From positions 1 to 46,063 of the forward strand of contig JAJRUV010000053.1 of assembly GCA_024277595.1 (NCBI GenBank): a stretch of DNA of 46,063 nt, written 5' to 3'. Below the pieces are notes generated by a model. It was not told where the DNA came from and made no database searches. It saw only the letters and a program-made list of their open reading frames with translations. This DNA comes from Gammaproteobacteria bacterium. Lineage in GTDB: Bacteria; Pseudomonadota; Gammaproteobacteria; Thiohalospirales; Thiohalospiraceae. The position numbers were made by a program, and so were the translations under genes. Below are positions 1 through 46,063 of this stretch, in pieces (the stretch's first letter is position 1; each line of letters opens with the position of its first letter).

Positions 1-103
1 CGTTGCGCCTCTTGCAAAGGGCGATGGCCATTCGCTGCGAGGCGCGCCTTGCCCTGAACGCTGACAGGCCAACTGTATCCTGATTTATCACCTTGACGGA
101 GTA
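1..103. mobile_element. right part of a CTAG-flanked miniature element (family D), cut by the window edge
   Basis: Positions 72-102 read inward as ACTCCGTCAAGGTGATAAAT and onward, matching the long terminal repeat of the element at 30430-30587. The interior (1-71) also aligns, diverged, with the reverse complement of that element's interior, for example the shared CAAGGGCGA and CGCCTTG blocks. CTAG follows at 104-107, as at both ends of the other copy. The left end lies outside the window. No coding capacity is seen. Confidence 0.75.
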
Positions 104-107
104 CTAG

Positions 108-171
108 CACGGATAAATGATCATTTTTTAACGCAGAAATGACGGATTTCAGGGGTGAGCTGAATAGTTAC
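108..171 (-). mobile_element. partial 152-bp IS66-like miniature element (family E, copy 1)
   Basis: The segment ends in GCTGAATAGTTAC at 159-171 and matches the right-hand 60 bp of the family E copies at 33391-33542 and 40593-40737. Its left half is missing because the family D element and its CTAG flank (1-107) lie inside it. Family D therefore inserted into an older family E copy. Confidence 0.75.
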
Positions 172-375
172 CAAAATCTTTATGCAATAATCTAACGGCT
201 TTCATGGCGAGGCGAGCTCCAAATTAGTTTGTCGTGAACCAATTAGATCAAACTTTGCCATGAAATCACATCTATTTCTTTAATTTCATCGGGGTACCTG
301 AAAAATTCGTGGGGATAACTCAAGTTTAACAGTAAGTTAACAGAACAGGAGAGCAGTCAACTGCAGTTTCCCGGG
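172..375. other. non-coding stretch downstream of tolC
   Basis: No gene is seen. An inverted pair TTTCATGGC (200-208) and GCCATGAAA (257-265) could form a long-loop hairpin. AAAATTCGTGGG near 301-312 also occurs in the ISL3-type IS end near 45048, so this may be a fragment of an old IS end; that match is too short to be sure. GCAGTCAACTGC at 353-364 is a short palindrome just beyond the tolC stop. No clear T-tailed terminator is visible. Confidence 0.35.
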
Positions 376-1677
376 TTACTGCAACCAGCGGTTCACCTGC
401 TCCAGATCCCCTACCCCCAAACTACCAGCAGCCTGCTTTAACCGCAGCGAGGCCAACAGGTAATCATAATGTGCAATGGCATGGTCACGGCGTGCACGAA
501 ACAGCTCTTGCTGAACATTCAGCACATCCACAATAGTTCGCGTTCCCACCTCGAAACCAGCTTCGGTGGCCAGCAGCGCCGTTTGGTGGGAGGCAAGCGC
601 CTGCTCCAGCGCCTTCACCTGACTGATTCCTGCAATCACGCTGCGATAAGCATCCCGCACCACCCGCAAGGTGCTCCGTTGTTGTTTCTCCAGTTCATCG
701 CTGGCTTGCCGGTATTGATGCCGGGCCTGCCGGGTACGGGAGCTGATTCCACCACCCTGGTAGAGGGGAAGGGTCAACTGCAAACCGAGACTGGAGAGAT
801 CATTATCAACATAGCGGCTTGCCTCTGTCTCACTACGCTGATAACTGCCGACCAGACTGAGTGATGGATAATGTCCAGCGGAACGGCGCCTGATCTCCTG
901 TTGCGCCACAGTAGCGCCATAACGCGCCACCATCAGTTGCAGATTGCTTGTCCGCGCGGTGCGAACCCATGCCTCGATATCATTTGGCTGCGGTGTCTGC
1001 AATGGAATCTCCACCGACAGGGGATTCAATGCAGCACCATCGGCACCGGTCAGTTCACGCAAGGCATCCGTGGCACTGTCCAGCCGGTTGCCGGCCGCTA
1101 TCTCACCAGCAACGGCACTATCATGACGAGCCTGCGCTTCCTGGACATCGGTGATTGCAATCAACCCGACATCAAAGCGCTGTTGCGCCTGTTCAAGCTG
1201 ACGCCCGATTGCCGTCTTCTCTGCCTTGATAAACTCCAGATTATCCATTGCCGCCAGAACATCGAAATAGCGTTGCGCAACATCGAGAATGACAGCCTGC
1301 TGAACTACCCTGTAAGCCGCCTCCGCCTGAGCCACCCGCTCTCCCGCCTGGCTGAGCTGTATCCAGTCAGCACGATTGTAGAGAGTTTGGCTGAGGCGCA
1401 AACTGTAGCCAAGACTACCGTAGTCATCTGTCACACCCGGTTCCGGATCCCATCGATTGGTACCGACGTTGACGCTGGCATCCAGCCGTGGCAACCACAG
1501 CGCCCGGCTCTGCGGCAACAGCTCCCGGTTGGCCAGCCGTTCGGCATCCGCTGCCCTCAGGGCTGGCGCGTTTTCCAACGCCTGCCGGTATGTCTCCATC
1601 AGGTCTGCCGCCGGAGCTGTCTGGAATGATAACAGCAGAGACAAACCCATGCTTAATCGCAAACAGTTTTTGTTCAT
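376..1677 (-). CDS. tolC: TolC-family outer membrane efflux channel
   Basis: This is an outer membrane factor that forms the exit duct of tripartite efflux or type I secretion systems. The protein has 433 residues, slightly shorter than E. coli TolC. It starts with a signal peptide (basic MNKNCLR, hydrophobic stretch, likely cleavage after the TAPA region near residue 23). The body has the alanine/glutamine-rich heptad helices of the family, in two related halves (about 25-220 and 225-430), with the typical 'FEVGTRTIVDVLNVQQELF' segment near residue 375. A GAGAAG ribosome site lies 8 nt before the ATG. It is the last gene of a leftward cluster holding an HlyD-type adaptor and an ABC pump, so it probably serves as their outer membrane partner. 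It could instead be shared with other pumps. The family call is secure; the substrate is unknown. Confidence 0.93.
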   Translation of the reverse strand: MNKNCLRLSMGLSLLLSFQTAPAADLMETYRQALENAPALRAADAERLANRELLPQSRALWLPRLDASVNVGTNRWDPEPGVTDDYGSLGYSLRLSQTLYNRADWIQLSQAGERVAQAEAAYRVVQQAVILDVAQRYFDVLAAMDNLEFIKAEKTAIGRQLEQAQQRFDVGLIAITDVQEAQARHDSAVAGEIAAGNRLDSATDALRELTGADGAALNPLSVEIPLQTPQPNDIEAWVRTARTSNLQLMVARYGATVAQQEIRRRSAGHYPSLSLVGSYQRSETEASRYVDNDLSSLGLQLTLPLYQGGGISSRTRQARHQYRQASDELEKQQRSTLRVVRDAYRSVIAGISQVKALEQALASHQTALLATEAGFEVGTRTIVDVLNVQQELFRARRDHAIAHYDYLLASLRLKQAAGSLGVGDLEQVNRWLQ

Positions 1678-1745
1678 GACAGTAACTTCTCAGCCCGATT
1701 CATATAAAACAGTGTAGACCCCCGGCCGGGATTACGATTGACAAC

Positions 1746-2204
1746 TCAGCGTTTGCCGTAGAAATGTTCCTGAAAAGGCTTTCTGAAGTTCTGGTGGCAC
1801 TTCAGACAACTGCTCTGTAATGTCGCGAAGGTTGAGATAACCGCTGAACCCTCTTGTTTTGCCGCCACGTCAGCCAGAGTACGTGCCGTATCGTGCGTCT
1901 TGGTGTCGTAACCCTTGAATCTGGCCATATCATTGCCGAACAGCGCCATGATTTTTTTCCGCTCACTCATCGGTGGACGCGGATGATCAGCAATTCGCAA
2001 TGCGGACTCTGCCACCTGCTCCCACTGTTCCCGGGAAACGGCCCCGGCAATTTTTTCCATCTCTTTGCCCATGTCCTGCATAATTTCGCGCAGCACCAGC
2101 GGCTCGGGGGAATCGGCTGCGGTCTCGGAAACCGACTGACTACTCACAGTGGTAGCAGCCAGTCCGGCCAACAGGGTAATGACAACAGTACGGGATGTAT
2201 TCAT
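1746..2204 (-). CDS. cytochrome c'-like (class II) periplasmic cytochrome
   Basis: The 152-residue protein has an N-terminal signal peptide (about residues 1-22) and a single haem-binding motif CLKCH at residues 133-137, close to the C-terminus as in class II cytochromes. The rest is predicted helical, as in the four-helix cytochrome c'/c556 fold. Members bind NO or transfer electrons in the periplasm; which applies here cannot be told. It sits between the ABC ATPase and tolC, 107 nt after the ATPase gene and 68 nt before tolC, on the same strand. A 30-bp palindromic repeat lies in the first gap and could separate its transcription from the genes upstream. AGGAGAG about 9 nt before the ATG supports the start. 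A cytochrome in an efflux cluster is unexpected and may be coincidental. Confidence 0.85.
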   Translation of the reverse strand: MNTSRTVVITLLAGLAATTVSSQSVSETAADSPEPLVLREIMQDMGKEMEKIAGAVSREQWEQVAESALRIADHPRPPMSERKKIMALFGNDMARFKGYDTKTHDTARTLADVAAKQEGSAVISTFATLQSSCLKCHQNFRKPFQEHFYGKR

Positions 2205-2245
2205 ATCGATTTTCTCTCCTGGTTAAAAAAGTCCGGTATTTTTTG

Positions 2246-2275
2246 TTAACCCAACATATTTGGTTGCCGGGTTAA
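2246..2275. repeat. 30-bp palindromic repeat (family F, copy 1)
   Basis: Arms TTAACCC and GGGTTAA enclose CAAC/GTTG, so the RNA would fold on either strand. Related copies lie at 6806-6835, 20906-20933 and 35828-35857. Here it sits between the ABC ATPase gene and the cytochrome gene and may attenuate or process the transcript. There is no long T-run. Confidence 0.6.
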
Positions 2276-2311
2276 TACTTGCCAAACATCACACTCAATT
2301 TCGGGAAACAG

Positions 2312-3025
2312 CTACTCAAACTCCCGACCCTCTCCTGCTTCCTCATGGGTGCGTCCGTCCCGGATGTGGTAAATGCGCTTGAAGGTCGGGATGATTTTTT
2401 CATCATGGGTGACCACGATAATAGCCGTCTGGTACTGCCGGGCCATCTGGTTGAGAATGCGGATAACGGCAAGAGCCCGCTCACTGTCCAGCGGTGCCGT
2501 GGGTTCGTCAGCCAGAATAACCGGTGGCTGATTAACCAGTGCGCGGGCAATAGCCACCCGTTGCTGCTCACCACCGGACAACTGGGATGGCATTGCCCCG
2601 GCACGGTGAGCAATATCCAGCGCTTCCAGCAGCTCCACCGCCCGTTGACGTGATTCACCATTTGGACGACCAGCCAGCATGGGCAACAGGGCAACATTGT
2701 CAGTGACGTCCAGAAACGGAATCAGGTAAGGAGCCTGAAATACAAAACCAATCTTGTCACGCCGCAGGGCGCGCAGATCCGAGATCAGCCAGCCGTTGTC
2801 ATATATCACCTCATCGCCCAGAATCATTCGGCCCGCGGTGGGCTCAATGACGGCGCCAAGGGCTTTGAGCAAGGTGCTCTTGCCCGATCCCGAGGGGCCG
2901 ATCAAACCAACCACCTCACCCGGCATGACCTGCATGTTGACCTCTTTCAGCGCATCAACCGCCGTCTCACCTTCACCGTAACGCTTGCGCATGCCTTCAA
3001 TGAAAATACCTCTGTCTCTTGCCAT
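2312..3025 (-). CDS. ABC transporter ATP-binding protein (MacB/LolD/DevA type)
   Basis: This is the cytoplasmic ATPase of an ABC exporter, 237 residues with all motifs intact: Walker A GPSGSGKST (43-51), Q-loop glutamine 97, signature LSGGEQQR (149-156), Walker B VILADE (169-174) and the switch histidine in VTHDE (207). The D-loop region reads EPTAPLDS where EPTGNLDS is usual; the catalytic glutamate is kept. Sequence and size fit the LolD/MacB/DevA class that works with FtsX-like permeases. The gene starts 2 nt after the permease stop, so the two are translationally linked. Substrate unknown. Confidence 0.93.
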   Translation of the reverse strand: MARDRGIFIEGMRKRYGEGETAVDALKEVNMQVMPGEVVGLIGPSGSGKSTLLKALGAVIEPTAGRMILGDEVIYDNGWLISDLRALRRDKIGFVFQAPYLIPFLDVTDNVALLPMLAGRPNGESRQRAVELLEALDIAHRAGAMPSQLSGGEQQRVAIARALVNQPPVILADEPTAPLDSERALAVIRILNQMARQYQTAIIVVTHDEKIIPTFKRIYHIRDGRTHEEAGEGREFE

Positions 3026-3027
3026 GC

Positions 3028-4212
3028 TTACCCCCCGATGGCTTCGGCCGGATCGACCTTCAGGGCAGCACGGATCGCCAACAGGCTCGCCAGGATACAG
3101 ATAACCACAATCGCGATGAATCCACGCAGGGCATCTCCCGGCTCGAGCAATACATATTTGGGAAACATCGGCGCCCAGACAGTGGCGGAAATCTTGCCAA
3201 CGATAAAACCGATCAACCCCAGCCCCACTGCCTGCTGCATAATCATACCGGCAATAGTACGGTTGCGGGTGCCGATCAGTTTGAGCACGGCGATCTCTCT
3301 TATCTTTCCCATGGTCAATGTGTAAATGATAAAGGCGACAATGGCCGCACTGACAATCGCCAGAATTACCAGAAACATGCCAATCTGTTTGGAAGAGGTA
3401 GCAATCAGCTTTGCCACCAGAATCTCTTCCATCTGCGCACGGGTATAGGCCTGCAAGCGTTTCCAGCGACGAATCGACTCCGCCACCTGCTCGGGTGTAA
3501 AACCGGACTTGATCTGTACCAGCACCGCATTGACAAAAGGGTTATTGCTTTGAGAGTTGATCACTGCTTCCAGCACATCCGGCCGACTAAAGGCGGGATT
3601 GGCTGCGGTACGATTGCGCTCATTGAGAATAGCATCATTATCTTTCAGAAATTGCGCCTCCTGGGCATCTCTGAGCGGAATAAACACCATGGGGTCACCG
3701 CCGGAAGAGACCATGCGCCGGGTCAGGCCAACCACGGTATAGTTATGACGGCGAATATGTATCACCTGGCCAAGCTTGAAGCCTGTGCCCACATCGGCCA
3801 CTGCTTCATAGTGGCTGCGAACAATCTGCCGGCCTGCCAACAGATAGCCTGGAGCACCCGGGCCATCGGGCACAATACCAACCACCATGACGCGCACATC
3901 CCGATCCCCCTGCTGCACCTGCATGGTAAGATAGGTAACATTGGCGGCGCTGGCCACACCCGGCATGCCGAGGATACTGCGATAGACATCATCATGCACG
4001 CTGGATGGTTCCGCATAGGGTCCCAGGGTTTGCTTTTGCACCACCCACAAATCGGCACCACTGTTATTCAGCAGCACCTTGGCATCATCCACCATGCCCC
4101 GATAAACTCCGGCCATGGTCAACGTAACACCAATCAGCAAACCCAGGCCCACACCGGTAAAAACAAATTTACCCCAGGCATGGAGTACATCACGGGCAGC
4201 AAGACTGATCAT
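3028..4212 (-). CDS. ABC transporter permease, FtsX/MacB-like (DevC type)
   Basis: The 394-residue inner membrane protein has the FtsX-domain layout: an N-terminal membrane helix (about residues 15-38), a large periplasmic domain (about 40-265), and three C-terminal helices (about 270-300, 320-345, 360-385). It pairs with the ATPase downstream and with the HlyD-type adaptor upstream, whose stop overlaps its start as ATGA. This arrangement matches DevBCA/MacAB-type exporters that take substrates from the periplasm or inner membrane to a TolC channel. Whether the substrate is a lipid, peptide or drug cannot be read from the sequence. Confidence 0.9.
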   Translation of the reverse strand: MISLAARDVLHAWGKFVFTGVGLGLLIGVTLTMAGVYRGMVDDAKVLLNNSGADLWVVQKQTLGPYAEPSSVHDDVYRSILGMPGVASAANVTYLTMQVQQGDRDVRVMVVGIVPDGPGAPGYLLAGRQIVRSHYEAVADVGTGFKLGQVIHIRRHNYTVVGLTRRMVSSGGDPMVFIPLRDAQEAQFLKDNDAILNERNRTAANPAFSRPDVLEAVINSQSNNPFVNAVLVQIKSGFTPEQVAESIRRWKRLQAYTRAQMEEILVAKLIATSSKQIGMFLVILAIVSAAIVAFIIYTLTMGKIREIAVLKLIGTRNRTIAGMIMQQAVGLGLIGFIVGKISATVWAPMFPKYVLLEPGDALRGFIAIVVICILASLLAIRAALKVDPAEAIGG

Positions 4213-5405
4213 TGCGGGCTTGCCGCAAGCTGATCGACAACAGCGATACGGCTGTGGGCTGTCAGCTTCTTTTGGCTATAGAGAACAACCCTGCTGCCAG
4301 GCTCAAGACCCCGGAGAATCTGTACCCGACCCGACAGATCAGCAACTCCGGCCTCAACCGGCACAAACCGCAACGTATCATCTTTCTCCACCAGCCATAC
4401 CCCGCTCTCGCCATTCAGTCGCTTGACAGCCGCATTGAGCACTACCGGGGTAGCATCCAGTTGTGACAGTGAAACCGTGACTTCAGTCAGCTCTCCAAGC
4501 GGAGGGAGTGGTTCAGGCAGCTGATCAAAAACCACCTTGGCCAGCGCCTCCTCCGTAACAGTATCCGCCAGCAGCTCAACCCTTGCCAGCGTGCCGGAAA
4601 CCGGCTGATCCGGACGGGAGCGCAATACAATAGAGGCCGGCAGATTTTTTGCTAACCCGTCAGACTGGCGCTGGTTGAAACGGACGCTGACCCAGATACT
4701 GTCCGTGTCGATTATTTCCAGCACCATCTGACCTGCCATGGCAGTACTACCTGGCTCAATATAGCGGCCAGCCACCACGCCAGTCACCGGAGCAATCAGG
4801 CGCAGGTTACTTCGCTGCCGGCTCAAGCTCTGGTGATCCGCTCGCAGCATTTCCAGCTCCTGCCGTGCGACATTCAGCATCGCCCGGGCAGTAGTCTCGG
4901 CTGCCTGTGCAACCTGATACTCCTGATTTTTCGCCTCGGCGGCTTCCTTGCTGACATTGCGATCCATTGCCAGTTGCTTGTAGCGTTCTGCTTGTGCCAG
5001 AGCATAGTCCATACGTGCAACCGAATCTTTCACCCGAGCCTCAGCCGCGACAATCGATGCGGTGGCACGTTTGATGGCCGCTTTGCTGGCGGTAATTTTG
5101 TCATCCATATCAACCGGGTCCATCTCGCCAAGCACCTGCCCGGCTGTCACCTTGTCGCCCACATCGCTGTCGAGCTGCAACAAACGACCGGTCATGACGG
5201 GACCTATCCGATAGCGATATCTTGCCTCAACAGTGCCTATCCCAAACAGGGCTGGCGTTATCGCCTGCTCCTCAACCTGGATTACGGTAACAGGCACCGG
5301 AGCCAAAGGACCCGAACGGGTAACCACATAGCCAAACGCCAGCAGCATCGGCAACAGCACCACAAGCAAGGTAACAGTGCGGGTATTTACGGATAGTTTC
5401 TTCAT
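4209..5405 (-). CDS. HlyD/MacA-type periplasmic adaptor (membrane fusion protein)
   Basis: The 398-residue adaptor is anchored by one N-terminal helix (about residues 8-28). A biotinyl-lipoyl half-motif follows (about 60-110), then a coiled-coil hairpin (about 115-195), the second lipoyl half ('APVTGVVAGRYIEPGS', about residue 205), and beta-barrel and membrane-proximal domains to the C-terminus. It would bridge the inner membrane ABC pump to TolC. The gene overlaps tetR upstream and the permease downstream by 4 nt each (ATGA), so the genes form one transcription unit. RND pumps use similar adaptors, but no RND gene is present and an ABC pair is adjacent. Confidence 0.92.
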   Translation of the reverse strand: MKKLSVNTRTVTLLVVLLPMLLAFGYVVTRSGPLAPVPVTVIQVEEQAITPALFGIGTVEARYRYRIGPVMTGRLLQLDSDVGDKVTAGQVLGEMDPVDMDDKITASKAAIKRATASIVAAEARVKDSVARMDYALAQAERYKQLAMDRNVSKEAAEAKNQEYQVAQAAETTARAMLNVARQELEMLRADHQSLSRQRSNLRLIAPVTGVVAGRYIEPGSTAMAGQMVLEIIDTDSIWVSVRFNQRQSDGLAKNLPASIVLRSRPDQPVSGTLARVELLADTVTEEALAKVVFDQLPEPLPPLGELTEVTVSLSQLDATPVVLNAAVKRLNGESGVWLVEKDDTLRFVPVEAGVADLSGRVQILRGLEPGSRVVLYSQKKLTAHSRIAVVDQLAASPQ

Positions 5406-6010
5406 GATTCAGTCTCGATGCCGCGACGATAGATAGCAAAAACACCCGGCACCTTGCTTAACATTTTATTGCTCTCCCCAGCTATCAATGACTGCATGAC
5501 CAGACCTTGAACTGCGCCAATGTACAACTGACAGGCAGCAGCTGTATCCACCGCCGGCGCAATCTCACCTGCAACCTTGCCCTTCTCTATCAATGCCGCC
5601 AGCCGCTCGCCATATTTCTGCAACAGAGTCCGAACCATCCGCTTGGGTACGCTCTCTCCGGCATGTTGCAGTTCACCAAACAGCATCCGGGGCACCCCGG
5701 GGTAGGCGGAAACAAACTCGATATGAGCAATAAACATCGCTTCCAGTGCTGCCAACGGTGTTTCCGCAGCATCCGCTGCCTTGTCAACCCGCGCCAGCAA
5801 CCGCTCTGCAACCCACTCTATTACTGCCTGCCAGATGGCATCCTTGTTGGGGAAATGGCGAAACAGCGCCCCTTGCGTCACATTCATATGCTTGGCAATG
5901 GCAGCCGTAGTGATATTGCTTGGATTATGATCTGCAGCAAGCTCGACAACTGCCTCAACAGTAACGTTACGACGTTTGTCGGCAGGCAAGTGTCTGCTTC
6001 TGGATTGCAT
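5402..6010 (-). CDS. TetR-family transcriptional regulator of the efflux operon
   Basis: The protein has 202 residues from the ATG at 6010. An upstream in-frame TTG at 6022 is possible, but GAGG lies 7 nt before the ATG and decides the start. The N-terminal helix-turn-helix (about residues 15-60 of this form, with TTAAIAKHMNVTQGALFRHF) is typical of TetR/AcrR repressors; the C-terminal ligand domain is divergent, as usual. Its stop overlaps the adaptor gene start, so it is the first gene of the operon it probably represses. The palindrome at 6028-6051 overlaps the -10 box and is the likely operator. The inducing ligand is unknown. Confidence 0.9.
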   Translation of the reverse strand: MQSRSRHLPADKRRNVTVEAVVELAADHNPSNITTAAIAKHMNVTQGALFRHFPNKDAIWQAVIEWVAERLLARVDKAADAAETPLAALEAMFIAHIEFVSAYPGVPRMLFGELQHAGESVPKRMVRTLLQKYGERLAALIEKGKVAGEIAPAVDTAAACQLYIGAVQGLVMQSLIAGESNKMLSKVPGVFAIYRRGIETES

Positions 6011-6027
6011 ATTGCGCCTCAACTCAA

Positions 6028-6074
6028 AAGATAGTAACTGGTTACTATCTTAGCTGAAGAGTTCCCGGTGTCAA
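6028..6074 (-). promoter_or_regulatory. promoter and TetR operator of the efflux operon
   Basis: A perfect inverted repeat has arms AAGATAGTAAC (6028-6038) and GTTACTATCTT (6041-6051) around a 2-bp centre. On the minus strand a consensus -35 box TTGACA (6069-6074) and a -10 box AAGATA (6046-6051) are spaced by 17 bp. The operator covers the -10 box and start region, 18 bp before the regulator's ATG, so binding would block transcription. Autoregulation is inferred. Confidence 0.8.
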
Positions 6075-6295
6075 GCTCAACGGAGCTGATTTACTGAAAA
6101 CATGCTCCCTTCCCCCGGATCCAACAGCCCGCTAACCCGCATTTCTCACCAGAGGGCAAGATGATTGTGCGGGACTTTGGATACACAAGAAATTTTGGGA
6201 AGGAGCGGAACAACAGGGCGTATTCCCGAGTAACCAAAATTCCTTGTGGATTCAAAGAACAAGCGAGGGTTTGTCATTCCGGTGATAAATGCGGG
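6075..6295. other. non-coding stretch with an imperfect long inverted repeat
   Basis: No gene is seen. CTTTGGATACACAAGAAATT and onward (6175-6198) is repeated inverted at 6234-6257 with 3 mismatches in 24 bp, leaving a 35-bp centre. The 83-bp unit looks like a small mobile repeat or hairpin, but there is no second copy in the window. Confidence 0.4.
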
Positions 6296-6299
6296 CTAG

Positions 6300-6458
6300 G
6301 AGCCTGTCGGACTTAGGATGAATCTACTGCGGAAAAGCCATTTTGGCCCATTTTTCCGATCATTTTCGTTAAATATACCCAATATTCGCCTCAAATGATC
6401 AATAAAATGGACTCAAAATGGCTTTCCCTCGCCACGATCCCCTAAGTCCGACAGGCTC
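6300..6458. mobile_element. 159-bp miniature element (family A), CTAG/CTGG flanks
   Basis: Perfect 18-bp terminal inverted repeats start GAGCCTGTCGGACTTAGG (6300-6317 and 6441-6458), and subterminal AAAGCCATTTT is also inverted. It is flanked by CTAG (6296-6299) and CTGG (6459-6462). There is no open reading frame. The ends match the left end of the IS1182-like IS at 45815 (GAGTCTGCCGGACTT), so that transposase family probably moved it. Confidence 0.8.
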
Positions 6459-6462
6459 CTGG

Positions 6463-6620
6463 GAGTCTGTCGGGTTTGGGTAATCGTAGCGAGCTGGTGG
6501 AGATCGAGTCAAAATATTTCCGGTTTTGAGGCGAATAGTGGGGCTATTTAACGAAAAACCGGGGATATTTTGGCCGCTCTCCCATCAGCGCAGTAGATTA
6601 TCCCCAAATCCGACAGACTC
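6463..6620. mobile_element. 158-bp miniature element (family B, copy 1), CTGG flanks
   Basis: Terminal repeats GAGTCTGTCGGGTTTGGG (6463-6480) and its inverse (6603-6620) differ at one of 18 positions. CTGG flanks both sides (6459-6462 and 6621-6624). The left CTGG is shared with the family A element, so the two stand in direct tandem. It is nearly identical to 30267-30425. Non-coding. Confidence 0.85.
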
Positions 6621-6805
6621 CTGGCGAATACTGAGGAAGCAGAAATCTGCGCAGGAGGAGGTACTACGCATTGAATGGAACCCGGAAATGGCAGTTACAC
6701 CGCCGGGACAACTGCTTTTTTGTTCGATTTTTGAAACCAGGCAGCCATTTTAGCCACTGAAAATCTATCGGATTCAGGATAAGAAAACTGCCCCGGTTGC
6801 TATTA

Positions 6806-6835
6806 TTAACCCGGCAACAATATATGCCGGGTTAA
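6806..6835. repeat. 30-bp palindromic repeat (family F, copy 2), terminator-like
   Basis: TTAACCCGGCA and TGCCGGGTTAA form a perfect 11-bp stem around ACAATATA. It lies 9 nt beyond the gor stop codon and probably acts as a transcription terminator or RNA end for the adk-gor transcript. There is no strong T-run. Confidence 0.65.
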
Positions 6836-6844
6836 TAGTAGCCG

Positions 6845-8194
6845 TCAGCGCAGGGTCACCAGCTCTTCCGCACTGGTTGGATGGATAGCGATGGTTCTGT
6901 CGAAATCTGCCTTGGTCGCACCCATGCTGATGGCAACAGCAAAACCCTGCAGCATCTCGTCGGCACCCAGACCGATGATGTGACAGCCAATCACCTTCTC
7001 TTCTGCTCCGACACAGACCAGTTTCATTGCGGTGATATGTTTATGCCGGGTAAAAGCATGGTACATGGGAGTAAAGCGGGTCTGGTAGATTTTTACCGCA
7101 TCACCGTGCAGTTCGCGTGCTTCATCTTCACTGACGCCGATGCTGCCGATGGGAGGATGACTGAATACCACGGTGGGAATGTTTTCGTACTCCAGCCGAC
7201 TCTCCGGCATCCCGCCGAACAGGCGATCCGCCAGGCGGCGTCCGGCAGCGATGGCGACCGGGGTCAATGCAGCTGCACCGGTAACGTCTCCGAGGGCGTA
7301 GATTCCATCAACATTAGTGTTCTGCCAGGCATCGGTGGGAATAAAACCTTGCTCATCCATCTCCACACCGGCCGCCGACAGATTGAGATCCTGCGTATCG
7401 GGAGTACGACCGATGGCCCAGATGACACCGTCCAGTCCGGCACAACTGATACCACCCTGACAATCCAGACGCAGCTTGCCACTTTCATCTTTTACCACAG
7501 CGGCCACTGCCGTATTGGTGATGATATTGATGCCGCTCTCCTGCATCTCTTCCATCAAGGTCTCGCGCAGCATGGGTTCGAACTCTTTCAACAGCTGATG
7601 CTTGCGCAGCACCAAAGTCACCCGGCTGCCCAGCGCATTCAGCAGGCCGGCCAGCTCCACGGCAATGTAACCGGAACCGATGACCGCCACCTCCTGCGGC
7701 TGTTTCGTGAGCGCAAAAAAACCGTCCGAAGTAATACCCAGCTCTGCTCCGGAAGTATCGGGAACCAGCGGCTGACCACCGGGAGAGATGGCAATATGAT
7801 CCGCCGTGTAGCGCTCACCCTCCACCTCCAGGGTATGTGCATCAATGAAACGGGCCGTACCGTGGATCTCATCCACCTTGTTGTCAGCCAGGTAAGTATG
7901 ATACCAGGCGTGAATTCCACGAATATATTCATCACGCTGCGCCACCAGTCTGGTCCAGTCGAAGCCGTGCCGCTCGATGCTGAAACCATAGTCCGGGGCG
8001 TCACGCAGGGCACCGGCAACTGTTGCACCATACCACATGATTTTTTTCGGGACACAACCCACGTTGACACAGGTCCCACCCAGAGCGCCCTTTTCCACCA
8101 CAGCGGTTCTGGTGCCATGAGCGGCTGCCCGCTGCGCAACCGAGAGTCCCCCGCTGCCACCACCAATGGCGATTAAATCATAATGGTTACTCAT
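6845..8194 (-). CDS. gor: glutathione-disulfide reductase
   Basis: This flavoprotein reduces oxidised glutathione with NADPH in the cytoplasm. The 449 residues fit the family. Visible motifs are the FAD Rossmann GGGSGG near residue 12, the redox disulfide [13 protein letters not shown] (about 39-51), the NADPH Rossmann '[13 protein letters not shown]' (about 172), the FAD motif 'YALGDVTG' (about 300) and the C-terminal HPTSAEE with the active-site histidine (about 438). The [13 protein letters not shown] form and C-terminal [12 protein letters not shown] favour glutathione reductase over lipoamide or mercuric reductases. The start overlaps the adk stop by 4 nt (ATGA), so the two genes are cotranscribed. 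Confidence 0.93.
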
Positions 8195-8841
8195 TGCACT
8201 CCTTCGAGCTCTGCAGCAATAGAGGTATAGATATCGTCAATATCACCCACGCCTTTAACTGTATGCAGCTTTCCCTGATCGCGATAGTAGGCGATCAATG
8301 GCATGGTCTGGGATTCATAGACCTTGAGCCGCTTGCTGATGGTCTCTTCATTATCATCCGCCCGCTGGACAAGTCGGCCTCCACACTTGTCGCAGCGACC
8401 TTCCGCTTTGGGTGGCGAAGTATCGATATTATACATCTGCCCGCAGGACTCACAGGTGCGCCGGCCAGTAAGCCGCTTCATCAGGATGTCGAAATCCACA
8501 TCGATATGCAGCGCCGCCTGCAGCGGCTTGCCAATCTCATTCAACATCACGTCCAGTGCTTCCGCCTGTACAATGTTGCGCGGAAAACCATCGAGAATAA
8601 AACCGTTAGCAGTATCCGCTTCATTCAGACGCTCCCGGATCAGCCCCACCACAACATCATCAGAGACCAGTTGACCGGCATCCATCGCAACCCTGGCGCG
8701 TTTGCCTAACGGTGTTTCCGCGGCAACAGCGGCACGCAGCAGATCACCGGTCGAGATCTGCGGTATACCGTATTGTTCCGCCAGCTTTTTCCCCTGCGTT
8801 CCCTTTCCGGAGCCCGGCGCTCCCAATAACACGATTCTCAT
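8191..8841 (-). CDS. adk: adenylate kinase with a Cys4 zinc-type LID
   Basis: The enzyme interconverts ATP+AMP and 2 ADP. It has 216 residues, with P-loop GAPGSGKGT (7-15), AMP-binding segments and 'DGFPRN' (84-89). The LID domain carries cysteines 130, 133, 150 and 153 in two CX2C pairs, the structural zinc site typical of Gram-positive enzymes; E. coli Adk has no such site. GGGGAAA before the ATG serves as ribosome site. It is cotranscribed with gor and divergent from ppa. Confidence 0.95.
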
Positions 8842-8920
8842 TACAGTTTCCCCAACAGTTTGCTATGGTTCATGGGCGGAATGATGCATGACTCAACCGC
8901 GGCAAACAAGTATAATTCCG

Positions 8921-9056
8921 GTAACTATTCAGCTCACCCTTGAAATCCGCCGTTTCTGCGTTAAAAAATGATCATTTACCCGTGTAAACTTACATTTTTC
9001 GCCTTGAACTGACGAATTTCAGGAGCAATCTGAACAGTTACATACTCATTTTCAAC
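8921..9056 (+). mobile_element. family E miniature element (copy 2), right end lost
   Basis: It begins GTAACTATTCAGC (8921-8933) and follows the family E sequence up to TTTTCAAC at 9056. The last 16 bp with the right inverted repeat are missing. It fills most of the adk-ppa intergenic region and ends 24 bp before the ppa start, so it may affect ppa transcription. No target duplication can be tested because the right end is lost. Confidence 0.8.
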
Positions 9057-9080
9057 AATTCCAACCGAGGCACCGAGATA

Positions 9081-9614
9081 ATGAACCTGGAACAGATCCC
9101 CGCGGGTAAAGATGTCCCCAACGATATCAACGTAATTATTGAAATTCCGGCACAAAGCTCGCCGGTCAAATACGAGCTGGACAAGGATAGCGGCACCATG
9201 GTGGTGGATCGCTTCATGGCGACCGCCATGTTCTACCCCGCCAACTATGGCTTTGTTCCCCATACCCTGTCGGAAGATGGTGATCCCGTTGATGTACTGG
9301 TAGTAACACCGCACCCGCTGATCACCGGCGCCGTAATTCGCTGCCGTCCGATCGGCATGCTCAAGATGACCGATGAATCCGGAGTAGATGCAAAAATCAT
9401 TGCCGTCCCGGTGGATAAACTGTCCCCCATCTATGTAAACGTTAACTCCACCGATGATCTGCCTGAGCTGTTACTGTCCCAGATCTGCCATTTCTTCGAG
9501 CATTACAAGGATCTGGAAAAAGGCAAGTGGGTCAAGATTGAGGGCTGGGCTGATGCCGATGCAGCCAGAGCAGAGATTCTCTCTTCACAGAAAAGACATA
9601 GTAGTTCAGAATAG
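9081..9614 (+). CDS. ppa: inorganic pyrophosphatase (family I)
   Basis: This soluble enzyme hydrolyses pyrophosphate to phosphate and drives biosynthesis. It has 177 residues, like the E. coli enzyme. The signature DGDPVDVLV spans residues 66-74 with the metal-binding aspartates, and further conserved residues (E21, K30, Y56) are present. GAGG lies 10 nt before the ATG. A truncated family E element sits directly upstream. Confidence 0.96.
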
Positions 9615-9637
9615 TACGATATTCCATCAAATCACTG

Positions 9638-9683
9638 TTGACGCATGACGGGTATCATGTACACTATTTAGATCAAGTCTAAA
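9638..9683 (+). promoter_or_regulatory. peroxiredoxin promoter with a small palindrome
   Basis: TTGACG (9638-9643) and TACACT (9660-9665), spaced 16 bp, fit a sigma-70 promoter in the 90-bp gap after ppa. A perfect inverted repeat, TTTAGA (9667-9672) and TCTAAA (9678-9683) with a 5-bp centre, lies at the expected transcription start and could be a regulator site. I do not recognise the regulator. Confidence 0.5.
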
Positions 9684-9704
9684 ACACGAACCAAGGAGCA
9701 CTCC

Positions 9705-10310
9705 ATGAGCGTACTTGTAGGCCGTCCGGCCCCTGATTTTACCGCCCCTGCCGTACTCGGCAATGGCACGATTGTCGATGAGTTCAATTTCAACGAAGCC
9801 CGCGATGGCAAATATGCGGTCGTATTCTTCTGGCCACTGGATTTCACCTTTGTCTGCCCCTCCGAGCTGATTGCATTTGACCACCGCCTGAGTGAGTTCA
9901 AGGAACGCAACGTGGAGGTAATCGGTGTTTCCATCGACTCCCACTTCACTCACAACGCCTGGCGCAACACCGTCATCAAGGAGGGTGGCATCGGACCCGT
10001 CGGTTATCCGATGGTGGCGGATATGACCCACAATATCTGCAAGGCCTATGATGTAGAAACTCCTGATGGCGCCGTCGCATTCCGTGGTTCTTTCCTCATC
10101 GACCGCGATGGTGTTGTGCGGCATCAAGTCATCAACGATCTGCCACTGGGCCGGGATATCGATGAAATGCTGCGTGTCATCGATGCGTTGCAGTTCACCG
10201 AGGAACACGGTGAAGTCTGTCCGGCCGGTTGGCACAAGGGTGACAAGGGCATGAAAGACACACCGGAAGGTGTTGCCGATTATCTGGCGGAAAATGCCGG
10301 CAAACTATAA
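9705..10310 (+). CDS. typical 2-Cys peroxiredoxin (AhpC/TSA family)
   Basis: This thiol peroxidase reduces hydrogen peroxide and organic hydroperoxides in the cytoplasm. It has 201 residues. The peroxidatic cysteine is C51 in DFTFVCPSE and the resolving cysteine is C172 in EVCPAGW. The C-terminal GWHKGDKGM with DYLAE is the extension that makes bacterial enzymes of this group sensitive to over-oxidation. GGAG lies about 8 nt before the ATG. It follows ppa but has its own likely promoter. No AhpF gene is adjacent, so the reductant is unknown. Confidence 0.93.
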   Translation: MSVLVGRPAPDFTAPAVLGNGTIVDEFNFNEARDGKYAVVFFWPLDFTFVCPSELIAFDHRLSEFKERNVEVIGVSIDSHFTHNAWRNTVIKEGGIGPVGYPMVADMTHNICKAYDVETPDGAVAFRGSFLIDRDGVVRHQVINDLPLGRDIDEMLRVIDALQFTEEHGEVCPAGWHKGDKGMKDTPEGVADYLAENAGKL

Positions 10311-10325
10311 ACTTCGACCAGAAAC

Positions 10326-10349
10326 CTGGAGGCCCGGACGGGCCTCCAG
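10326..10349 (+). terminator. hairpin after the peroxiredoxin gene
   Basis: CTGGAGGCCC and GGGCCTCCAG form a perfect 10-bp stem with loop GGAC, 16 nt after the stop. There is no T-run after it, so it may end transcription weakly or only stabilise the mRNA. Confidence 0.6.
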
Positions 10350-10434
10350 TCTCCAGGCAGTAACTTTAACACCCGGATAAAAACCTGACGAAACCGCAAC
10401 ATTCTCCAGAACGCGGAATTCCGCTGGTACTCTG

Positions 10435-10552
10435 TTAAGGGAACCTCCAATAATTATCATTCCGACGAAAACAGGAATCAACAACCCGTTGATTTATCTG
10501 AATTTTGATAATCTCCAGAGTGAAAAAAATGTATTTTTCGAGGTTCCCTTAA
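10435..10552. mobile_element. 118-bp miniature element with GGGAACCTC ends
   Basis: Perfect 13-bp inverted ends TTAAGGGAACCTC (10435-10447) and GAGGTTCCCTTAA (10540-10552) enclose AT-rich non-coding DNA. The outer TTAA/TAA may be the target duplication, as in IS5-type elements that choose TNA sites. This is the only copy in the window. Confidence 0.6.
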
Positions 10553-10812
10553 AACGCAGCCATGCGCCCCCGCAAGCGCGCAATCTCCTCATAGTGCTGC
10601 TCACCCGGCAGGTGAACCGGGTAAAAGTGAAAAAATCAGGCACATCAACATGTTGGTATACCCTCAAAGCAGTCAACTGCGAAATCCGGGTTCACAACTG
10701 ACACGCAGGCTTGTTTTTCATTCAGAAGGGGGAGCAAAGAACGAGGTGCAGAAAGTCTCAACCGGTCTGGCACTCCACAGAATAAACCGTCTCAACACAG
10801 AAACAGCCCATA
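10553..10812. other. non-coding stretch between the miniature element and the groEL terminator
   Basis: No intact gene is seen. On the minus strand about 26 codons (10633 down to 10551) read HFYPVHLPGEQHYEEIARLR and end in a TAA that overlaps the element end. This may be the tail of a lost gene, but I do not recognise it. Confidence 0.25.
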
Positions 10813-10813
10813 A

Positions 10814-10844
10814 AAAAAGCCCCGCCAGCAAAGCGGGGCTTTTT
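10814..10844. terminator. bidirectional terminator downstream of groEL
   Basis: AAAAAGCCCCGC (10814-10825) and GCGGGGCTTTTT (10833-10844) form a 12-bp stem with a 7-nt loop and a T-run on both strands. It lies 30 nt beyond the groEL stop and is a strong intrinsic terminator for groESL. Confidence 0.9.
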
Positions 10845-10874
10845 CTGTAACAAACAGCGATTGGTGCTGCGGGC

Positions 10875-12563
<1,689 letters not shown>

Positions 12564-12576
12564 TTACGTAAAAAAC

Positions 12577-12867
12577 TTAACCTTCGATGATGCCAAGCAG
12601 ATCGTCTTCACGCATCATCATTAATTCTTCGTTATCTACCTTGACCTCGGTTCCGGCATATTTGCCAAACAACACTTTGTCACCCACCTTGACATCCAGA
12701 GCGCGAAACTCGCCATTCTCCAGCGCCTTGCCCCTGCCAACGGCAACCACTTCACCCTGCATGGGCTTCTCGGTAGCGGAGTCAGGCAGCACAATCCCGC
12801 CTGGAGTTGTGGTTTCCTCTTCCATTCGACGGACGACAACACGGTCATACAACGGACGAATTTTCAT
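12577..12867 (-). CDS. groES: co-chaperonin GroES (Hsp10)
   Basis: The 96-residue cap protein of the GroEL ring starts [14 protein letters not shown]. It has the mobile-loop region '[16 protein letters not shown]' (about 16-32) that contacts GroEL and the roof segment near residues 45-55. First gene of groESL, with AGGAGAGG before the ATG. Confidence 0.98.
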
Positions 12868-12919
12868 ACAGTTCCTCTCCTAACAAACTTAAATAGACTG
12901 AATTTACGGTATATCTGGT

Positions 12920-12974
12920 TTAGCACTCTAGTACAGAGAGTGCTAAATGATAGCGATGAAAACCCGCTCGTCAA
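12920..12974 (-). promoter_or_regulatory. CIRCE operator and sigma-70 promoter of groESL
   Basis: TTAGCACTC (12920-12928), 9 bp, then GAGTGCTAA (12938-12946) is a perfect CIRCE element, the binding site of the heat-shock repressor HrcA. On the minus strand -35 TTGACG (12969-12974) and -10 TATCAT (12947-12952) are spaced 16 bp and lie directly before it, so CIRCE covers the transcription start. HrcA itself is not in the window. E. coli uses sigma-32 instead. Confidence 0.95.
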
Positions 12975-13004
12975 GTTTTTTTTAAAATTAAAGAGCCGTT
13001 CAGG

Positions 13005-13454
13005 TTAACGAAGGCGGGGATCATCGTCATCATCACGCCAGGACTCACCCTCAAAGGTACGCGGTCCACGCGTCTCTTGTCGGGGTACGCTATTGATGGT
13101 GACGCGATCGATAATTTTCAAGAGCCAGTATCGACGCAGGGGAGGAATCAGCAGCAAAAAACCGATGGCATCGGTAAAAAACCCCGGCGTCAGAAGCAAT
13201 CCGCCAGCCACCAGCAGCGCGGCACCCTCCAGTATTTCGATGGCCGGAACCTTGCCGCGCATCATGTTGGCGCGCATCCGGTTCATGGTGGAGAGTCCCT
13301 GCAAGCGCAGCAGAAATGCCCCCAGCACCGCAGTAAACACCACCAACGCCACAGCAGGCAGTGCCCCGATCACCGAACCGGCCTTGATCAGCAGATAGAT
13401 CTCCAGAAGGGGAATAGTAAGAAATAGCAGAAACAGTAGTGGAAACGGTATCAT
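13005..13454 (-). CDS. fxsA: FxsA-family inner membrane protein
   Basis: The protein has 149 residues with three or four hydrophobic segments (about 3-22, 26-48, 77-95, 97-110) and a charged C-terminal tail (GESWRDDDDDPRLR). This pattern and the N-terminal 'PLLEIYLLIKAG' are typical of FxsA, a cytoplasmic membrane protein whose overproduction in E. coli relieves phage T7 exclusion by the F plasmid; its normal role is unknown. It lies just upstream of groESL on the same strand, a common neighbourhood. Confidence 0.9.
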   Translation of the reverse strand: MIPFPLLFLLFLTIPLLEIYLLIKAGSVIGALPAVALVVFTAVLGAFLLRLQGLSTMNRMRANMMRGKVPAIEILEGAALLVAGGLLLTPGFFTDAIGFLLLIPPLRRYWLLKIIDRVTINSVPRQETRGPRTFEGESWRDDDDDPRLR

Positions 13455-13574
13455 GTATTTTTCATCGCAGAGGGAATCAATTCGTTATTCCGGTATCTGT
13501 CAGAGTATAACCTTTCCGGGTTCGGCAACAGCATGCCTGACACGTCTATTATGGTAACGAAATAAAAAAACTCA

Positions 13575-13889
13575 ATGGAAAAACACCCTCAACTGGTATT
13601 CTGCACCTGCCCGGACCGTAACTGCGCTGAAAATCTTGCAACCACGCTTGTCGATCAGCGCCTGGCGGCCTGCGTCAGCATTCTGCCCGGAATACACTCA
13701 ATCTACCACTGGCAGGGAAAACGGGAGTCCACAGAAGAAATCCTGCTGTTAATCAAGACTCACAGCCAGGCCTATCCGGCTCTGGAACGGTTCATTCAAC
13801 AACATCATCCCTATGAACTTCCGGAAATCATTGCTGTCCCTGTAGCCAATGGTCTCCCCGCCTACCTCGACTGGATCTCGGAACTATAA
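13575..13889 (+). CDS. cutA: divalent-ion tolerance protein CutA1
   Basis: This small trimeric PII-like protein has 104 residues. The family motifs are 'FCTCPDRNCAENLA' near the N-terminus, 'RLAACVSILPGIHSIYHWQGK' (about 28-49) and 'HPYELPEIIAVPV' near the C-terminus. It has been linked to copper tolerance and protein quality control, but its biochemical role is unsettled. It ends 5 nt before dsbD, as in many proteobacteria where cutA and dsbD are cotranscribed. Confidence 0.94.
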   Translation: MEKHPQLVFCTCPDRNCAENLATTLVDQRLAACVSILPGIHSIYHWQGKRESTEEILLLIKTHSQAYPALERFIQQHHPYELPEIIAVPVANGLPAYLDWISEL

Positions 13890-13894
13890 ATGAA

Positions 13895-16138
13895 ATGACA
13901 AGACTACTACTGCTACTGAGCCTGTTCGCACTGCCATTTACTCCTGCTGCCAGCGAAGAACCCCTGCCACCCGATGAGGCATTCCGTTTTAGCGCCGAAG
14001 CCATTGATGCCAATACCATCCGGGCGGAGTGGAAGCTGGCTCCGGGATACTATCTTGACCGCCACCGGGTCAGTTTTGAATCGGGTACCGAGGGAATTAC
14101 TCTGGGCGAGGCAGCCCTACCAAAGGGGAAAGAGAAAACAGATGAGTTTTTTGGTGATATAGAGTCCTACTATGAACGCCTCATTGTTGAAATCCCCATT
14201 GAGCGCAGCTCAACTGCCGCAAAGACGCTGACACTGATCGCACACTCTCAGGGCTGCTCTGAACCGCTGGGACTCTGCTATCCGCCCCATGAACAGCGGG
14301 TGGAGATTACCCTGCCCCCGCTGGCCGACCCGGCTCAACCAAGCCTTCCCTCCCTGATTCCGGCCACCACCGGTCCAGGCTGGGGAGAACAGCAGGAGGA
14401 ACTGCTGGAGCCGGATCAAGCCTTTGCCTTCGATGCCGAAATTCGGGATGCCAATACCATCGTCGCCCGCTGGCAGATTGCCGAAGGGTACTATCTGTAT
14501 GGCAGCAAGTTCAGCTTCGAAGTTGTCGACTCCAGCGGCATTACCGCTGGTGAAGCACAACTGCCTGCGGGCAAGAAAATAAATGATGAGTTTTTTGGCG
14601 AGATGGAGGTTTACTACCACAGTATCGAGGCCGTCATCCCGCTGAACCGCACCCAGTCCGAACCGGTCACCGTTACCTTTCAGGCCGGATTCCAGGGCTG
14701 CTCCGAGACGCTAGGGGTCTGTTACCCGCCGATGAGCAAAACAGTTCAGCTGGATCTCCCTGCAACCGCGGAAATCAGCACTGCCGCGACTCAGCCTTCC
14801 GTGGCAAAATCCGCCTCCAGCGAACCACCCCTCTCTGAGCAGGATAACCTGGCCAACTCCATTGCCACCGGCAGCACCCTTCTCATCATCATCACCTTTT
14901 TTGGCCTGGGTCTGCTGCTGGCATTTACCCCCTGTGTATTCCCGATGATCCCGATCCTGTCCGGCATCATCATCGGGCAGGGGGAGGCAATAACCACCCG
15001 GCGCGCCTTCGTAATCTCCCTGGTCTATGTGCTTGCCATGGCGCTGACTTATACCGTTGCCGGCGTCATCGCCGGATTGTTTGGAGAGAATCTGCAGGCA
15101 ACCTTCCAGAACCCCTGGATTCTGGTCACCTTCAGCTTTATTTTTGTACTGCTGGCACTCTCCATGTTCGGCTTCTACGAGCTGCAGATGCCTGCTTTCC
15201 TGCAAAGCAAGCTTACTGAAGTAAGCAACCGTCAGCAGAGTGGCACCCTCACTGGTGTCGCCGTGATGGGTTTTCTGTCTGCTCTGATTGTTGGTCCCTG
15301 TGTAGCGGCCCCATTGATGGGAGCACTTATCTATATCGGCCAAACCGGTGATGCCGTACTGGGTGGCCTGGCGCTGTTTGCCCTCAGCCTGGGAATGGGC
15401 GCACCGCTGCTTGCCATCGGCACCTCGGCCGGGAAACTCCTGCCCAAAGCCGGTCCGTGGATGAATGCCATCAAAGCGGTATTCGGGATCATGCTGCTGG
15501 CGGTAGCCATCTGGATGCTGGAACGCATCCTGCCAGCCGCAGCTGTCATGGTGCTGTGGGCGCTGCTGTTCATCGTCTCCGCCATCTACATGGGCGCACT
15601 GGAGAAAAGTCCGCCAGGGTGGAGCAGGCTGTGGAAAGGCACGGGAATCGCCTTGCTGATCTATGGGGCACTGCTGCTGACCGGTGCCGCAGCCGGAGGC
15701 AAGGATGTGATGCAGCCGCTGCGGGGAGTGTTCTCCTCTGGCGCAGGAGTCACCGGCAGTGAGGCACACCTGGCATTCAAGAACATCAAATCCGTACAGG
15801 ATCTGCAGCGCGAACTTGCTGCCGCCAGCCAGCGGGGACAGCCGGTGATGCTGGATTTCTATGCCGACTGGTGTGTCTCCTGCAAGGAGTTTGAGAAATA
15901 CACTTTCACTGATCCCGCCGTAACTGCCGCTCTATACGCGGCCAACACACTGCTGCTACAAGCCGATGTCACCGCCAATGACTCCCGGGACAAGGAACTG
16001 CTGAAAAAATATGGCCTCATCGGCCCGCCGGCCATTCTCTTTTTTGGTCCGGATACCCGGGAGCGCAAAAACTATCGAGTAATTGGATTCATGAATGCCG
16101 AAACGTTCAGCGACCACCTGGAAAACGCCTTGCAGTGA
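13895..16138 (+). CDS. dsbD: thiol:disulfide interchange protein DsbD with a duplicated N-terminal domain
   Basis: DsbD carries electrons from cytoplasmic thioredoxin across the inner membrane to periplasmic DsbC and cytochrome maturation proteins. This protein has 747 residues against about 565 in E. coli. The extra length is a second copy of the N-terminal alpha domain: after a signal peptide, domain 1 (about 22-140) has cysteines 121 and 128 before YPP, and domain 2 (about 168-288) has cysteines 269 and 276 before YPP, with the same spacing. Eight membrane helices follow (about 320-610), with catalytic C347 (TPCVFPM) and C469 (GPCVAAP), then a thioredoxin-like gamma domain with CVSC at 660-663. 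Both alpha domains keep their redox pair, so both may be active. The gene starts 5 nt after cutA. Confidence 0.95.
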   Translation: MTRLLLLLSLFALPFTPAASEEPLPPDEAFRFSAEAIDANTIRAEWKLAPGYYLDRHRVSFESGTEGITLGEAALPKGKEKTDEFFGDIESYYERLIVEIPIERSSTAAKTLTLIAHSQGCSEPLGLCYPPHEQRVEITLPPLADPAQPSLPSLIPATTGPGWGEQQEELLEPDQAFAFDAEIRDANTIVARWQIAEGYYLYGSKFSFEVVDSSGITAGEAQLPAGKKINDEFFGEMEVYYHSIEAVIPLNRTQSEPVTVTFQAGFQGCSETLGVCYPPMSKTVQLDLPATAEISTAATQPSVAKSASSEPPLSEQDNLANSIATGSTLLIIITFFGLGLLLAFTPCVFPMIPILSGIIIGQGEAITTRRAFVISLVYVLAMALTYTVAGVIAGLFGENLQATFQNPWILVTFSFIFVLLALSMFGFYELQMPAFLQSKLTEVSNRQQSGTLTGVAVMGFLSALIVGPCVAAPLMGALIYIGQTGDAVLGGLALFALSLGMGAPLLAIGTSAGKLLPKAGPWMNAIKAVFGIMLLAVAIWMLERILPAAAVMVLWALLFIVSAIYMGALEKSPPGWSRLWKGTGIALLIYGALLLTGAAAGGKDVMQPLRGVFSSGAGVTGSEAHLAFKNIKSVQDLQRELAAASQRGQPVMLDFYADWCVSCKEFEKYTFTDPAVTAALYAANTLLLQADVTANDSRDKELLKKYGLIGPPAILFFGPDTRERKNYRVIGFMNAETFSDHLENALQ

Positions 16139-16255
16139 CCAAATCGCGGGAATCTGCGGCGAACGTGCAGAAAAACCGGTGGTTTCTGGACATGGCTACC
16201 CAGTTCAGTCAAAATTGGCGTCAATAGATGCAACCACCCATAATGGGGAAATTTC

Positions 16256-16705
16256 ATGGCTGAGCTACTGCTGCTCAATGGCCCGAATCTGAATCTGCTG
16301 GGTACGCGTGAACCGGAGCACTACGGCTCTACCAGTCTGGCGGACGTTACCGCCCATCTCCAGCAGATAGCGGCAGATGCAGGACACAATTTAACTCATT
16401 TGCAAAGCAATGCGGAACATGAACTGGTAGAGCGCATTCATACCGCCTGGCGGGAGAAGGTAGAGTTTATCATCATTAACCCCGCAGCATTTACCCACAC
16501 CAGCGTCGCGCTACGGGACGCGCTGACCGCAGTTCAGATCCCCTTTGTCGAGGTACACCTGTCCAACATCCACGGGCGGGAGGAGTTTCGCCGTCACTCA
16601 TTCTTTTCTGACCTGGCGGCAGGAACAATCAGTGGACTTGGCGCGCAAGGTTATGAGCTGGCGCTGCAGGCAGCACTACACTATCTCATTAAAAACAAAG
16701 CATAA
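16256..16705 (+). CDS. aroQ: type II 3-dehydroquinate dehydratase
   Basis: The enzyme converts 3-dehydroquinate to 3-dehydroshikimate in the shikimate pathway. It has 149 residues and forms dodecamers in known members. Seen are '[18 protein letters not shown]' with the catalytic tyrosine (about residue 23), '[17 protein letters not shown]' (about 78-95) and '[18 protein letters not shown]' (about 101-118) with the catalytic histidine. It lies directly before accB, the usual gammaproteobacterial order aroQ-accB-accC. Confidence 0.96.
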
Positions 16706-16718
16706 CAGGTCATAAAAC

Positions 16719-17171
16719 ATGGACATACGAAAGGTCAAGAAACTCATTGAGCTGCTGGAAGAGTCCGGTGTTGCCGAGATCGAGATCCATGAGGGTGAAG
16801 AGTCGATTCGCATCAGCCGGGTCAGCCAGTTCAGCGTTGCTGCTCCAGTCCCGACCGCACCAGTTGCTGCAACCAACCCTTATCCGGAACCATCAACCGA
16901 CAGCACTGCTGCACCCGCAGATGAATCGGAGATCAGTGGGCATATCGTAACATCCCCAATGGTAGGTTCTTTTTACAGTGCAGCAACACCCGGCGCCAAA
17001 CCCTTTGCCACCATCGGTCAGCAAGTCAATGCTGGAGACACCCTGTGCATCATCGAAGCGATGAAGATGATGAATCAGATTGAATCCGACAAGGCCGGTG
17101 TCATCAAGGCAATTCTGGTTGAAAATGGCCAACCGGTCGAATATAACCAGCCATTGTTCGTTATTGAATAA
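16719..17171 (+). CDS. accB: biotin carboxyl carrier protein of acetyl-CoA carboxylase
   Basis: This 150-residue subunit holds the biotin of acetyl-CoA carboxylase, the first step of fatty acid synthesis. The C-terminal biotinyl domain contains EAMKMMN with the biotin-accepting lysine (about residue 116), and the 'thumb' segment '[18 protein letters not shown]' precedes it. An alanine/proline-rich linker joins it to the N-terminal helix. accC follows after 20 nt. Confidence 0.97.
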
Positions 17172-17191
17172 ACAGGATTTACAACCCGCCT

Positions 17192-18532
17192 ATGTTTGAA
17201 AAGATTGTCATCGCCAACCGCGGCGAAATCGCTTTACGAATCCAGCGCACCTGCCGGGAAATGGGCATCAGGACGGTTGCCGTTCACTCCGAAGCGGATC
17301 GCAATCTCAAACATGTCCTGCTGGCGGATGAATCAGTCTGCATCGGCCCGGCTCCATCCGCACAAAGTTATCTGAACGTCCCGGCAGTTATCAGCGCCGC
17401 CGAAGTTACCGATGCCCAAGCCATTCATCCCGGTTACGGCTTTCTGTCGGAAAACGCTGATTTCGCCGAACAGGTCGAAACCAGCGGCTTTGTCTTCATC
17501 GTCCCGGATCCGGATGCCATCCGCACCATGGGTGACAAAGTGGCGGCTATCAGGGCAATGAAAAAGGCCGGGGTGCCTTGCGTTCCTGGCTCAGACGGCC
17601 CACTGGGTGATAACCCGGATGCCAATCTACGCACTGCTCACCGCACCGGATACCCGATTATTGTCAAGGCCGCTGGCGGGGGCGGGGGCCGCGGCATGCG
17701 CGTCGTGCATACCGAAGCCACCCTGCTCGATGCTATCTCCCTGACCCGCAGCGAGGCTCGTGCCGCATTTGGCAACGAGACTCTCTATATGGAGAAATAT
17801 CTGGAGGATCCGCGCCATATAGAGATTCAGGTTCTGTCCGACACCCGCGGGAATGCTATTTATCTGGGCGAACGGGATTGCTCCATGCAGCGCCGCCACC
17901 AGAAAGTTCTGGAAGAGGCTCCCGCTCCAGGTCTTACCATAGAGCAACGCCATTTTATCGGTGAACGTTGCGCCCAGGCTTGCCGCGACATGGGTTATCG
18001 TGGTGCCGGAACCTTCGAATTTCTCTATGAAAACAGCGAGTTCTACTTTATCGAAATGAACACCCGCCTGCAGGTGGAGCACCCGGTCACCGAAATGATC
18101 ACCGGTGTCGATGTGGTTCAGGAGCAGATCCGGATCGCCGCCGGGGAACCGCTCTCCTTCCGGCAGGAGGATATCGTACTGCGGGGCCACGCCCTGGAGT
18201 GCCGCATCAACGCCGAAGACCCGGAAAATTTCATGCCATCACCCGGCACCATCACCGCCTACCATGCGCCGGGAGGTCTCGGAGTACGCATCGACAGCCA
18301 TATATACAGTGGCTACACGGTCCCGCCCTACTATGACTCCATGATTGGCAAACTGATCACCTTCGGTCCCAATCGGGAATCTGCGTTGGCGCGCATGCGT
18401 ACCGCACTGGATGAAATGGTGGTGGAAGGCATTAAAACCAACATTCCCTTGCAGCAGCGGCTCTGTGAAGACCCGGCCTTCATCGCCGGTGGCACCAACA
18501 TCCACTACCTGGAGAAAAAGCTGGGACTCTGA
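17192..18532 (+). CDS. accC: biotin carboxylase subunit of acetyl-CoA carboxylase
   Basis: The ATP-grasp enzyme carboxylates the biotin on AccB with bicarbonate. The 446 residues match the family. Motifs: N-terminal '[14 protein letters not shown]', '[16 protein letters not shown]' (about 78), the glycine-rich ATP loop '[12 protein letters not shown]' (about 159-170), '[14 protein letters not shown]' (about 288-301). It is cotranscribed with accB, and its stop TGA shares one base with the prmA ATG. Confidence 0.98.
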
Positions 18533-19419
18533 TGCCGTGGCTTCAGCTCAAAGTCAATGCGCAACCGGAGCAGGCCCAGGCAATCGCTGAGCTGCTCAGC
18601 GATAGAGGCGCCGCTGCCGTTACATTTCAGGACGCAAAAAATCAACCCCTCTATGAGCCCGCACCGGGAAGCACGCCGTTATGGGAACAGATTGAAATAA
18701 CCGGGCTGTTTCCCGCAGACATCGATATGGGGGCTCTGAAACTCCAGCTGCAACAACAGACACATAAACCATTCAGCAGCTGGCACATACAACCTCTGGA
18801 AGATAAAGACTGGTCGCGGGCCTGGATGAACGATTTCCATCCCATGCAGTTCGGGGAAAAACTGTGGATCTGTCCCGGCGGGCACCCCCCCCCCGACCCA
18901 GAGGCCGTTACTATCCTGCTCGATCCCGGCCTGGCATTCGGCACCGGAACCCACCCCACCACAGCCCTCTGTCTGGAATGGCTGGATGCTCACCCCCCGG
19001 CAGGATTGAGTGTCATCGACTATGGCTGTGGCTCGGGCATTCTTGCCATCGCCGCCGCAAAACTCGGCGCAAAATCGGTGCTGGCCATTGATAATGATCC
19101 GCAGGCACTACAGGCTACTCGTGATAATGCAAACAAAAACCAGCTCGGAGATAAAATTGCTGTTTCTCTTCCCGACGAGTACTATCCCGCTCCCTGTAAT
19201 CTACTGCTTGCCAACATCCTCGCCAACCCGCTCATCGAATTGGCGCCTCGATTCTCGAAACTGCTTCTCCCCGAAGCCTCCGTCATCCTGTCCGGCATCC
19301 TGGCAGAACAAGCCACCAGCGTAATCGAAGCCTACCCGCCATGGTTTACCATGACAGGTGAGCAACAACGGGATGGATGGGTTCGCCTGGAAGGCAGAAA
19401 AAAACCGGCTAACGTGTAA
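18532..19419 (+). CDS. prmA: ribosomal protein L11 methyltransferase
   Basis: The enzyme trimethylates amino groups of ribosomal protein L11 using S-adenosylmethionine. The 295 residues have an N-terminal L11-binding domain (about 1-60) with 'PWLQLKV', a linker, and a C-terminal methyltransferase fold: 'FGTGTHPTT' (about 139), SAM loop 'DYGCGSGILAIAAAKLGA' (about 163-180) and 'LLANILANPL' (about 223). Start and accC stop overlap (TGATG). Confidence 0.96.
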   Translation: MPWLQLKVNAQPEQAQAIAELLSDRGAAAVTFQDAKNQPLYEPAPGSTPLWEQIEITGLFPADIDMGALKLQLQQQTHKPFSSWHIQPLEDKDWSRAWMNDFHPMQFGEKLWICPGGHPPPDPEAVTILLDPGLAFGTGTHPTTALCLEWLDAHPPAGLSVIDYGCGSGILAIAAAKLGAKSVLAIDNDPQALQATRDNANKNQLGDKIAVSLPDEYYPAPCNLLLANILANPLIELAPRFSKLLLPEASVILSGILAEQATSVIEAYPPWFTMTGEQQRDGWVRLEGRKKPANV

Positions 19420-19422
19420 ACG

Positions 19423-20574
19423 ATGTACACACTCTGTCCTCACTGCAGCACCTGCTTCCGCATCACCAGCGAGCAAGTCAATGTCGCACAGGGAAACGTC
19501 CGTTGCGGGAACTGTGGCGCAGTATTCAATGCACTGGATCACCCCGGCCCTGAACCGGACTCCTTTACTGATTCTGCATTCGCAGAGACCGAACCCCTTC
19601 TGGATGAGCTGTATAAACAGGCTGATGACGAACTGCATCGGAAAGAAGAGATAACGAATCAGTCCGCTAATCATCCGAATGACCTGTTTGGAGAACCGAA
19701 CTTTATTCCACTGGGAGAGAACAAAAGAAACACCGGAGACAGAAAGCCGGACTTTATTCCGCTGGGAGAAAATAAAACTAACGATAGAGAGAGCACCCCT
19801 CCTGTTGACGATTCCGACTGGCAGACTCTATTCGGTAGCAACGACAGCCCCCGAACCGACAAACAACCGATTTCTCGCCAGCAGCAAAAAGCCACCGCTG
19901 AAGATCCACGTGAACACTTCTTTGAAGAAGTGGAAAACACCACTATCGAAGAACTTGAGAAACTGCTGGTACCCGATAAATCTCCTGGTACAGAAACCAC
20001 CCCCGAGCATGAACCTGCGACAACAATATCCGACACAACGCCGAAGCTGCCGATACAAAAAATAAAAACACTCCTTGTGCTACCCCCTTTTTTCAACCAG
20101 GTTGCGCTGAGCACAGCAAGCCTGCTGCTCATTGTGTTGTTACTGGGCCAGTACATCTACTTTGCTCGCGACCATCTTGCCCAACAGTACCCCAGCTCAA
20201 GACCGCTGCTGGAGAGTATGTGCGGTTATCTGGGCTGCAAACTTCCCTTGCAGCGCGATCTGAACAAACTGCAACTGACCAACCGGGATGTCCGCAGCCA
20301 TCCCGTCACCGGGGATGCCCTGTTGATAAACGCAACCTTCATCAATAACGCCACGTTCCCACAACCTTATCCTGTCATTGAGCTGAAGCTGTCCAGCATT
20401 AACGGCAGACTCATTGGAAGAAGATTTTTCCAACCAAAAGAATACGTTGCGGGGGATCCGGATATCAGCGCAGGAATACCGCCCAACACCCAGGTTCATC
20501 TCATTCTTGAACTGGCTGATCCGGGCAAGCAGGCGGTCAACTTCGAGTTTGATTTTCGCCAGGGGGCTGTCTGA
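19423..20574 (+). CDS. zinc-ribbon (MJ0042) and DUF3426 membrane protein
   Basis: The 383-residue protein has an N-terminal zinc ribbon with cysteines 5, 8, 28 and 31, a long acidic, probably disordered stretch (about 45-215), one membrane helix (about 224-246) and a C-terminal DUF3426 domain (about 250-383). The linker contains a short tandem repeat: FIPLGENK occurs twice, 15 residues apart (about residues 92-115). Function is unknown. It begins 3 nt after prmA, a conserved pairing in gammaproteobacteria where dusB-fis usually come next; here repeats and non-coding DNA follow instead. Confidence 0.88.
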   Translation: MYTLCPHCSTCFRITSEQVNVAQGNVRCGNCGAVFNALDHPGPEPDSFTDSAFAETEPLLDELYKQADDELHRKEEITNQSANHPNDLFGEPNFIPLGENKRNTGDRKPDFIPLGENKTNDRESTPPVDDSDWQTLFGSNDSPRTDKQPISRQQQKATAEDPREHFFEEVENTTIEELEKLLVPDKSPGTETTPEHEPATTISDTTPKLPIQKIKTLLVLPPFFNQVALSTASLLLIVLLLGQYIYFARDHLAQQYPSSRPLLESMCGYLGCKLPLQRDLNKLQLTNRDVRSHPVTGDALLINATFINNATFPQPYPVIELKLSSINGRLIGRRFFQPKEYVAGDPDISAGIPPNTQVHLILELADPGKQAVNFEFDFRQGAV

Positions 20575-20627
20575 CCCGGGTGGATTATGGCGAGGGGATG
20601 CTATTACTCAAGTTTCGGTGTTCAGAC

Positions 20628-20730
20628 CTGGATTCCCGCCTTCGCGGGAATGACAGAGAGTGCGCCGGGATAGTAGAGGGACTAAGGGACTATATATACT
20701 ATCGTCATCCCCGCGAAGGCGGGGATCCAG
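20628..20730. repeat. inverted pair of CCCGC(C/G)TTCGCGGG-type palindromic repeats
   Basis: CTGGATTCCCGCCTTCGCGG and onward to TGACA (20628-20655) is repeated inverted with small changes at 20703-20730. Each half is itself a short hairpin. This 'ATTCCCGC...GCGGGAAT' motif is a dispersed repeat in many proteobacteria. It lies 50 nt after the DUF3426 gene and could end its transcript. Confidence 0.7.
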
Positions 20731-20733
20731 CTT

Positions 20734-20905
20734 CCACCGCAGATGGTATTTCCCGATTTCTCTTCCAGCTCGCTTTCGCGGGAATAGTGTCCGGTCGGTT
20801 TCGACAGATTATCTGAAACAGGTTTTTTTGATGTATATCATTTTGTTAATCAACCGGTTAAATATCGACTCAATGTAAAATTGAACTCCGAAACTTGAGC
20901 TATTA
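20734..20905. other. non-coding, AT-rich toward its right end
   Basis: No gene or RNA is recognised here. CTTTCGCGGGAAT at 20772-20784 is a third, partial copy of the hairpin motif to the left. Confidence 0.3.
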
Positions 20906-20933
20906 TTAACCCAACATATTGTTGCCGGGTTAA
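20906..20933. repeat. 28-bp palindromic repeat (family F, copy 3)
   Basis: TTAACCC and GGGTTAA arms enclose AACATATTGTT, close to the copy at 2246-2275. No gene is near; it lies 165 bp before a family E element. Confidence 0.55.
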
Positions 20934-21097
20934 GAAATTTGACTAATTTTCTTTTGGCGCAATAAGTTTGGCTTCAGGAAAACAAGTTTTAAATTTTTCT
21001 GAATCTGCTTGTTATTAAGCCAAATTCTGAAACAGAGGCATGTGCTCCTGTAAAAAAATCCGGCAACGGGGAGAACTTTTTGTCCCTCTGTTTTTTC
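20934..21097. other. AT-rich non-coding stretch
   Basis: No gene is supported. The minus strand is open for about 60 codons, but the translation resembles nothing I know and has no ribosome site. Confidence 0.25.
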
Positions 21098-21249
21098 GTA
21101 ACTATTCAGCTCACCTCTGAAATCTGCCATTTCTGCGTTAAAAAATGATCATTTACCCGTGTAAACTCACATTTTTCGCCTTGAACTGACAAATTTCAGG
21201 GGCAATCTGAACAGTTACATACTCATTTTCAACTATGCTGAATAGTTAC
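21098..21249 (+). mobile_element. 152-bp family E miniature element (copy 3), complete
   Basis: Ends are GTAACTATTCAGC (21098-21110) and GCTGAATAGTTAC (21237-21249). Internal sequence is nearly the same as 44851-45002. The 8 bp on either side (GTTTTTTC and ATTGATTT) do not match, so the target duplication has decayed or the insertion has been rearranged. Confidence 0.85.
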
Positions 21250-21490
21250 ATTGATTTTTTCCCTGGAGTTTTGTCGTTTTTACAATATAAAATCGTCCAT
21301 TCTCCTGCTCAAAATCGATTTCCGATTCGGGAACAATACCTTGTATCTTAATAATTGCAGCCAACAACGAATGGTGGATGGCGATTCGCTTACCCACCCT
21401 ACGCCTGTTCTCTTCTCAAAAACCGGATCCGCCCAGCAATGAATGTGAGGCAGCATCTCCCGGAAAAATCCGCTGAACCGTGTTCATCAA
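21250..21490. other. non-coding with a partial dispersed-repeat fragment
   Basis: No gene is seen. At 21372-21404 GGTGG...CGATTCGCTTACCCACC forms a hairpin that resembles the common 'GTAGGGTGGGTTAGCG' dispersed repeat of other bacteria; this identity is a guess from memory. Confidence 0.3.
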
Positions 21491-21494
21491 TAAA

Positions 21495-21522
21495 AAAAGC
21501 CGCGCATTGCTGCGCGGCTTTT
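21495..21522 (-). terminator. intrinsic terminator of the porin gene
   Basis: AAAAGCCGCGCA (21495-21506) and TGCGCGGCTTTT (21511-21522) make a 12-bp stem with a 4-nt loop, 20 nt beyond the porin stop, with a T-run on the minus strand from the A-run at 21492-21498. Confidence 0.9.
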
Positions 21523-21542
21523 GTTCAGAGTATCTCCCGATT

Positions 21543-22508
21543 CTAGAATTTGGCAACAAATTCCAGGGTAACTGCATCTACGCTGTCTTCATCATCACCT
21601 GGATCATCAGTAGTATATCCAAGCACGGAAGTCAGGTTGTCAGCAACGTTCCAGATACCGGCAACAGCAATACGGGTATCGGCATCATCACCCCAAATAT
21701 CGCCATCGCCGTCCCGCGAACTGTAGGCGACAGTGGCACCCATGGCCGGAGTAAACATGTAGTTTGCAGTAACAGAAAGCCCCGTATCCAAAATCTCTTC
21801 GGCCGTCATGTATTCTGCACCCAGAGTCAAACCGGCATTCTTGTATGTAGCATTGAGGTTGGTCACATTTCCAGCCGTATCAATGCCTGACCCGCCATTT
21901 TCATGGTCGGTCTCCTGGGTGACATAACCCAGCTCCACATCAAATCCGGCTACCGGAGTTGCATTAACAACCAAAGCGATAGAGTTTTTATCAGTAAGGC
22001 CACCAATATCATTCAATACCGCACCGGTCACGGTAACAGGACCCAAGTCGCCGGCAACCGCCACACCGGCAATGTTGTTTCCATACAGCGCAGTCTGGCC
22101 ATCCAGAACCTCACTGGTCAGAAGTTTTGGCGTCTGGTACATATCAGGAGCATCCTCAGCCTCCCAGCCAATCGGGTTGTTGAACACACCACCAATCACG
22201 GTAACGCCTTCGGCAACACTGGCGGCGAAGAAGGCCTGCTCAATAATGGCATCGGCTGCACCATCGTTGCCTCCGATATTAAAATCCACGTCAGCACGAA
22301 CCGAGACGATATCACTCAGCTTGCTGGCGAAATCAACCTCCGCATTTGCAGTAAATGCACTTGTCTCTTTGCCATCATCAAAGATATCTGCATCTTTATC
22401 TGCATTGGTATAAATAATATCCGCAAACCCGCTGACCTTGGAGTCAGCAGCAGCAAAACCGGGAACCATGGCTGCAGCAACAGCCAGCGCAATTATATTT
22501 TTTTTCAT
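21543..22508 (-). CDS. outer membrane porin (Gram-negative general porin type)
   Basis: The 321-residue beta-barrel protein begins with a clear signal peptide, MKKNIIALAVAAAMVPGFAA, and ends in phenylalanine (LEFVAKF), the outer membrane assembly signal. The body shows alternating beta-strand and acidic loop segments rich in D, G and N. GGAGG lies 8 nt before this ATG and decides the start; an upstream in-frame ATG would put over 50 non-signal residues in front. It should allow passive diffusion of small solutes. Specificity cannot be told. A terminator follows at 21495-21522. Confidence 0.9.
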   Translation of the reverse strand: MKKNIIALAVAAAMVPGFAAADSKVSGFADIIYTNADKDADIFDDGKETSAFTANAEVDFASKLSDIVSVRADVDFNIGGNDGAADAIIEQAFFAASVAEGVTVIGGVFNNPIGWEAEDAPDMYQTPKLLTSEVLDGQTALYGNNIAGVAVAGDLGPVTVTGAVLNDIGGLTDKNSIALVVNATPVAGFDVELGYVTQETDHENGGSGIDTAGNVTNLNATYKNAGLTLGAEYMTAEEILDTGLSVTANYMFTPAMGATVAYSSRDGDGDIWGDDADTRIAVAGIWNVADNLTSVLGYTTDDPGDDEDSVDAVTLEFVAKF

Positions 22509-22884
22509 GAGAGTATCCTCCGTTTGGATTGTTAGCTTTTCGGCACTTGCGATCAGTGAGTCCGGATTAAATTTAAGCAAAGGAGTTACAGGAAAGCAAC
22601 TTTTACGTTGTATTTTTGTATTAAAAACACCACAATTGATGGAGTTGTTAAATAACTTAAAACCCAACCGCTTGATTATACGGGATTAATCTTTTTTAAA
22701 CCGATTGTTGTTGCGAGTTGTTAATGTAGAACATAAAGAGCGGGCAATAGCAGATAATCGTCGCTCTGATTAAAATAATCGTCCTGTTGCCTTGACGCAA
22801 CAGCCTGTCTGGCCATCTGGCAACCAACAAACACGAGGAGAAAATATCAGAGACGAAGGGCTAAACCCCTGCTTCCCTGCCTTT
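22509..22884. other. porin upstream region and gap to the acyl-CoA ligase
   Basis: No gene is seen. On the minus strand TATAAT at 22675-22680 could be the porin -10 box, giving an mRNA leader of about 160 nt, long enough for post-transcriptional control; the -35 match is poor. I find no clear terminator for the ligase gene. Confidence 0.3.
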
Positions 22885-24405
22885 TTAATGCTGCTCCGCC
22901 AGCAGAAAACGCTGAACCTTGCCCGATGCCGTCTTGGGCAGTTCGGTGACAAATTCGATGAACTTTGGAACCTTGTACATGGCAAGGTGCTTCCCGCAAT
23001 AGGCACGAATCTGTTTGATCTCAAGTTGCGATCCTGGGCCGGGCACGATTACGGCCTTGATTACCTGCCCCAACAGTTCATCAGGGACACCGATAACCAC
23101 AACCTCTTCTACGCCATCCAGCTCCAGAATCATCTCCTCGATCTCCTTGGGGCTGATGCGGTTGGCGCCGGTCTTGATCATATCAGCACTACGGCCATCA
23201 ATATAGAAGTAACCGTCTTCATCACAATGAGCCAGATCGCCGGTTTTCAGCCAGCCATTCTCCAGTACCTTGCGGGTCAGTTCGGGATCTCCCCAGTACC
23301 CTTGCATGATATTCTCCCCTGAGGCCCATATCTCTCCGGTTTCACCTGCGACAACGGGATGGCCCTGTTTGTCACGCAGCTCAAGTCTGACACCGGGAAT
23401 AGCAATCCCGATGGAGCCAGGCTTTGCATCCAGCATCTCGGGGGGAAGCCAGGCCAGCCGGGCAGTAGCCTCGGTTTGCCCGTACATAACGAAAAGTTTG
23501 ATATGGGGAACCGCTTTTCGCAGCCGCTCAATCAACGCCGGCGCCATTGCTCCGCCAGCCTGGCTCATGTAGCGGAGTGAAGAGAGATCATAGTTCTCCA
23601 TCCGGGTGCGGCTCAGCAAAATGGCGAAGGTGGATGGCACACCGGAGAAACCGGTTGCCCGTTCGCTGGCCATGGTAGTCAGCACATTGTGGGGATAGAG
23701 CAGGTTGTTTCCCAGCACCAGCGTAGCGCCCACCGCCAGATGGGTATGCAACACCGAATTCCCGTAGGAGTAGTAAAACGGCAGTACGTTCAATACCCGA
23801 TCCTTTGCACCAAGCTGCAGATATTGTTGAATGGAGCATACATTGCTGCTCAGATTGCCATGACTGAGCATCACGCCCTTGGGCTGACCGGTAGTGCCCG
23901 AAGTATAGACGATTGCCGCTGGCTGCTCCTTCCCCAGCCGGAACAAATCGGGTTCCGCCACGGTATCCTGTAACAGTTCCTGCCAGGTATGATGGGGAAT
24001 CTCCGCCTCACCCTCTCCCACCAGCACCCGCTGTACGGCATCGCCAAGCGAGACAACCGCATCTATCGATTCGGGATGCTGCGTCTCGGCAAACAGCCAG
24101 CGAGCGCCGCTGTGTTGCAGCCAGTTGGCCAGATTCCTCGACTTTGCCATGGTGTTGAGTCCAACAACCACACCACCAGCTGCCAGTACCCCATAATAAG
24201 CGGCAATATATTCCACCGAGTTTTTGAGCAACACACCCACCCGGTCGCCCGGCTGCAGGCCCTGGTCTCGTAAAAAACCGGCTACCGCACAAACATCCCC
24301 CCACAGCTGCCGATAGGTGGTGCGCTGACTACCCAGCACCACCGCCTCTGCGTCAGGAGCGCGTGCCGCGTTGTCACGCAGCATGTGTACAAGTGTATGG
24401 CTCAT
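22885..24405 (-). CDS. AMP-forming acyl-CoA synthetase/ligase (class I adenylate-forming)
   Basis: The 506-residue enzyme of the ANL superfamily activates a carboxylic acid with ATP and then forms the CoA thioester. Motifs: the P-loop-like YTSGTTGQPKG (about 166-176), YGQTEATA (about 310-317), GWLKTGD (about 390-396), GRSADMIKTGA (about 408-418) and the C-terminal lysine in KTASGKVQR (about 490-498). Length and motifs suit a medium- or long-chain fatty acyl-CoA ligase, but aryl or other acids are possible. It is a stand-alone gene; no acyl carrier or dehydrogenase gene is near. Confidence 0.88.
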   Translation of the reverse strand: MSHTLVHMLRDNAARAPDAEAVVLGSQRTTYRQLWGDVCAVAGFLRDQGLQPGDRVGVLLKNSVEYIAAYYGVLAAGGVVVGLNTMAKSRNLANWLQHSGARWLFAETQHPESIDAVVSLGDAVQRVLVGEGEAEIPHHTWQELLQDTVAEPDLFRLGKEQPAAIVYTSGTTGQPKGVMLSHGNLSSNVCSIQQYLQLGAKDRVLNVLPFYYSYGNSVLHTHLAVGATLVLGNNLLYPHNVLTTMASERATGFSGVPSTFAILLSRTRMENYDLSSLRYMSQAGGAMAPALIERLRKAVPHIKLFVMYGQTEATARLAWLPPEMLDAKPGSIGIAIPGVRLELRDKQGHPVVAGETGEIWASGENIMQGYWGDPELTRKVLENGWLKTGDLAHCDEDGYFYIDGRSADMIKTGANRISPKEIEEMILELDGVEEVVVIGVPDELLGQVIKAVIVPGPGSQLEIKQIRAYCGKHLAMYKVPKFIEFVTELPKTASGKVQRFLLAEQH

Positions 24406-24602
24406 CCGCCCCCTCGATGATTGGTTTTATTAAAAATATTTCTCGGCAGCGCCGGTAAATCGGCACGACGTGAATAATCCGATGCCAATTAACTATCATC
24501 CAGATGCCCTTCGCACATGCAGGCCGACCCGATTCATCTGAAACTGGCTATTCTTGTGTAGCTACTTCTGGATATATCTGACTGCTGTGTATATTGTCTG
24601 AT

Positions 24603-24806
24603 TTATCTTGCAAAACCTGTTCCATCAAATACACAAATGGCCGGTGCATGATCTGATGGACATTCCCGGCTACGTGGATCTTTGTCCACTATACTGCTGT
24701 TGCTCACCTCACAAAGTGCTGTGCTGACCAGAATATGGTCGATGCGCACTCCTATATTACGAAAAAACACCGCTGCACGGTAGTCCTACCAACTGAACTG
24801 TTCGCT
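24603..24806 (-). pseudogene. xthA: 3' fragment of exodeoxyribonuclease III (xthA remnant)
   Basis: The minus strand from about 24806 to the TAA at 24603-24605 encodes EQFSW-stop-DYRA, then 'GVRIDHILVS' and 'PSDHAPAICVF'. These match the C-terminus of ExoIII (E. coli: SWFDYR, GLRIDLLLAS, KPSDHAPVWATF), including the catalytic Asp-His pair SDHAP. One internal TGG is TAG (24786-24788). The rest of the gene is absent: upstream of the fragment stands the ccdAB promoter. ORF finders with a length cut-off miss it. It is a remnant after deletion or replacement of the 5' part. Confidence 0.85.
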
Positions 24807-24811
24807 GGAGC

Positions 24812-24864
24812 TTGTTATATACTCTTTCGCCTGCTACATTGCATATGCGCATCACTAATGCGCA
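24812..24864 (+). promoter_or_regulatory. ccdAB promoter and likely autoregulatory operator
   Basis: TTGTTA (24812-24817) and TACATT (24835-24840) are spaced 17 bp. Immediately after lies a perfect inverted repeat, TGCGCAT (24846-24852) and ATGCGCA (24858-24864), with a 5-bp centre. CcdA-type antitoxins repress their own operon through such sites; the assignment here is by position only. Confidence 0.5.
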
Positions 24865-24886
24865 CAAACAATACGGAGTATACTTC

Positions 24887-25132
24887 ATGCCACGGCTATT
24901 TGATGAAAACGCCTCCAAAAAGGCCGCAAACCTGAGCATAAACAGCGACTTGCTATCCAGATCCAGAAAATTGAAGATCAATCTCTCAGCTACACTGGAA
25001 CACGCCCTTGAAACAGAGCTAAGACAGGCCGAGCGGAACAGCTGGTTAAAAAACAATAAAAAGGCCATTGATGCGTTAAATGAACTAGCTGACAAAAATG
25101 GTTTGTTTTCTGATGCCTGGCGAGATTTCTAG
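24887..25132 (+). CDS. ccdA: antitoxin CcdA
   Basis: The 81-residue antitoxin has an N-terminal DNA-binding ribbon-helix-helix part (about 1-45, with 'KKAANLSINSDLLSRSRKLKINLSATLE') and a C-terminal toxin-binding tail rich in charged residues (ending LFSDAWRDF, close to the F-plasmid form). The ATG at 24887 is chosen because GGAG lies 8 nt before it; an in-frame ATG further upstream has no ribosome site and lies in the operator region. It neutralises CcdB. The stop TAG shares a base with the ccdB GTG start. Confidence 0.93.
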   Translation: MPRLFDENASKKAANLSINSDLLSRSRKLKINLSATLEHALETELRQAERNSWLKNNKKAIDALNELADKNGLFSDAWRDF

Positions 25133-25449
25133 TGGTTCAATTTACGCTCTATAAAAATGAAGACAGTTCGTCAAATAAAACATATCCGTATTTCATCGAC
25201 ATTCAAAATCCACTGCTCGGTAACCTGAATTCTCGTTTGGTAATCCCTCTATCACCGCACGGGGCTTTGAGCAATACCGATGCCAAACGACTGTGTCCCG
25301 TTATTCACCTCGATGAAGGTAACTTCGTATTACTGACTCATCAAATGACATCCGTTCCAAAATCCATCTTAAAAACAGAAGTCACCTCTTTAGAAAACGT
25401 TCGCTACGAGATTCTCGCGGCTATCGACATGCTCATATCGGGCATCTGA
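25132..25449 (+). CDS. ccdB: toxin CcdB (DNA gyrase poison)
   Basis: The 105-residue toxin starts with GTG, overlapping the ccdA stop by one base, which ties its translation to the antitoxin. 'MVQFTLYKNEDSSSNKTYPYFIDIQNPLL' at the N-terminus, 'RLVIPL' (about 35-41) and 'LDEGNFVLLTHQMTSVP' (about 59-76) match CcdB; the C-terminus ends SGI, like the W-G-I tail of F-plasmid CcdB but with serine replacing tryptophan. CcdB traps DNA gyrase on DNA. Chromosomal ccdAB copies are known; this one lies between an xthA remnant and prlC. Confidence 0.93.
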   Translation: MVQFTLYKNEDSSSNKTYPYFIDIQNPLLGNLNSRLVIPLSPHGALSNTDAKRLCPVIHLDEGNFVLLTHQMTSVPKSILKTEVTSLENVRYEILAAIDMLISGI

Positions 25450-25485
25450 CGGTATGCCTGACGCGGTCAACTGTGGTTTCCAGGT

Positions 25486-27540
25486 TCAGGTGCCCAGCTG
25501 TTCCGTAATGCCGGAGTGTCGCAACAGGGCACCGATCTCCGGTTCACGACCACGGAACTCCTTGAACAGCTCCATGGGATCGCGAGCCCCGCCCTGCTCC
25601 AGGATAGCCTCCAGAAACTCCAGCCCGGTTTTTCGATCAAAAATACCATTCTCCTCAAAGCGGGAAAATGCATCGGACGAAAGGACTTCCGCCCACTTGT
25701 AACTGTAGTAACCCGCCGCATAACCACCGGCAAAGATATGGGCGAACCCGTGCTGGAACCGGTTGTACACCGGTGGCCGCAGCACCGCCACCTCAGCACG
25801 CACTTCGTCGAGTATCTGCTGGATACGCGGGCCGGACGCCGGGTCATACTCCAGATGGAGGCGGAAATCAAACAGAGACAGCTCCAGTTGCCGCACCATC
25901 TGCATCCCGGACTGGAAGTTTTTGGCCGCAATCATCTTGTCGAAAAGCGCATCGGGCAATCGCTCACCGGTCTGGTAGTGTGCAGCAAACAGATCCAGCG
26001 CTTCCCGCTGCCAGCACCAGTTTTCCATGAACTGGCTGGGCAGCTCCACCGCATCCCAGGCTACTCCGCTGATGCCGGAGACACCGGCATAATCAATGGT
26101 GGTCAACATGTGGTGCAGCCCATGGCCAAACTCATGGAACAGGGTGATAACCTCGTCATGGGTAAACAGCGCCGGCTGTTCCCCCACCGGCGGCGTCAGG
26201 TTGCAGGTCAGATAGGCTACCGGGGTCTGAACGCTGCCATCGGCACGGCGCATGCGTGAGATACAAACATCCATCCAGGCACCGCCTCGTTTTTTGGCCC
26301 GGGCATAGAGATCAAAATAGAACTGGCCGCGCAGCGCACCGCCGGCATCACGTATCTCATAAAAGCGCACATCATCGTGCCAGGTCTCTATCCCCTCCAG
26401 TCGGCAGATTTCGAGACCATAGAGCCGTTTTACCGTATCGAACAGGCCGGATACCACGCGGGTCTCGGGGAAATAGGGGCGCAGATCTTCATCACTGAGG
26501 GCATAGCGGTGCTGGCGCAGCTTTTCCGAATAGTAGCTGATATCCCAGACGCCAAGCTCGCTGATACCGGCCTGCTCACGGGCAAACTGCTTCAGCTGTT
26601 CCAGCTCCTCCTGCGCCAACCCGAGGGAGCGTTCCACCAAATCACGAAGAAAGGCCATCACCTTCTCCGGCGAAGGAGCCATCTTGGTGGCCAGGGAGCG
26701 TTCCGCATAACTGGAATACCCCAGCAACCGCGCCAGCTCATGCCGCAGGGCAAGAATCTGCTCCATAATTTCACTGTTGTCCCACTGGCCGGCATGAGGA
26801 CCCTGATCCGATGCCCGCGTGACATAAGCCTCGTAGATCTCCCGGCGCAACTCCGCGTTATCAGCATAAGTCATCACCGCGAAGTAAGAGGGAAACTCCA
26901 GGGTAAACAACCACCCTTCCAGCTCACGCTGCTCTGCCGCCTGACGCGCCTGGGCACGGGCGGACTCCGGCAGCCCGGCCAGCTGTTCCTCGGCGGTAAT
27001 CTGCTTGACCCAGGCCTGGGTGGCATCCAGCAAATTCTCTTCAAATTTGCTGGTGAGGCGGGAGAGCTGCTGCTGGATCTCCTTGTAACGCTTCTGTTTT
27101 TTCGTTGGCAGATCCACACCCGCAAGCCGGAAATCCCGCAATGCGTTGTCGATGATGCGCTGCTGTGCTTTGCCCACCTGTCCATAGCCTGACCCGTCAG
27201 CAATCTGTTTGAAGGCCTCATACAACGGCCGGTTCTGTCCCAGCTCGGTACCGTAATCGCTCAGCTTCGGCAGGCAGGCATTATAGGCCTCACGCAGCGG
27301 CTCGGAGTTGACCACGGAGTTCATGTGGCTGGCCGGCGACCAGATACGACCCAACCGATCCTCCATCTACTCCAGCGGCTGGACAAGCGTGTCCCATGAA
27401 TACGGTTTCCCCTTTTCCAGCAGCCTTTTCAGGGTGGCACGATTCTGTGTCAACACCTCTTCGATGGCAGACTCTACGTGCTGGGGTAGAATATGGTGGA
27501 AAGGGGGCAACCCTTCCATCTCAAGCAGCGGATTGGACAT
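25486..27540 (-). pseudogene. prlC: oligopeptidase A (M3 metallopeptidase) with an in-frame amber codon
   Basis: Read through, the gene has 684 codons, like E. coli PrlC (680). The first 57 codons from ATG 27540 (MSNPLLEMEGLPPFHHILPQ...) align with the family N-terminus. A TAG at 27367-27369 then takes the place of a glutamate-like position, and the frame goes on without change (MEDRLGRIWSPASHMNSV). ATG follows the TAG directly, so re-initiation could give a 626-residue protein that keeps the zinc site FHEFGHGLHHM (about residue 408 of that form) and 'AGGYAAGYYSY'. The N-terminus would be lost. PrlC degrades signal peptides and other oligopeptides in the cytoplasm. A sequencing error, a recent nonsense mutation or suppression are all possible; I treat it as broken. 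Confidence 0.8.
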
Positions 27541-27606
27541 GGCATTTTATGTTCTGTTGTAAAAACAGCTAATCTATCATGCACAGGCAAATGCAGGAAA
27601 CAGCAA

Positions 27607-28383
27607 ATGAGTATTCACCCTACCGCCATCATCGATTCCGATACGGAAATTCACGCTTCGGTACAGATCGGCCCTCATACGATTATCGAACACGGAGTGA
27701 CCATCAGCGAAGGCAGCATCATTGACAGTGGGGTACGGATTTACCAGGGAACCCGGATTGGCAGGCACAACCACATTTTTCACGGCAGCGTGCTGGGCTG
27801 CCCACCGCAGGATCTCGGCTTCGATCCCGACGCCGAAACCTGGCTGGAGATCGCCGATCACAATATGTTTCGGGAAGGGGTCAACATCTCCCGGGCTACC
27901 AACAACAAACAACCCACCCGTATCGGCTCTCGCAACTACTTCATGGGGAACGCCCATATCGGCCATGACTGCCGCTTCGGGGATCACAACATTGTGGTTA
28001 ACGGTGCCGTCATTGGCGGACATGTTCAGGTGGGTAACCGGGTATTCATCTCCGGGCTGGTAGCCATTCACCAGTTTTGCCGGATTGGGGATTTTGCCAT
28101 GCTGGCGGGACTGGCCAAGATAGTGAAAGATGTGCCGCCCTACGCCGTTGCTGATGGTAATCCCGCCTCACTCATTGGCACGAACGTGGTTGGCCTGCGG
28201 CGTAACGGTTTTTCTTCACTGCAGCGGCGTACTATCAAACAGACCTACAAGGTGATTCATCAATCCGGCCTGACTACTGCTCAGGCGCTGGAAAAGTTAG
28301 CCGCTCAGCAAGCCAGTTCCGAAACCAGTGCAATTGTTGATTTTTTCCGGATGAGCAAGCGGGGTGTGCTCGCCCACCGATAG
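27607..28383 (+). CDS. lpxA: LpxA-like UDP-N-acetylglucosamine O-acyltransferase
   Basis: LpxA moves a hydroxyacyl chain from acyl carrier protein to UDP-GlcNAc, the first step of lipid A synthesis. This protein has 258 residues from the ATG at 27607 (AGGA 8 nt upstream). It is built of left-handed parallel beta-helix hexapeptide repeats (about 1-185, e.g. HPTAIIDSDTEI, IGPHTIIEHG) followed by a helical tail. The catalytic histidine lies in HIGHDC (about H120) and 'VAIHQFCRIG' and 'VPPYAVADGNPA' are conserved. The gene stands alone, outside the usual lpxD-fabZ-lpxA-lpxB cluster, so it may be a paralogue with another chain-length or sugar preference. It is divergent from prlC. Confidence 0.85.
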   Translation: MSIHPTAIIDSDTEIHASVQIGPHTIIEHGVTISEGSIIDSGVRIYQGTRIGRHNHIFHGSVLGCPPQDLGFDPDAETWLEIADHNMFREGVNISRATNNKQPTRIGSRNYFMGNAHIGHDCRFGDHNIVVNGAVIGGHVQVGNRVFISGLVAIHQFCRIGDFAMLAGLAKIVKDVPPYAVADGNPASLIGTNVVGLRRNGFSSLQRRTIKQTYKVIHQSGLTTAQALEKLAAQQASSETSAIVDFFRMSKRGVLAHR

Positions 28384-28417
28384 TACCCGACGCTACCTCC
28401 CTGCAGGAGATACGTTA

Positions 28418-30169
28418 TCAACCCGATTGAAACAGCCGCTCCAGATCCTTCCTGTCCAGCTCCACGTATAAACACCGCCCACTATTTATATTTTTTTGCA
28501 ACAATGCGGCAACCTCTTGCAGCAACCTATCCAGCCCGCCGGCGAGTTGGCGCACCGAACGCGCGGCATGGCTGGCAACCATGGCAATCAGCTGTTGATC
28601 ATTGTCCGGCCTTTTCTTCGCCAAGACGGACAGCAAGGCGGGAAAAAGAATATCCATGTCACAGTCGCTCAACACGCCAGGTATCCGTCGTATCATCATA
28701 CTGTCCGGCCCGGTCTGGCTGATATCAAACCCAATCTGCTGCAATTGTCCGGTGCTCTGTTCCATTGCCCGGCGCTGTATCCTATCCAGTCCAATCCGGA
28801 TTGGCAGCAGTAGTGGCCTTGACGGGACAGATTCACCATCCAGAGACGTCATGGCTTCCCTGAACAGAAATTCACGCGCCAATATAATATCAATCAACAA
28901 CAGCTGTTCATCCCGTTGGGCAAGAATATAGCGGCCATACAGCTCCGCCAGCATTGAGCCGAGCAGACCGGACTCTGCTTCCGTCTGCCTTGGGGGCGCA
29001 GATTCATGCAGCTTCTTATAGACAGCTATCTGCTCTTTTACACTGTGAACTGTCGGGGCCGCCGGTGGAGATGGCCCCCGAAGAGTCACTCTATTCCCGG
29101 ATGATTTTATTTCAGTAGCAGAAACCGTTTTCTCCGGGCATATTACCGGAAGTGCTTCGGTATCACTATCAAGAACCCGTTGTGAACTGCCGGCCAAAAA
29201 ATCATGTACCAGACGGGCTTCGCGAAAACGGACTTCATGCTTGGTGGGATGAACATTCACATCCACCATCTCCGGCGCCATCTCCAGAAACAGCACATAG
29301 GCCGGATGCCGCCCCTGGTAGAGGCGGTCCTGATAGGCCTGGCGAATGGCATGGTTGACCAGTTTGTCCCGGATGGTACGGCCGTTGAGAAAGAAATATT
29401 GCAGATCGGTCTGGCTGCGGGCGAAATCCGGCGCTGCTACCCAACCCCGCAAACGCATCCCGGCTGTTTCAAATTCAATATGCAGCGCATGGCCAAGGAA
29501 GGCTTTGCCGCACAGCTGCATCACTCGCCGCTCCTGTCCCTTGATATCCTGCGAAGCATGCAGTTTATACACTCTGCGCTGCGCATTGTTCAGCAAAAAA
29601 CCGACGTCAAACCGGCTCAGCGCCACCCGTTTGAACACCCCCTCCAGATGCCCCTGCTCGGTACGCTCGCTACGCAAAAACCGGCGTCGAGCCGGCGTGT
29701 TGAAAAACAGCTCTCGCACCTCCACCGTGGTGCCCGGTGGATGGGCCTGGGGAGAAAGTTCACCCTGCTGCTCACTACCTGCCACCTCGATACAGCATCC
29801 GGTCTCCATCCCCGCCGTCCTTGATACAATCCGGCAGCGGGATACCGAGGTGATGCTGGCCAACGCTTCACCGCGAAAACCCATGCTGGATAGCTGTTCG
29901 AGATCAGCCAGCTTGTCAATCTTGCTGGTTGCATGACGGCTTAGCGCCAGCTCCATATCATCCCGGTGGATACCGCAGCCATCATCCTGTACCCGAATAA
30001 GGCGGGTTCCCCCCGCCTCAATGTCAACGCGAATATTCGCGGCACCGGAATCCAGACTGTTTTCCAGCAACTCCTTGAGAACGGAGGCGGGACGCTCCAC
30101 CACTTCGCCTGCGGCAATCTGATTAGCCAACCGGGTAGAGAGACGGTGTACTCGGGAAAAGGAGTTCAT
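28418..30169 (-). CDS. mutL: DNA mismatch repair protein MutL
   Basis: MutL links mismatch recognition by MutS to strand incision. It has 583 residues. The N-terminal GHKL ATPase has 'AGEVVERPASVLKELLENSLDSGA' (about 18-41), 'DDGCGI' (about 57-62) and 'GFRGEALASI' (about 92-101). A proline/serine-rich linker (about 330-400) leads to the C-terminal dimer domain (about 400-583). No endonuclease motif DQHAxxERxxxE is seen there, as in E. coli MutL, which works with MutH. Confidence 0.96.
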   Translation of the reverse strand: MNSFSRVHRLSTRLANQIAAGEVVERPASVLKELLENSLDSGAANIRVDIEAGGTRLIRVQDDGCGIHRDDMELALSRHATSKIDKLADLEQLSSMGFRGEALASITSVSRCRIVSRTAGMETGCCIEVAGSEQQGELSPQAHPPGTTVEVRELFFNTPARRRFLRSERTEQGHLEGVFKRVALSRFDVGFLLNNAQRRVYKLHASQDIKGQERRVMQLCGKAFLGHALHIEFETAGMRLRGWVAAPDFARSQTDLQYFFLNGRTIRDKLVNHAIRQAYQDRLYQGRHPAYVLFLEMAPEMVDVNVHPTKHEVRFREARLVHDFLAGSSQRVLDSDTEALPVICPEKTVSATEIKSSGNRVTLRGPSPPAAPTVHSVKEQIAVYKKLHESAPPRQTEAESGLLGSMLAELYGRYILAQRDEQLLLIDIILAREFLFREAMTSLDGESVPSRPLLLPIRIGLDRIQRRAMEQSTGQLQQIGFDISQTGPDSMMIRRIPGVLSDCDMDILFPALLSVLAKKRPDNDQQLIAMVASHAARSVRQLAGGLDRLLQEVAALLQKNINSGRCLYVELDRKDLERLFQSG

Positions 30170-30266
30170 ACCGATATTATATTCTGCAATTTAGTGTAGA
30201 GACACAGAGAGCACAAAAACTGCAGAAAAAACCGGCTTCTATTTAACTGGAATTCAGGTTATCTAG

Positions 30267-30425
30267 GAGTCTGTCGGGTTTGGGTAATCGTAGCGAGCTG
30301 GTGGGAGATCGAGTCAAAATGTTTCCGGTTTTGAGGCGAATAGTGGGGCTATTTAATGAAAAACCGGGGACATTTTGGCCGCTCTCCCATCAGTGCAGTA
30401 GATTATTCCCAAATCCGACAGACTC
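30267..30425. mobile_element. 159-bp miniature element (family B, copy 2), CTAG on both sides
   Basis: Ends GAGTCTGTCGGGTTTGGG and its near-perfect inverse; CTAG at 30263-30266 and 30426-30429. It is almost identical to 6463-6620. The right CTAG is shared with the family D element that follows. Confidence 0.9.
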
Positions 30426-30429
30426 CTAG

Positions 30430-30587
30430 TACTCCGTCAAGGTGATAAATCAGGATACAGCGCTCCTGTGGTGTTTCGCAGCAAGGCGCAGTGTACAGGC
30501 AATGGCTGTCGCCCTTGTCAAACACTGCAACGCCGCAGCGGGACACCACAGGAGCGCTGTATCCTGATTTATCACCTTGACGGAGTG
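30430..30587. mobile_element. 158-bp miniature element (family D) with 44-bp inverted ends
   Basis: The ends (30431-30474 and 30543-30586) are perfect 44-bp inverted repeats beginning ACTCCGTCAAGGTGATAAAT. CTAG flanks both sides (30426-30429 and 30588-30591). The interior is non-coding. A diverged copy lies at 1-103. The right CTAG supplies the TAG stop codon of the GGDEF/EAL gene. Confidence 0.9.
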
Positions 30588-32984
30588 CTAGCCTGCCTGG
30601 TGAGTCAACTGCGTCTTGCCGGAATCCAGATTCCAGTGGGTGGTCATCATCCACGCAGAAAGCTCTTTCGCGGGCATCGGCTTGCAGACATAGTAGCCCT
30701 GCACTACATCACACCCCAGATCGGCAATCATATTCCAGGTTGCCTCATCTTCGACACCTTCCGCAACAACTGTCAGACCCAGATTGTGAGACAGACTGGC
30801 AATCAGGTGGACAATTTTGGCGTCACTCTCTCCCTGCATCATCTCCTGTATAAAACTGCGATCAATCTTCAGCTCACTGACCGGGAGGGTTTTGAGATAG
30901 GCCAGCGATGAGTAACCGGTGCCAAAATCATCCACAGACAGAGCAACATCCATATCCTGCAGTTTTTTCAGCGTGGCGAGCGCCACCTCCGGATCAAGCA
31001 TCAGGTTGCTTTCAGTTATTTCCAGTACCAACCGCTCTGGCGGGACTTTCCACTTTTTCAGAAGCCGCTGCACCTGGCCGGGTAGATCCTTGTCCAGCAG
31101 ATTATGCACGGACAGATTGACCGAGACGGTAATATCGTGCCCTTGCAACCCCCAAATACTGGCCTGCCGTAACGCCTGATTGATCGCCCAGACAGTCAGT
31201 GGGCGAATCAACCCTGTCTGCTCTGCCAGCGGAATAAACTCCATCGGTGGCAACAAGCCCTGTTGCGGGTGCTGCCAACGCACCAGTGCTTCAACACCAA
31301 TGATGTCTTTTTTGGCTATGTTTATCTGTGGCTGGTAGTGAAGAACCAGCTCTCCGGCTGAAATTGCCCGGCGCAGATCGCCCACCAGCTTCAGGCGGCG
31401 CACGCTGTAGGGATCGCTTTCGCTCTTGTATACGGCAAATCCGCTCTTGCGCTGTTTTGCATGGCGCATGGCCACATCTGCCCGGCGCATCAACAGGGAG
31501 GTATCCCTGCCATGATCCGGGAAAGCGACCATGCCAATGCTGACACCAATCTCAATCTTTACCTCATCAATCTCGACCGGTGACAGGAAAATTTTTTGAA
31601 TTCCACGTACAGCCTCCATTGCCTTCCGCGCCCCGGACGATAACAGCAGAACGACAAACTCGCCACCACCCGGATGGCTGATAAAGCAGGATTCAGATAG
31701 TGCTGCACGAAGCCGATCAGCGACTTCCCGCAACACCGCATCACCTACTTCGTGGCCAAGAGTATCATTGATTTCGCCGAGCCGGTCCAGGTCAAGCAGC
31801 ATTACCACAAAAGGTTCTTTTTCCCGGCTTGCCTGCACGATAGCCTGGTTGATACGACTATCCAACCGCTTGCGGTTTGGCAGCCCTGTCAGACCGTCAT
31901 GGGTTGCAAGATGCTCCAGCTCCTTGATATGGCGTTCCTGGATGGCAGCACGGGCTTGACTCTCTTCGGCCACTATTTCACGCCACTTGCCCATCTGGTT
32001 TTCCGCCCGGCCGAGAATAATGTAAAACAGCCAGGTCAACCCCGCTCCAATCAGCAAGGCAACCACGGACATTATCTTGATTGCTCCAACGGTATTCTGA
32101 TAGTGGGCAGTCACATCCTCTGTTACCAGCAAGTGCCCCACAATATGATGTCGCTTGTCTTGCAACGGTATCTGCCCGATACGATAGTGATTGTCCCTGA
32201 CTGAAACAGTGATAATTTTTAACGGTTCGTGCTGCAACTGCCGGATTACCATTTCGAGCGACTGCTTCGGCAATAGGGATCGGGTTCGAAACGGAATAAC
32301 CATTCCCGGATACTGATCCCAGGCGGGCAACCCCTCCCGCTGAGCCACATTCTCCCACAACACCCGACTCAGGCTCGGTTTGGCAAGGCCGACATAGAGG
32401 TCCACTTGATTGACGGACGCCACTTGATGGAACAGGGCGTTAATATTTTCTCCAATCTCAATGTAACCCCGCAGCCGATTGTTCAGGCGAACGGGGAGCA
32501 CCGCCCGCAACACAAGTTGACCCGCAGTATCAAGCTCCACTCCGTACGCAACCTTGCCACTCTCCATCGCGTCCAGCACGTTGAGGCTGGTTATTTTACC
32601 ACCATAACGTCCTGGCTCATGTACGCGCACCAGGTTGCTTCGCTTGGCATCATGAAACGCCAGATGACTTATGGAGTGACGGGATTGCAGACGCTGAAAC
32701 AACGGCATGGCTACCTTCAACAACCTTTTCCGGTCACGTTTATGCAGCGCATGAATAATACGCCGATCGGCCACAACAAGTTCCAGCGCACTTTGCAGCT
32801 GCTCGGTATGCTCCTGGAGCAGTGCCTGGTAAGTCTGTTCAATAACCTGCAGATTGTCTCTCAATTGCTGATCAATATTGTTGTTCTGCTCCCGATAGAC
32901 TCCGAACAAAAACAAGACGAACAGAACAACTCCACCCACAACAAAAGGCAAAATAATCCGGAGCTTGAGTCTTATATTCGTCAT
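30588..32984 (-). CDS. membrane-bound GGDEF/EAL protein, probably a c-di-GMP phosphodiesterase
   Basis: The 798-residue protein has a membrane helix (about 7-30), a periplasmic sensor domain (about 31-290, helical then mixed), a second helix (about 300-320), a GGDEF domain (about 360-530) and an EAL domain (about 540-798). The GGDEF signature reads HPGGGEF, so the cyclase motif is degenerate. The EAL domain keeps EALVRW, NLSVHNL, EITES, DDFGTGYSS, LKIDRSF, AEGVED and QGYYVCKPM, all needed for cleaving c-di-GMP. It is therefore likely a phosphodiesterase, with the first domain perhaps acting as a GTP sensor. The stop codon TAG is part of the CTAG target of the family D element. Confidence 0.92.
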   Translation of the reverse strand: MTNIRLKLRIILPFVVGGVVLFVLFLFGVYREQNNNIDQQLRDNLQVIEQTYQALLQEHTEQLQSALELVVADRRIIHALHKRDRKRLLKVAMPLFQRLQSRHSISHLAFHDAKRSNLVRVHEPGRYGGKITSLNVLDAMESGKVAYGVELDTAGQLVLRAVLPVRLNNRLRGYIEIGENINALFHQVASVNQVDLYVGLAKPSLSRVLWENVAQREGLPAWDQYPGMVIPFRTRSLLPKQSLEMVIRQLQHEPLKIITVSVRDNHYRIGQIPLQDKRHHIVGHLLVTEDVTAHYQNTVGAIKIMSVVALLIGAGLTWLFYIILGRAENQMGKWREIVAEESQARAAIQERHIKELEHLATHDGLTGLPNRKRLDSRINQAIVQASREKEPFVVMLLDLDRLGEINDTLGHEVGDAVLREVADRLRAALSESCFISHPGGGEFVVLLLSSGARKAMEAVRGIQKIFLSPVEIDEVKIEIGVSIGMVAFPDHGRDTSLLMRRADVAMRHAKQRKSGFAVYKSESDPYSVRRLKLVGDLRRAISAGELVLHYQPQINIAKKDIIGVEALVRWQHPQQGLLPPMEFIPLAEQTGLIRPLTVWAINQALRQASIWGLQGHDITVSVNLSVHNLLDKDLPGQVQRLLKKWKVPPERLVLEITESNLMLDPEVALATLKKLQDMDVALSVDDFGTGYSSLAYLKTLPVSELKIDRSFIQEMMQGESDAKIVHLIASLSHNLGLTVVAEGVEDEATWNMIADLGCDVVQGYYVCKPMPAKELSAWMMTTHWNLDSGKTQLTHQAG

Positions 32985-33045
32985 ATATCTCTATTCGGTC
33001 GCGACTGTACCGCCAGTGGTTCCGGGCGGTCATGCGCGGTGTAGT

Positions 33046-33310
33046 ATCCAGATAAGCAGACCCGGAAATATCATCCCAAGCCGTTAGCTGCTGCTGAAAC
33101 TTGTGGAAACAGGCAAAAATCATCTTTACCACTGGCTTCTCATCAACCAGTTCCGCAACCAATTTATCGGCGACTCCCTGTAATTCCTTAACAACATTCT
33201 CCGGGAAACCGCGCTGTACCACCTTGGTTTCTGTCAGCAATGGATATACTCCGGCATTGTTGCGGGCAATGAATTCAGACGGGAGATAATGACTGGATTG
33301 ACCACGGTTC
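33046..33310 (-). pseudogene. C-terminal remnant of a TRAP-type DctP solute-binding protein
   Basis: On the minus strand ARNNAGVYPLL, then VQRGFPENVVKELQGVAD, KPVVKMIFACFHKFQQQL and TAWDDISGSAYLD follow the C-terminal pattern of DctP proteins (RNPxxLxxLxxxGxxLRxFxxxxL, then xxWxxISExAY). Upstream the similarity seems to continue in another frame (VVNPVIISRLNS, about 33310), which suggests a frameshift. No start, signal peptide or binding domain remains. The frame then runs into the GGDEF/EAL gene. It is a gene fragment; the family call rests on motif memory. Confidence 0.55.
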
Positions 33311-33390
33311 CCTTGCCGGGAAAATTTTTCGGCAAGGCAGTGGCCATCTTTCAGTGAGTTTAACCTGGTGAGAGAAAAGATAGAGAGAGG

Positions 33391-33542
33391 GTAACTACTC
33401 AGCGAGTAGTCAATATTGTCGGTAACTGCTCAGATTGCCCCTGAAATTCGTCAGTTCAAGGCGAAAAACGGGAGTTTACATGGGTAAATAACCATTTTTT
33501 AACGCAGAAATAGCGGATTTCAGGGGTGAGCTGAGTAGTTAC
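33391..33542 (-). mobile_element. 152-bp family E miniature element (copy 4) with 8-bp target duplication
   Basis: Ends GTAACTACTCAGC (33391-33403) and GCTGAGTAGTTAC (33530-33542). GAGAGAGG is duplicated exactly at 33383-33390 and 33543-33550. An 8-bp duplication and GTAA-starting ends are marks of IS66-family elements. Non-coding. Confidence 0.92.
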
Positions 33543-33627
33543 GAGAGAGGGATGGGTACAACAACCTCCAGAGCACAACTATACCCAAACCACCTGGAGA
33601 TGCAGCGGCAAACCCTGGCTCCCGGTT

Positions 33628-35802
33628 TTATACCGGTTGCAATCTGGCCAGAGATACCATCAACCACTTGCAACCGCCCGTTTCAAAATTGACCTGAACC
33701 CGCGCTTGCTCGCCCTCCCCCTCCAGGCAGAGAATTACACCGGCACCAAAGATGGTGTGCTGCACTGGCTGCCCCAGTTTCAGACCGCTTTGCATTGAGG
33801 GGACAGCGCCAACGATTGAGGGCCGACCGACAACACATCTCATGCGCACCTCCTGCATCAACTCACGGGGGATTTCTCCAATGAATCGCGAAACCCTGGG
33901 GTAGGCATCCTTGCCATGCAAGCGACGCCGCTCGGCAAAGGTCAGGTAGAGCACCCGCATCGCCCGGGTCATTCCGACATAGCAAAGACGGCGTTCCTCC
34001 TCCAGCCGCACCGGATCCTCAGCCGACATGCGGTGAGGAAACAGCCCCTCCTCAACACCCGCCAGGAATACCAGCGGAAACTCCAGTCCCTTGGCAGAGT
34101 GCAACGTCATCAGCTGAACACAATCCTCCCAGGCGTCGCCTTGTGCCTCACCTGCCTCCAGCGCAGCATGGGAAAGAAAACCGGTAAGCAGCGAGTCGAC
34201 GCCATCCTCTTCATCGACGATGAAACTGCGGGCAGCATTGACCAGCTCTTCGAGATTGTCCAGTCGCGCCTGAGCCCTTTCCCCTTTCTCCTTGCTGAAA
34301 TGGGCAACAAGGCCGCTGTGCAGACGGATATGCTCGACCTGTTCCGCCAGTTCAAAACCCTGTATATCGTTGTCCAGTCTGTCGATAAGCCGCAAAAATC
34401 CGCCCAAAGCGTTTGCCGCCCGCGCAGTCAACCGTTGCTGCTGTCGCAGTTGCAACGCGGCCTGCCACAGGGTCAGGCCGGACTCCCTGGCCAGTTCCCG
34501 CACCACATCCACCGTGCGCACACCAATCCCGCGTGCTGGAACGTTGACCACCCGCTCGAAAGCGGCGTCATCCCCCCGGTTGTTAATCAAACGCAGATAA
34601 GCCATGGCATCCCTGATCTCGGCACGTTCGAAAAATCGCAATCCGCCATGTACTCGATAGGGCATCCCCCGCTGCAACAGAGCATCTTCCAGCACACGGG
34701 ACTGGGCATTGGAACGGTACAGAATCGCGCACTCACTGCGCAAACCACCCTCATCCACCCATTTGCCAATCCGTTCTACCACGAAATGAGCTTCGTCCAG
34801 ATCGTTAATTGCCTGGTAGAGATAGATCGGCTCTCCCTCACCATGAGCAGTCCACAACTCCTTTCCCAGACGGGTACTGTTCCGGGCAATCACCGCATTC
34901 GATGCCGCCAGAATGGTTCCGGTCGAGCGATAATTCTGTTCCAGCCGGATGGTTTTCGCACCGGGGTAGTGACGGGTAAATTGTTGAATATTTTCAATCC
35001 GCGCCCCACGCCAACCATAGATGGACTGATCATCATCCCCCACCACAAATAACCAGCCGGATGTACCACCGGCAACAGCAGGGTCGCTCCCGACCAGCAG
35101 ACGCAACCAGGCATACTGGATGGCATTGGTATCCTGAAATTCATCCACCAGAACGTGTTGAAAACGCTGCTGATAATGGGTCAGCAGCTCCGGATTGTCG
35201 CGCAACAGCTCCAGCGCCCGCAGTAACAGTTCGGCAAAATCCACCAGACCACCACGCGCACAGGCTGCCTCGTAGGCCTGGTAGATTGTCAGCAGGACAG
35301 CGGTATTGTGATCACCCTGATCATCCACCTGCGCAGGACGCACCCCTTCGTCCTTGCACCCGTTGATAAACCACTGCGCCTGTCGTGCCGGCCAGCGCTC
35401 TTCATCCAGTTCAAGCTCACGAACAACCCGTTTGACAAGACGGTACTGATCATCACTGTCCAGAATCTGAAAACCCTGCGGCAGTCCCGCTTCCTGCCAG
35501 TGGAAGCGCAACAAACGGTGGGCGATACCGTGAAAGGTTCCCGTCCACATACCTCCTGCCGGGCTTTCCAGCAGTTCCTCGATACGGCCACGCATCTCCG
35601 CCGCCGCCTTGTTGGTGAAGGTGACCGCCAGGATGCTGAACGGTGAAACCCGTTCCACCTGCAACAACCAGGCAATTCGATGGGCTAGCACGCGGGTCTT
35701 GCCGCTGCCGGCACCGGCAATCACCAACATATGTGCTGGCGGGGCTGAAACGGCTTCACGCTGAGTATCATTCAGTGGATCAATTAGATGGGTAATATCC
35801 AT
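33628..35802 (-). CDS. uvrD: DNA helicase II (UvrD)
   Basis: This SF1A 3'-5' helicase acts in nucleotide excision and mismatch repair. It has 724 residues. The motifs are Q-motif 'LNDTQREAV', I 'AGAGSGKTRVL' (about 29-39), Ia 'VTFTNKAAAEM' (about 60-70), II 'VDEFQDTN' (about 219-226), III 'GDDDQSIYGWRGA' (about 252-264), IV 'LEQNYRST' (about 282-289), V 'LMTLHSAKGLEF' (about 567-578) and VI 'VGMTRAM' (about 612-618). The C-terminal tail (about 660-724) has the 'FGAGVILCLEGEGEQARVQV' tudor-like segment. Confidence 0.96.
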   Translation of the reverse strand: MDITHLIDPLNDTQREAVSAPPAHMLVIAGAGSGKTRVLAHRIAWLLQVERVSPFSILAVTFTNKAAAEMRGRIEELLESPAGGMWTGTFHGIAHRLLRFHWQEAGLPQGFQILDSDDQYRLVKRVVRELELDEERWPARQAQWFINGCKDEGVRPAQVDDQGDHNTAVLLTIYQAYEAACARGGLVDFAELLLRALELLRDNPELLTHYQQRFQHVLVDEFQDTNAIQYAWLRLLVGSDPAVAGGTSGWLFVVGDDDQSIYGWRGARIENIQQFTRHYPGAKTIRLEQNYRSTGTILAASNAVIARNSTRLGKELWTAHGEGEPIYLYQAINDLDEAHFVVERIGKWVDEGGLRSECAILYRSNAQSRVLEDALLQRGMPYRVHGGLRFFERAEIRDAMAYLRLINNRGDDAAFERVVNVPARGIGVRTVDVVRELARESGLTLWQAALQLRQQQRLTARAANALGGFLRLIDRLDNDIQGFELAEQVEHIRLHSGLVAHFSKEKGERAQARLDNLEELVNAARSFIVDEEDGVDSLLTGFLSHAALEAGEAQGDAWEDCVQLMTLHSAKGLEFPLVFLAGVEEGLFPHRMSAEDPVRLEEERRLCYVGMTRAMRVLYLTFAERRRLHGKDAYPRVSRFIGEIPRELMQEVRMRCVVGRPSIVGAVPSMQSGLKLGQPVQHTIFGAGVILCLEGEGEQARVQVNFETGGCKWLMVSLARLQPV

Positions 35803-35827
35803 TGTTATAATTTCAACGAAATTTTTA

Positions 35828-35857
35828 TTAGCCCGGCAACAATAGATGGCGGGTTAA
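35828..35857. repeat. 30-bp palindromic repeat (family F, copy 4)
   Basis: TTAGCCCGGCA and TGGCGGGTTAA, with two mismatches to a perfect stem. It lies between uvrD and the response regulator, 26 bp upstream of the uvrD start. Confidence 0.5.
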
Positions 35858-35999
35858 TAACTAATAATATTTGGAATAGGGATTGCTATCTCAGCAACTT
35901 TCCCCGAAAATAGCCAATGACATGGATGCAATAGGAAGATTCTCTTCTGACAGATTGACCGGGAATTCACCAATGCCTGTTTTCTGGAGAAACTGCATC

Positions 36000-36428
36000 A
36001 TGCCACAAACAGTCCACATCAACCATGCGCAAAATCGCGCCCCTGCCCTGCAACGCCTTCTCTACGTTGAAGATGAACCCGGTATCCAGGAAATCATCAA
36101 GCTAACCCTTGAGGAACTCGGACAGTTTACCGTTCTTGGTTGTAGTTCTGGTAGTGAAGCCATTGCAACAGGGGCTGCGTTCAGGCCCGATCTGATCCTG
36201 CTGGATGTGATGATGCCAGGAATGGATGGTCCGACAACACTCAAGGCTTTGCGCCAGATACCAGGGCTTGCATCAATCCCTGTCATGTTCATGACCGCAA
36301 AAAACAACGCCCGGGAAATAGCAAATCTCAAGGCACAAGGCGCCGTTGCGGTCATTGCCAAGCCGTTTGATCCATTAACTCTTTGTGATGAAATCAGAAA
36401 CGCCTGGTATAGTCAGCCCGCAAAATAA
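36000..36428 (+). CDS. single-domain response regulator
   Basis: The 142-residue protein from ATG 36000 (GGAG 10 nt upstream) is one receiver domain. The acidic pair is in 'YVEDE' (about 22-26), the phospho-acceptor aspartate in 'ILLDVMMPGMDG' (about residue 70), the switch threonine in 'FMTAK' and the lysine in 'AKPFDP'. It has no output domain, so it probably signals by contact, as CheY-type proteins do. An in-frame ATG upstream exists without a good ribosome site. An Hpt protein gene follows 78 nt later, which suggests a phosphorelay; no kinase is encoded here. Confidence 0.9.
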   Translation: MPQTVHINHAQNRAPALQRLLYVEDEPGIQEIIKLTLEELGQFTVLGCSSGSEAIATGAAFRPDLILLDVMMPGMDGPTTLKALRQIPGLASIPVMFMTAKNNAREIANLKAQGAVAVIAKPFDPLTLCDEIRNAWYSQPAK

Positions 36429-36506
36429 GCCTCGATGTCAGGCGCTTTGCTTATCAGGGCCACAGAGTCCCGATACGGCCCTTGCTCTTTGCCGGAATAA
36501 CCGGAC

Positions 36507-36863
36507 ATGACATCAGATACAGGAACACTGCAGATCCGGTTGCAGGCACTGCAACATCAGTATTCGCAGGAGCTTCCAAGCAAAATTCAGCAGTTAGAGA
36601 AAGCCTGGCAACGTTTTATTGAACAGAGAGATCGGCGGGCACTCGACTCTCTCCTGAATGATACGCATAATCTGACCGGCTCCGGTGCTGTATATGGTTA
36701 CCACCAAACCAGCAAGATAGCCCGCAAGCTGGAGCAGCTCCTTGTTACTATTCAGGAGTCGCAGCAACAACCCGGCTCCAGCGACCAACAGCATATTGAA
36801 CGTTATATCCAGGCTCTGCACCTTGCAGCACAAAACCCGGCGCAATCCACTACTCTACCGTAA
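36507..36863 (+). CDS. histidine phosphotransfer (Hpt) domain protein
   Basis: The 118-residue helical protein carries '[14 protein letters not shown]', the Hpt motif HxLxGxxxxxG with the phosphorylated histidine near residue 54. It follows the receiver gene and would pass phosphate between a hybrid kinase and a receiver. The 3' end overlaps the convergent glmS gene by 14 bp. Confidence 0.85.
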
Positions 36864-38682
36864 CCGACTTGGCCAGATTACGAGGCTGATCGACATCGGT
36901 GCCTTTAATAAGGGCAACGTGATAAGAGAGCAGCTGCAGGGGAATGGTAAAAATAATCGGGGCAATTTCATCATCGGTAGGCGCAATATCAAAGATTTGG
37001 ATTCCCTCCCCGCCGCCCATCTCCGCCCGTGCATCGGCAAACACGATCAACTCACCGCCCCGTGCGCCCACCTCCTGAAGATTGGATTTCAGTTTTTCCA
37101 GCAACTCATTGTTCGGCGCAACCACAATCACCGGCATATCCGCATCCACCAACGCCAGGGGTCCATGTTTCAATTCACCGGCCGGATAGGCCTCGGCATG
37201 GATATAGGAAATCTCCTTGAGTTTGAGCGCCCCCTCCATTGCCACCGGGTACTGCGCGCCCCTGCCCAGAAACAGGGCATGATGCTTGTCGGCAAACTGT
37301 TCAGCCAGTGTCTCAATGACGGGATCGAGGCGCAATACTTCCTCGATACGCCGCGGCAGGCTTTCCAGCTGCCCGACCAGCCGGGCTTCGTCCTGCTCTG
37401 TCATTCCGTGGCGCCGGCCCAGCACGATCACCAGCAGCATCAATGCCGCCAGCTGGGTGGTAAAGGCCTTGGTGGAGGCCACGCCAATCTCGGGACCCGC
37501 CCGGGTCATCAGGGAGAGATCCGACTCGCGCACCAGTGAGCTTTCCGGTACATTGCAAATAGTCAGTGACTTGCCGAAACCCAGACGCTTGGCCTCTTTC
37601 AGCCCGGCCAGGGTATCCGCCGTCTCCCCCGATTGGGAGATGGTTACTACCAGTGAGTTACGCCGCACCACCTGTTTGCGGTAGCGGAATTCACTGGCCA
37701 CCTCGACGCTGCAGGGCACGCCCGCCAGGGACTCCAGCCAGTAGCGGCCAATCTGGCCAGCATGATAACTGGTACCGCAAGCAATGATATGCACTCCCTG
37801 CACCGTATCAAATATTCTTCCGGCCGTGGGGCCAAATGCCGCTTCCAGCACCCGCTGCCCGCTGATTCGCCCCTCCAGGGTGTTGGCAATGGCCTGGGCC
37901 TGCTCGAAGATCTCCTTCTGCATGTAGTGGCGGTAGTTTCCCCGCTCTGCCGCATCTGCCGTCAGCTCACTCTCCCGCACCGGACGTTCAACCTGCTTGC
38001 CGTGCGCATCGTAGATAGTCAGCCTGTCCCGGCGGATATCTGCGATATCGCCCTCTTCGAGAAAGATGAACCGCTGGGTCACCGGCAGCAGCGCCGCCAC
38101 ATCCGAGGCGATAAAGTGTTCGCCGATACCGATACCGATGACCAGCGGACTGCCCAGCCGGGCAGCAATCAATCGCTCCGGCTCAGCCGTGCTGACAACG
38201 CCCAGCGCATACGCCCCTTCCAGGTCAGCTACGGTAGCCCGCACCGCATCCAGCAGATCCCTGCTCTGTTCGAGATAGTGATGTACCTGGTGAACAACTG
38301 TCTCGGTATCGGTCTCGGAAGTAAACCGGTAACCTGCGGTTTTCTGCTGCTGGCGCAGGCTTTCGTGATTTTCAATTATGCCGTTGTGTACCACCGCCAC
38401 CTTCTCGCTGCAGATGTGAGGGTGGGCGTTCGACTCGGTAGGCTTGCCATGAGTTGCCCAGCGGGTGTGTGCAATACCGGTATGCCCATGCAGCGGGTGC
38501 TGTTCCATACCGGATTCAAGTACGCTGACCTTGCCAACGGCACGCTGCCGCTCCAGGTTTCCATCGGCATTCAGCACGGCAATACCGGCCGAATCATAGC
38601 CACGGTATTCCAGGCGCTTCAGGCCTTCCAAAAGGATTGGCGTAACATCCCGCTCGGCAACTGCGCCAACGATACCACACAT
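36850..38682 (-). CDS. glmS: glutamine--fructose-6-phosphate aminotransferase (isomerising)
   Basis: The enzyme makes glucosamine-6-phosphate from fructose-6-phosphate and glutamine for peptidoglycan and LPS. It has 610 residues from ATG 38682. This start is required because the second residue, cysteine in MCGIVGA, is the N-terminal nucleophile after Met removal; GGGGAG lies 9 nt upstream. An N-terminal glutaminase domain (1-240) is followed by two SIS sugar-isomerase domains ('GTSYHAG' about 302, '[10 protein letters not shown]' about 350) and the C-terminal '[13 protein letters not shown]'. glmU is just upstream. Confidence 0.97.
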
Positions 38683-38696
38683 AACTATCTGCTCCC

Positions 38697-40064
38697 CTAA
38701 TCTGTTTTTTTGGTCGGCCGCTGCCAACCGCTAACTGTTTTTTGCCGAATACGGCTCAAGGTAAGCTCCCCCGCCGGCGTATCGTGCGTTATGGTCGAAC
38801 CGGCGCCGATAGTGGCCCCTGCACCCACTTCAACCGGCGCAACCAGCTGGGTATCCGAGCCGATAAAGGCGTTATCTCCGATAATGGTGCGATGCTTGTT
38901 CGCGCCATCATAGTTACAGGTGATGACACCCGCACCGATATTAACATCGTTACCGACGAGAGTATCACCCACATAACTGAGATGGTTGATCTTGGAACCT
39001 GTTGCTACCCGACTCTTTTTTACTTCCACAAAATTCCCGATGTGAACCCTGTCGGCCAGGCGGGTCTCCGGACGAACGCGCGCGAACGGTCCAATACGGC
39101 ACTCCGCCCCAATATCAGCCTGCTCCAGCACACTGTGGCTGCTTATCCGGGTATCTGCCGCTATGCTCACCTCGCGCAGATAACAGTTTGGCCCGATATA
39201 AACTCCATCGCCCAGGATAACATCTCCTTCCACGACGACATTCACATCAATAATAACATCTTGCCCGGCCGTCAGCGTTCCCCGCAGATCGAAGCGCTCC
39301 GGATCCAGTAGTGTCACTCCGGACATCATCAGCTTCTCACACTGACGCCGCTGGTAATCACGCTCCAGTTGCGCCAGCTGAACCCGGTTATTGACACCCA
39401 TCACCTCGGCAACAACCTCGGGGTTTACAGTATTGATCGAGAGTCCTTCACTTACCGCCCTGGCAATGATATCGGTCAGATAATACTCACCCTGGGCATT
39501 ATTGTTATCCAGCGCATCCAGCCAGCGCCGCAGATCGGCTGCGCTGGCCGCCAGCATCCCGGTATTGACCTCCTGGATGGCGCGCTGCCGCTCGGTGGCG
39601 TCTTTCTCCTCGACAATGGCCAACACATTTTCTGCGTCATCACGGACAATACGGCCGTAACCCGCGGGATCGGAAAGGTGCGTAGTAAGCAAACCCATCC
39701 CGTCTGCCGCTGCTGCCGCCAGTCGCCGCAGGGTGCTGTCGGTAATGAGTGGTACATCACCATACAGCACCATCACCGTATGATGCGCCGGAACCGCGGG
39801 CATCGCCTGATTGACCGCGTGACCGGTACCCAGCTGTTCCGCCTGTTCGATCCACTGCACCGGCTGATCAGCCAGCCGGGAGCACACAGCATCTCCACCA
39901 TGACCATACACCACGTAGATAGCGCTGGCAGACAGTGCCCCTGCGGCATCTATCACGTGCTGAAGCATCGGCTTCCCCGCAACCGCATGCAGTACCTTGG
40001 GCCGCATTGAACGCATGCGCGTTCCCTGACCCGCGGCGAGAATAACAACGCTGAGACCTGACAT
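38697..40064 (-). CDS. glmU: bifunctional N-acetylglucosamine-1-phosphate uridyltransferase / glucosamine-1-phosphate acetyltransferase
   Basis: It makes UDP-GlcNAc, the precursor of peptidoglycan and lipid A. It has 455 residues. The N-terminal uridyltransferase starts '[20 protein letters not shown]'; then comes a helical arm (about 230-250) and a C-terminal hexapeptide-repeat acetyltransferase with '[19 protein letters not shown]' (about 362-380) and 'YDGANKHRT'. The stop overlaps the ribosome site of glmS, so both are cotranscribed. Confidence 0.97.
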
Positions 40065-40230
40065 AACTTGACTATTTATCCAGTTTGTTTTGTATAAGGG
40101 TATTGGCGGTTCAGCATACTAACACCGGTAGGCATTTGCAATTATCGATAAAAAAATGAGCAATCCCGCCAATTATCGTCTATAATTTCCCAACACAAAA
40201 AGATCTTATATACACCGAGAACCCGGCAAA

Positions 40231-40584
40231 ATGAGAACTTTTATCCGACAACCTTCCGAAATACCTGTCGAGATTTCCACCAGAAAAATCCTTGGGGGCA
40301 GTGGTCAGTCACTCAAAAACATTAGTTTTGGTGGTCTCTGTTGCAAAACAAACAAACCCATCGAAACAGGCACTATGGTCGATATCCGGCTACCATCTCT
40401 CAGCTCTGATTCCGAGGCACGCGGACGGGTTTCATGGTGTCGCCGCAAGAACAGCAACATTGAAATAGGAGTTCAGTTTCTAAACAACGACACTGACAGC
40501 CGCTTACATATGGTCGAACAAGTATGTGATATCGAGCGCTATCGCAAACAGGCGAAACAGAAGTTACTCAAACAGCCCCACTAA
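40231..40584 (+). CDS. PilZ-domain protein (c-di-GMP receptor)
   Basis: The 117-residue protein is a single PilZ domain. The c-di-GMP binding residues are present: RTFIR (RxxxR, residues 2-6) and NISFGG (NxSxxG, residues 30-35). It probably responds to the second messenger that the EAL protein at 30588-32984 degrades. Its target is unknown. A family E element starts 8 bp after the stop. Confidence 0.88.
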   Translation: MRTFIRQPSEIPVEISTRKILGGSGQSLKNISFGGLCCKTNKPIETGTMVDIRLPSLSSDSEARGRVSWCRRKNSNIEIGVQFLNNDTDSRLHMVEQVCDIERYRKQAKQKLLKQPH

Positions 40585-40592
40585 TCTTGTTG

Positions 40593-40737
40593 CTCAGCGA
40601 GTAGTCAATATTGCCGGTAACTGCTCAGATTGCCCCTGAAATTCGTCAGTTCAAGGCGAAAAACGGGAGTTTACATGGGTAAATGGCCATTTTTTAACGC
40701 AGAAATGGCGGATTTCAGGGGTGAGCTGAGTAGTTAC
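40593..40737 (-). mobile_element. family E miniature element (copy 5), left tip lost
   Basis: The sequence matches 33391-33542 closely from CTCAGCGAGTAG (40593) to GAGTAGTTAC (40737). The outer GTAACTA of the left end is absent (TTGTTG instead). It fills the whole convergent gap between the PilZ stop (40584) and the stop of the next gene (40740), and may act as a shared transcript end. Confidence 0.88.
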
Positions 40738-40739
40738 GT

Positions 40740-41564
40740 TTATCGTTGAAAAATCACTGTATCAGGCACCGTAAGTTCCATGGAAATCGGCAAGTGATCG
40801 GAATAAGCATGCCTTAGTACCCGTGCCTGACGGACCTCCAGCTCAGGCGTCACCAGAATATGATCGATATTGCGATTCGGCTGCCAGCTGGGAAAGGTGT
40901 GAAACTTGTCCAAAGGCTCACGCAGCCGGGTTCGCTGAAACAGGTAACACAGCTCCGGACTATCCGGCTGGCAATTCATATCGCCCATTAGTACAACATG
41001 TGGATACTGATTGATCAAATCAGCAAGATAACTGACCTGCTCAAGCCGGACCCGTCTGCTGAGGGCGAGGTGGATATTGAACACGACCAGCGATTCTTCT
41101 CCATGCCCGTACAGAGCCGCAGTAAATCCCCGTCCGGGAATCAATCCCGGCAGTCGCTGTTCAGCAACCCTGGCCGGACGAATCCGGCTGAGCAGTCCCG
41201 TTGCATGCTGGGCAAACTTGCCCAGACGCCGGTTGATCCGATGATGCCAGAAAGGAAATCCCGCCTTGTCCGCCAGATATTCCGTCAGATTGATAAAATT
41301 ACTGCGCAGACTTCCCGCATCCACCTCTTGCAGCCCCACAATATCGTAGTCGTGTAACAGGTGGGCAACTTGATCCAGATTGCTGAATCGTTCCGAGTGG
41401 GGAAGGATATGTCTCCAGCTCTTGGTCAGATAGTGGCGTGGCCGCTGTGTCGCGATACCCATCTGAATATTGTAACTCAGCAATCGTAACCGGGTTCCCG
41501 ATGCAGTCTGATGCGGTATGTTTTTTGACGCCGAGGTGGAACCCACCTCGCTCAAACAGGACAT
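40740..41564 (-). CDS. endonuclease/exonuclease/phosphatase-family protein
   Basis: The 274-residue protein starts at ATG 41564, with GGGAG 7 nt upstream; this overlaps the end of the acetolactate synthase gene by 13 nt, so the two are translationally coupled. The fold motifs are 'LLSYNIQMG' (about 28-36), 'IVGLQEVDAG' (about 76-85), 'FNIHLALS' (about 158-165), 'VLMGDMNCQPDS' (about 192-203), 'NIDHILVTPE' and C-terminal 'YSDHLPISMEL'. These are the metal-binding Asn, Glu, Asp/Asn and Asp/His residues of the EEP superfamily. The substrate may be DNA, RNA, a phospholipid or a nucleotide; members this size near metabolic genes are uncharacterised. Confidence 0.85.
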   Translation of the reverse strand: MSCLSEVGSTSASKNIPHQTASGTRLRLLSYNIQMGIATQRPRHYLTKSWRHILPHSERFSNLDQVAHLLHDYDIVGLQEVDAGSLRSNFINLTEYLADKAGFPFWHHRINRRLGKFAQHATGLLSRIRPARVAEQRLPGLIPGRGFTAALYGHGEESLVVFNIHLALSRRVRLEQVSYLADLINQYPHVVLMGDMNCQPDSPELCYLFQRTRLREPLDKFHTFPSWQPNRNIDHILVTPELEVRQARVLRHAYSDHLPISMELTVPDTVIFQR

Positions 41565-43186
41565 ACCATTTCTCCCATCTGCTTGGTGAGCTTCAAATTT
41601 TCGCTGTAATCCACGGGACAATCAATAATGGTGACAGTATCTCCCTGCAACGCTTCCCGCAAGGCTGGCAGCAACTCTTCCGTACGCTCGATACGAACTC
41701 CCCGTGCCCCGAAAGACTCCGCATACATAACAAAATCCGGGTTGCTGAAATCAACATTTGACTTGCGCCCGAAGCGGTTCATCTGTTTCCACTCAATGAG
41801 TCCATAGCCCCCATCATTCCATATTAAAACGACCAGTGGTATTTTTAGCCGCACAGCCGTTTCAATCTCCTGCGAATTCATCAGGAAACCCGCATCACCG
41901 GTGACGGCCACAACTCTGCGATCCGGCATGGCAAGCGTAGCGGCGATAGCACCGGGAACAGCAATACCCATGCTGGCAAACCCGTTGGAGATAATGCAGG
42001 TGTTTGGCCGCTCACAACGAAACATGCGCGACATCCACATTTTGTGCGCACCAACATCACACACCGCAATATCAGGCAACGCCATCGCAGTCCGCAAATC
42101 CCAAATCAGCTTCTGGGGCTTAACCGGAAAATTGAAGTCATCGCGATGCTGGTTCATATCCTCCACCAGAATTTCGCGCAGCGCCCGCATGGCATGCCCG
42201 GTATGTGGCGTCGCCAACTCTGCAATACGCAACAGACTGTGTTTCAGATCACCCACAACGCCAACAGTGACGGGATAGTAGGCATCAACTTCAGCGGGGG
42301 ACATATCAATATGAACAATAACGCGATCCTTGGTGGGATGCCATAAATAGGGGTGGTACTCCACCAGATCATATCCAACACAGATAACAACATCCGCCCG
42401 GTCAAAACCACAGGTAACATAATCTTTTGACTGCAATCCGGCACTGCCCAATGCCAGTGGGTTTCCGGCAAAAGGAACCACTCCCTTGGCCATAAACGTA
42501 TTAGTAACAGGGATATTGAGCCGGGCGGAAAAATCGGCCAGCTGCTGCCATGCTCGCCCCCGGACTACCCCGTTACCAGCCAAAATGATGGGGTTTTTCG
42601 CCTCGGAAATTACTTTTGCCGCATACTCCACCCGCTGTCGCGGTGGCTCCGGGGCAGTGGCATACTTGACCGGCAGCGGCTCATCGTCGATTGGCATCTC
42701 GGCAATGTTCTCCGGAAACTCGATAAAGCAGGCACCGGACTTCTCCGTTTGCGCCACCTTGAACGCCTTACGGACAACCTCACTGATGATATTGGGCGTC
42801 AGCAGACGAGAGGAGTATTTGGTAATCGGGTGAAAAATACGCTCCAGATCCAGAACCTGGTGGGACTCTTTATGCAACCGGTTAGTAGCAGCCTGACCCG
42901 CAATCGCTACCATCGGAGCATGATCCATGTTGGCATCGGCCACTCCGGTAATGAGATTGGTTGCGCCGGGCCCCAGAGTAGCAAGGCAAACACCGGCTTT
43001 ACCCGTCAGCCGACCATGTACGTCCGCCATAAAAGCAGCTCCCTGTTCATGACGTACGGTAACAAATCGGATGGACGAATCGAGCAGGGCATCCATGAAT
43101 TCCAGATTCTCTTCGCCCGGAATGCCATAGATGCACTCTACACCTTCATTCTCAAGACATTTAATAAACAGTTCTGCGGCCTTCAT
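41552..43186 (-). CDS. acetolactate synthase-like thiamine-diphosphate enzyme
   Basis: The 544-residue enzyme starts at ATG 43186 (GGAG 5-6 nt upstream). An N-terminal PYR domain has 'EEGVECIYGIPGEENLE'-like sequence and the catalytic glutamate in RHEQGAAFMAD (about 50-60). A central domain follows, then the PP domain with 'VTGDAGFLMNSQEIETA' (about 428) and WNDGGYG, which bind ThDP and Mg. It fits the catabolic AlsS group better than IlvB/IlvI: no small regulatory subunit gene is next to it. It would join two pyruvates to acetolactate. No acetolactate decarboxylase gene is here, so the pathway is unclear. Other ThDP enzymes (e.g. pyruvate oxidase) cannot be excluded. Confidence 0.85.
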   Translation of the reverse strand: MKAAELFIKCLENEGVECIYGIPGEENLEFMDALLDSSIRFVTVRHEQGAAFMADVHGRLTGKAGVCLATLGPGATNLITGVADANMDHAPMVAIAGQAATNRLHKESHQVLDLERIFHPITKYSSRLLTPNIISEVVRKAFKVAQTEKSGACFIEFPENIAEMPIDDEPLPVKYATAPEPPRQRVEYAAKVISEAKNPIILAGNGVVRGRAWQQLADFSARLNIPVTNTFMAKGVVPFAGNPLALGSAGLQSKDYVTCGFDRADVVICVGYDLVEYHPYLWHPTKDRVIVHIDMSPAEVDAYYPVTVGVVGDLKHSLLRIAELATPHTGHAMRALREILVEDMNQHRDDFNFPVKPQKLIWDLRTAMALPDIAVCDVGAHKMWMSRMFRCERPNTCIISNGFASMGIAVPGAIAATLAMPDRRVVAVTGDAGFLMNSQEIETAVRLKIPLVVLIWNDGGYGLIEWKQMNRFGRKSNVDFSNPDFVMYAESFGARGVRIERTEELLPALREALQGDTVTIIDCPVDYSENLKLTKQMGEMVCPV

Positions 43187-43535
43187 TCCCTCTCCTTCGC
43201 TGTCAATGCTTAGTATCGGCCAGCCATCCAACTCTTTCACAGGAAATACTATCGACTACAGAAAAACTTCAACCACTTGAGCAATTTTGGGTCCTGGATA
43301 AACGGAAACCCAGAGAGACAGGCCGATCATCTGAGGGGTTGCAGACATAGCATCTGCAATTATAGTTTATAGTAAAGAGGCTGATGGAACAGAACTCCTC
43401 ATTCCCTGCGGAAACCGCTCACTCAACAACCGCCCCGTGTCCAGTGGGACAAAATCCGGATTCAGCTCGCCTGCCAGCGCTCAGGACAAGCCTCGGCTTA
43501 CCCTTGAACACCGACAGAACAACCCCGATCGTGCG
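43187..43535. other. non-coding stretch between the acetolactate synthase and dsbA genes
   Basis: No gene is supported. TTGCAGA (43339-43345) and TCTGCAA (43353-43359) form a small palindrome that could be a regulatory site or weak hairpin upstream of the leftward gene. Confidence 0.3.
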
Positions 43536-44186
43536 CTATTTTTTTGTTGTAGCGGCAACTTCCTTGCCAACCAGATAGTCCACCACCTTGAGCATCTCGG
43601 AGTAACTCCGTACACCGCGACTGCCAATCCGATATTTTCCGTTCACAATCAATACAGGCACACCATCAATACCATAACTTTTGGTCATCTGAACAGCGCG
43701 CTTTACCTGGCTTTTTACCGCAAAAGAGCTAAATGCCTTGTCAAAATCATCCTTGCTCACGCCATACTCGGCAAACAGGGTCTGCAGACTGGCCGGGGTC
43801 GGAAATTTCTGTCCACCCTGGTGCATGGCATCGAATAATCCATCGTGGAACTTGCCACTGACACCAAGCGCCCTGGCTGCATAAAACGCCTGGGCGTGCA
43901 ACTCCCATTCCTTGTTAAAAACCGCCGGGATATGAATAAATTCCACATTACCAGGTTTGCGCATCAACCAGCGCTTCACGTATGGATCAAAGTCATAGCA
44001 GTGGGGGCAACCGTACCAGAACAACTCCACCACCTCAATTTTGTCTCCAGTACTGGTCGGAATCGCCGGTTCGATGCGCTGATACTCGACACCCTCTTTA
44101 TATTCAGCTGCTGCCGCAGCACCAGCAAACCCGAACGATAAAGCCAACAGGATAACAACCCAGCATCTGCTCACACCATGTATCAT
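43536..44186 (-). CDS. dsbA: periplasmic thiol:disulfide oxidase DsbA
   Basis: DsbA puts disulfide bonds into exported proteins. The 216-residue form starts at ATG 44186 (GAGG 7 nt upstream); an in-frame start at 44213 would add nine residues. A signal peptide (about 1-27, ending AGAAAAAEY) leads to a thioredoxin fold with the active site FWYGCPHCYDF (CPHC) and the cis-proline segment 'GIDGVPVLIVNGKY'. Together with dsbD in this window it covers both oxidation and reduction in the periplasm. Confidence 0.95.
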   Translation of the reverse strand: MIHGVSRCWVVILLALSFGFAGAAAAAEYKEGVEYQRIEPAIPTSTGDKIEVVELFWYGCPHCYDFDPYVKRWLMRKPGNVEFIHIPAVFNKEWELHAQAFYAARALGVSGKFHDGLFDAMHQGGQKFPTPASLQTLFAEYGVSKDDFDKAFSSFAVKSQVKRAVQMTKSYGIDGVPVLIVNGKYRIGSRGVRSYSEMLKVVDYLVGKEVAATTKK

Positions 44187-44359
44187 AAATGCACCTCTTG
44201 TTATTAAATTCATCCAATGTTCCTTCTTATAGTGCCGGACTCACTGCGAAAGTTCCATAACTTTGCGAAACCCGCACGATGCTTTATCCTATTACCGGTT
44301 CGCCAGAATTCTGTTGGTGAAACGTTTAAGTAGCCTGTAGCCAAAGATGGAGGCAAAAT

Positions 44360-44848
44360 ATGGACACTGCGGCAATTGACCTTACCGAATTTCTCAACCA
44401 GCAGTATCTCTGCGAATCACTCACCATCAAGGAAGTTAAAACTCTGCTTGAGTATACCTAATTGATAACTTTTAAAAAGAAAGAGACAATTGCCGATATC
44501 GGAGAGGTTGGTGAGGCATTGTACTTTGTTGTGCGGGGACAAGCTGCTCTGATTTACGACAATGGCGACAATCAGGTCGAGATCGGCCGCATGAACGAAG
44601 GTGAACTAATGGGCGAGATGTCATTTTTTGACCGCCAACCCCGCTCCGTTCGCATGGTGGCAATCTCATCCGACACGAGACTGTTACGGCTGACCCGCGC
44701 CATGTATAAAAGATTACGTGTAGAACACCCGTTTATCGCAGTAAACCTGCTGGAACACGCGATCATCAGTCTTGACCACCTGATTCGCCGTCTCAGTACC
44801 GATGTTGCGATATTCAACCGCTACTTCTACGCTGCGGGGAAAAAATAG
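44360..44848 (+). pseudogene. cyclic-nucleotide-binding domain protein broken by an in-frame ochre codon
   Basis: A strong ribosome site (GGAGG, 6 nt) precedes ATG 44360. After 33 codons (MDTAAIDLTEFLNQQYLCES...LLEYT) the frame has TAA at 44459-44461, then goes on in the same frame for 128 codons. These encode a cNMP-binding fold: 'ADIGEVGEALYFVVRGQAAL', 'GRMNEGELMGEMSFFDRQPRSV' with the phosphate-binding cassette GEMSFFDRQPRS, then a helical tail. There is no DNA-binding domain, so the intact protein was a stand-alone cNMP-binding protein of 161 residues. GAA to TAA is a one-base change. A restart at TTG 44462 is possible, but no ribosome site is seen. Confidence 0.8.
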
Positions 44849-44850
44849 CT

Positions 44851-45002
44851 GTAACTATTCAGCTCACCCCTGAAATCCGCCATTTCTGTGTTAAAAAATG
44901 ATCGTTTACCCGTGTAAACTTACATTTTTCGCCTTGAACTGGCGAATTTCAGGGGCAATCTGAACAGTTACATACTCATTTTCAACTATGCTGAATAGTT
45001 AC
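44851..45002 (+). mobile_element. 152-bp family E miniature element (copy 6) with 8-bp target duplication
   Basis: Ends GTAACTATTCAGC and GCTGAATAGTTAC. AAATAGCT is duplicated at 44843-44850 and 45003-45010. It inserted 2 bp past the stop codon of the cNMP gene, and the duplicated target includes that TAG. Confidence 0.93.
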
Positions 45003-45035
45003 AAATAGCTTTTCCCGAACAAGGTACACAAAAAA

Positions 45036-45814
45036 GGGCTCTTCAGGAAAATTCGTGGGTAAAAATATAGCGTAATCACAACGAGAGAGGTGGTTTTTCC
45101 AGGGTTTTGAAGGTGGAGCATCCTGCCCCCACTCTGAGAAGATGGAAGTGCAAACTAACCGTCTGACAGAGAGAAAGGAACAGGATGCAGATAAAGACTA
45201 TCCTCAATCGCGTACAGAAATTCAAATCCTTTGTGTACGGAACGGTACGCTGGGTTGAAGACGCTTCAATTCCGACCCTTGAGGTGGAGGTACAGCCCCG
45301 CTTGAATAGTCGCCCGGTGTGTAGCGATTGTGGGCACAAAAGGCCGGGATACGACAGGCTGCCGGAGCGGCGCTTCGAGTTTATTCCAATGTGGGGCAAC
45401 AAGGTGTTTTTTCCTTATGCGCCGCGCCGGGTTGACTGTCCAGACTGCGGTATCCGGGTAGAGCGCATGCCCTGGGTATCGGGTAAACACCGACTGACCG
45501 AGGCCTATGCGTGGTTTCTGTCCGGTTGGGCGAAGCGGCTGAGCTGAAAGGAAGTTGCCGAGGCATTTCGTACCACCTGGAATCATGTATTCCACTCGGT
45601 GGAGCGGGCCGTGACCTGGGAGCGGGCGCATCAGGATCTGAGTCATGTGACGGCCATTGGCGTTGACGAGATTGCCTGGCAGCGTGGTCACCGTTATTTG
45701 ACGCTGGTCTACCAGATTGATGAACACTGCAAGCGATTATTGTGGGTTGGCGAGAAGCGCATGGTCAAGACATTACTGCGATTCTTCCGCTGGTTTGGCA
45801 AGGAGCGCCGCTAG
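45036..45814 (+). mobile_element. ISL3-family insertion sequence, truncated on the right
   Basis: The left end is GGGCTCTTCAGGAAAATTCG (45036), like ISL3-family terminal repeats. 149 nt later the transposase gene begins. The element is cut at 45814 by the IS1182-like IS, which starts just past the CTAG at 45811-45814. The right end is not in the window, so it may lie beyond the second IS. Confidence 0.75.
45185..45814 (+). pseudogene. ISL3-family transposase, nonsense mutation and truncation
   Basis: Codons 1-120 encode the N-terminal zinc-binding part, with CSDCG (about 39-43) and CPDCG (about 80-84), and a helix-turn-helix region. At 45545-45547 TGA replaces what is normally TGG in the family (AKRLS-W-KEVAEAF). 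The same frame continues with 'VTAIGVDEIAWQRGHRYLTLVYQID', the DDE segment with its first aspartate, until KERR, where CTAG gives TAG. The rest of the catalytic domain is missing. The enzyme is inactive. Confidence 0.88.
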
Positions 45815-46063
45815 GAGTCTGCCGGACTTTCCGTTTGTAATCCGGTAAAATAACGGTACCCCGAAAGGCCACCCAAAGGGAAGCAAGATGGCTGTTAAAT
45901 TTATTCCTGTCGACCGAGACACCCCCTGTATTTTTCCACCGAGCGTGCAGGATTATCTACCGGACGACCATCTGGCGCGATTTGTGGTGGATATCGTGGA
46001 GCAGCTGGAGCTGAGTCACCTGTCAGCGGCGTACTCGGGTCGAGGCTCCAAACCTTTCCATCC
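45815..46063 (+). mobile_element. IS1182-like insertion sequence, left part, runs off the window
   Basis: It starts GAGTCTGCCGGACTTTCC right after CTAG (45811-45814), inside the ISL3 transposase gene. The end matches the terminal repeats of family A (GAGCCTGTCGGACTT) and B (GAGTCTGTCGG) miniature elements. The transposase gene begins at 45888. Confidence 0.85.
45888..46063 (+). CDS. IS1182-family transposase, N-terminal part
   Basis: The first 58 codons are within the window. MAVKFIPVDRDTPCIFPPSV and 'YLPDDHLARFVVDIVEQLEL' are typical of the N-terminus of IS1182/IS5-superfamily DDE transposases. AGGGAAG precedes the ATG. The DDE catalytic residues would lie beyond the window, so activity cannot be judged. 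It is the best candidate for the enzyme that mobilised the family A/B miniature elements. Confidence 0.85.
   Translation, partial: MAVKFIPVDRDTPCIFPPSVQDYLPDDHLARFVVDIVEQLELSHLSAAYSGRGSKPFH

What the first reader, a model, noticed from the sequence alone, without database searches (positions are those of the whole stretch)
6296..6624. Two miniature elements in direct tandem share one target site and match the ends of the window's IS1182-like IS
Family A (6300-6458) and family B (6463-6620) have 18-bp inverted ends, are separated only by CTGG, and are bounded by CTAG and CTGG. Their ends are near-identical to the start of the IS1182-like IS at 45815 (GAGTCTGCCGGACTT). This suggests non-autonomous derivatives moved by that transposase, with a 4-bp CTRG target preference that allows insertion at the edge of a resident copy.
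Basis: partly seen in the sequence, partly recalled or inferred. Interest (0 to 1): 0.7.

Follow-up and report, generated by a model that had tools for sequence, protein, structure and literature searches.

The report
Gammaproteobacteria-wide hairpin MITE targeting CTAG
The two adjacent ~160-base elements are copies, in opposite orientation, of a small non-coding jumping element that folds into one long hairpin, sits at CTAG sites, carries the ends of IS1182-type insertion sequences, and occurs with the same size and fold in about a quarter of sampled gammaproteobacterial genomes.

Summary
A (6300-6458) and B (6463-6620) have 18-bp inverted ends (B 17/18) and lie between CTAG, CTGG and CTGG. 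They are one family in opposite orientation: A aligns throughout with the reverse complement of B. The genome holds about 60-70 copies. Of 43 complete copies first tabulated, 26 have CTAG on both sides. Orthologous empty sites have one tetramer, so it is a 4-bp duplication. Complete IS1182-family elements elsewhere share both the ends and the CTAG flanks. B's two slightly different ends match, 15/15 each, the ends of another IS1182-type IS in this genome (contigs C21/C86), better than the window's IS at 45815. No intact IS1182 is assembled here. Tandem insertion needs no special mechanism: CTAG is rare (12 in the window, 177 expected) and 5 of the 12 border mobile elements. New here: a covariance model finds the same ~160-nt hairpin in 88 of 369 gammaproteobacterial genomes, with compensatory stem changes and near-invariant unpaired boxes that the IS lack; an IS1182 profile matches only 10 of those 369. 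Verdict: an IS1182-type MITE (known kind), but an unusually widespread, structure-conserving variant with no Rfam match and none found in the papers searched.

The parts
6296..6299 (.). CTAG, left target copy of A
6300..6458 (+). Hairpin MITE copy A (159 bp; 18-bp perfect terminal inverted repeats; one other near-identical copy, on contig C108)
6321..6331 (+). Left internal box AATCTACTGCG of A, largely unpaired, near-invariant across genera
6366..6395 (+). Apical loop region TCGTTAAATA...TATTCGCCTCAAA of A
6428..6437 (+). Right internal box of A (CTCGCCACGA; family consensus CTCGCTACGA)
6459..6462 (.). CTGG shared between A and B
6463..6620 (-). Hairpin MITE copy B (158 bp; same family as A, opposite orientation; dominant subfamily of the genome)
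6484..6493 (-). Right internal box CTCGCTACGA of B
6528..6554 (-). Conserved apical loop of B
6589..6599 (-). Left internal box AATCTACTGCG of B
6621..6624 (.). CTGG, right target copy of B
30267..30425 (-). Third family copy (B subfamily), CTAG on both sides (30263-30266, 30426-30429), abutting another MITE
30430..30587 (.). Different 158-bp CTAG-bounded palindromic element ('D', ends TACTCCGTCAAGG) sharing the CTAG at 30426-30429 with the B copy; CTAG again at 30588-30591
45811..45814 (.). CTAG, left flank of the truncated IS1182-type IS
45815..46063 (+). Left end and first 58 codons of an IS1182-family IS cut by the contig end

Best explanation
A and B are two copies of one miniature inverted-repeat element (MITE) moved in trans by IS1182-family transposases. 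The transposase binds the ~15-18-bp terminal repeats, cuts the element out and inserts it at CTAG (less often CTGG and similar), duplicating 4 bp. Because CTAG is rare, the CTAGs that border resident elements are a large share of the targets, so new copies land at the edge of old ones. For this window the simplest order is: A inserted at CTAG, its right CTAG mutated to CTGG, and B then inserted at that CTGG and duplicated it. B's natural partner here is the C21-type IS1182 element, whose two ends differ in the same way as B's. The rest of the element is a ~160-nt imperfect palindrome whose pairing is kept through compensatory changes while its unpaired boxes and loop sides stay nearly fixed. 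Inferred, not shown: trans mobilisation itself, and that the fold is maintained because it helps the element move or persist, for example because a DNA hairpin or cruciform brings the two ends together.
For: Multicopy, with closely similar recent copies in several genomes. CTAG flanks in this genome and across genera. The L093 site has one tetramer in orthologous empty sites (CTTG in G004, G005 and G007), so 4 bp are duplicated; L080 empty sites agree. Complete IS1182-type IS in several phyla carry the same ends and CTAG flanks, and the two complete transposases tested score above the NF033551 cut-off. B left/right ends match the C21 left and C86 right IS ends 15/15 over the first 15 bases. 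A second end type, GAGGCTGTCCGAGAA, occurs both on an IS1182-type IS (L360) and on hairpins with the same core (L269, Pseudomonas plasmid L350). CTAG scarcity: 12 observed, 177 expected from base composition, 39 from a Markov model, 5 of 12 at element borders. Structure: covariation score 0.387 against 0.117 +/- 0.008 in shuffles, 32 of 50 pairs changed on both sides; boxes and loop sides more conserved than the distal stem, p = 4e-9.
Against: No intact IS1182 gene is assembled in this genome; the copies break at contig ends. Only 4 of the 88 element-bearing genomes in the class sample also have a hit to the IS1182 profile, so most hosts lack an obvious partner now. Nothing beyond the ends is shared with the IS. 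Covariation can arise without selection by arm-to-arm correction, of which L093 and L097 look like cases. Alignment A3 was fitted to the model's structure.
Confidence: 0.85

Rival explanations
1. The hairpin pairing is a by-product: template-switch (quasipalindrome) correction or recombination between inverted copies keeps re-copying one arm onto the other, and the fold itself has no use.
For: In L093 the left arm is the reverse complement of the right arm, and L097 has a shorter stretch of this kind. G-U and A-C departures are about equal in one set (14 vs 18) and lean to A-C in the other (16 vs 32), so there is no sign of an RNA on the modelled strand.
Against: Correction should erase the mismatched internal loops, yet these are the most conserved parts across 27 genomes; only about 2 of some 60 copies in this genome show correction. 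Length stays at about 159-161 in most full-length matches.
Confidence: 0.3
2. The element is a structured RNA gene or regulatory RNA dispersed by an IS.
For: Strong fold, covariation and conserved unpaired segments.
Against: No Rfam family at gathering score, only weak sub-threshold matches; G-U not preferred over A-C on the modelled strand; mixed orientation relative to flanking ORFs (13 vs 22 codirectional). A preference for the other strand (p = 0.03) is not excluded.
Confidence: 0.12
3. Insertion replaces a stem-loop, as proposed for IS1272, or adds no duplication, the element carrying AG...CT itself.
For: CTAG is its own complement, so duplicated and element-borne borders look alike; mixed flanks CCAG/CTAG and CTAG/CTGG are common. 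IS1272 lacks duplications (PMC5678879).
Against: Empty sites keep both flanks with one tetramer and no lost hairpin. At L080 and L139 the gene-side CTAG supplies a stop codon that the CCAG copy could not (my reading of the sequences). B has CTGG on both sides. CCAG occurs at 34 of 156 ends whose element starts with G but 0 of 27 that start with C, a context effect expected of mutation rather than of target choice.
Confidence: 0.07

Closest known systems
MITEs of IS1182-family ISMac2 in Methanosarcina acetivorans (PMC3852290, table)
   Same: About 160 bp, IS1182-type partner, long inverted repeats, 4-bp direct repeats, multicopy
   Different: One archaeon; no conserved fold, covariation or cross-genus distribution was mentioned in the passage read
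IS1182 insertion-sequence family (NF033551)
   Same: Terminal repeats and CTAG borders; members with 4-bp duplications (ISPse1, PMC3281130) or GGCC target repeats (ISPsy36, PMC8027508)
   Different: The element has no transposase and shares only the ends; its internal boxes are not found at IS ends
IS1272 (IS1182 family; PMC5678879)
   Same: Same family of transposase
   Different: IS1272 was reported to replace inverted-repeat targets without duplication; here a 4-bp duplication is seen
MITEPsy1 of Pseudomonas syringae (PMC3189936)
   Same: Short MITE inserting at CTAG (or YTAA) with a 4-nt duplication
   Different: 100 nt, other end sequence, thought to derive from ISPsy2
ERIC, NEMIS and Correia hairpin MITEs (from general knowledge)
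   Same: Dispersed intergenic long imperfect palindromes
   Different: Other sequences and target sites as I recall them; not compared here by sequence

Membership tests
MITE mobilised by IS1182 | Terminal inverted repeats shared with an autonomous IS | tested here: met
   B ends 15/15 with C21/C86 IS ends over 15 bases; a second end type matched by L360
MITE mobilised by IS1182 | Target duplication of the length and sequence made by the IS | tested here: met
   CTAG on both sides of hairpins and of complete IS; single tetramer in empty sites
MITE mobilised by IS1182 | No transposase gene | tested here: met
   Longest stop-free stretch 42-43 codons
MITE mobilised by IS1182 | Internal sequence derived by deletion from the IS | tested here: not met
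   No significant internal similarity to about 100 IS loci; not required of all MITEs
MITE mobilised by IS1182 | Active autonomous partner in the same genome | tested here: inconclusive
   Only truncated IS ends at contig edges (C20, C21, C86, C168); none full length in the assembly
MITE mobilised by IS1182 | Movement shown in trans | not testable with these tools
   Needs a transposition assay
IS1182 family (partner IS) | NF033551 transposase above the curated cut-off | tested here: met
   Complete relatives L204 and L156 score 371 and 364 bits, cut-off 270; this genome's own fragments are too short to pass
IS1272-type IR-replacing transposition | No duplication, target hairpin lost | tested here: not met
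   Empty-site comparison for L093
Known Rfam RNA | Match at gathering score | tested here: not met
   None in 10 loci; weak sub-threshold matches only in the window

The most novel reading that the evidence does not exclude
A coherent class of mobile hairpin DNA of about 160 nt, spread over much of the Gammaproteobacteria, in which the folded DNA itself (pairing plus fixed unpaired boxes) is under selection for mobility or persistence, and which has switched between different IS1182 partners by exchanging only its ends.
Probability: 0.4. Interest if true: 0.78.

Novelty: new variant of a known kind. Interest (0 to 1): 0.62.

Why it matters
MITEs are usually treated as young, host-specific debris of one IS. 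This one keeps length, fold and internal boxes across about 70 genera while its stems turn over by compensatory change, so it offers a natural data set for asking whether hairpin DNA structure matters to a transposon and what IS1182-type transposases recognise. It may also help explain where CTAG sites lie in such genomes, and the CTAG-to-CCAG decay at its borders offers a test of mismatch-repair bias at known, datable sites.

Tried and rejected
Direct orientation of the pair: rejected, B is inverted. Stem-loop replacement: rejected on empty-site evidence. Element-borne AG/CT borders: disfavoured by CTGG on both sides of B, by stop-codon logic at L080 and L139, and by the contrast between elements starting with G and with C. 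Rfam RNA: none at gathering score. Correlation of IS1182 and hairpin across the class: 4 of 10 IS-bearing genomes against 84 of 359 others, uninformative. Plasmids: one record (Pseudomonas sp. MPC6) for an A query and for a G286-type query, none for B; phages none for B; E. coli none for A; 4 stretches in 2.9 million viral contigs by the loop pattern. The end sequences turned up no MITE paper among the 20 listed hits. One 'loci' pattern search had a spacing error and is not used. A first empty-site script used invalid BLAST settings and was rerun, where L104 flanks gave no junction-spanning empty site.

Full report
What is there. A's ends are a perfect 18-bp inverted repeat, B's match at 17 of 18. 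The whole of A aligns with the reverse complement of B, so they are one family in opposite orientation, not two. Each folds into one long hairpin much better than shuffled sequence (-79.9 kcal/mol, z -11.5; -72.1, z -9.1). A third copy lies at 30267-30425.

Copies in the genome. The end motif occurs 128 times in the 2.5-Mb assembly, against 4 for the reversed control. The B subfamily has at least 40 copies at 95-98% identity and A has two. A covariance model lists 129 matches counting both strands, hence about 60-70 copies. Many contigs begin or end inside a copy.

Borders. In the first table of 43 complete copies, 26 had CTAG on both sides and most others differed by one transition. Across genera, 11 of 27 loci in the broad alignment had CTAG on both sides and most others had at least one CTAG-like side. 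For the copy L093, upstream of a tRNA-Ser gene (my reading of the sequence), orthologous sites in G004, G005 and G007 read GCGCTTGTCCC or CGCTTGT at the same place, with one tetramer and both flanks in place. That is a 4-bp duplication, not the stem-loop replacement reported for IS1272 (PMC5678879). In about 23 cases the TAG of the CTAG duplicate coincides with the stop of the longest flanking open frame; this is a crude ORF test, but it fits insertion at amber stops that regenerates the stop.

Decay of the border. Read towards the element, 34 of 156 distinct ends whose element starts with G show CCAG and only 6 CTGG; among 27 ends whose element starts with C, none shows CCAG (Fisher p = 0.002 against intact CTAG). 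At L080 and L139 the gene-side copy is CTAG, where it supplies a stop codon, and the other is CCAG (my reading). This fits CTAGG-to-CCAGG change after insertion, as very-short-patch repair would give. That mechanism is inference: Vsr was not searched for, and the C-type ends come from few genomes.

Who moves it. IS1182-family elements encode a transposase above the NF033551 cut-off. Complete copies in several bacterial groups end in GAGYCTGTCGGACTT or close variants and have CTAG on both sides. In this genome four truncated ends were seen: C20 (the window's 45815), C21, C168 and C86. The C21-type IS, in its complete relatives L200, L204 and L206, has GGATTT at the left and GGGTTT at the right end; B has the same difference, and matches C21 left and C86 right 15/15 over the first 15 bases. 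The window's own IS matches less well (12-13 of 18). A different end type, GAGGCTGTCCGAGAA, occurs on an IS1182-type IS in G120 (L360) and on hairpins with the same core in G005 (L269) and on a Pseudomonas sp. MPC6 plasmid (L350). So the ends follow the transposase while the core stays. No full-length transposase is assembled in the window's genome; since contigs break inside the C21-type IS, a collapsed intact copy is likely but unproven.

Why in tandem. CTAG occurs 12 times in the 46-kb window, against 177 expected from base composition and 39 from a second-order Markov model, and 5 of the 12 border mobile elements. Resident elements thus supply many of the targets. Nine B copies share their CTAG with an unrelated palindromic element 'D' (read from the flanks), and a further pair like A-B lies on contig C78. 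For A-B the most economical history is A at CTAG, decay of its right copy to CTGG, and insertion of B there with duplication of CTGG.

The wider family. The model built from 18 genus-level copies finds matches in 88 of 369 gammaproteobacterial genomes, 70 of 271 genera, many with E below 1e-20 and most full-length matches about 159-161 nt long. In 27 of these loci, one per genome, 94.9% of cells pair, 32 of 50 pairs have changes on both sides, and the covariation score is 0.387 against 0.117 +/- 0.008 in shuffles and at most 0.142 with the partner slid; the alignment was fitted to the structure, which helps pairing, but the slid controls share the same relatedness. The first set of 18 gave 23 of 50 pairs and 0.206 against 0.072. 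Sequence conservation is highest where the hairpin mostly does not pair: ATCTACTGCG on the left arm, CTCGCTACGA on the right arm, and the sides of the apical loop (mean entropy 0.14-0.37 bits against 0.86 in the distal stem, p = 4e-9). These boxes were not found at the ends of the IS loci. In several genomes the copies are 95-99% alike, so amplification is recent.

What keeps the fold. G-U and A-C departures are about equal in one set and lean to A-C in the other, so there is no signature of an RNA on the modelled strand; the opposite strand is not excluded. L093 and L097 show one arm rewritten from the other, so part of the covariation can come from arm correction without selection. Against that as the whole story: the internal mismatches, which correction would erase, are the best conserved parts. 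I favour a DNA-level role, for example a cruciform that aligns the two ends for the transposase, but this is inference.

Prior work. IS1182-type MITEs of about 160 bp with 4-bp repeats are recorded for Methanosarcina (PMC3852290), and CTAG-targeting MITEs for Pseudomonas syringae (PMC3189936). No Rfam match at gathering score and no paper on this hairpin were found in the library searched, which lacks most subscription journals; ISfinder was not available. The kind is known; the breadth and the structural conservation are what is new.

Noticed in passing
30430-30587: A second kind of CTAG-bounded 158-bp palindromic element ('D', ends TACTCCGTCAAGG) abuts the B copy; about nine B copies in the genome share a CTAG with D.
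   Followed up: partly
45185-45547 and 45815: The truncated IS1182-type IS sits at a CTAG just downstream of an ORF that looks like an ISL3-type transposase fragment (read by eye, not searched).
   Followed up: no
L116 (G003), element at 1430-1640: A hairpin copy carries a 51-bp insertion that looks like another small palindrome.
   Followed up: no
L093:509-667 and L097:488-645: Copies in which one arm has been rewritten as the reverse complement of the other, apparent natural cases of quasipalindrome correction.
   Followed up: partly
L273, L280, L291: Shortened copies of about 90-105 bp; L273 keeps the ends and both internal boxes but has lost the apical half.
   Followed up: partly
L308 (G132): A copy flanked by TTAA on both sides within CGGGTTAA...TTAACCCG, a non-CTAG target.
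   Followed up: no
L350, Pseudomonas sp. MPC6 plasmid: A hairpin with the other end type directly abuts, across one CTAG, what looks like another element end (AAGTTCGACAGGCTG).
   Followed up: no
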